Positions 1 to 39,904 of a stretch of DNA of 39,904 nucleotides are shown piece after piece. Position 1 is the stretch's first letter, and each line of letters opens with the position of its first letter. The DNA is taken from positions 1 to 39,904 of the forward strand of contig CALWTQ010000032.1 of assembly GCA_944384505.1 (NCBI GenBank), written 5' to 3'. A program made the translations under genes and the position numbers. The stretch is from an uncultured Mediterraneibacter sp. (GTDB lineage: Bacteria; Bacillota; Clostridia; Lachnospirales; Lachnospiraceae). The notes under the pieces are model-generated. The model did not search any database. It was not told where the DNA came from and saw only the letters and a program-made list of their open reading frames with translations.

Positions 1-114
1 AAAGTCACATCTCCCGGCTGTCCCCTTCCCCAGAAAGTATACTCAAGCCGTCCGCTCCGCTTCCTGCGTATTTCCAGTCGGAAGTGTTATTGCCCTAAAC
101 AGGCTGAAACGCAC

Positions 115-517
115 AACTGGCGCGGCTTGTAGGCTTTCCATTACGAAAGTCTTCCGGCCGCGCCTGCTTCTTTTGACAGCTATAAATTCATTAACTTCCG
201 GCTTGAAAAGCCCAGAAAACAGCCCCATTTCAAGAAAGATTCTGCGGGGATGGAGGATGGCGACGGGCGCCTTCGGAAGGGGATTAGTGAAACTCGAAGT
301 TCCGGTTACGGATGTTGGGACAGACGGAGAGATTTGTCTGAGCGAAGCGAGTTGCTCTCCGTCTGTCCCTGCTTTTAATCCGTGGCTGGGACTTCCTAGT
401 TTCCCTTATCCCCTGGAGCGAAGCCCGGAGCCATCCTCCATCCCCGCAGAATACGTTTTTGAAATATTCCCTGTTTTCGGACGTTTTGCATCCGGACGTT
501 AGTGAACTTTATAGCTG
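115..517 (-). repeat. Long palindromic 3'-end element, copy 1
   Basis: Non-coding element homologous to 22337-22749 in opposite genome orientation. Read on the minus strand it begins CAGCTATAAAGTTCACTAAC at 517, five bases past the stop codon of the ABC permease. It runs through one arm, an apical stem (318-331 paired with 355-368, 14 perfect bp) around a 23-nt loop (332-354), then the returning arm to about 177. A separate GC-rich hairpin follows (GGCGCGGC 119-126 paired with GCCGCGCC 157-164). Conserved arm blocks include ATTCTGCGGGGATGGAGGA and AGGGGAT. Compared with copy 2, the U-run after the last hairpin is lost on the minus strand, though a T-rich stretch follows it on the plus strand. 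Open frames through the element look like by-products of the palindrome. Bases 1-114 hold nothing I can identify. Function unknown. Confidence 0.85.
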
Positions 518-522
518 AAATC

Positions 523-3087
523 TTATTCTACCCGTCTTAATTTTTCTACTATACTTCCTTTATTCCACACTCTGTCAACTGCATATGCGATGAACGCCGC
601 CAGAGCGATGCAGGCGAGGGCCGCCAGGACCGCAGGCGTGAGGATGAGGTGGTATTTTGCGAACCACCAGCCGGAGAGGAACCCTTTTACCGCAGTCAGT
701 GAGAGGAGAGCGCTTAAGGCGATGCTTAAGATCCCGGCCGATAAGGCGTACAGAATTCCTTCATATACGAAGAGCTTACAGAGCTGGCGGCGGCTCATGC
801 CGATGCTTCTCATGACTGCAAACTCGTTCTGGCGGGCGATAGCTCCGGTTAAGAGCACGTTGGTCAGGTTCAGGATGCCGATGACTGCGAAGATGAAAGA
901 GAGTACAATTCCCACTGCGGTGTAGGTCCCCTGGATCTCGAGGAAATCCTGTTCTGCGGAGAGGCGGGTGAGAACTCTGCCGCTTAACTGAGAAGCCATG
1001 GCAGTTACTTCCTCATTCAGGGAGTCAAAGGCGCCTTTTTCTGCGTTGAACGCGCAGACGAGAGGATCTGTGTCTTCAGGAAAGAGGGCGTGGAACTGCG
1101 GCTCTGAGAAGACAACGTTCTCATAAGCGCCCCAGGATGAAGAAGTGGAAAAACCTGAGGGAATGCCCGCAACAGCCAGTACTTCATACTCGTGTTCTTC
1201 CCCATTTATTATGGTTTTGATTCGGTCGCCTGCGTGATAATCCTGTGCCTCTGTAAAATATTCTCCGTCGTCTCTGAGAGTTCCGGCCATGATGACATAG
1301 TTCCCGCTGTTCAGCTTTTCATAGTTCAGCTCTCCCTCGACAAGAGTCATGTTGTTCATCATGTTTTCATCCCAGCCGTAGGCGGTGCAGCGCCAGTCGA
1401 AGTCGAGAATAGAAGCATCGATGGAGTCTTCAGTCAGTTCATCTGGCATAGTGGTTTTTTCTCCGTTAATTTCTGAAATGCCGATCTGGTAGCCCAGGTT
1501 TGTGAATGGGTATTCTTCCTGAGGAACGAGATGGACGTATACCTGTCCGAAGTCTTCTGTATGCTCCAGGGCGGCGAGCTGCCGGACGAGTACGGGGTTC
1601 AGAGTTTTTGTGTAGTCGTCCACGGAGTAATTCTCATAGGCCGCGCTTTGCACAGTAAAATCTGTGACTGCTTCTCTGCGGACATAGGTCTCTTCGTCAA
1701 AGCATCCTGTGGCGTTTAAGATGCTGTTTAAAAGGAGAATGCTAAGGGAGATACTCATCACCACGAGAGCTGTTCTGCCTTTGCTCCTGGTCAGATTAGC
1801 GCAGGCCATGCGGAAGATCCGGTGCCTGGAAGAACCGCCTTTCTTTGAGGTCTGTTTTCCGCTGTCACTTTCCTGGTACCGGAGAGCCTCCACAGGGGAG
1901 ACGCGGCCTGCCATCCGTCCGGGACGGCTGCAGCTTAAGGAAACGGTCAGGAAGGCAAACAGCGCGGCGCCGATCCAGAGAAGGACATGAGGCACAACGA
2001 ATACAGAGGCTCCCGCGCTGGTGGTAGCCATGATCAGGGGGAGCAGGGCATTTCCGAGAAGCCATCCGAAAATCAGCCCGAAGGGAATACCGATGGCGGA
2101 TAAGACATATCCCTGGCGTTTTACGATATAGCGGATCTGCTTCGGAGATGCTCCGATGGTCTTGAGCTGTCCATAGAGCCGGATATCCTTTAAGATGGAA
2201 ATGCGAAATATGTTGTAGATGATCAGGTATCCGGCGAACAGGATCAGCGCCACACCGGCAATGCCGCCTGCGATCATCTCACCTGGGATCGAGCTGTTTG
2301 TCTCATAGGCGGGATTTACATTGTGGATGACAAAGTCCGCCTCCCCGCGCTCCGCGTCCGGGTTAAACCCGGCCCGTTCTATGACGGCGTTAAGCTCGCC
2401 CTCGATGTCATTGTCGGAGTCAAAAGTTCCGCGCACAGACCAGGATCCGGGAACAGTGGCGTCGTGCTTGATGGTACTCTCATCGATCCTGTTTTTAAGG
2501 AATGGCTCGGATACAAGGATTGTTGAGCGCTGCTCGTATTTTTCGCCTTCCCAGATGCCGCACAGAGTAAATTCAGCTGTCTTAACTCCGCTGTCCGTGA
2601 TGTACTGAATGGAGATCTTTGTTCCGAGCCTGGGCTCTGCTCCAAGGAGGCGGAGCACTTCTGTGTCAAGGGCAGCTTCGTATTCTTCCTGAGGCATATG
2701 TCCTTCTGTGAGATCAATATAGTTTAAGCTGGCGTGGGTTTCGTCCATCCACGCCATATTTACGTTCAGATTAATAAGCTCCGGATTCCCTACGGACCAG
2801 AGCGAACGCTCCGCGCCCGCTTCTTTCCATGCGGGATCAGAGAGGATCTGCTCTGTCTCTTCCGTTGTGAGATACTTAACAGAAGCCATGGCGCGTGTCC
2901 CGGACTGGCGGACGGCCTGCTCTTTTGTGCTGACTTGAACTCCCTGTACGACAGTCGCTACGGTCATAAACAGAACCGCAGTCAGGACAATGGCCAGAAG
3001 GGCGATTACGTTTCGGATCTTATTTGCCTTTAAGCAGTTCCCGGACAATGTCCGGATGAAACGTTTGTTATCGTTTTTCAGCAGCAT
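523..3087 (-). CDS. ABC transporter permease, FtsX/MacB type
   Basis: Membrane subunit of a MacB/LolE-like exporter; such proteins move peptides, lipids or antimicrobials, or transmit force across the membrane, rather than importing nutrients. The 854-residue protein has a duplicated FtsX layout: TM1 about 27-50, an extracytoplasmic domain to about 265, three TM segments (about 270-385), a fifth at about 440-464, a second outside domain to about 730, and three final TM segments to about 842. It starts right behind its ATPase, with GGAGGTG 6 nt ahead of the ATG. Together with the upstream kinase and regulator it resembles the detoxification modules of Firmicutes, but two large outer domains and eight TM segments differ from the ten-TM BceB type. 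Substrate unknown. The stop codon is followed after 5 nt by the long palindromic element. Confidence 0.9.
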   Translation of the reverse strand: MLLKNDNKRFIRTLSGNCLKANKIRNVIALLAIVLTAVLFMTVATVVQGVQVSTKEQAVRQSGTRAMASVKYLTTEETEQILSDPAWKEAGAERSLWSVGNPELINLNVNMAWMDETHASLNYIDLTEGHMPQEEYEAALDTEVLRLLGAEPRLGTKISIQYITDSGVKTAEFTLCGIWEGEKYEQRSTILVSEPFLKNRIDESTIKHDATVPGSWSVRGTFDSDNDIEGELNAVIERAGFNPDAERGEADFVIHNVNPAYETNSSIPGEMIAGGIAGVALILFAGYLIIYNIFRISILKDIRLYGQLKTIGASPKQIRYIVKRQGYVLSAIGIPFGLIFGWLLGNALLPLIMATTSAGASVFVVPHVLLWIGAALFAFLTVSLSCSRPGRMAGRVSPVEALRYQESDSGKQTSKKGGSSRHRIFRMACANLTRSKGRTALVVMSISLSILLLNSILNATGCFDEETYVRREAVTDFTVQSAAYENYSVDDYTKTLNPVLVRQLAALEHTEDFGQVYVHLVPQEEYPFTNLGYQIGISEINGEKTTMPDELTEDSIDASILDFDWRCTAYGWDENMMNNMTLVEGELNYEKLNSGNYVIMAGTLRDDGEYFTEAQDYHAGDRIKTIINGEEHEYEVLAVAGIPSGFSTSSSWGAYENVVFSEPQFHALFPEDTDPLVCAFNAEKGAFDSLNEEVTAMASQLSGRVLTRLSAEQDFLEIQGTYTAVGIVLSFIFAVIGILNLTNVLLTGAIARQNEFAVMRSIGMSRRQLCKLFVYEGILYALSAGILSIALSALLSLTAVKGFLSGWWFAKYHLILTPAVLAALACIALAAFIAYAVDRVWNKGSIVEKLRRVE

Positions 3088-3090
3088 GGA

Positions 3091-3771
3091 TTACACCTCC
3101 CTTTCTGAGGCGATCTTTCCGTCCTCGATGCGAATCATCCGGTCCGCCACCTGAGCGATCTCGGGATTGTGTGTGATCATGACCAGAGTCTGATTGAATT
3201 CTGTGCTGGTCATGCGCAGCAGTTCCATCACTTCCAGAGACGTCCTGGAATCCAGATTTCCGGTAGGTTCATCAGCCAGGATGATGGCAGGCTTGCTGGC
3301 GAGCGCGCGGGCGATTGCCACACGCTGCTGCTGGCCGCCGGACAAGTTGTTGGGAAGGTTGTTCAGCTTTTCCTCCAGATGGAGCATGCGGATGATGCGG
3401 CCAACATAATCTTTGTCCACGGGATTGCCGTCCAGCTCAATGGGAAGGACGACATTCTGATATACATTTAAGATCGGCACAAGGTTATAGTTCTGGAAGA
3501 CAAAGCCGATATTGCGCCTGCGGAAGATAGAGAGCTGTTCATCATTCATCTTTGCGATCTTCTTTCCGCGGATCACAATATCGCCGGAATCCGGCGTGTC
3601 CAGACCGCCAAGCATGTTAAGGAGGGTGGACTTGCCGCTTCCGCTGGTGCCGATGATAGAGACGAATTCTCCCTGTTCTACAGATAGGCTCACGCCGTCC
3701 AGTGCTTTTGTGATATTTGGTTTCTTTCCATAATATTTTTTCAGATTGACTGCCTGCAAAATATAACTCAT
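3091..3771 (-). CDS. ABC transporter ATP-binding protein, MacB/LolD type
   Basis: Cytoplasmic ATPase partner of the FtsX-type permease encoded 3 nt downstream. The 226-residue protein is of standard length and has every NBD motif: Walker [10 protein letters not shown] (41-49), Q-loop VFQNYN (91-96), signature LSGGQQQR (143-150), Walker B ending [11 protein letters not shown] (164-174), and an H-loop in VMITHNPE. The NLD after Walker B and the short length are typical of the MacB/LolD/BceA group. Its ribosome binding site (AGGAGG) lies in an 85-nt gap after the kinase gene that also contains an intrinsic terminator, so expression probably differs from that of the two-component genes. Family assignment is secure; substrate is not known. 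Confidence 0.95.
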
Positions 3772-3808
3772 AGTAAGATTCCTCCTGTTTCGTTTGTTAA
3801 AGAATACA

Positions 3809-3857
3809 AAAAGATCCTCTCAAACTGATCTCAAAATTATCACAGAATTGAGAGGAT
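3809..3857 (-). terminator. Intrinsic terminator between kinase and ABC genes
   Basis: On the minus strand ATCCTCTCAA (3857-3848) pairs perfectly with TTGAGAGGAT (3823-3814) and is followed by CTTTTTG. The stem begins on the last base of the kinase stop codon. It is a textbook Rho-independent terminator inside what otherwise looks like one operon. I found no convincing promoter between it and the ATPase gene, so it may act as a partial terminator that sets transporter output by read-through. Confidence 0.75.
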
Positions 3858-4795
3858 TATTTATCCGCAGGAAGATGAATGGCGAAGACAGATCCTTTCC
3901 CGGCCTGGGAGGAAGCTTCTATGAACCCTTTCTGCTGCATGATGATCTGGCGGGCAAGATACAGACCAATGCCAACTCCTTCCTCATTAGAGTTATCCGC
4001 CTCCCGGTAGAAGCGTTTAAAGATAAGAGGAAGGGATTCTTCACGGATCCCTTTACCGGTGTCCTTTACCTGAATGCGGATGTAATAGTCAGTCCGGTCA
4101 GCCCGGATAAGGATTTTTCCGTTTTCTCTGTTATATTTTACCGCGTTGTCCAGAAGATTAAACAGGGCTTCCTGCGTCCATTTTGGATCAAACCAGGCTT
4201 TCAGATCTGCGAGGCAGTCAACCCGGACGTCAAGCCCTTTTGCCTGCGCCTTTGGAGCAATGTCACAGACAGTCTGCTGAATCAGTGGATACACCGGTTC
4301 AAGAGCGGCAAGCGGCGTGACCATGCCGGTTTCCAGACGTGACATGCGGATCATGCTTTTCATCAGGAACTCCAGCTTGTCGAGCTGACGGTCTGAGTCA
4401 GAGAGAAATTCCGCCTGTTTTTGGGGCGGAAGGTTCTCCCTGGAGAGAAAATCGTGATACATCCTAAGACTGGCAATCGGAGTTTTTACCTGATGAGAAA
4501 TATCACTTATAGTCTCTTCAAGCTGCTGCTTCTCCTTCCTGGTGATTTCTTTCTGAGCAAGCATGATTTCATACAGGCTGCGCATCTTCACCTGGATCCG
4601 CCCGATGAGCGTCTCTTTTTCTTCCTCGAAGGCGATCTCCTGATTCCCCGCGATCATGGCGTCCAGGGTGGAAGAAAGCTTCCGGCTGTACTCGGTCAGA
4701 CTTTTGCGTGTGTAAAGCATAGTGAGGACAGCGAGAAGAAGAATGATGAGAGCCAGACCCATTAAAGTATATGAAACTATAGTCTGAATGGTCAT
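3857..4795 (-). CDS. Sensor histidine kinase
   Basis: Membrane-bound sensor kinase of 312 residues. A single TM segment (about 8-28) with almost no outside part is followed by a short linker, the dimerisation/phosphoacceptor helix with H101 in DISHQVKTP, and a HATPase_c domain with N-box (LLDNAVKYN), G1 (DTGKGI) and G2 (GVGIGLYLA). The start at 4795 is chosen because its ATG overlaps the TGA of the response regulator (ATGA) and has GGAGG 9 nt upstream; an in-frame ATG at 4822 lies inside the regulator gene and has no such site. With no real sensor domain, the kinase may take its signal from the co-encoded ABC transporter, as intramembrane-sensing kinases of the BceS group do; that last point is inference. 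Confidence 0.92.
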   Translation of the reverse strand: MTIQTIVSYTLMGLALIILLLAVLTMLYTRKSLTEYSRKLSSTLDAMIAGNQEIAFEEEKETLIGRIQVKMRSLYEIMLAQKEITRKEKQQLEETISDISHQVKTPIASLRMYHDFLSRENLPPQKQAEFLSDSDRQLDKLEFLMKSMIRMSRLETGMVTPLAALEPVYPLIQQTVCDIAPKAQAKGLDVRVDCLADLKAWFDPKWTQEALFNLLDNAVKYNRENGKILIRADRTDYYIRIQVKDTGKGIREESLPLIFKRFYREADNSNEEGVGIGLYLARQIIMQQKGFIEASSQAGKGSVFAIHLPADK

Positions 4796-5484
4796 AGTGC
4801 CGCACCCTCCGCTTTCTGCCATTGATAACCCATGCCGTACATGGTTTTAATAAAATCATGGCCGGAGATGTTCAGTTTCTTTCGAAGTCTGCCGATGTTT
4901 ACCGCAACAGCGTGCTCATCTACATAGTTTCCGGAAGAATCCCAGATCTTCTCCAGCAGAAGCTGTTTGGTCACTGTTTTATTGGCGGTTAAAAGGCGGA
5001 TAATCTTAAATTCCGTAGGAGTAAGCGGAAGCGGCGCGCCCTGAATGGAGGCGGTAAGTTCCGAGAAGTTGATCTGAAGCATCCCGTCGGTGTAGATTGA
5101 ATCATCCGCAGTGCCTTTTCCATCTGCCTGTCTCCTGAGAACCGCCTCGATCCGCCGATGGAGAATGGGCATGCGGAAAGGCTTGGTGATGTAATCGTCC
5201 GCCCCGCAGTCAAAGCCCTGCATCTCATCCTGCTCCATATCCCGGGCAGTCAGAAAGATAACAGGCACGCTGCAGCTCTGTTTCAGCTCCCGGCAGAAGG
5301 AAAAGCCGTCGCCGTCAGGAAGACTTCCGTCCAATAGGATTAAGTCAGCGCCTTTGTCCTGAAGAAGCGCCCTGCCTTCAGACAGAGTAAAGGCCGGATA
5401 TACCCGGAAACCGCTCAGTTCCAGATCATAGGCCAGCCCTTTGTTAAGATCCATATCATCCTCGATCAAAAGTATCCGTTTCAT
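4792..5484 (-). CDS. Response regulator, OmpR/PhoB family
   Basis: DNA-binding regulator of 230 residues, first gene of the operon. The receiver domain (1 to about 120) has the acidic pair at D9/D10, phosphoacceptor D52 in LLDGSLPDG, T79 and K101. The C-terminal winged helix (about 130-225) contains the typical EFKIIRLL and VAVNIGRLRKKL segments. Translation of the kinase is coupled through an ATGA overlap. Upstream is a strong promoter and an mRNA that starts directly with a hairpin. The likely target is its own operon including the ABC exporter; I did not identify a repeated operator motif. Confidence 0.95.
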   Translation of the reverse strand: MKRILLIEDDMDLNKGLAYDLELSGFRVYPAFTLSEGRALLQDKGADLILLDGSLPDGDGFSFCRELKQSCSVPVIFLTARDMEQDEMQGFDCGADDYITKPFRMPILHRRIEAVLRRQADGKGTADDSIYTDGMLQINFSELTASIQGAPLPLTPTEFKIIRLLTANKTVTKQLLLEKIWDSSGNYVDEHAVAVNIGRLRKKLNISGHDFIKTMYGMGYQWQKAEGAAL

Positions 5485-5520
5485 AGAAAGTTCATCCTTG
5501 TGTCAAATGTTATACGTCAT

Positions 5521-5567
5521 CCTCTGCCGGAGGGACGCCCTGCTCAAAGAGGGGCTTTTGGCAGAAG
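5521..5567 (-). promoter_or_regulatory. Hairpin at the 5' end of the two-component operon mRNA
   Basis: On the minus strand CTTCTGCC (5567-5560) pairs with GGCAGAGG (5528-5521, one wobble), enclosing GCCC (5555-5552) paired with GGGC (5540-5537) and a small CTC/GAG stem. From the promoter at 5576-5604 the transcript should begin near 5569, so the mRNA would start almost on the first base of the stem. It could protect the 5' end from RNase J, or be a regulator site seen as a dyad. Confidence 0.5.
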
Positions 5568-5575
5568 ACAAAAAT

Positions 5576-5604
5576 ATTTTAACTCGGAAGACTATATGAT
5601 TCAA
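5576..5604 (-). promoter_or_regulatory. SigA-type promoter of the two-component/ABC operon
   Basis: Minus strand: -35 TTGAAT (5604-5599), 17-bp spacer, -10 TAAAAT (5581-5576). It is the only good match upstream of the regulator gene and lies 8 bp from the repeat fragment at 5612-5651. Confidence 0.7.
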
Positions 5605-5611
5605 GTAACTT

Positions 5612-5651
5612 CAGCTATAAAGTTCAATGACTTCTGTATGCAAAACGTCCG
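5612..5651 (+). repeat. Truncated end of the long palindromic element
   Basis: Forty bases from CAGCTATAAAGTTCA to GCAAAACGTCCG match the outer arm of copy 1 (517-478 read on the minus strand) with about five mismatches, then similarity stops abruptly. No partner arm or apical stem follows. It is a remnant or solo end. The rest of the 5485-5751 gap contains the operon promoter and leader, a TATAAT at 5701-5706 with no good -35, and the ribosome binding site of the next gene. Confidence 0.7.
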
Positions 5652-5751
5652 TCCGGGACTTCTTGATATTTTTATGAGGGCATGATAAAGTTGAACTGTA
5701 TATAATGGGGCGTAAAATATTGTTAAGACTTTAGAAAAGCAGGTGAAATAG

Positions 5752-7422
5752 ATGGGATTTTATTTAAACAGTAAAAAGCCGTATCTGTTGTTCCGGGAGG
5801 ATGCGCTTTCTACGTATTTTGTGGATAAATCTGATATTTTAAAATATCTTGTGCCGGTCGTTGAATCCAGGGATGAGCTGGAAGAAGGACATGAGAGTGA
5901 GATGGGAAAGAGCCATCGGTATATATGCATCACCAGACCGAGGCGCTTTGGGAAAACTGTGATGGCAAATATGATTTCATCTTATTTCTGTAAGGAGAAC
6001 GACAGCCGGGAAATCTTTGGGAGGCTAAGAGCATCTTCATTTGACTGGTATGAAAATCACCTGAATCAACACAATGTTATCCACATCATGTTCAATGAGA
6101 TGCCGAGGAGATGCAGGTCATATGATGAGTATATTGACAGGATCGAAACAAGGCTGACTGAGGATTTAAGGAGAGCCTATCCGGAGGTTCCTATAAGCGG
6201 GGAGGATGCGCTTTGGGATGCATTTAACAGTATTATTGAGTTTGGCAGTGGAGAAAAATTTATTTTCATACTAGACGAGTGGGATTTTATATTTCACAGA
6301 GAATTTATCACAGAGGATGATAAAGCCGCTTATATCGACTTCCTGAGCAATCTTTTGAAAGATCAGCCTTACGTTGAACTGGCCTACATGACAGGAATCC
6401 TCCCGATTGCGAAATATTCCAGCGGATCTGAGCTGAATATGTTCTATGAATATACGATGGCGGGCAGAGAAAAATACAGTGATTATTTCGGATTTACAGA
6501 TAAAGAAGTGGATGAGCTGTATCACCGGTATTTAAAGATTGAAAAAGAACCGGCCGTGACCAGAAAAGGGCTTGAGCTTTGGTATGACGGCTATCAGACT
6601 TTGTCGGGCAAACGTCTTTATAATCCGCGGTCTGTGGTGGGGGCACTGACAGATAATCAGCTTGGAAGTTACTGGACCAGTTCGGGTCCGTATGATGAGA
6701 TATTCTATTACATCAGGGAAAATGTGGATGCAGTGCGGGATGACCTGGCTCTGATGGTATCCGGTACGCCCGTCAAAGCAAAAATTCAGGAGTATGCAGC
6801 TACATCTATGGATCTGAGAACCCGGGATGAGATTCTTTCCGCAATGGTTGTCTATGGATTTTTAAGCAGTGAAAATGATCAGGTATCCATACCGAACAGG
6901 GAGTTGATGGACAAATTTGCTGATATGATACAGAAGGAATCTTCGCTGGGATATGTAAACCGCCTTGCCGCGGAGTCCGCGAAAATGCTCCGGGCTACAA
7001 AGCAGGGAGATGTGAATACAATGGCGGAGATCCTGGAATATGCGCATAATACGGAAAGCCCGCATGATATATACAGTAATGAAGCCGAACTCGCGGCAAT
7101 TGTGAGACTGGTATACCTGGAGGCGAGAGATTCCTACCAGATTGAACGGGAAGACAGAGCGGGAAAGGGATATGTTGATTTTATCTTTTATCCGATGCGA
7201 AAGGATGATGATAACATAATCATAGAATTAAAAGTTGACCATACCGCTGACGAGGCGATCCGGCAGATTAAAGACCGGGAGTATGCTCTCAGGTTTCAGG
7301 GAAAATTAGGAGATAAGCCCTTATATACCGGCCGGATTCTTGCGGTTGGAATCGCATATGACAGGAAGACAAAGAAACACAGCTGTATCGTTGAGATCCT
7401 GAGAGAGAAAGTGAAAAAGTAA
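5752..7422 (+). CDS. AAA-ATPase-like / PD-(D/E)XK nuclease-domain protein
   Basis: Belongs to the large family with an AAA-ATPase-like N-terminal domain and a PD-(D/E)XK-like C-terminal domain, common in Clostridia and Bacteroidetes and of unproven function. The 556-residue protein has the family's modified P-loop RPRRFGKT (62-69), a Walker B-like FILDEWDF (about 172-179), and near the C terminus GYVDFIFYP (about 472-480) with IIELKV (about 490-495), giving the nuclease-like D and ExK residues. The start has AGGTGA 6 nt upstream. It is a single gene facing a converging operon, visibly more AT-rich than its neighbours, and next to a repeat fragment, which suggests acquisition by transfer. Defence or DNA-processing roles are possible but not shown. 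Confidence 0.88.
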   Translation: MGFYLNSKKPYLLFREDALSTYFVDKSDILKYLVPVVESRDELEEGHESEMGKSHRYICITRPRRFGKTVMANMISSYFCKENDSREIFGRLRASSFDWYENHLNQHNVIHIMFNEMPRRCRSYDEYIDRIETRLTEDLRRAYPEVPISGEDALWDAFNSIIEFGSGEKFIFILDEWDFIFHREFITEDDKAAYIDFLSNLLKDQPYVELAYMTGILPIAKYSSGSELNMFYEYTMAGREKYSDYFGFTDKEVDELYHRYLKIEKEPAVTRKGLELWYDGYQTLSGKRLYNPRSVVGALTDNQLGSYWTSSGPYDEIFYYIRENVDAVRDDLALMVSGTPVKAKIQEYAATSMDLRTRDEILSAMVVYGFLSSENDQVSIPNRELMDKFADMIQKESSLGYVNRLAAESAKMLRATKQGDVNTMAEILEYAHNTESPHDIYSNEAELAAIVRLVYLEARDSYQIEREDRAGKGYVDFIFYPMRKDDDNIIIELKVDHTADEAIRQIKDREYALRFQGKLGDKPLYTGRILAVGIAYDRKTKKHSCIVEILREKVKK

Positions 7423-7465
7423 AACGGGCCGGAGCTTATTGATATTTTTAATAGCGCCGCTGCAC

Positions 7466-7498
7466 AAAGAGGGGAACACCAGGACGGTGCTCCCCTTT
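7466..7498. terminator. Bidirectional terminator between convergent genes
   Basis: AAAG-A-GGGGAACACC (7466-7480) pairs with GGTGCTCCCC-TTT (7486-7498) with one wobble around AGGAC. A-rich on one flank and T-rich on the other, it can stop transcription from both the AAA-ATPase gene and the bgl operon. Confidence 0.75.
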
Positions 7499-7503
7499 GG
7501 GTA

Positions 7504-8985
<1,482 letters not shown>

Positions 8986-9001
8986 TTATCTCCTCAACAT
9001 T

Positions 9002-10927
<1,926 letters not shown>

Positions 10928-10990
10928 TTAGCAGAGATCAATTCAATGCGTGGCGTTTTTTCTCTGATAGAAAAGGATTTTCAGATTATG

Positions 10991-11041
10991 AAAAAAAGAA
11001 CCGTTTTCGGTGCTGGCTCAGCCGAAATACGATTCTTTTTT
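10991..11041. terminator. Bidirectional terminator between the RpiR gene and bglF
   Basis: AAAAAAAGAACCGTTTTCGG (10991-11010) faces CCGAAATACGATTCTTTTTT (11022-11041), nearly complementary, with A- and T-runs at both ends. On the minus strand it ends the RpiR transcript, so bglF must have its own promoter in 10874-10990. A TTGACA-like box sits there, but I see no well-spaced -10. Confidence 0.75.
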
Positions 11042-11050
11042 GACAGATTC

Positions 11051-11845
11051 CTATTTCCTTACATATTTGTTATAGTACTGCAGACTGATTATACTGGCAA
11101 TAAGATTCATATCCAGAGGATGCCCCGCGAAGTCACCCTTTTCCAGAGGCGTCAGGAGGATCCGGCTTACATAGGGAGATGCCCCGGTACTTTGATTCCC
11201 GGTTACAATATATATCTTGGGCCTGTGAGCTTTCTCCCAGCCGATTGCCTCGGTCTGCAGTTCTTTCAGATAGTTCCCTGAAAGGGAAAAGATTATGATC
11301 ACATCATTTTCATCCGCCTCTTTAATATATTTTATCTGTTTCGGTATTCCGGATCGAATGTTAATGATCTTCCTGCAGCGGAACAGATCGCTCTGCAATG
11401 CTCTCGCGGTATTTTCCATATGCATTGCCCCGAAAGCCCCGGCTCTTTTGTACAGATGGATATCATCAACCAGCTCATCTATGGTCTTATAGTCCAGATG
11501 CTTCTTTAAGATCCTGACATTTTCGATCACGGAATCAAGATAAATCTCAGGAAGTGTTCCCGCGCCTTTAGAAAACTGTCTGAATTCGTACTCAGGCCGC
11601 GATATTAAGTCGTTATTATATATTTTCATTTTCAGTTCGAAGAAATTTTTTAAACCGGCTTTCCGGCAGAATCTGCTGATCGTGGCAACAGATACATTAC
11701 ACTTTTCCGAAAACTCTTTGATGGAATAGGACTTAATATCATCCATGTTTTCAAGCAGGTATTTGGCTATTGTATAATCAGGCGAATTCAGTTCTTCTTC
11801 GTTTATAAATGAATATAGCATCACTCCAAGTCCGTACCGTTCCAT
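11051..11845 (-). CDS. RpiR family transcriptional regulator
   Basis: Sugar-phosphate-responsive DNA-binding protein of 264 residues. The N-terminal helix-turn-helix domain includes IKEFSEKCNVSVATISRFC (about 41-59). The C-terminal SIS domain (about 120-255), which binds phosphosugars in this family, includes NDVIIIFSLSGNYLKE. The ATG at 11845 has AGGAGG upstream and a near-consensus promoter. Placed just upstream of bglF-bglA on the same strand and separated by a terminator, it is the likely regulator of the beta-glucoside genes. Whether it represses or activates cannot be read from the sequence. Confidence 0.92.
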   Translation of the reverse strand: MERYGLGVMLYSFINEEELNSPDYTIAKYLLENMDDIKSYSIKEFSEKCNVSVATISRFCRKAGLKNFFELKMKIYNNDLISRPEYEFRQFSKGAGTLPEIYLDSVIENVRILKKHLDYKTIDELVDDIHLYKRAGAFGAMHMENTARALQSDLFRCRKIINIRSGIPKQIKYIKEADENDVIIIFSLSGNYLKELQTEAIGWEKAHRPKIYIVTGNQSTGASPYVSRILLTPLEKGDFAGHPLDMNLIASIISLQYYNKYVRK

Positions 11846-11872
11846 ATCTGTCCCTGTCCTCCTTCCATATAA

Positions 11873-11901
11873 ATTTTATGGCATGCAGGCTTATTTGTAA
11901 A
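11873..11901 (-). promoter_or_regulatory. Promoter of the RpiR regulator gene
   Basis: Minus strand: -35 TTTACA (11901-11896), 17-bp spacer, -10 TAAAAT (11878-11873). It lies back to back with the promoter proposed for the M14 operon, only about 10 bp apart. Confidence 0.65.
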
Positions 11902-11911
11902 GCACTATAGC

Positions 11912-11941
11912 TTGCAAAGACACCACATTAGATGGTAAAAT
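11912..11941 (+). promoter_or_regulatory. Promoter of the M14 peptidase operon
   Basis: Plus strand: -35 TTGCAA (11912-11917), 18-bp spacer, -10 TAAAAT (11936-11941), about 60 nt ahead of the start codon. The match is fair rather than strong. Confidence 0.5.
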
Positions 11942-12003
11942 AGTAAAGATTATACGCTGGTGATGAATGTTTATTCAGCGGTGAAAGGTGAGAGAGTGGA
12001 AAG

Positions 12004-15000
12004 ATGACAGGAAAAGAAGCAGTGCGCCAGGCGTTTCGAATGGGATTTTATACGGAGGCGGCTGTATTCCCGGTTTTTGTGCCGGGAGAGGAGCATGGCA
12101 CCGTTAGAGAAGTGAATACAGAGAAGCGCAGGGCAGCAGAGCGGCCCCATGATCAGGCGGGGATTCCGGATGATTATCTGGCCGCGTCTGACGCCGCAGG
12201 CTGTCTTCCCAAGGAGCGGGGAAGGGAACTGCGGGGGCTGGAGGCTCTGTTTGCGCCGGGGCTTTTCCTGAAGGACAGAGACTGTGACGGTCTGGCGGAC
12301 GAGCTGGATCTTGTGATCTGCATTCCGGAGCGGGCGGATAGCTTTGTACTCGCAGCAGCCTGCAATCTTGCGTTCCGGTTCGGGATGGAGACAACGGCTT
12401 ATACGGGAAGCCTGGTAAGATATGTTGAGGAAGGAATTCCGAAGGAGAATAACACCCTTGTATTTGAAGCGGGTGAGGACTGCGGGATCTTTTTCGAACA
12501 GGCTGCGCCTGCCGGACCGGAAGCTTATAAAGCGGTTTATAGAGTGCGGATTACGGGGCAGGGAGAGGCGCTGACTGATTTTGTGTCTGGCCTGTGCGGA
12601 AAGTTTCCTCTGCAGCCGGAGGGCAGGGACTGGGAAACTGTCTTAAGTGAGATACAGGGCGCATTCCGGCTGGAGAATGAGGATGGGGAACTGCTTTTCT
12701 GCGCTCTGGGCTCAGAAGGAGCGGAGGGTGTGGACGCGTATGTTTCGCCCCATCTTGCAGGAAGAACCCGGGAGCTGGAGGAGAAGTTCCCTCAGATCAG
12801 CTTTTATAACTATAAAGCAGGAAAGAAAGTTTACGAGAAAAGTTACACTTTCCCCTGGGAGAAGGAAGTGCTTGAGCAGATTCTGGAAGAGAAGGTATAT
12901 CCCCGACTGCGTCCGGGAGATGTATTGTCAGTGGAAGCGGCTCTGAGTGAGGAGAAGTCCGTGCGGGACGATGTAAGAAGCGGGATTATGGCAAGAGCCA
13001 GGACAGAGGGAGCCAGTGTGGATCACTGCCGTGTGCTCTGCGCGTACAAGCAGGGATACTCCTGGATCCGGGAGGAGGTTCTCCCTTCCCTTGCAGAGAA
13101 AGAGCCGGCCAGGGTGGAGATTTCTTTTACTCCGTTTCTGCCGGAAGGTGCGCAGGAGACGGACGAGGAGAACGGAGCCCTGCCCTCCTATAACAACATT
13201 GGGGCAGGAGATCCGGAAGCCTGGTATGATCTTGCCATCCGTCCTCTCCAGGAACTCTATCCGATCCGGGATGAGATTGAGCGGGCCCTTGGGATCGCGA
13301 GAGACGCGGTGACATTTACCCGCGAGGACAAGACAGAGGGGTCCAGAATGGAGGACTCCCAGGCGGAGGACTCCCGGACGGAGAGTCCCCCGGGCGGCCA
13401 TGGGGAGGAGGTTTCCTTCCGGTTCTGTGCATGGGATGAGCACGGTCATGAGATTTTCAGCGAAACATATGAGACGTCATATGGAGAGCGCCCCTTCCTC
13501 GACGCCTTCCCGGAGATGGGAAAGGTACATCCGTTTACAGGATATGTGCGCGCCTGGATCAACGGGGAATGTGTGCTGAGCAAGAGAGTCCGTACGGACT
13601 TGGAAGAAATCTGGGATGCGTTTCAGACAGAGGTTCTGCCCGCGTGCACAGACTACCTGGAATCAAAACATCCGGAAGGAATCTGCGCGAAAGATCAGCC
13701 GCTGTTTTCAAAGCTTCTGCTGGATGTAGAGGCGAGCGAGCCGGATGAGAGACTGGGATCAAGGGAGGATTTGTTTTCCTCTCTGGACGCGCTCCATGAA
13801 GATCTGTATTTTGTGGGATCAGATTATTTTAAAAACTACGGTCTTAAGAAAACAGGAGAGCTTCTGGACGCGCCCGGGCTTATTCTCCCGGTCATTAAAA
13901 AGCGGGAGGGACAGCCGAAGTTCCGTGCAGTTCTCTATGACAGAGTTTCAGACGGACTATGCGTGAAGATTAAAGACAAGACGTTGAGAGCGGACGGGCA
14001 GGAAAGAGAGACGTCTTTGTTTATGAAGTCTGTGGAAGAAAGGAACGGCAGAACAGTCGTGACCCTGAAAACGGACGCGCCGAAAGAGTGGGTACATATG
14101 CTCTGCAGTCTGATTTCAGATGGACTTTCAGAGACGTGCAGGCATCTGTCAGGCGTGGATCTGCTCCGGTTCGAGGCAGGCGGCAGCCAGGAAGGAGACA
14201 GTGCGGCAGAGGACGAGGTGTTTGAAGCAGAGATTCCGCGCTGGGAAGAAGAAAAGAAGGATCTTAAGATCACTGACATAGACCTGATGGAGAACCGACT
14301 GATCGGCTATGACGAGTATATGGACATCGTCCGGAAGCTGACGCGGGTGCCGGGAATCTCGGTTTACCGCACAGCCCTCTCTTATGAAGGGAGAGAGGTG
14401 TATGCGATAGAACTGCTTCCGCAGCAAGAGGGATATGTATCAAGGACGAAGAGACTGACCATGCATCCGTCCATGATTATAAACGCCAGACATCACGCGA
14501 ACGAGGTGTCCTCGACGAACGCTCTTTTGATCCTTTTGAAGAAGATCCTCACAGAGAAGAAGTATGAGGACCTCTCGGAGAAATTGAACTTGATTCTGGT
14601 GCCCATGGAAAATGTGGACGGCACTGCTATCCATTATGAGCTTCAGAAGGAGAACCCGTACTGGAAGCTCCATGTGGCCAGGTTCAACGCGGTGGGAAAG
14701 GAATTCTACAACGAATATTTCCACGACGATACGATCCATACGGAAGCACACTGCTTTACGAAGCTTTGGAAAAAGGCGCTTCCCGACATTGTGGTGGATG
14801 ACCATGGCGTTCCGACTCATGAGTGGGAACAGCAGTTTTCAGGATATACTTCGCCGTCCTATAAAGGGTTCTGGCTGCCAAGATCCCTCCTTTACGGCTA
14901 CTTCTGGTATGTGTCCGATGAGAAGTACAGGAGCAATTATACGGTCAACAAGGCGTTGGAGGAGGTTGTGGCGGACGCGGTAGGAGAGCATCCTGAGATC

Positions 15001-15378
15001 GTCCGGTGGAACCGGGAGTGGGCGGATCAGTTTGAGACTTACGCCCACGCATGGATGCCGGGACTGTTTCCGGCAGATTATTATAAAGGGATGATCAATT
15101 ACTGGATTCCCTTTGAGAGTGATCCCGCCCACAGATATCCGTCGATCCGTTTTCCGTGGATTACGACGGTGGCGTACACAAGTGAGGTGGCAGATGAGAC
15201 TGCACAGGGAGAGTATTTAAATCTGTGCGCCAGAACCCATGTGGTTCATGACGAAGCAGCAATTCGGATGATGACAGATCAGTGTATCTGCGTGATGGAG
15301 GATACGTACCGGGAAGACGGGGATACCATGACACTGAAGCTGATCCGGAAACGCCCGGTTGTGATAGAAAAAAAGTAA
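12004..15378 (+). CDS. Large M14 family zinc metallopeptidase
   Basis: Zinc carboxypeptidase-family protein, unusually large at 1124 residues. The M14 catalytic domain lies near the C terminus: zinc ligands H831 and E834 in ARHHANEVSS and a third ligand H934 in VVDDHG. The roughly 800 residues before it have no obvious known enzyme motif; around residue 95 there is a DRDCDGLADELD stretch that looks like a calcium-binding DxDxDG repeat, and around 440-465 a low-complexity linker built from repeated GAGGACTCCC units. There is no signal peptide or TM segment, so it should act in the cytoplasm. It is followed by the DUF969/DUF979 pair and pyroglutamyl peptidase, suggesting a joint role in breaking down imported or modified peptides. 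Exact specificity cannot be told. Confidence 0.85.
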   Translation: MTGKEAVRQAFRMGFYTEAAVFPVFVPGEEHGTVREVNTEKRRAAERPHDQAGIPDDYLAASDAAGCLPKERGRELRGLEALFAPGLFLKDRDCDGLADELDLVICIPERADSFVLAAACNLAFRFGMETTAYTGSLVRYVEEGIPKENNTLVFEAGEDCGIFFEQAAPAGPEAYKAVYRVRITGQGEALTDFVSGLCGKFPLQPEGRDWETVLSEIQGAFRLENEDGELLFCALGSEGAEGVDAYVSPHLAGRTRELEEKFPQISFYNYKAGKKVYEKSYTFPWEKEVLEQILEEKVYPRLRPGDVLSVEAALSEEKSVRDDVRSGIMARARTEGASVDHCRVLCAYKQGYSWIREEVLPSLAEKEPARVEISFTPFLPEGAQETDEENGALPSYNNIGAGDPEAWYDLAIRPLQELYPIRDEIERALGIARDAVTFTREDKTEGSRMEDSQAEDSRTESPPGGHGEEVSFRFCAWDEHGHEIFSETYETSYGERPFLDAFPEMGKVHPFTGYVRAWINGECVLSKRVRTDLEEIWDAFQTEVLPACTDYLESKHPEGICAKDQPLFSKLLLDVEASEPDERLGSREDLFSSLDALHEDLYFVGSDYFKNYGLKKTGELLDAPGLILPVIKKREGQPKFRAVLYDRVSDGLCVKIKDKTLRADGQERETSLFMKSVEERNGRTVVTLKTDAPKEWVHMLCSLISDGLSETCRHLSGVDLLRFEAGGSQEGDSAAEDEVFEAEIPRWEEEKKDLKITDIDLMENRLIGYDEYMDIVRKLTRVPGISVYRTALSYEGREVYAIELLPQQEGYVSRTKRLTMHPSMIINARHHANEVSSTNALLILLKKILTEKKYEDLSEKLNLILVPMENVDGTAIHYELQKENPYWKLHVARFNAVGKEFYNEYFHDDTIHTEAHCFTKLWKKALPDIVVDDHGVPTHEWEQQFSGYTSPSYKGFWLPRSLLYGYFWYVSDEKYRSNYTVNKALEEVVADAVGEHPEIVRWNREWADQFETYAHAWMPGLFPADYYKGMINYWIPFESDPAHRYPSIRFPWITTVAYTSEVADETAQGEYLNLCARTHVVHDEAAIRMMTDQCICVMEDTYREDGDTMTLKLIRKRPVVIEKK

Positions 15379-15403
15379 TTCTAAAAGAAATGGAGGAAGA
15401 AAA

Positions 15404-16093
15404 ATGGAGTATTTGAAACTGATCGGTATTCTCATCGTAATCGTGGGATTTGCGCTGAAGAAAGATTCTATCCTGATCATCATGTGCGCCGCGATTGTGA
15501 CGGCGCTGGTCGGAGGGCTTGGAATTGAGGGGCTTTTATCTACCCTGGGACAGTCCTTTGTGGACAACCGGAGCATGGCGATCTTTATTATCGTAATGCT
15601 TGTGACAGGAACATTGGAGAGAAACGGATTAAAGCAGGCGGCTGCGGACCTGATCCGGAAAGTAAAAGGAGCGTCCGCAGGACTGGTGATCGGTCTGTAC
15701 GGCGTGATGCGTATGATCTTCGCGGCGTTTAATGTAAGCTTTGGCGGCGTGGCAGGCTTTGTACGTCCGATCATTATGCCAATGGCGACCGGAGCGATTG
15801 AGGCTTCCGGCAAAGAGCCGAATGAGGATCATGTAGAAGAGCTCAAAGGAATGGCGTCCGGTATGGAGAACATTACATGGTTCTTCGGACAGGTACTGTT
15901 CGTTGGCGGTTCAGGCGCGCTTCTTGTGCAGTCTACATTGAAACCGCTTGGGTATGAGGTAGAGCTTCTCGATCTGGCAAAAGTAGAGATCCCTATTGGT
16001 ATTATCGCGCTGATTGTGGGCATTGTATATTATTATCTAAAGGATAAGAAACTGACGAAGAAATATTACGGTACTGAGGGAGGAAAGAAATAA
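15404..16093 (+). CDS. DUF969 family membrane protein
   Basis: Integral membrane protein of 229 residues with about six hydrophobic segments and the family's conserved FNVSFGGVAGFVRP region (about 106-119). DUF969 and DUF979 proteins are nearly always encoded together and beside pcp; they are presumed to form a two-part permease, with pyroglutamate or pyroglutamyl peptides as a plausible but unproven cargo. TGGAGG precedes the ATG, and the stop overlaps the next start by one base (TAATG), implying coupled translation. Confidence 0.88.
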   Translation: MEYLKLIGILIVIVGFALKKDSILIIMCAAIVTALVGGLGIEGLLSTLGQSFVDNRSMAIFIIVMLVTGTLERNGLKQAAADLIRKVKGASAGLVIGLYGVMRMIFAAFNVSFGGVAGFVRPIIMPMATGAIEASGKEPNEDHVEELKGMASGMENITWFFGQVLFVGGSGALLVQSTLKPLGYEVELLDLAKVEIPIGIIALIVGIVYYYLKDKKLTKKYYGTEGGKK

Positions 16094-17037
16094 TGGCATT
16101 TTTTACAGACCCTTCCATTACGATAGGGACAAAGCTTCTTGAAGTGATCTATATCTTCATGGGACTTATGGCAATTTATACAGGCGTGAAAAACCTGCGG
16201 GACAAGGAGAATAAATCTCCTGTCGGAACCTGCGTCTTCTGGTGCGCGCTGGGAATCGTGATCGCGTTCGGGCGCTGGATTCCGGCCGTGGGCAATGGTA
16301 TCTTGATTGTGATCATGGTAGTTCCCGCGATCCTGCAGAAGGTGAAAGTAGGTCATGTTTCCGCTCCTACGGAGAAGGAAGTGGACACGAACTATAAAAA
16401 GATCGGCATGAAGATCTTCCTGCCGGCGCTTATGATCGGTATCTGCGCGATTGTCTGCGCGCTTATCCCGGTGATCGGAGCGCTGACCGGATGCGGCATC
16501 GGCGTAATCCTGGCTGCTGTGATCCTGATGATCTACTCCCGGGACAACAAGCCGGTTGTATTCTTAAATGATTCAGAGAGACTGCTCTCCACAGTGGGAC
16601 CTTTAAGTATGCTTCCTATGCTTCTGGCGAGCCTTGGAGCGATCTTTACGGCGGCAGGCGTAGGCGATGTAATTGCGGGAATCGTCGGAAATGTGATCCC
16701 GGAGGGCAATGTGAATGTGGGCATTATCGTATTTGCACTTGGAATGATGCTTTTCACCATGATTATGGGAAATGCGTTCGCGGCGATTACAGTGATGACC
16801 GTTGGAATCGGAGCTCCGTTTGTGCTGGCGTACGGCGCGGATCCGGTGGTTATCGGGATGGTAGCTTTAACCTGCGGTTACTGTGGAACGCTTTGCACTC
16901 CTATGGCGGCAAACTTCAATATCGTGCCGGTGGCCATGCTTGACATGAAGAACAGAATGGGCGTGATTAAAAACCAGGTGATCCCTGCCCTGATTCTGAT
17001 CGTGGTACAGATTGTTTATATGATAATGTTTAAATAA
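16093..17037 (+). CDS. DUF979 family membrane protein
   Basis: Partner of the DUF969 protein, 314 residues, with about eight to nine hydrophobic segments and conserved glycine-rich loops such as [17 protein letters not shown] and [18 protein letters not shown]. The layout of paired re-entrant, Gly/Asn-rich loops recalls ion-coupled carboxylate transporters, which supports a permease role; this is inference. The start codon overlaps the previous stop. A terminator-like hairpin in the leader of pcp lies directly downstream. Confidence 0.88.
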
Positions 17038-17040
17038 ATC

Positions 17041-17112
17041 AGCAGCGCAGCCGCGGCAGGCACGCTGGTATACCAGTGCGGTTTTTAAAACAGCGCGGGC
17101 TGAACCGCTGCT
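17041..17112 (+). promoter_or_regulatory. Structured pcp leader with internal terminator-like hairpin
   Basis: Inner hairpin: GCAC (17060-17063) plus TGG pairs with CCA plus GTGC (17076-17079), followed by GGTTTTT (17080-17086), resembling an intrinsic terminator. Outer stem: AGCAGCG and CAGCC (17041-17052) pair with GGCTG and CGCTGCT (17098-17112), ending shortly before the ribosome binding site of pcp. The arrangement could attenuate pcp relative to the membrane genes. Confidence 0.45.
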
Positions 17113-17132
17113 TTGTGAAAGGAGAAACGAGC

Positions 17133-17777
17133 ATGAAAATATTGGTGACTGGGTTTGATCCCTTTGGAGGCGAAAGCGTCAATCCGGCGTTTGAGGCAGT
17201 GAAGCTCCTTCCGGATGAGATCGCCGGCGCAGAGATTGTGAAACTGGAGATTCCTACAGTATTTACCAAAAGTGCGGAAGTTGTAGAAAGAGCGATTGAA
17301 AAGGAACGGCCGGATATTGTCTTAAGCATCGGGCAGGCCGGAGGACGGTCCTGTATGACTGTGGAGAAGGTTGCCATTAATCTTGCGGAGGCCAGGATAC
17401 CTGACAATGACGGAGAGCAGCCCATCGGGCAGGCGTTACGAGAGGACGGGGACACCGCATACTTTGCCACAGTGCCGGTAAAAGCCATGGTGGCTAATAT
17501 GAGGAAGCATGGGATTCCGGCACATGTTTCCTACACGGCGGGTACCTTTGTGTGCAACAGCATAATGTACCATGTGCTTTATCTCCTGGACCGGAAGTTC
17601 CCGGGAGTCAAGGGAGGATTTATCCATGTTCCCTATGAAAGTACTCAGGTGGTGGATAAGCCCAACGGAACGCCGTTTATGCCGATTGATCAGATCGCCA
17701 AAGCGCTGGAATATGCCATTGAGGCGGCGGTTTCGCAGGATGTGGATGTGAATCTTTCAGCGGGGGAAACCCACTGA
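17133..17777 (+). CDS. pcp: Pyroglutamyl-peptidase I
   Basis: Cytoplasmic cysteine peptidase that removes N-terminal pyroglutamate from peptides. With the start at 17133 (AAAGGAG 8 nt upstream) it has 214 residues, the usual length, and opens [13 protein letters not shown], the family's N terminus. The catalytic triad is visible as E79 ([10 protein letters not shown]), C141 ([12 protein letters not shown]) and H165 (GGFIHVPY). In-frame sequence upstream of 17133 is open to 17076 but falls within the leader hairpins and lacks a ribosome binding site. Last gene of the M14-DUF969-DUF979 operon. No strong terminator follows. Confidence 0.96.
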
Positions 17778-18018
17778 GCCAAATCCTTAACTGAGACTCA
17801 GGAAGAGCCATGAGTCAAATCAAGAGTTCCTCAGGCGGAACTCTCGCGCCGTGCGCGGCCGCTATAGCGGCAAAAACAGCGGAGTCAGCCGCAGGTTTCT
17901 TATATCAGGGCAAAGCAGCCATGAACGTTAAGAATCTGCGGCTGTTCCAGCGCTGGGAAATGATCGCTGGAAAATGATGTGAAAAAGCGACTGGCACATG
18001 CAAAGGAGGAAGTGTGAG

Positions 18019-19596
18019 ATGGAAGGGAAGAAACTGATAGAATTCCGGAATATTGTGAAAAGCTTTGACGGTCAGATTGTACTCAAGGGAGTCAATCTTG
18101 ATATCTATGAAAATGAGTTCGTCACTCTGCTGGGACCCAGCGGGTGCGGAAAAACAACGCTTCTGAGGATCCTGGGAGGATTCCTGGACGCAGATGAAGG
18201 AAGCGTGATATTCGACGGGGAGGAGATCAGTAAGAAGCCGCCTTACGAGAGAGAATTAAATACTGTGTTCCAGAAATATGCTCTTTTCCCCCATCTGAGT
18301 GTGTATGAAAATATCGCGTTTGGCTTAAAGATTAAGAAGATGAGCAAAGACATTATCGATCAGAAGGTTATGAAGATGCTAAAACTCATCGGTCTGGAAG
18401 GGTTTGAGGATAAGAATACAACACTTTTATCAGGCGGCCAGCAGCAGAGAGTGGCCATTGCACGGGCCCTTGTCAATGAGCCGAAGGTGCTTCTTCTGGA
18501 CGAGCCGCTTGCGGCACTGGATTTAAAGCTGCGCAAGGAGATGCAGTATGAGCTGAAACGGATCCAGCAGGAGGTGGGGATCACGTTTATCTTCGTTACC
18601 CACGATCAGGAGGAGGCGCTGACCATGTCGGATAAGATCGTGGTTATGAAAAACGGTGAGATCCAGCAGGTGGGGACTCCCCAGGACATCTACAATGAGC
18701 CGGCCAACCGATATGTGGCGAACTTCATCGGGGAGAGCAATATCATCCCGGGGATTATGCTGGAAGACTACAAAGTGCGGTTTGACGATCTTACTTTTGA
18801 CTGCGTGGATTACGGATTTAAAGAAAATGAGCCCGTGGACGTGGTGATACGGCCGGAGGACATTGACATTGTGGATGTGAAGGACGGGAAACTGACAGGC
18901 GAAGTCTTAAGCGTTCTCTTTAAAGGCGTGCACTATGAGATCATGGTGGAGACTGTACCTGGCACAAGCGTCACGGTCAATATGCGCGTCATCCGCAACC
19001 AGGATGTATCCAGTGCGGACGGAAAAGAGATGATCAGCGCAAGCGATTTCTTCGTGGATATCGATGATGTGGAAGCGCTGAATGACAAGGAGATTATCGC
19101 GCTGTCCAACGCTCAGGCGTGGGATCCGGAAAGTGACGAGTTCATCTCTATTGCAAAAGTAGAGTATGACCTGGCGAAGGAGGAGGGCACATACCCTGTC
19201 GTATTCTCCACAGCAAACGGGACGACAGTAAAGAGGGATATCCATGTGGTGGACCAGCCCTTTGTGAAAAATGAGAAGGCGAACGAGGGCGTTATGGCAT
19301 TTAACTTCTTTAAGACGGTGGACGAGATCACGGAATCCCAGGCGCTTGACACAGATTTAAAGACATGGGCCGGAGCCCAGGGGTGGAAGTTAAGTGATGA
19401 GAACGAGAGTATTGATTTAAGTGTGGACTATGACTTCGAACCGGAAGATGTGAAAGAAGGTGTGTATAAGATTACTTTCTCCACAACAGGGCGGGAGTTT
19501 AAGATCCACACAACAGATTACACGGAGGCGGGCAAAGAGGTGGGCCTTACCTTTTTCCCGGAGGATATTCATGTTATGTCCAGGGAGGTATTTTAG
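18019..19596 (+). CDS. potA: Spermidine/putrescine ABC transporter ATPase with inserted Ig-like repeats
   Basis: ATPase of the polyamine importer. The first part is ordinary PotA: Walker [10 protein letters not shown] (from about 39), signature LSGGQQQR (from about 137), Walker [12 protein letters not shown] (about 158-168), then the TOBE region ([11 protein letters not shown] about 274). With 525 residues it is about 150 longer than usual. The extra stretch, about 340-490, splits the TOBE region, whose last strand ([13 protein letters not shown]) returns at the end. The insert holds two similar units, with [10 protein letters not shown] and [10 protein letters not shown] as matching strands, resembling Ig-like repeats of surface proteins. 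The start at 18019 is chosen because AGGAGG (18002-18007) lies inside the longer in-frame extension to 17998. The gap 17778-18018 has small palindromes (CCAGCGCTGG at 17947) and no clear promoter. Confidence 0.93.
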
Positions 19597-20439
19597 ATGA
19601 AGCGGTTTTCTAGGCTGGCGCTGCCTTATATTGTGTGGGCTGCGCTGATGCTGGTGCTTCCTATGGCCCTGATCGCTCTTTATTCGGTCATGGAGCAGGG
19701 AAACAGCATCATTTCCTTTTCTTTTACACTGGATCACTATATCAAGTTTTTCACGGATCCGGATTTCCTGCTGATCCTGTGGAGATCCATCGCCATTGCG
19801 GTGAAGACGACTATTATCTGCCTGATCCTGGGATACCCGGCGGCTTATGTGATCTCAAAAAGCAGTGAAAAAGCGCAGAACATCCTGATTCTGTGCATTA
19901 CCCTTCCCATGTGGATCAACATGCTCGTCCGCACTTACGCCTGGATCGGGCTTTTGAGCGAAGGAGGTCTCATTCAGCGTATCTTAAGCCTTTTCGGCCT
20001 CGGAGATATGGAGCTCCTTTATACGGAGGGGGCTGTGCTGCTCGGCATGGTTTACAATTTCCTGCCCTTTATGATCCTGCAGGTGCATACGTCTCTGACA
20101 AAGATGGATCACTCCCTTTTAGAGGCCAGCGCGGATCTTGGAGCCAATCCGGTGCAGACTTTCCGCAGAGTGACCCTGCCGCTGTCTCTCCCGGGAGTGA
20201 TCAATGGGATCACGCTTGTTTTCCTTCCGGCGGTGAGTTCCTTTTTCATCCCCAAGCTCTTGGGCGGCGGACAATATTTCCTCATCGGAAATATGATCGA
20301 AAACCAGTTTATCACAGTCGGCGAGTGGAATTTTGGAAGTGCTATTTCTATGATTATCGCCGTGATTATGATGCTGCTGATGATGGCGGTGCGCAGGATT
20401 GAGATCCGCAACCAGGGCGGAAAGGGGGCGGAAGCATGA
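19597..20439 (+). CDS. potB: Spermidine/putrescine ABC transporter permease
   Basis: First membrane subunit of the polyamine importer, 280 residues with six predicted TM segments. The EAA loop that docks onto the ATPase is seen in LLEASADLGANPVQTFRRVTLPLSLPG. The start codon follows directly on the potA stop with no spacer and GGGAGG upstream, and the end overlaps potCD by four bases (ATGA). Homology to PotB/PotH type permeases is clear; the subunit set potA-potB-potCD is complete. Confidence 0.94.
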   Translation: MKRFSRLALPYIVWAALMLVLPMALIALYSVMEQGNSIISFSFTLDHYIKFFTDPDFLLILWRSIAIAVKTTIICLILGYPAAYVISKSSEKAQNILILCITLPMWINMLVRTYAWIGLLSEGGLIQRILSLFGLGDMELLYTEGAVLLGMVYNFLPFMILQVHTSLTKMDHSLLEASADLGANPVQTFRRVTLPLSLPGVINGITLVFLPAVSSFFIPKLLGGGQYFLIGNMIENQFITVGEWNFGSAISMIIAVIMMLLMMAVRRIEIRNQGGKGAEA

Positions 20440-22331
20440 AAAAGAACAGACGTCCTTTAGGGAAAATATTAATGTTTCTGATGATCGCCTTTTTCTATCT
20501 CCCGATCATCTACATGGTGGTTTTCTCGTTCAATGAGAGTAAATCACTGACCAGCTTTACCGGGTTTTCTCTGCGCTGGTATCAGCATATGCTGGAGTCC
20601 AGCGATATGATGACCGCGCTCTACACTACGTTCAGCGTGGCGATTCTGGCGACTCTGATCTCCACGGTTGTGGGGACGGTTGCAGCCATAGGTTTAAGCA
20701 GCTCCAGGAAGCTCATACGGAATATTATGGAGCAGGTGGACAATCTCCCCATGATGAACCCGGAGATTGTGACCGCGATCGGTTTTATGCTTCTTTTCAT
20801 CACCTTCCAGGTGGAAAAAGGGTATGTGACCATGCTGCTGGCGCATATTGCGTTCTGTATCCCCTATGTGATTCTGTCCGTTATGCCGAAGATCCGTTCC
20901 CTGGATCCAAACCTGGCTGACGCGGCTATGGATCTGGGGGCAACGCCATGGAAAGCGCTCACAAAGGTGATCGTGCCTCAGATTATGCCCGGAATCATCT
21001 CGGGCGGTCTGATCGCGTTTACTATGTCCGTGGACGACTTCATTATCTCCTACTTTGTAACCGGGCAGGGGGTAAAAAACTTAAGTATCGTGGTCTACAC
21101 TATGAGCAAGCGTGTGAACCCCAGCATTAATGCAGTGTCCACTCTCGTGGTAGTGATCATTACCATTGTCCTTGCGGCCGTGAATTTAGGCCCTGTGATC
21201 GTGGCAAAGAAAAGTGTGCGGGCTGAGCTTGGAAAGCGCAGAAGGCTTTTCCCGGCAGCGGCGGGATGCCTGCTTGTGCTTCTCGTTGTGTTTGCGGTTT
21301 ACCAGGGAAGATCCGGGAGCGGGGACCGGCCGTATGAGGGACAGACCCTCCGGATCTATAACTGGGGTGAGTATACCGGCGAAAACATTATCCCTGATTT
21401 TGAGGAAGAAACCGGCGCCACGGTGGTGATGGAGAACTTTGATTCCAATGAGCAGATGTATATTAAGGTGGCTAATGGTGAATCCTATGATATCCTTGTG
21501 CCAAGCGATTACATGATACAGAGGCTGATTGAGGAAGGCTATTTACAGAAACTGGATAAATCAAAGCTCACCTGCATGGACAAGCTCTCAGACGCTGTAA
21601 AGGGACTGCCCTATGATCCAAATAATGATTACTCCGTGCCCTATTTCTGGGGGACTGTGGGAATTGTCTATGATAAGACTAAGGTGGACATAGAAGATCT
21701 GGAGCGGGAAGGATATAATATCTTCCTGGATGAAAAATATAAGGGAGACGTCTATCTTTACGATTCAGAGAGAGACTCCTTTATGATGGCGCTCAAAGCC
21801 CTGGGATATTCCATGAATACAGAAAATGAAGCAGAGCTCCAGGAAGCCTATGAGTGGCTGGTACAGTGTGTGCAGACTATGGACACAGAGATTGTGACGG
21901 ATGAGATCATCGATAACATGGCGCAGGGGAGAAAGGCGCTCGGCCTGATCTATTCAGGAGACGCGACTTATGTCATGGCGGAGAATGAAAACATGGGATA
22001 CTTCATGCCGGAGACGGGAACCAACCTCTGGTCCGACGCCATGGTTATCCCTGCCAACGCGCAAAATCCTGACCTCGCGCACGAATTTATAAATTATGCC
22101 AGCGATTATGACGGAGCCTATGACAATTCCAGCTATGTGGGATACACCTCTGCCAACCAGGAAGTTATGGACGTCCTGTCCGGCGAGGGAGGCGAATTCG
22201 AAGGAATCAACGCTTACATTCCTCGGACAGACAATGAGAACGACGAAGTGTTCGTGTACAACGCGGATACAAAAAAGATCATCAGCGATCTGTGGAGCAG
22301 AGTAAAGATCGCGGCAAGTAACGCGGATTAA
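20436..22331 (+). CDS. potC: PotC permease fused to PotD polyamine-binding protein
   Basis: One 631-residue protein combining the second permease and the substrate-binding subunit. Residues 1 to about 265 are PotC-like with TM segments and an EAA loop (AAMDLGATPWKALTKVIVPQIMPG). A further TM at about 270-288 (LFPAAAGCLLVLLVVFAVY) puts the rest outside the cell. From about 303 (LRIYNWGEYTGENIIPDFEEETG) to the end it is a PotD-type binding protein, including SDYMIQRL and the acidic and aromatic pocket segments such as YFWGTVGIVYD. Such potCD fusions are known in Firmicutes and tether the binding protein without a lipoprotein signal. Translation is coupled to potB by ATGA. The stop codon is followed after 5 nt by the long palindromic element. 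Confidence 0.94.
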   Translation: MKKNRRPLGKILMFLMIAFFYLPIIYMVVFSFNESKSLTSFTGFSLRWYQHMLESSDMMTALYTTFSVAILATLISTVVGTVAAIGLSSSRKLIRNIMEQVDNLPMMNPEIVTAIGFMLLFITFQVEKGYVTMLLAHIAFCIPYVILSVMPKIRSLDPNLADAAMDLGATPWKALTKVIVPQIMPGIISGGLIAFTMSVDDFIISYFVTGQGVKNLSIVVYTMSKRVNPSINAVSTLVVVIITIVLAAVNLGPVIVAKKSVRAELGKRRRLFPAAAGCLLVLLVVFAVYQGRSGSGDRPYEGQTLRIYNWGEYTGENIIPDFEEETGATVVMENFDSNEQMYIKVANGESYDILVPSDYMIQRLIEEGYLQKLDKSKLTCMDKLSDAVKGLPYDPNNDYSVPYFWGTVGIVYDKTKVDIEDLEREGYNIFLDEKYKGDVYLYDSERDSFMMALKALGYSMNTENEAELQEAYEWLVQCVQTMDTEIVTDEIIDNMAQGRKALGLIYSGDATYVMAENENMGYFMPETGTNLWSDAMVIPANAQNPDLAHEFINYASDYDGAYDNSSYVGYTSANQEVMDVLSGEGGEFEGINAYIPRTDNENDEVFVYNADTKKIISDLWSRVKIAASNAD

Positions 22332-22336
22332 GGGGG

Positions 22337-22742
22337 CTGCTATAAAGTTCACTAACTTCCGGATGAGAAACGTCCGAAAACAGAATCGATTCTCAAAACG
22401 TATTCTGCGGGGATGGAGGACGGCGATGGGCTTCGCTCCAGGGGATAAGGGAAACTAAAAGCTGCGGCGACAGACTAAATGCAAGGACTGACGGTGGACA
22501 ACTCGCATCCGCTCAGACAATTCCACCGTCAGTCCTAACGTCTGTCACCGCAGCTTTAACTTTCCCTAATCCCCTTTCGAAGGCGCCCGTCGCCATCCTC
22601 CATCCCCGCAGAATTTTTTCTCGAAATGGGGCTGTTTTCTGGGCTTTTTCAGGCCGGAAGTCAGTGAATATATAGCTGCTGCGAGAAACAGGCGCGGCCG
22701 GAAAGCTTTCGTAGAGGAAAGCCCTCAAGCCGCGCCAGTTTC
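22337..22742 (+). repeat. Long palindromic 3'-end element, copy 2
   Basis: Second copy of the element at 115-517, here on the plus strand in the same sense as the upstream pot operon. Arm 22337-22484 folds on 22536-22680. The apical stem is GGACTGACGGTGGA (22485-22498) with TCCACCGTCAGTCC (22522-22535), 14 perfect bp, around a 23-nt loop 22499-22521. Next to it GCTGCGG (22471-22477) pairs with CCGCAGC (22548-22554). Four positions of the apical stem differ from copy 1 and all four are compensated. The element ends in the terminator at 22685-22749. No protein-coding pattern is convincing in 22332-22842. Confidence 0.85.
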
Positions 22743-22749
22743 TTTTTTA
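22685..22749 (+). terminator. Terminator closing the pot operon, part of the repeat element
   Basis: GAAAC-A-GGCGCGGC (22685-22698) pairs with GCCGCGCC-A-GTTTC (22729-22742), with GGAAAG/CTTTCC-type pairs inside, followed by TTTTTTA. It is strong and well formed. The same hairpin, with a decayed U-run, is conserved at 119-164 in copy 1. Confidence 0.8.
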
Positions 22750-22779
22750 TTGGAGTTCTTACTCTGGGTGTGTTATCAT
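22750..22779 (+). promoter_or_regulatory. Promoter of the M50-like protease gene
   Basis: -35 TTGGAG (22750-22755), 18-bp spacer, -10 TATCAT (22774-22779), directly behind the terminator of the pot operon. Confidence 0.55.
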
Positions 22780-22842
22780 GAGTAGGAAACGCGTTGAGGT
22801 AAATCAACATGGAAAATATTATGAAATCAGAGGATGATATAT

Positions 22843-24024
22843 ATGGCTCAAACGGAAACCGGACAGAACGTAAAATCAGACAAAAAGCGTGGAAAAATCC
22901 GCGGCAGGGTGATCGGAATTCTAGGACTGGCTGCCGCTATGCTGATCGGCGGAGCAGGCGGATATGCCATCGCGGCGCTGACGGATTTTAACCTTGGCGG
23001 AGAAGAAAGCTTTCTGAATATTCTTGTGACGATTATAGTGGCGGCTGCCTGTGTGTATATTGCTTTCTTTCTGCAGGCAGCCCTGCATGAAGCAGGGCAC
23101 ATGATCTGCGGGCTTCTGACCGGATACCGGTTTGTCTCTTACCGGGTCGGCAGTTTTATGTGGATCAGGATCGACGGAAAGATCCATCTGAAACGGTTCT
23201 CCCTGGCGGGAACAGGCGGGCAGTGCCTGATGGATCCGCCGGATCTGAAGGACGGGAAAGTCCCCTATGTGCTCTATAACCTGGGCGGAGCGCTTATGAA
23301 CCTTATTGTGAGCATTGTATCTTTTCTGCTGGCAGGGGCGTTTGATGGAATCTGGTATCTGTCCCTGTTCTTCGGGGTTATGACAGCGGTTGGAGTGTGG
23401 CTTACAGCTGTGAACGGGATCCCACTAAAGCTTGAAATGCTTAACAATGACGGGCGCAATATTATAGAAATCGGCAGAAACAGGGAAGAGATGTACAGCT
23501 TCTGGGTGCAGATGAAGATGAACGGACAGATGGCGGAGGGGATCCGGACAAAGGATATGCCTGAAGAGTGGTTCGCTCTCCCGGACGAGGAGGGGATGAA
23601 ACATACAATGACAATGGCGAGAGCTGTGGCTTCGGCGGGCCGCCTTATGGATGAACATGATTTCGCAGGGGCGGCGGAGCTGATTGACCGTCTGCTCGCC
23701 GCGGATTCCGGACTCACCGGCCTGCACAGATATCTTCTGATCCCTGAGCGGATCTACTGCGAACTGCTCGGAGAGCGGAGGGAGGAGATCCTTGATCGGT
23801 GGAAGGAGAAGGATCTGCAGAAAGTTTTAAAGCAGATGAAGAACTATCCTCAGGTGATCAGGGCAGAGTACGCGTATGCGCTTCTGAGAGACCATGACGA
23901 GGAGAAGGCGGAGAAAATCCGCCGGAGGTTTGATAAAGTCACAAAGTCCTATCCCTATCCGGCGGACGCGCAGAGCGAGCGCGAATTGATGGAGATCGCG
24001 CAGTCCGCGGCGGCTGAACTGTAA
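22843..24024 (+). CDS. M50-like membrane zinc metalloprotease
   Basis: Integral membrane protein of 393 residues with site-2-protease-like motifs: zinc site HEAGH (82-86) in a TM segment, the conserved NLGGALMNLIVS helix (about 147-158), and NNDG further on, where M50 proteins carry their third ligand (usually LDG). An N-terminal basic segment and first TM (about 22-45) precede them. The C-terminal third (about 215-393) is soluble and helical, possibly TPR-like. Start 22843 is preferred over an ATG 9 nt upstream because AGAGGA is better spaced. It stands alone between two promoters. Related proteins occur in Lachnospiraceae without known substrates; a role in regulated intramembrane proteolysis or peptide processing is inference. 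Confidence 0.75.
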   Translation: MAQTETGQNVKSDKKRGKIRGRVIGILGLAAAMLIGGAGGYAIAALTDFNLGGEESFLNILVTIIVAAACVYIAFFLQAALHEAGHMICGLLTGYRFVSYRVGSFMWIRIDGKIHLKRFSLAGTGGQCLMDPPDLKDGKVPYVLYNLGGALMNLIVSIVSFLLAGAFDGIWYLSLFFGVMTAVGVWLTAVNGIPLKLEMLNNDGRNIIEIGRNREEMYSFWVQMKMNGQMAEGIRTKDMPEEWFALPDEEGMKHTMTMARAVASAGRLMDEHDFAGAAELIDRLLAADSGLTGLHRYLLIPERIYCELLGERREEILDRWKEKDLQKVLKQMKNYPQVIRAEYAYALLRDHDEEKAEKIRRRFDKVTKSYPYPADAQSERELMEIAQSAAAEL

Positions 24025-24032
24025 TCCGGAAA

Positions 24033-24061
24033 TAGACAGGGAAAATGAACTGTGCTAAAAT
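24033..24061 (+). promoter_or_regulatory. Promoter of the molybdopterin operon
   Basis: -35 TAGACA (24033-24038), 17-bp spacer, -10 TAAAAT (24056-24061), 27 nt ahead of moaC. The leader is too short to hold a Moco riboswitch. Confidence 0.6.
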
Positions 24062-24088
24062 ACATGGAGACCAAAGGAGAGGTGCAAT

Positions 24089-24631
24089 ATGGGATTTACA
24101 CATTTTGACGAAAACGGGAGAGCGCTTATGGTGGATGTAAGCGGCAAGGACGATACGGTCCGCCAGGCTTCGGCCGTGGGAAAGATTACGGTGAACCGGG
24201 AAGTGTTCCGTGCAATCCGGGAAGGAACCGTAAAAAAAGGAGATGTGCTTTCAGTCGCGGCCACAGCCGGGATTATGGGGGCGAAGAAGACTTCAGACCT
24301 GATCCCCATGTGCCATATTCTTCCGATCAGCAATTGTAAGATTGATTTTGAGATGGATGAAGAAGAATGCGCGGTTTACTGTACATGCACTGTGAAAGTG
24401 ACCGGAAAGACAGGCGTGGAGATGGAGGCGCTGACCGGTGTGAGCACTGCCCTTCTCACAATTTATGACATGTGTAAGGCTATGGATAAGTCCATGGAGA
24501 TCGGCGAGATTTATCTCTTGAGGAAGACCGGGGGAAAGAGCGGGGACGTGTACAATGACAGGAGCGGCCGTGTTCAGCGGAGCAGCTCAGCCGGGAAAGA
24601 GGAAAAGCGCAGGGAACTTAATATATTGTAA
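24089..24631 (+). CDS. moaC: Cyclic pyranopterin monophosphate synthase
   Basis: Second enzyme of molybdopterin synthesis; turns the MoaA product into cyclic pyranopterin monophosphate. The family core is complete: [14 protein letters not shown] near the start, the substrate site [22 protein letters not shown] and the catalytic-lysine region [13 protein letters not shown]. At 180 residues it carries a charged C-terminal tail of about 20 residues beyond KTGGKSG, where most MoaC proteins end. AGGAGAGG precedes the start. First gene of the moaC-mogA-moaA-GH25 operon. Confidence 0.96.
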
Positions 24632-24645
24632 CAGATGGAGAATAA

Positions 24646-25149
24646 ATGATGAAGGATGACAGATGGAAAGCAGCGGTAGTTACACTCAGCGATAAAGGAT
24701 ATGCGGGAGAGAGGGAGGACAAAAGCGGGCCTCTTCTCTGTGGGATGCTGGAAGAGGCCGGTTATGATGTGAGGAAAACGCTTCTCCTTCCGGATGAACA
24801 GAATGAAATTGAAAAATGTCTGTGTCAATTGTGCGATGATGATAGAATGGATATTGTTTTCACTACGGGAGGTACCGGGCTTTCCCCAAGGGACTGCACG
24901 CCGGAGGCGGCTCTCGCTGTGGCGGATAAAAATGTGCCAGGCATTGCAGAGGCTATGCGCCTGGCATCCCTGAAAGTGACGCCCAGGGCCATGCTGAGCC
25001 GCGGAGTATCAGTGATCCGGGGACAGACTCTGATCATTACCCTTCCCGGAAGCCCGAAGGCCGTGAAAGAGAACCTGGAGGCAGTGCTGCCGTCCCTTGG
25101 CCACGGGCTTGCAATACTGACGGGAAGAGCGGGAGAGTGCGCGAGATGA
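24646..25149 (+). CDS. mogA: Molybdopterin adenylyltransferase, MogA/MoaB family
   Basis: Activates molybdopterin by adenylation, or is the MoaB paralogue; the two cannot be separated by eye. The 167-residue protein has the family motifs VVTLSDKGYAG, DIVFTTGGTGLSPRDCTPEA and the C-terminal LIITLPGSPKAVKENLEA. Two adjacent ATGs exist (24646 and 24649); either may serve with GGAGAA upstream. Its stop overlaps the start of moaA by ATGA. No moeA, moaD or moaE is present in the window. Confidence 0.92.
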   Translation: MMKDDRWKAAVVTLSDKGYAGEREDKSGPLLCGMLEEAGYDVRKTLLLPDEQNEIEKCLCQLCDDDRMDIVFTTGGTGLSPRDCTPEAALAVADKNVPGIAEAMRLASLKVTPRAMLSRGVSVIRGQTLIITLPGSPKAVKENLEAVLPSLGHGLAILTGRAGECAR

Positions 25150-26141
25150 AAGATCAGTTTGGCAGAGAGATCACATATATGAGGGTGTCTGTGACAGACA
25201 GGTGCAACCTGCGCTGTGTTTACTGCATGCCGGCGGAAGGGATCAAGTGTGTTTCTCACGATGATATTCTTCGTTTCGATGAGATCGTCCGCATCTGCAG
25301 GATCGGAGCAGAGCTGGGGATCAGCCGGATTAAACTGACAGGCGGAGAACCGCTGGTGCGCAGAGACCTTCCGGAGCTTGTGGGAATGCTGAAGGAAATT
25401 CCCGGTATTGAGCAGGTAACACTGACGACGAATGGTATATTACTAAAGGAACAAATCAACGAATTAGTTTCGAATGGCCTGGATTCAGTTAATATAAGTC
25501 TGGATACTCTGGACGCCGGACACTATCGGCAGATTACCCGGACTGGCAGGATTGAAGAGGCGCTTGCGGGGCTTGATGCTGCCTGCTCCCTTCCGGGGCT
25601 TGCGGTGCGGGTCAACTGTGTGCCGCTGCCGTCCTCAGAAGCGGAGGAATATATCCGTCTCGCTCTTCTTGCCGGAGACCGCAGGATTGATGTGCGGTTT
25701 ATTGAGATGATGCCTATTGGCAGGGGGAAGGAGTCCGCGGGAAGAAGCGGAGAAGAGATTCTCGGGATCCTGTCGGATGAGTTTGGCGAGCCGGAGGAGG
25801 TGCGGGAACAGGTGGGAAACGGCCCTGCCGCTTATGTTCGGTTCCCCGGTATGCAGGGGAGGATCGGGTTTATCAGCGCAGTGACTCACCGCTTCTGCAG
25901 CGAATGCAACCGGATCCGCCTGACTTCCGTGGGAATGCTTAAGCCCTGCCTGCAGTACGGGACAGGGGCAGATATCCGGAAGCTCTTAAGAGAGGGAGAG
26001 CAGGATTCTGCGATCGGGGAAGTCATGAGAAAAGTGATCCGGGAGAAACCGTCTGGCCACTGTTTTGGGGAACCATCTCCTGATGGTGAAGGCGCGGAGA
26101 GTCTGCTGGAGACAAGAGATATGTCACAGATTGGAGGATGA
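25146..26141 (+). CDS. moaA: GTP 3',8-cyclase
   Basis: Radical-SAM enzyme for the first step of molybdopterin synthesis. With the start at 25146 it has 331 residues. The N-terminal cluster is C20-x3-C24-x2-C27 in DRCNLRCVYCMP; the second, C-terminal cluster is in FCSECNRIRLTSVGMLKPC. The chain ends in the Gly-Gly needed for activity in this family. The start is chosen for the ATGA overlap with mogA; a GTG 9 nt upstream in frame is possible. The last two codons, GGA GGA, also form the ribosome binding site of the next gene. Confidence 0.96.
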   Translation: MKDQFGREITYMRVSVTDRCNLRCVYCMPAEGIKCVSHDDILRFDEIVRICRIGAELGISRIKLTGGEPLVRRDLPELVGMLKEIPGIEQVTLTTNGILLKEQINELVSNGLDSVNISLDTLDAGHYRQITRTGRIEEALAGLDAACSLPGLAVRVNCVPLPSSEAEEYIRLALLAGDRRIDVRFIEMMPIGRGKESAGRSGEEILGILSDEFGEPEEVREQVGNGPAAYVRFPGMQGRIGFISAVTHRFCSECNRIRLTSVGMLKPCLQYGTGADIRKLLREGEQDSAIGEVMRKVIREKPSGHCFGEPSPDGEGAESLLETRDMSQIGG

Positions 26142-26143
26142 AT

Positions 26144-27094
26144 ATGAAGAGGAAGCTGACAGAAAGCAAAAAGCGCCGGGCAGCAGCTCTGGCGGTCTGC
26201 GTATGCGCAGTACTTCTTCTTTTTGTTTCTGCCGGCACCGCTCCGGTGCTGTCCCTTCGGGAAGAGGGAGAACTGGTTCAGAACGGGGAAGCAGATGAAG
26301 ACAGAGGCCCTTTCGTATACGAAAAGGACGGCAGAGAATACTATTCCTTTCAGGATGTGGAGGGAAATAGTTATGAGGCGCCGCTTCTTTCAGGAGTTTC
26401 CGCATGTCCCTATGACTTCTCGCTGCTCAAGACGGATGAGGAGACCGGCTATAAGAGTTATACAGATGAGAAAAACGGAATCACCGCCAGATTTGGCATA
26501 GACGTCTCTGAATTTCAGGGAGAGGAGATTGACTGGGAGCAGGTAAAAACAGCCGGTGTGGAGTTTGTCTTTGTACGGCTGGGATACCGCGCCTACGGTG
26601 AAACCGGAGAGCTGGTGCTGGACGCGATGTATGACCAGAACGTGCAGGGTGCTCTCGACGCGGGACTTGACGTGGGAGTGTATTTCTTCTCTCAGGCTGC
26701 CAGCGCCGCGGAGGCGGTGGAGGAAGCAGAGTTTGTCCTAAAGCATGTGAAGCCCTATGATATCTCCGGTCCGGTTATATATGACACAGAGGAGATAAAG
26801 TGGGATACGTCGCGCACAGATGGAAATACGAGTCAGGAATTTACCAATTACTGCAAAGTGTTCTGTGAGACAATTGAGCATGCCGGGTATGAGCCGATGA
26901 TCTATTCCAACCTGAAATGGATGTCATTTACGCTTGACATGGAAGAGCTTGCGGAGTATGAATTCTGGTACGCGGATTACCATGAGATCCCCCAGAATCC
27001 TTATGATTATGCGGTGTGGCAGTACAGTGAAAATGGCGTGGTGCCCGGGATCAACGCGAATGTAGATCTGAATCTGTGGTTTCAGAAGAAATGA
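26144..27094 (+). CDS. GH25 lysozyme-family protein, membrane anchored
   Basis: Muramidase-type cell wall hydrolase of 316 residues. Residues about 12-31 form a signal anchor after a basic start (KRKLTESKKRR). A linker region follows, and the GH25 domain runs from about 117 to the end, with FGIDVSEFQG containing one catalytic Asp and VIYDTEE the other acidic pair; the C-terminal AVWQYSENGVVPGINANVDLN is typical. Start 26144 is chosen because GGAGG (26133-26137) is properly spaced from it but touches the ATG at 26138. The gene is translationally tied to moaA although no link to molybdenum cofactor is known; it is probably a passenger of the operon. Confidence 0.92.
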   Translation: MKRKLTESKKRRAAALAVCVCAVLLLFVSAGTAPVLSLREEGELVQNGEADEDRGPFVYEKDGREYYSFQDVEGNSYEAPLLSGVSACPYDFSLLKTDEETGYKSYTDEKNGITARFGIDVSEFQGEEIDWEQVKTAGVEFVFVRLGYRAYGETGELVLDAMYDQNVQGALDAGLDVGVYFFSQAASAAEAVEEAEFVLKHVKPYDISGPVIYDTEEIKWDTSRTDGNTSQEFTNYCKVFCETIEHAGYEPMIYSNLKWMSFTLDMEELAEYEFWYADYHEIPQNPYDYAVWQYSENGVVPGINANVDLNLWFQKK

Positions 27095-27137
27095 CAGTGT
27101 CAGAGTACAAGAAGAGGTACGGTTACAAGGAGATAAA

Positions 27138-27334
27138 ATGATGTTGGGGCAAAAGCCCCCAACTACGATGCCTGCGGATTGTTCCGTGCTACGCACTCCC
27201 ACAATCCGCCCCAATATTCGCATATCGTGGGATATGCATCCCACTTTTATGCTCATATCGGGGCGGGTCCCAAGGTCTTTCACCCACTTATGAGCAAGCT
27301 CATGTGGGCTTAGACCTTTTGACCCTGGCATCAT
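27138..27334. repeat. Compact 197-bp multi-hairpin element with ATGATG/CATCAT ends
   Basis: Intergenic element between the GH25 gene and prmA. The ends are inverted (ATGATG at 27138 and CATCAT at 27329-27334, extended by matching GGG and CAAAAG blocks). Inside are four consecutive hairpins: 27144-27162 (GGGGC/GCCCC); 27174-27209 (GCGGATTGT/ACAATCCGC); 27209-27263 (CCCC/GGGG with an ATAT stem and an inner GTGGGAT/ATCCCAC); and 27265-27325 (GGGTC, AAGGTCT and CCCAC paired with GTGGG, AGACCTT and GACCC). I recall similar translated sequences as spurious hypothetical proteins in Lachnospiraceae, which would make it a dispersed repeat; that is memory, not a search. Confidence 0.65.
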
Positions 27335-27364
27335 AAAATAAAGTTAAGATAGGAGAAGCGGAAA

Positions 27365-28321
27365 ATGAAGTGGAACAAATACAGGCTGAAAACAACCACC
27401 AAGGCAGAGGACATTGTCAGCAGTATGCTCATGGATCTCGGGATTCAGGGGGTGGAGATTGAAGATAAAATTCCTCTGTCCCAATCTGATAAGGAGCAGA
27501 TGTTCGTTGATATCCTGCCCGAGATTGAGGAAGATGACGGAACGGCATACTTAAGCTTTTACCTGGAGCCGGAGGAGGATCAGGAGAAGATCCTTTCCGA
27601 TGTGCGAAGAGAGTTAAAGGAGATGTCCGAATATGTGGACGTGGGAGAGTGCCTGATCGAAGAGTCAGAGACAGAGGATGTGGACTGGGTGAATAACTGG
27701 AAACAGTACTTCCACCAGTTCTATGTGGATGATATCCTGATTATTCCTTCCTGGGAGGAGGTAAAGCCGGAAGATCAGGATAAGATGGTGATCCACATTG
27801 ATCCGGGAACTGCCTTCGGTACAGGAATGCATGAGACAACCCAGCTCTGTATCCGCCAGATCAGGAAATACGTGACAAAAGATACAAAGATTCTGGATGT
27901 GGGCTGTGGCAGCGGTATTCTGGGAATGCTGGCACTGAAATTTGGGGCGGCCTATTCTGTGGGAACAGACCTTGACCCGTGTGCGATAGATGCAACGCAT
28001 GAAAATATGGAGGTAAACGGAATCACGAAAGACCGGTACGAAGTGATGATCGGAAATCTGATTGATGACGAAGCGATACAGGAGAAGGCCGGCTATAACT
28101 GCTATGACATCGTTGCGGCGAATATACTTGCCGATGTTCTTGTGGAGCTGACGCCGGTGATTGTGAATCAGTTAAAACCGGGCGGCATCTATATTACAAG
28201 CGGAATTATTGACGACAAGGAGCAGACTGTGGTGGATGCGGTGAAGAAAGCCGGGCTTAACGTGCTGGATGTGACATATCAGGGCGAGTGGGTCTGTGTG
28301 ACGGCTCAGAAGAAAGAATAA
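27365..28321 (+). CDS. prmA: Ribosomal protein L11 methyltransferase
   Basis: SAM-dependent enzyme that methylates ribosomal protein L11. The 318-residue protein has the PrmA-specific N-terminal domain, the IDPGTAFGTGMHETTQLC segment, the SAM site ILDVGCGSGILGMLALKFGA and the NIL-type motif VAANILADVL. AGGAG sits 10 nt before the ATG. It heads the prmA-rsmE pair, a standard Firmicutes neighbourhood. Confidence 0.96.
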   Translation: MKWNKYRLKTTTKAEDIVSSMLMDLGIQGVEIEDKIPLSQSDKEQMFVDILPEIEEDDGTAYLSFYLEPEEDQEKILSDVRRELKEMSEYVDVGECLIEESETEDVDWVNNWKQYFHQFYVDDILIIPSWEEVKPEDQDKMVIHIDPGTAFGTGMHETTQLCIRQIRKYVTKDTKILDVGCGSGILGMLALKFGAAYSVGTDLDPCAIDATHENMEVNGITKDRYEVMIGNLIDDEAIQEKAGYNCYDIVAANILADVLVELTPVIVNQLKPGGIYITSGIIDDKEQTVVDAVKKAGLNVLDVTYQGEWVCVTAQKKE

Positions 28322-28383
28322 GCGTCAGCTTGGCCCAGGCCATTCCTGATAACTGAACTGTTACAAGAATAAGGAGACAAAAA

Positions 28384-29142
28384 ATGCAGCAGTTTTTTGC
28401 AGAACATTCATGGATCGGAAAGGATCAGATTTCTCTTTCAGGTTCTGATGTAAATCATATGAAAAATGTACTCCGCATGAAACCCGGAGAGGACGTGCGG
28501 ATCTGTGACGGGAGCGGAAAAACCTATCTGTGCTGTGTGAACCGCTACGAAGAGGGACGCGCGGTGCTGGATGTGTTCCGGACGCTGGATTCGGATACAG
28601 AGCTTCCGTCCAGAATCTGGCTGTTTCAGGGGCTTCCCAAAGGGGACAAGATGGAGTGGATTGTACAGAAGGCTGTGGAACTGGGGGTATATACGGTCGT
28701 TCCGTTTGCGGCGAAGCGCTCGGTAGTAAAACTGGATGAGAAGAAAGCGGCCAGGAAGCAGGAGCGGTGGCAGGCGATCGCAAAGAGCGCGGCTGAACAG
28801 TCCGGCAGAGGCATCGTCCCTAAGATCCGGAGTGTGAGGACATTTGAGCAGGCGCTGGAACTGGCGTCGGAGCTGGACGTCATCCTGATCCCTTATGAAC
28901 TGGAAGAGGGAATGGAGGGGACTGTCCGCATGATCCGGAAGATCCGGCCGGGAGAGTCTGTGGGCGTATTTATCGGACCGGAAGGCGGCTTTGAGGAAGC
29001 GGAAGTAGAACGCGCCAGGGAGGCGGGAGCTTTTCCCATAAGCCTTGGAAAACGGATCTTAAGAACAGAGACAGCCGGGCTTACAGCGCTGTCTATCCTG
29101 ATGTATCATCTGGAGTGCGGCGCGGCCCTGCCGGAATCATAG
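28384..29142 (+). CDS. rsmE: 16S rRNA m3U1498 methyltransferase
   Basis: SPOUT-fold methyltransferase for U1498 of 16S rRNA, 252 residues. The N-terminal PUA-like region contains HMKNVLRMKPGEDVRICDGSG. The C-terminal knotted domain has the SAM-binding signatures GVFIGPEGGFEEAEV and SLGKRILRTETAGLTAL. AAGGAG precedes the start; the gap from prmA is 62 nt with no terminator seen, so the two are probably co-transcribed. Confidence 0.96.
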   Translation: MQQFFAEHSWIGKDQISLSGSDVNHMKNVLRMKPGEDVRICDGSGKTYLCCVNRYEEGRAVLDVFRTLDSDTELPSRIWLFQGLPKGDKMEWIVQKAVELGVYTVVPFAAKRSVVKLDEKKAARKQERWQAIAKSAAEQSGRGIVPKIRSVRTFEQALELASELDVILIPYELEEGMEGTVRMIRKIRPGESVGVFIGPEGGFEEAEVERAREAGAFPISLGKRILRTETAGLTALSILMYHLECGAALPES

Positions 29143-29169
29143 CAAGGACCTGCGGGCCGGAGCTGAGGT

Positions 29170-29197
29170 TTGACCTGTTCGGCGTGACGTGCATAAT
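29170..29197 (+). promoter_or_regulatory. Promoter of the cysteine desulfurase-thiI operon
   Basis: -35 TTGACC (29170-29175), 16-bp spacer, -10 CATAAT (29192-29197), 38 nt before the start codon. Confidence 0.55.
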
Positions 29198-29234
29198 TTA
29201 TTAGTAAGAAAGAAGAAGGAAAAGGAAAGGAACT

Positions 29235-30392
29235 ATGGAAGTTTATCTGGATAATTCCGCCACAACCCGGTGCTATCCGGAAGTGGGGGAACTGGTATAT
29301 AAAGTCATGTGCCGGGATTATGGGAATCCGTCGTCTCTGTACCGCAAGGGAGTGGAGGCAGAGCACTATATACGGGATGCGAAGGAGACTATTGCAAAAC
29401 TTTTAAAAGTGAACGCGAAAGAGATCTTCTTCACATCGGGCGGTACTGAGAGCGATAACCTGGCGCTGATCGGATGCGCCCGGGCGAACCGCCGCAGAGG
29501 AAACCATCTGATCACTTCCTCCATCGAGCATCCTGCCATACTCAATACAATGCGGTATCTGGAAGAGGAGGAAGGATTCCGGGTGACTTACCTGCCTGTG
29601 GACGAATACGGGAGAATCCGGATGGATGCCCTGAAAGAAGCGCTCTGCCCGGAGACAATACTTGTATCCGTTATGTATGTAAACAATGAGGTGGGAACAA
29701 TTCAGCCCATCCAGGAAGCGGTGCGGTGTGTCAAGCAGTACAACCCGTCCATTCTCTTCCATACTGACGCGGTCCAGGGATTCGGGAAATATCGGATCTG
29801 GCCGAAGAGAATGGGGATCGATCTTCTCTCCGCCAGCGGACACAAGATCCACGGACCGAAGGGTGTGGGATTTCTCTATATTGACAGCCGGGTGAAGATC
29901 CATCCGATTCTCTTCGGAGGCGGCCAGCAGAGAGATATCCGCTCCGGTACAGAGAATGTGCCGGGCATTGCAGGTCTTGCTCTGGCGTCAAAGATGATCT
30001 ATCAGGATCTGGAAATGAAGACGGCGTTGATGAGGGAGCTGAAAGAATATTTTATAGAAGGCCTCAGGAAAATTGAGCATACTGTGGTGCACGGGATGAC
30101 AGATGAGGGCGGCGCGCCCCATATTGTCAGCGCGGGGATCGGCGGCGTCCGAAGCGAGGTGCTTCTGCATACGCTGGAGGACAAGGGAATCTATGTCTCT
30201 TCAGGATCCGCCTGCTCGTCCAATCACCCGGCGGTCAGCGGAGTGCTCAAAGCCATAGGCGCGCCCAGGGAGTATCTGGACGCCACGCTTAGATTCAGCA
30301 TGTCAGAATTTACAACAAAAGAAGAAATTGACTATACTCTGGAAACATTATATAATTGTGTACCGACGCTTCGGAAATTTACACGGCGCTGA
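29235..30392 (+). CDS. Cysteine desulfurase, NifS/IscS family
   Basis: PLP enzyme that takes sulfur from cysteine as an enzyme-bound persulfide. The 385 residues carry the substrate segment YLDNSATT at the start, the PLP lysine K204 in ASGHKIHGPKG and the persulfide cysteine C327 in SGSACSSNHP. Being directly upstream of thiI, it is most likely the dedicated sulfur donor for tRNA s4U, like B. subtilis NifZ, rather than a general Fe-S supplier; no iscU or sufU gene is nearby. Confidence 0.93.
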   Translation: MEVYLDNSATTRCYPEVGELVYKVMCRDYGNPSSLYRKGVEAEHYIRDAKETIAKLLKVNAKEIFFTSGGTESDNLALIGCARANRRRGNHLITSSIEHPAILNTMRYLEEEEGFRVTYLPVDEYGRIRMDALKEALCPETILVSVMYVNNEVGTIQPIQEAVRCVKQYNPSILFHTDAVQGFGKYRIWPKRMGIDLLSASGHKIHGPKGVGFLYIDSRVKIHPILFGGGQQRDIRSGTENVPGIAGLALASKMIYQDLEMKTALMRELKEYFIEGLRKIEHTVVHGMTDEGGAPHIVSAGIGGVRSEVLLHTLEDKGIYVSSGSACSSNHPAVSGVLKAIGAPREYLDATLRFSMSEFTTKEEIDYTLETLYNCVPTLRKFTRR

Positions 30393-30458
30393 CGGGCCGG
30401 ATGCGGCCCCGGGAGGCGTCTGCGCGGCGTCTGCCGCAGGAAGATAAAGGAGAGAATC

Positions 30459-31655
30459 ATGACATTCCATTCATTTTTGATTAAATACGGTGAGATCGGA
30501 ATCAAAGGGAAGAACCGCTATATGTTTGAGGACGCTCTCGTGCGTCAGATCCGCTATGTGCTCCAGAATGTGGACGGTGAGTTCCTTGTTCATAAGTGCC
30601 ACGGGAGAGTGTATGTGGACTGCGAGGGCGGCTATGATTATGAAGAGACCGTTGAGAGCCTTAAGAAGGTCTTTGGTATTGTAGGGATCTGCCCTGTAGT
30701 GAGAAAACCGGTGAAAGAGCTGGAAGAACTGAAAAAAGACGTGGTCGTCTATGTGGGCGAAATGTACCCGGAGGGAAATAAGACATTTAAAGTTGAGGCG
30801 AGACGGGCGAATAAGAGATATCCGGTGAACTCCATGGAGATCAACTGCGCGCTGGGAGAAGCGGTGCTTGACGCTTATCCGGAGATGAAAGTAGATGTGC
30901 ATAATCCGGACATCAGACTGAATGTGGAGATCAGGGAAGAGGTTTATCTGTACTCAGAGATTATCCCGGGACCGGGCGGGATGCCGGTAGGGACAAACGG
31001 CAGCGCCATGCTGCTCTTATCCGGGGGAATCGACAGCCCGGTGGCCGGATATATGATCGCAAAGCGCGGCGTGGAGATCGAGGCGGTTTACTTCCACGCG
31101 CCGCCGTATACAAGCGAGCGGGCGAAAGAAAAAGTGGTTGACCTGGCCCGCCTGGTGTCTGCTTATGCAGGCCCGATTAAGCTTCATATTGTGAACTTTA
31201 CAGATATTCAGCTTTATATCTATGAGAAATGTCCGCACGACGAGCTGACGATTATTATGCGCCGGTACATGATGCGGATAGCAGAGCATTTCGCTAAAAA
31301 AGACGGCTGTCTCGGACTGATCACAGGGGAGAGCATCGGTCAGGTGGCGAGCCAGACCATGCAGAGCCTTCTGGCGACCAACGCAGTGTGTACGCTTCCG
31401 GTATACCGTCCTCTGATTGGATTTGATAAGCGGGAGATTGTGGAGATCTCGGAGAAGATTGACACATATGAGACTTCGATCCTTCCTTATGAGGACTGCT
31501 GTACGATATTTGTCGCGAAGCATCCGGTGACGAAGCCGAATGTAGAGCGGATTGAAAAATCAGAGACGAATCTGACAGAGAAGATCGATGAATTGATGAA
31601 AACCGCCATTGAGACGGCGGAAGTGGTGACAGTAAGACAGGAATCCCTTTCGTAA
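30459..31655 (+). CDS. thiI: tRNA 4-thiouridine synthase
   Basis: Makes s4U at position 8 of tRNA, using sulfur from the upstream desulfurase. The 398-residue protein has an N-terminal ferredoxin-like and THUMP part (to about 165), then the PP-loop ATPase site LLLSGGIDSP (185-194). It stops without the C-terminal rhodanese domain of the E. coli enzyme, which is the usual Firmicutes form. The HAPPYTSERAKEKV segment and the conserved Cys pair region (YEDCCTIF) are present. A strong terminator follows. Confidence 0.96.
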   Translation: MTFHSFLIKYGEIGIKGKNRYMFEDALVRQIRYVLQNVDGEFLVHKCHGRVYVDCEGGYDYEETVESLKKVFGIVGICPVVRKPVKELEELKKDVVVYVGEMYPEGNKTFKVEARRANKRYPVNSMEINCALGEAVLDAYPEMKVDVHNPDIRLNVEIREEVYLYSEIIPGPGGMPVGTNGSAMLLLSGGIDSPVAGYMIAKRGVEIEAVYFHAPPYTSERAKEKVVDLARLVSAYAGPIKLHIVNFTDIQLYIYEKCPHDELTIIMRRYMMRIAEHFAKKDGCLGLITGESIGQVASQTMQSLLATNAVCTLPVYRPLIGFDKREIVEISEKIDTYETSILPYEDCCTIFVAKHPVTKPNVERIEKSETNLTEKIDELMKTAIETAEVVTVRQESLS

Positions 31656-31663
31656 TGAAACAT

Positions 31664-31694
31664 AAAAAGCTGTCTCGCGATGAGACAGCTTTTT
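31664..31694 (+). terminator. Terminator after thiI
   Basis: AAAAAGCTGTCTC (31664-31676) pairs perfectly with GAGACAGCTTTTT (31682-31694) around a GCGAT loop. The A- and T-runs make it usable in both directions, so it can also end the converging HPr-like gene. Confidence 0.85.
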
Positions 31695-31734
31695 ATGTAA
31701 ACGTGCCTGAGATGGCACATGTTCCTGCAAATAA

Positions 31735-31968
31735 TTATTTGATGATGTAAGAATCCAGCGCAGCGAGGATGTCGTCTACATTTCCGTCAGCGTGAATGTT
31801 CAGGTCGATCGGCTTAGAAAGATCCAGGCTGAAGATTCCCATGATGGATTTGGCATCTATAACGTATCTTCCGGATACTAAATCAAAATCATTGTCATAC
31901 TTTGTAATCTCGTTTACAAAAGATTTTACTTTGTCGATTGAGTTTAATGAAATCTGTACTGTTTTCAT
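31735..31968 (-). CDS. HPr-like protein lacking the catalytic histidine
   Basis: HPr-fold protein of 77 residues. The second half is clearly HPr: DAKSIMGIFSLDL, with S41 where HPr kinase phosphorylates Ser46, then a DGNVDDILAALDSYI tail. The first half lacks the GLHARPA active-site motif; aligned on KYD, the position of His15 holds Ser or Asp. It therefore should not carry phosphate in the PTS. B. subtilis Crh (Gln at 15, Ser46 kept) is a precedent, acting in catabolite repression; a similar role is inferred. Start 31968 is chosen because AAGGAGG lies 10 nt upstream, inside a longer in-frame extension to 31992. Confidence 0.85.
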   Translation of the reverse strand: MKTVQISLNSIDKVKSFVNEITKYDNDFDLVSGRYVIDAKSIMGIFSLDLSKPIDLNIHADGNVDDILAALDSYIIK

Positions 31969-32024
31969 TTTAATGGTCCCTCCTTGAATCATACAATAAA
32001 GTAAGGTCGTCTGACCCTAGGTAT

Positions 32025-32053
32025 ATTCTACGAGAAAGGGACATAAAAGTCAA
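32025..32053 (-). promoter_or_regulatory. Promoter of the HPr-like gene
   Basis: Minus strand: -35 TTGACT (32053-32048), 17-bp spacer, -10 TAGAAT (32030-32025). Near consensus, suggesting strong expression of this small gene. Confidence 0.75.
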
Positions 32054-32085
32054 GAAACAATAGAGGAAAAAAGAGGTAAATTCAC

Positions 32086-33384
32086 ATGAAAAAAGCGGCT
32101 CTTCACAATCTGGGATGTAAGGTAAACGCATATGAAACAGAAGCCATGCAGGAAATGCTTGAAAAGGCTGGGTATGAGATCGTCCCTTTTAAGGAGGGGG
32201 CGGACGTCTACGTGATCAACACCTGTACTGTAACCAATATCGCGGACCGCAAATCGCGCCAGATGCTTCATCGGGCGAGGAAGATGAATCCGGACGCGGT
32301 GGTGGTGGCAGCGGGGTGCTATGTGCAGGCTCAGGAAGGAAAGGAAGTAGATCCGTGCATTGATATTGTGATCGGAAATAACCATAAAAAGGATCTTGTC
32401 CGGATACTGGAAGAATATGAGAGAAACCGGAAAGAGGACAGCGCCGTGAAGGCAATAGGGAATATCGGTCACACAAAGGAATACGAATCTCTTCACCTGA
32501 CGAAGCCGGGAGATCACACGAGAGCATATATCAAAGTCCAGGATGGATGCAATCAGTTCTGCACGTACTGTATTATTCCGTATGCCAGAGGCCGTGTGAG
32601 AAGCAGAAGCATGGAAGACGTGGTAAGCGAAGTGCAGGATCTGGCGGAGAATGGATACCGGGAGGTGGTCCTTACCGGGATCCATCTGAGCTCCTACGGG
32701 ATTGACTTTGACGGAGAGAGACATCTCTATGATCTGATTCGGGCGGTTCACGATGTGGACGGGATTATGAGGATCCGTCTGGGGTCCCTGGAACCGGGGA
32801 TTATAACAGAAGAATTCGCAGAGGGGCTTGCCGCCCTTCCAAAGGTCTGCCCCCATTTTCATCTGTCCCTGCAGAGTGGATGCGACGCTACGCTTAAGAG
32901 GATGAACCGCCGTTATACAAGTGGAGAATACTTTGAAAAGTGCAGGATTCTCAGAAAATATTTTGACAATCCCGCGCTGACCACAGATGTGATCGTAGGA
33001 TTTCCGGGAGAGACGGAAGAGGAATTTCAAGAGTCCATGGCTTTTGTGGAGAAGGTGAACTTTTATGAGACGCACATTTTTAAATATTCCAGACGAGAAG
33101 GGACAAAGGCGGCTGTGATGGAACATCAGGTCAGCGAGCAGGCCAAGGTCGCAAGAAGCGCGCTTATGATTGAACTGGGCGAGAGACACAGGAAGGCATA
33201 TGAGGCGGGGTTCATCGGCAGGACGGTTGAAGTGCTGATTGAGGAAGACGCGGTAATCAACGGGAAGGCTGTTCAGACAGGGCATACCAGGGAGTATATG
33301 AAAATTGCACTAGAGAGCGGAAAAAATCTGAGAAATAGTATCATAAACGTTCAAATTGATAATGAGTCACAAATTATTCATTGA
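32086..33384 (+). CDS. mtaB: tRNA t6A37 methylthiotransferase
   Basis: Radical-SAM enzyme that adds a methylthio group to t6A37 of tRNAs reading ANN codons. At 432 residues it has the three-part layout: an N-terminal UPF0004 domain with cluster cysteines in NLGCKVNAYE, NTCTVTN and AAGCYVQ; radical-SAM core C155-x3-C159-x2-C162 in GCNQFCTYC; and a C-terminal TRAM-like part (GRTVEVLIEE). The start NLGCKVN rather than TFGCQMN marks it as MtaB, not MiaB. GAGGTAAA lies upstream. It is divergent from the HPr-like gene. Confidence 0.94.
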   Translation: MKKAALHNLGCKVNAYETEAMQEMLEKAGYEIVPFKEGADVYVINTCTVTNIADRKSRQMLHRARKMNPDAVVVAAGCYVQAQEGKEVDPCIDIVIGNNHKKDLVRILEEYERNRKEDSAVKAIGNIGHTKEYESLHLTKPGDHTRAYIKVQDGCNQFCTYCIIPYARGRVRSRSMEDVVSEVQDLAENGYREVVLTGIHLSSYGIDFDGERHLYDLIRAVHDVDGIMRIRLGSLEPGIITEEFAEGLAALPKVCPHFHLSLQSGCDATLKRMNRRYTSGEYFEKCRILRKYFDNPALTTDVIVGFPGETEEEFQESMAFVEKVNFYETHIFKYSRREGTKAAVMEHQVSEQAKVARSALMIELGERHRKAYEAGFIGRTVEVLIEEDAVINGKAVQTGHTREYMKIALESGKNLRNSIINVQIDNESQIIH

Positions 33385-33409
33385 ATTTTAAAAGCGGTTA
33401 TATTAGAAT
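33381..33409 (+). promoter_or_regulatory. Promoter of the ireB-ruvX operon
   Basis: -35 TTGAAT (33381-33386) overlaps the mtaB stop codon; 17-bp spacer; -10 TAGAAT (33404-33409). The roughly 100-nt leader has two small hairpins (TCTGGG/CCCAGA near 33423, and a perfect palindrome TCTGCCGGCAGA near 33453). Confidence 0.65.
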
Positions 33410-33516
33410 TGTAAATAGGGATTCTGGGTCTTCCCAGAGCAAAAGCAGCTGTCTGCCGGCAGATGGACGGACTGCTGCATATATACATAATTATACGGAG
33501 AAGGAGGAGCATCAGG

Positions 33517-33780
33517 ATGAGTGATTTAGGAAATACACAGTTCTTTCAGGTTGAGCCGGGACCGCAGATTTCTGCAAAAGATATTCTTGAAATCGTATTT
33601 AAGGCACTGAAGGAAAAAGGATACAATCCGGTCAATCAGATCGTTGGATATATTATGTCAGGAGATCCCACATATATCACAAGCTACAATGGAGCAAGGA
33701 GTCTTGTGATGAAAGTGGAGCGGGACGAGCTGGTAGAAGAAATGCTGAAGGCGTATATCGAACACAATTCCTGGGAATAA
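33517..33780 (+). CDS. ireB: IreB family regulatory phosphoprotein (DUF965)
   Basis: Small cytoplasmic protein of 87 residues, matching the IreB/YrzL family over its whole length ([33 protein letters not shown] and so on). In Enterococcus faecalis IreB is phosphorylated on N-terminal threonines by the Ser/Thr kinase IreK and affects cephalosporin resistance; here T7 (GNTQFFQ) is the only N-terminal candidate. The start with AGGAGG upstream gives the family's usual length; the longer frame back to 33463 is unlikely. Followed by ruvX, the typical Firmicutes order. Confidence 0.94.
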
Positions 33781-33786
33781 TCAGTT

Positions 33787-34248
33787 ATGAGGTTCATGGG
33801 ACTTGATTACGGGACTAAGACGGTGGGGGTCGCGCTCAGCGATCCGCTCGGACTTACAGCCCAGCCGATCGAAACGATCAGCCGGAAAGAGGAGAACAAA
33901 CTGCGGCGCACCTGCGCGCGCATAGAGGAGCTGGCGGCTCAGTATGATGTAAAGACGATTGTGCTCGGCTTTCCGAAACATATGAATAATGATATTGGAG
34001 AACGCGCAGAGAAAGCGCTCGAATTTCGCGACATGCTTCAGAGACGGACTGGGATTGAAGTGATTATGTGGGATGAGCGTCTCACAACAGCAGGGGCGGA
34101 GCGCGCTCTTATTGAGAGCGGCGTGCGCAGAGAAAACCGGAAGAAGCATATTGACCAGATCGCGGCAGTGTTTATCCTTCAGGGATATTTAGACCTGCTT
34201 CAGATGAGGAGACGGGAGCAGGCGGGGATGGAACCGGCTGAAATATAG
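33787..34248 (+). CDS. ruvX: RuvX/YqgF family nuclease (pre-16S rRNA processing or Holliday junction resolvase-like)
   Basis: RNase H-fold protein of 153 residues with the family's acidic sites: LDYGTKTVGVALSD at the start, VLGFPKHMN, WDERLTT and DQIAAVFILQ near the end. In E. coli YqgF matures the 5' end of 16S rRNA; the resolvase role is older and less certain. It begins 6 nt after ireB with only a weak ribosome binding site, so translation is probably coupled. Confidence 0.94.
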   Translation: MRFMGLDYGTKTVGVALSDPLGLTAQPIETISRKEENKLRRTCARIEELAAQYDVKTIVLGFPKHMNNDIGERAEKALEFRDMLQRRTGIEVIMWDERLTTAGAERALIESGVRRENRKKHIDQIAAVFILQGYLDLLQMRRREQAGMEPAEI

Positions 34249-34294
34249 AATGCCGGTCCGATGCTGCCGTGTGATATGATAAGGGGCGTTATGT

Positions 34295-34555
34295 ATGGAA
34301 AAAGTAAGATTTGCCTTCGCAGACGGAAACGGCGAAGATGATTTTTTTGTACTCGAAGAGACAAAAATTGGCGGGAATACGTACATACTTGTTACGGATT
34401 CCGAAGAAGACGACGCACAGTGCCTGATCCTGAGAGAGGAAAAGAAGCAGGGACAGGGAGAGAACGTCTACGAGATCGTGGAGGATGAGACAGAGCTTCT
34501 GGCGGTGTCAAAGGTGTTTGAGGAACTGCTGGAAGATGTAAGTATAGAGATGTAG
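34295..34555 (+). CDS. DUF1292 family protein (YrzB-like)
   Basis: Small acidic protein of 86 residues with the DUF1292 pattern: alternating strands with a central YILVTDSEEDD and ILREEKK, and EIVEDETEL toward the end. Function unknown. In Firmicutes it sits behind ireB and ruvX (yrzL-yrrK-yrzB in B. subtilis), as here. AAGGGG lies 11 nt before the ATG. Confidence 0.85.
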   Translation: MEKVRFAFADGNGEDDFFVLEETKIGGNTYILVTDSEEDDAQCLILREEKKQGQGENVYEIVEDETELLAVSKVFEELLEDVSIEM

Positions 34556-34589
34556 AGTCCGTTTACTGCGGGGAGACGAGAGGACGCGG

Positions 34590-35051
34590 ATGGAAGAGAA
34601 AAAAACAGAAGAACTCCTTAAGAAGAAACTAAAGGAAAAGGGGCTGAAAGTGACTCATCAGAGGCTCCTTATCCTTTCTGTGCTTGAACAGAATAACGGG
34701 AAGCATATGACTGCAGAGGATATCTATGAGCTTGTGTCAGAAGAGTGCCCTGAGATCGGCCTGGCGACAGTGTACCGCACTTTGCAGCTTCTCTGGGACA
34801 TGCAGCTTGTGGACAGGATCAATCTGGATGACGGATGTGTGCGCTACGAGATCGGACACCTGTTAAAGGACGGGGCAAAGCACAATCATCATCATCTCAT
34901 ATGCAGGGGATGCAATAAGGTGATTCCTTTCGACGATGACCTTCTGGACAATCTGGAGCGCCACATCGAGGAATCGATCGGATTCCATGTCCTGGATCAT
35001 GAGCTGAAGTTCTACGGCCTGTGCAGAGAATGTATGAAAAAAACGAAATAA
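34590..35051 (+). CDS. Fur family metalloregulator
   Basis: Metal-responsive repressor of 153 residues. The N-terminal winged helix includes VTHQRLLILSVLEQN and the recognition region IGLATVYRTLQLL. The dimer domain has the metal-binding cluster HNHHHLIC and structural zinc cysteines in CRGC and CREC. Whether it is Fur, PerR or Zur cannot be decided by eye; the HNHHHLIC segment is shared by Fur and PerR. Lies between DUF1292 and RNase J, an arrangement I associate with Lachnospiraceae. Confidence 0.93.
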   Translation: MEEKKTEELLKKKLKEKGLKVTHQRLLILSVLEQNNGKHMTAEDIYELVSEECPEIGLATVYRTLQLLWDMQLVDRINLDDGCVRYEIGHLLKDGAKHNHHHLICRGCNKVIPFDDDLLDNLERHIEESIGFHVLDHELKFYGLCRECMKKTK

Positions 35052-35069
35052 CTGGAGGTGTTTATTTAA

Positions 35070-36740
35070 TTGAAAAAAGAGAAAAAAGGAAAACTGCGCA
35101 TCATACCGCTGGGGGGACTGGAACAGATCGGTATGAACATCACTGCCTTTGAGTATGAAGACAGTATTGTTGTCGTGGACTGCGGACTGGCATTTCCGGA
35201 GGATGATATGCTGGGGATTGACCTGGTGATTCCGGATGTGACCTATCTCAAGGACAATATATCAAAGGTAAAAGGCTTTGTTATAACCCACGGCCATGAG
35301 GACCATATCGGAGCGCTGCCCTATGTGCTCAAAGAAATCAATCTTCCGATCTACACAACGAAACTTACGATGGGGATCATAGACAACAAATTAAAAGAGC
35401 ATAACCTTCTCCGCAGCACAAAGCGCAAGATTGTGCAGCATGGACAGTCTATTAATCTGGGGAAATTCAGGATTGAATTCATCAAGACGAACCACAGTAT
35501 TCAGGACGCGTCCGCTCTGGCGATCTATTCACCTGCGGGGGTCGTCGTCCATACCGGAGACTTCAAAGTGGACTACACGCCGGTATTCGGAGACGCCATT
35601 GATCTGCAGCGCTTCGCCGAGATCGGCAAAAAGGGCGTACTGGCTCTGATGTCCGACAGTACCAATGCAGAACGCAGAGGATTTACGCAGTCTGAGAGAA
35701 CGGTGGGGATCACATTTGACCATATATTTGCGGAGCATCAGAACACACGTCTGATCATCGCCACATTCGCGTCCAATGTGGACCGTGTGCAGCAGATTAT
35801 TAATTCCGCGTATAAGTACAGAAGGAAGGTTGTAGTGGAAGGCCGCAGCATGGTGAATATTATCTCCATCGCGTCTGAGCTGGGATACCTTCATCTGCCG
35901 GAGAATACCCTGATTGAGATTGATGAGATGAAGAATTATCCGCCGGAGAAGATGGTGCTCATCACAACCGGAAGCCAGGGCGAGTCCATGGCGGCTCTGT
36001 CAAGGATGGCGGCGGACGTACACCGCAAGGTGACGATCCAGCCTAATGATACGATTATCTTCAGCTCAAACCCGATTCCGGGAAATGAAAAGTCAGTTTC
36101 CCGCGTGATCAACGAGCTGTCCGCTAAGGGCGCGGAAGTGATCTTCCAGGATACGCATGTGTCAGGCCATGCCTGTCAGGAGGAGTTAAAGCTGATTTAC
36201 TCCCTTGTAAAGCCGAAATATGCGATCCCGGTGCATGGAGAGTACCGCCACTTAAAGGCAAATGCAGAGGTGGCAAAATCCCTTGGGATTCCAAAGGAAA
36301 ATGTGTTCATCATTCAGTCCGGAGACGTGCTGGAGCTGGACGAAGAGTCAGCGAGAGTTGTGGATAAGGTCCACACAGGAGCGGTTCTTGTAGACGGACT
36401 TGGTGTGGGAGACGTTGGAAATATCGTTCTCCGTGACAGACAGCACCTGGCGGAGGACGGGATTATCATCGTAGTGCTGACGCTGGAGCGCAGAACGAAC
36501 CGCCTGCTTGCGGGTCCGGATATTGTATCCCGAGGTTTCGTCTATGTGCGGGAGTCTGAACAGCTGATGGAGGACGCGCGTAATGCCGTGTCAGAGGCGC
36601 TGGACAAATGCCTGGGCGGGCGTCACACGGATTGGAACAAGATCAAGCTCGTGATCCGGGACGCGATGAACGATTATATCTGGAAGAAGACAAAGAGAAA
36701 ACCAATGGTAATACCGATTATTATGGATGTAGATGTATAG
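35070..36740 (+). CDS. rnj: Ribonuclease J
   Basis: 5'-3' exo- and endoribonuclease central to mRNA decay and rRNA maturation in Firmicutes. The 556-residue protein has the metallo-beta-lactamase core with THGHEDHIGALP (two-zinc site), VHTGDFKVD, the beta-CASP region (SDSTNAERRGFTQSE, TGSQGE, VSGHACQEELK, VHGEYRHL) and the short C-terminal domain. The start is TTG at 35070, with GGAGGTG 9 nt upstream and no ATG nearby giving the correct N terminus. A hairpin terminator follows. Confidence 0.95.
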   Translation: MKKEKKGKLRIIPLGGLEQIGMNITAFEYEDSIVVVDCGLAFPEDDMLGIDLVIPDVTYLKDNISKVKGFVITHGHEDHIGALPYVLKEINLPIYTTKLTMGIIDNKLKEHNLLRSTKRKIVQHGQSINLGKFRIEFIKTNHSIQDASALAIYSPAGVVVHTGDFKVDYTPVFGDAIDLQRFAEIGKKGVLALMSDSTNAERRGFTQSERTVGITFDHIFAEHQNTRLIIATFASNVDRVQQIINSAYKYRRKVVVEGRSMVNIISIASELGYLHLPENTLIEIDEMKNYPPEKMVLITTGSQGESMAALSRMAADVHRKVTIQPNDTIIFSSNPIPGNEKSVSRVINELSAKGAEVIFQDTHVSGHACQEELKLIYSLVKPKYAIPVHGEYRHLKANAEVAKSLGIPKENVFIIQSGDVLELDEESARVVDKVHTGAVLVDGLGVGDVGNIVLRDRQHLAEDGIIIVVLTLERRTNRLLAGPDIVSRGFVYVRESEQLMEDARNAVSEALDKCLGGRHTDWNKIKLVIRDAMNDYIWKKTKRKPMVIPIIMDVDV

Positions 36741-36751
36741 TGTGTAAACTC

Positions 36752-36778
36752 ATACCCCGGCCGGTTCAGCCGGGGTAT
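36752..36778 (+). terminator. Terminator after RNase J
   Basis: ATACCCCGGC (36752-36761) pairs perfectly with GCCGGGGTAT (36769-36778) around CGGTTCA; only a short T-run follows, so it may be partial. Confidence 0.6.
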
Positions 36779-36837
36779 TTGCAGGCATAGCAGACTGGCC
36801 ATGGCGCCGGCTGAACTGCTGAGAGTATGGAGATATT

Positions 36838-37479
36838 ATGATAGTAGATGAACGGATTGTGACTTTTATTAATTCACTTGACACAAAGAACAGCGAGCTT
36901 TTAGAGCAGATTGAGCATGAAGCTCTGTCCGCGGGAGTGCCGATTATACGGCGGGAGATGCAGAGTTTTTTAAAAGTCCTGCTCATGATTCAAAAGCCGC
37001 TCCGGATTCTGGAAGTGGGAACTGCGGTGGGGTTTTCCGCGCTTTTGATGAGTGAGTGCGCGCCGGATGCATGTCATATTACAACAATTGAAAATTACGA
37101 GAAACGCATTCCGACAGCGAGGGAGAATTTCCGCCGTGCAGGCAGAGAAAACCAGATCACGCTGATCGAGGGAGATGCGGCTGATGTGCTGAAAACTCTG
37201 GAAGGCCCTTATGATTTCATCTTTATGGACGCGGCAAAAGGGCAGTATATCCACTACCTGCCGGATGTGATGCGTCTGCTCCCGTCCGGAGGAGTGCTTG
37301 TCTCGGACAATGTAATGCAGGACGGGGATGTGATTCAGTCCCGGTTTGCTGTGGAGCGGAGAAACCGCACGATCCACGCCCGTATGCGGGACTATCTTTA
37401 TGAGCTGAAACACAGGGAAGAACTTGTGACTTCCATTATTCCGCTGGGCGACGGAGCGGCTGTCAGCGTGAAGAGATAA
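36838..37479 (+). CDS. trmR: O-methyltransferase, TrmR (YrrM) type
   Basis: Class I SAM methyltransferase of 213 residues with SAM site LEVGTAVGFSALLMSE, acidic ITTIENYEKR and metal-site DFIFMDAAKGQY. The fold is that of catechol-type O-methyltransferases, but the position directly upstream of a U32 protein matches B. subtilis yrrM, whose product makes 5-methoxyuridine from 5-hydroxyuridine in the tRNA wobble position. The function is thus assigned by context plus family. mltG, often found between RNase J or yrzB and this gene, is absent here. Confidence 0.85.
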   Translation: MIVDERIVTFINSLDTKNSELLEQIEHEALSAGVPIIRREMQSFLKVLLMIQKPLRILEVGTAVGFSALLMSECAPDACHITTIENYEKRIPTARENFRRAGRENQITLIEGDAADVLKTLEGPYDFIFMDAAKGQYIHYLPDVMRLLPSGGVLVSDNVMQDGDVIQSRFAVERRNRTIHARMRDYLYELKHREELVTSIIPLGDGAAVSVKR

Positions 37480-37563
37480 TCCCTGCAGCCCTGAAAGATG
37501 ACAGGCGATTTGGTCAGTTATTTGTAAAACTATGTATTAGGAAAAGTAGAAAGGAAATGAAAC

Positions 37564-38793
37564 ATGAGCAGACATCCTGAACTGTTGATCCCGGCAAGCA
37601 GCCTGGAAGTGTTAAAGACAGCGGTTATATTCGGAGCGGACGCTGTGTATATCGGCGGGGAGGCGTTCGGTCTCCGCGCAAAAGCGAAGAACTTCTCTAT
37701 GGAGGACATGAGAGCGGGGATCGCATTTGCCCATGAACGAGGAGTAAAAGTCTATGTGACCGCAAATATTCTCGCGCATAATGCAGACCTGCCGGGAGTG
37801 AGAGAGTATTTTAGGGAGTTGAAGGAAATCAAACCGGACGCTTTGATTATCGCGGATCCGGGTGTGTTTGACCTGGCAAAGGAAATCTGTCCCGAGATCG
37901 ACAGACATATCAGCACCCAGGCGAACAATACGAATTACGGGACTTATAACTTCTGGTATCGTCAGGGGGCGAGCCGTGTGGTGTCCGCGAGGGAGCTGTC
38001 CATGAAGGAGTTAAAAGAGCTGAGGGAGCATATACCGGAGGATCTGGAGATTGAGACGTTTGTCCATGGCGCTATGTGCATCTCCTATTCGGGCAGATGC
38101 CTTCTGAGCAATTATTTTACCGGGCGTGACGCAAACAGGGGCGCTTGCACCCACCCCTGCCGGTGGAAATATGCCGTGGTGGAGGAGACAAGGCCGGGCG
38201 AGTATATGCCGGTCTATGAAAATGAGAGGGGAACATACATCTTCAACTCCAAAGATCTGTGCATGATCGAGCACATACCGGAGCTGATCGACGCCGGGAT
38301 TGACAGTTTTAAGATCGAGGGACGGATGAAGACAGCCCTCTATGTGGCGACTGTGGCTAGGACATACCGCAGGGCCATAGACGATTATCAGAAAGATCCA
38401 AAGCTTTACCGGGAAAATATGCCCTGGTATCTGGATCAGATCTCAAACTGTACGTACCGTCAGTTTACAACAGGCTTCTTCTTCGGAAAGCCGGATGAAA
38501 CGACCCAGATCTACGACAGTAATACTTATAATAAAGAGTACACATATCTCGGGATATCCGGGGAAATAAAAGACGGGCTGTGCAGAATTGAGCAGCGCAA
38601 CAAGTTCTCTGTCGGAGAGACCATTGAAATCATGAAACCGGACGGGAGAAATATAGAAGTGTCTGTAAAACGCATCCTGAATGAGGACGGGGAAGAGCAG
38701 GAGAACGCTCCCCATTCAAAACAGGTGCTTTGGGTGGAACTGAGCGAAACGCCGGAGAAATATGATATACTGCGCAGAGCGGAGAAAGCCTGA
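37564..38793 (+). CDS. trhP: U32 family protein, tRNA wobble uridine hydroxylation (TrhP type)
   Basis: Classed as peptidase U32 but in bacteria shown to act in prephenate-dependent 5-hydroxyuridine formation at tRNA position 34. The 409 residues show the U32 signature ETFVHGAMCISYSGRCLLSNY with GACTHPCRW after it, whose cysteines fit an Fe-S site, and FKIEGRMK. One full-length copy is present, whereas B. subtilis has two (yrrN, yrrO). It forms a natural pair with the upstream methyltransferase, giving mo5U. AAAGGAAATG lies upstream. Confidence 0.88.
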   Translation: MSRHPELLIPASSLEVLKTAVIFGADAVYIGGEAFGLRAKAKNFSMEDMRAGIAFAHERGVKVYVTANILAHNADLPGVREYFRELKEIKPDALIIADPGVFDLAKEICPEIDRHISTQANNTNYGTYNFWYRQGASRVVSARELSMKELKELREHIPEDLEIETFVHGAMCISYSGRCLLSNYFTGRDANRGACTHPCRWKYAVVEETRPGEYMPVYENERGTYIFNSKDLCMIEHIPELIDAGIDSFKIEGRMKTALYVATVARTYRRAIDDYQKDPKLYRENMPWYLDQISNCTYRQFTTGFFFGKPDETTQIYDSNTYNKEYTYLGISGEIKDGLCRIEQRNKFSVGETIEIMKPDGRNIEVSVKRILNEDGEEQENAPHSKQVLWVELSETPEKYDILRRAEKA

Positions 38794-38867
38794 GTCCTGA
38801 GGAAAGAGGACACACGAACATGAAACCGGGCGGACATGAATGCGGAATCTCCTCTGCGGGAATCATT

Positions 38868-38936
38868 CAGCCATCAGGGATGACAGGAGCTGATTTATAC
38901 CTGCATAAGAATCAGCCCGCCCATCTCTGATGGCTG
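38868..38936. terminator. Nested hairpin between convergent genes
   Basis: Outer stem CAGCCATCAGGGATG (38868-38882) with CATCTCTGATGGCTG (38922-38936), 15 bp with one wobble; inner stem GCTGATT (38889-38895) with AATCAGC (38910-38916). It lies between the trhP-type gene and the converging EFR1 gene and may serve as terminator for both, though no long T-run follows. Confidence 0.5.
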
Positions 38937-38955
38937 TATTAGTACTCTCTATAAA

Positions 38956-39750
38956 TCAAGACTTCCCTTCCAGGAAAATCTCCGGCTCACGGTCATTCTG
39001 GCATACTTTTGTCAGTTTCCTCTCGGCCAGATCCATTTTCAGGGAATTTACGCTTTTTGCTTTCTGCCTGCACATGCGCACACACTTCATGCATCCGATA
39101 CATTTTTTATGGTCGGTCTTTTTCGGGTTGGATAACGAGATGGCTCCGGCCGGACAGACTTTGGCACAGGCGCCGCATTCGGTGCACAGGCTGTTGTCAG
39201 CCTTGGGAAACAGCATGTTCTTCCCGTATTTGCGGTAAGGAGTATTGCCGGGAACAAGAAGGTTAAAGCCTGAGAAATCTGATTCTCTGCGCAGATGGCG
39301 GTTCAGCTCAATGCCGTACTCTGAGGCGGCTTTTAAATCTGTCTTTCCGGGACGCCTTGCTCCGATAAAAGGAACGATAGAATGTTCAGCCGGGAATGCT
39401 CCGGCTCCGATAACTTTAAAGCCCCGCTTCTCAGTCTCATTTTTCAGTTCCAGAAGGGCGTCTTCATATTGACGGCAGCCGTATGTGGCGATCAGAGCCG
39501 CAGGAGTTCCGTTCCCGGAGATATTCTCCAGATAATCCATAAAAAGAGCGGGAACACGGCCATAATATACAGGAATCCCAAAAAGAACAAAATCATTGGC
39601 GTCAAATTTTAATACTGGCTTCTTCTCCTTGTAGACAGACAAATCAAAGGATACGGATTTCAGATCGAAGCTGCGTGCCGTTTCCATAATGATTTTGCGT
39701 GTTGAGCCTGTCGGACTGAAATAGACCAGCTTTAATTCATTCGTTTTCAT
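38956..39750 (-). CDS. EFR1 family ferredoxin (flavodoxin domain plus two 4Fe-4S clusters)
   Basis: Electron-transfer protein of 264 residues. The N-terminal flavodoxin-like domain has an FMN-type loop (YFSPTGSTRK, about 10-19) and FGIPVYYGRVPA; the C-terminal part has two 4Fe-4S motifs, CTECGACAKVCP and CIGCMKCVRMCR. Such EFR1 proteins are common in anaerobic Firmicutes; redox partner unknown. Start 39750 is chosen because GGAGAG sits 10 nt upstream; the longer frame to 39795 would include that site. It is the only gene at this end. Confidence 0.9.
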   Translation of the reverse strand: MKTNELKLVYFSPTGSTRKIIMETARSFDLKSVSFDLSVYKEKKPVLKFDANDFVLFGIPVYYGRVPALFMDYLENISGNGTPAALIATYGCRQYEDALLELKNETEKRGFKVIGAGAFPAEHSIVPFIGARRPGKTDLKAASEYGIELNRHLRRESDFSGFNLLVPGNTPYRKYGKNMLFPKADNSLCTECGACAKVCPAGAISLSNPKKTDHKKCIGCMKCVRMCRQKAKSVNSLKMDLAERKLTKVCQNDREPEIFLEGKS

Positions 39751-39783
39751 ACAACAAAACTCTCCTTTGTACAGAATACAACC

Positions 39784-39838
39784 ATGATAGCACAAAAGAG
39801 GGGAAATTGCACGGAAGAAGTGCGTGACGTATGTGTCA
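39784..39838 (-). promoter_or_regulatory. Probable promoter and operator region of the EFR1 gene
   Basis: Minus strand: a -10-like TATCAT (39789-39784) with no good -35 at 17 bp, and upstream a dyad TGAC-ACATAC-GTCA (39838-39825). The dyad has the TGA-N8-TCA form seen in sites of Crp/Fnr-type regulators. A poor -35 plus an upstream dyad suits an activated promoter. The rest to 39904 is AT-rich and unassigned. Confidence 0.35.
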
Positions 39839-39904
39839 AGTAATCATGGGCACTTTTTTTCATTTATTAATGTCAGTTTATTTCTTTAATTTTCAGATAA
39901 TTCT

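Follow-up and report, generated by a model that had tools for sequence, protein, structure and literature searches.

Among the closest described counterparts of the repeat analysed here are the REP sequences and their BIME and REPIN arrangements, of the GTAG and CGTC families. As described in PMC3733652, these are intergenic palindromes that occur in high copy number, form inverted pairs and lie near gene 3′ ends, and whose ends can supply stop codons. The same paper also describes some Y1 genes flanked by long self-complementary TIRs. Template switching between the arms of a palindrome is a published source of paired changes, according to a second paper (PMC8794818).

The window, by which we mean the whole stretch of 39,904 nucleotides that was analysed, contains two long palindromes, in the places where the original prediction put them. 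Both fold far better than shuffled sequence: window 100-525 (-) gives -207.5 kcal/mol (z -14.2) and window 22325-22760 (+) gives -244.9 kcal/mol (z -16.6), with 0/100 shuffles as good in either case. Their features, together with the only Rfam match in the window, are as follows.

177..517 (-): copy 1, giant hairpin P1 (341 nt), from the fold and from profile positions 1-517, which fall on window 517-1
517-498 (-): copy 1, outer end CAGCTATAAAGTTCACTAAC, 5 nt past the end of the gene at 523-3087 (-)
334..354 (+): copy 1, apical loop TTGTCTGAGCG-AA-GCGAGTTG, on the loop-plus strand, flanked by 14-bp arms at 318-331 and 355-368, read from the sequence
119..164 (-): copy 1, central GC-rich hairpin GGCGCGGC...GCCGCGCC, the spacer between P1 and P2, conserved across the 56 aligned copies
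1..106 (-): copy 1, inner arm of giant hairpin P2, with the remainder past the contig start; the profile match stops at position 517, which is window base 1, and full-length copies have P2 here
22337..22678 (+): copy 2, giant hairpin P1 (342 nt), beginning 5 nt beyond the end of the ORF at 20436-22331 (+)
22500..22520 (-): copy 2, apical loop TTGTCTGAGCG-GAT-GCGAGTT
22691..22736 (+): copy 2, central GC-rich hairpin, from the fold and the sequence; the T-rich run behind it extends to about 22749
22737..22760 (+): copy 2, right border, with no P2 and with unique sequence past the central hairpin, from the profile match and multi-copy comparison
27166-27333 (-): Clostridiales-1 RNA (RF01699), Rfam match

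The ORF that precedes copy 2 adjoins PotA- and PotB-like ORFs and looks like a fusion of a PotC permease with a PotD binding protein.

In each copy the 14-bp apical stem (GGACAGACGGAGAG and GGACTGACGGTGGA) is perfectly paired with the arm opposite it, and all four differences between the two stems are compensated, exactly as had been claimed. The copies were said to be compared in the same orientation. In fact the loop is on the + strand in copy 1 and on the - strand in copy 2, but because the arms are palindromic the stem comparison is still valid. A near-constant loop with three variable bases describes copy 2 (GAT) but not copy 1, in which the loop is one base shorter and has two spacer bases (AA). 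The ranges 115-517 and 22337-22749, offered as hairpin units, do hold the giant hairpins but also include the central hairpins at 119-164 and 22691-22736, and the bounds of copy 1 are too narrow, the repeat continuing to the contig start. The count of two copies was a considerable underestimate: 40 long same-sense matches were obtained from the 40 scored of 291 first-look candidates in the genome.

The palindrome in the window is part of a unit of ~760 bp, which consists of P1 (~341 nt), a 46-nt GC-rich hairpin and P2 (~350 nt), the giant hairpins being about 333-360 nt in the copies measured. P1 and P2 are inverted with respect to each other around the central hairpin, as are the outer ends. 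The loop is on the bottom strand in P1 and on the top strand in P2, so that both loop-plus strands point outward. From the fetched loci 56 distinct full-length copies were extracted, with unique flanks, and nearly all have the ends CAGCTATAAAGTTCACTAAC... and ...GTTAGTGCGCTAAATAGCTG. The consensus ends are CAGCTAT...ATAGCTG, and CGTC is seen only ~20 nt into the paired arm. End-like sites at up to 3 mismatches number 211 + 189 = 400 in the genome of origin (3.95 Mb, 141 contigs), against 4 + 4 = 8 for a reversed-pattern control, and the genome therefore has more copies than the 56 extracted. Since long palindromes are normally unstable in bacteria, a palindromic repeat of such size and copy number is unusual. 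Shortened forms also occur, comprising P1 alone, P1 with the central hairpin (as in window copy 2, which is without P2), and internal deletions. Copy 1 of the window is interrupted by the start of the contig, and repeats of this element do break assemblies.

Several individual copies are worth describing. A further short copy of the element end (CAGCTATTTAGTTCAA-like) directly adjoins the left border at six loci (L003, L006, L030, L089, L094 and L103), and a similar one is found at the right border in L004 and L009; these abutting ends may reflect a target preference or be remnants. At L024 (G000:C15:49353-49709) a gene for an IS200-type transposase lies between P1 and P2 of one copy, and seems to have inserted into the element. 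In a sister species (L047, G026:C9), one element matches its own profile over nearly its full length on both strands, meaning that P1 and P2 are alike there, and an inverted duplication of P1 may have given rise to P2.

For eight copies, the two flanks were joined and searched for in 58 genomes of the genus. Empty sites were found at three of these eight loci, where 10, 4, and 6 relatives spanning the junction were fetched and 20/20 were without the element, having a short intergenic sequence in its place. The relatives were chosen because their match spans the junction, and so the counts indicate that empty sites exist and not how frequent they are. The element is consequently an insertion. 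The original prediction favoured a selected RNA or cruciform over a decaying insertion; the pairing is indeed kept, yet the element is inserted at sites that are empty in relatives. Neither a large deletion nor a clear target duplication was seen at the empty sites, in a comparison across different species, and no target-site duplication was visible by eye in the flanks of the 56 copies.

The distribution within the genus is patchy. Copy 1 is matched in 9 of 61 genomes, its own included, and end counts are 351 in this genome, 58 in G005 and 56 in G026, with the others near the control level. One genome that scored 100% complete in 90 contigs has one full-length copy listed (G021:C4:54573, L031), with 82% identity over copy 1. 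This copy may be a recent acquisition, or what is left after loss of the rest. No match to 115-517 was found by blastn among phage and plasmid records.

The position of the element relative to genes was measured using mechanical ORF calls, with the coding end taken without its stop codon. Gene 3′ ends facing the left end lie at -8 to 10 nt in 32 of 40 cases, and those facing the right end at -16 to 12 nt in 22 of 30, the negative distances implying that the element itself supplies the stop codon. Gene 5′ ends facing the left end are 36 nt or more away in 37/41. In C. peptidivorans, whose genome has a similar loop, a motif close to the outer end of the hairpin lies at -9 to 19 nt in 24 of 31 facing 3′ ends. 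The element is extragenic, close to gene 3′ ends and paired in inverted orientation.

This placement, between stop codons (the 32/40) and the next promoter (the 37/41), is what would be expected of composite terminators or gene-end insulators that are spread by gene conversion and whose hairpins stop transcription. The central hairpin of copy 2 with its T-rich run looks like an intrinsic terminator, and adds to this view. However, a clear T run follows the central hairpin in copy 2 only, among the 31 copies listed and inspected by eye; hairpins of 340 nt far exceed what a terminator needs; and termination does not require a fixed tip. We regard a terminator function as the origin of these repeats as distinctly unlikely.

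Covariation was analysed in 39 P1 copies, a subset of those available: the two from the window and 37 others that lie on the + strand of their locus. These 39 sequences also served to derive the structure, one pair of which never forms. Changes on both sides are found in 38 of 139 pairs (30.1 in shuffles), 89.7% of cells pair (85.5% in shuffles), and 291 cells carry a double change (117.5 in shuffles); none of these values was reached in 500 shuffles. The covariation score is 0.161, compared with 0.089 ± 0.003 for shuffles and 0.070 or less when the structure is slid. Sliding also lowers pairing to 45.3% or less, although this control favours the structure because the structure came from the same sequences. 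The number of further pair types, 90, is not above that of shuffles (92.5; 440/500 as high). The proposal of covarying arms under a nearly fixed loop is therefore borne out against both shuffle and slide controls. In C. peptidivorans double changes occur in 52 of 98 pairs, among them exchanges of G-C for C-G for which hardly any intermediates are seen.

These results invite the explanation that the element is a selected structured RNA, either a 3′ UTR or a stand-alone transcript, in which compensatory mutations preserve the fold and the loop is the binding site of a conserved protein. The covariation above shuffles fits this, as does the location directly after stop codons. However, covariation with a conserved loop had been taken as the signature of a selected RNA or cruciform, and while the covariation is real it is not in itself proof of a selected RNA, because template switching leaves the same mark and the transition to transversion ratios are equal. 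Stepwise compensation via G-U should enrich transitions among double changes. Once pairs without a clear Watson-Crick majority had been dropped, double changes in this genome were 55:30 and one-sided changes 220:129 columns (Fisher p = 0.80), and in C. peptidivorans 40:31 and 112:100 columns (p = 0.68), the p values here and below being indicative only, as cells and columns are sequences and sites and not independent events. Equal ratios are as expected from arm copying, but the Clostridiales-1 RNA gives the same answer (24:14 and 35:31, p = 0.41), so the test is without a positive control.

RNA-level selection should also tolerate G-U far above A-C on one strand. On the loop-plus strand of this genome there are 838 G-U against 466 A-C cells, and, with the same pairs dropped, 96 against 65 columns (one-sided p = 0.009), which speaks for an RNA; in C. 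peptidivorans the two are nearly equal, at 240 against 218 cells and 50 against 41 columns (p = 0.20), which speaks against one. Two weak controls were used, Clostridiales-1 (24 copies, itself a dispersed repeat), with 53 G-U against 21 A-C cells and 17 against 16 columns, and 13 tRNAs, with 17 to 0, where ARAGORN may draw allowed pairs only. The counts point to a modest constraint at most: a single-strand constraint on the loop-plus strand is at most modest in this host, and none is detectable in C. peptidivorans. It moreover does not look like a constraint on the 3′ UTR of the adjacent gene, because in full-length copies a transcript of that gene runs first into the loop-minus strand of the nearer hairpin, whereas it is the loop-plus strand that has the excess of G-U.

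On our own reading of the sequence, tandem G·A pairs can be placed in the tip, giving it a k-turn-like form. Many tips however do not fit the GNRA rule for RNA loops, the third base often being a pyrimidine or the last base T. At gathering score, Rfam matched only RF01699 in the window, and on the element gave three microRNA matches far below threshold. The earlier statement that no known RNA class is suggested therefore holds for window and element alike, and the lack of a matching family again argues against a structured RNA. We consider a selected RNA unlikely.

The tip itself is not confined to this genus. The pattern TTGTCTGAGCGNNNGCGAGTT (18 fixed bases) occurs in at least 103 stretches of the genome collection, whereas we calculate that chance alone would give 7 or 8. 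In other genomes, 93 of 98 loop matches sit between complementary arms that beat all 40 shuffles, after 6 of 104 matches had been left out because their flank was too short; without 8 near-duplicates the figure is 85 of 90. Many of the matches come from records labelled Mediterraneibacter, and because their share is large the matches are not independent. Other labels include Blautia, several Clostridium, Gastranaerophilales, Porticoccaceae, MOLA455, Sphingobacterium, Desulfobulbaceae, Leptotrichia, and others, many of them MAGs; for a few, Haloterrigena being one, the match may be due to chance. By eye, the arms from different hosts look unrelated. Viral contigs gave 1 match to one exact loop pattern.

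Loops were counted at up to 3 mismatches in 28 of these other genomes. C. peptidivorans has 85 (control 1) and MOLA455 has 15 (control 1), and in some of the genomes the count is not clearly above the control (30 vs 29, 8 vs 7, 3 vs 5, 2 vs 2). In the phylum sample, the tip is present at up to 1 mismatch in 9 of 398 genomes, the genome of origin included, with 3 control matches. An inverted loop pair is present in 23 of the 40 C. peptidivorans loci fetched, 18 of these pairs having been preselected as pairs and 5 having a looser partner match, and in 23/23 the minus loop comes first, which is the outward order. The same order is seen in two genomes of the phylum sample (G115 and G380).

GC-GNNA-GC or GC-GAA-GC is the tip sequence of many copies, and G-A steps lie to either side of it. 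Minihairpins of the d(GCGAAGC) type are exceptionally stable in DNA. Other copies, including copy 2, end in T (GGAT) and do not fit this reading. A gene common to the neighbourhoods of the loop was sought at 80 of the 103 loop-bearing loci outside this genome; the cluster with most loci (14) consisted of spurious ORFs within the palindromes themselves, and the second largest had 8 loci. Literature searches, in which subscription journals were thinly covered, gave nothing related among the titles listed for the loop sequence, and for palindromic or hairpin repeats only surveys of REP, RAYT, HUH and stem-loop sequences were relevant.

The obvious candidate for a mobilising enzyme is the Y1/RAYT-like gene, which is found in 38 of 58 genomes of the genus and in this genome at G000:C50:19267-20031 (255 aa; L262, L270). 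The element could accordingly be a REPIN or TIR family mobilised specifically by this resident RAYT/TIRYT-like transposase, given that the gene is present, that inverted dimers next to stop codons are also a feature of REP families, and that some Y1 genes have long self-complementary TIRs (PMC3733652 for the last two points). The examination of 20 Y1 loci (19 distinct), most with ~1.5 kb on each side, is not in keeping with this: there was no match to the element profile, and the two loose matches, one to the end and one to the loop, look fortuitous. The gene does not appear to track the loop either: it is present in 11 of the 18 genomes that have at least three loops and in 27 of 40 others, several of the genomes being incomplete, and MOLA455, with its 15 loop matches, has no Y1 match. 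In the three genomes whose neighbours were read, the Y1 gene lies between the same two genes, presumably glyS and an aminopeptidase gene, as expected of a domesticated gene, which is what it looks like. With neither adjoining hairpins nor a clear relation to loop counts, the Y1/RAYT gene is not supported as the mobiliser, and its specific involvement is the least probable of the explanations considered here. No mobilising gene was found among the candidates and loci examined.

We conclude, with a probability of roughly 0.6, that the element is a REPIN-like, dispersed, non-autonomous mobile palindromic element of ~760 bp, the arms of which are partly homogenised by template switching and which is acted on in trans by a protein that reads its tip. 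The recurrent ends with unique flanks, the empty sites, the many copies, the outward loops, the adjacency to stop codons and the recurrence of the tip all lead to this reading. The tip, TTGTCTGAGCG(N2-3)GCGAGTT, would be a recognition site on folded single-stranded DNA or on an extruded hairpin, and would play for the mobilising protein a part like that proposed for REP hairpins with RAYT transposases. Such a protein, acting at both outward hairpins, would explain the conservation of the tip, the free divergence of the arms and the inverted pairing together. The complementarity of the arms would be kept by template switching, one arm being copied onto the other while the palindrome is folded in replication or transposition, and some constraint on pairing in the loop-plus strand would add to this. 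The ends bring stop codons of their own and the hairpins may stop transcription, which would make insertion beside stop codons tolerable.

Some of the results sit less comfortably with a mobile element of this kind. The only candidate gene, Y1/RAYT-like, is not flanked by hairpins in the loci examined and shows no clear correlation with loop counts. No duplication of the target site was seen, and in some of the 28 genomes loops are no more frequent than in the control. Several hosts have, by eye, an asymmetric internal loop in which GTTA faces TGNNTTTA, and pure arm copying would erase it. The finding that in this genome G-U exceeds A-C on the loop-plus strand leaves room for a constraint at the level of RNA or of a single strand, and the comparison of transitions and transversions has the weakness noted above.

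It is conceivable, although we would put the chances somewhat below even, that the element belongs to a widespread and previously undescribed bacterial class of mobile giant hairpins, with a common tip (YTGTYTGAGCG-N2-3-GCGAGTT), outward inverted pairing and host-specific arms, in which an enzyme would recognise or mobilise the element through its tip, in folded single-stranded DNA, and place it at gene ends. The common tip provides a handle for finding the protein involved, and allows genomes to be searched for a class that is invisible to similarity based on the arms. The element is also a test case for whether template switching can produce covariation without selection on an RNA, which bears on how new RNAs are called.

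Comparison with known systems places the element as follows. The original prediction had allowed for a known MITE with transposase-matching ends, and no transposase with these ends was found among the loci examined. The element resembles a MITE in being short, in having many copies, in having inverted ends (in nearly all of the 56) and in that no internal transposase gene was seen; it differs in that no target duplication was seen, no parent transposase was found, and it consists of two palindromes with a conserved tip. The Clostridiales-1 RNA (RF01699) is likewise structured and dispersed in the same genus, with at least 40 matches in one genome (G028; 40 scored of 152 candidates), and is also in the window, but its fold is different and the copy that was read has no such tip. 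This Rfam family may be a mobile repeat in its own right. In hairpins maintained by template switching, as described in PMC8794818, paired changes arise together and stems stay perfect, as they do here, but those hairpins are RNA genes whereas this is a mobile DNA repeat.

The TIR families of TIRYT genes (TIRtrons) are like the element in being long, sometimes self-complementary, often present as dimers and unrelated to GTAG (PMC3733652). They are, however, defined by the Y1 gene that they flank, and the element flanks none of the 19 Y1 loci examined. REP sequences are 20-40 bp in size, compared with ~340 nt for each hairpin of the element; they carry a GTAG or CGTC tag at the hairpin end, where the element has no such tag and its conserved mark is instead at the tip; and they go with RAYT transposases, a linkage not found here. 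Because of these differences in size, end tag and transposase linkage we class the element not as a member of the REP family but as REPIN-like, since with REP, BIME and REPIN sequences it shares inverted pairs, adjacency to gene 3′ ends, ends that supply stop codons, and high copy number.
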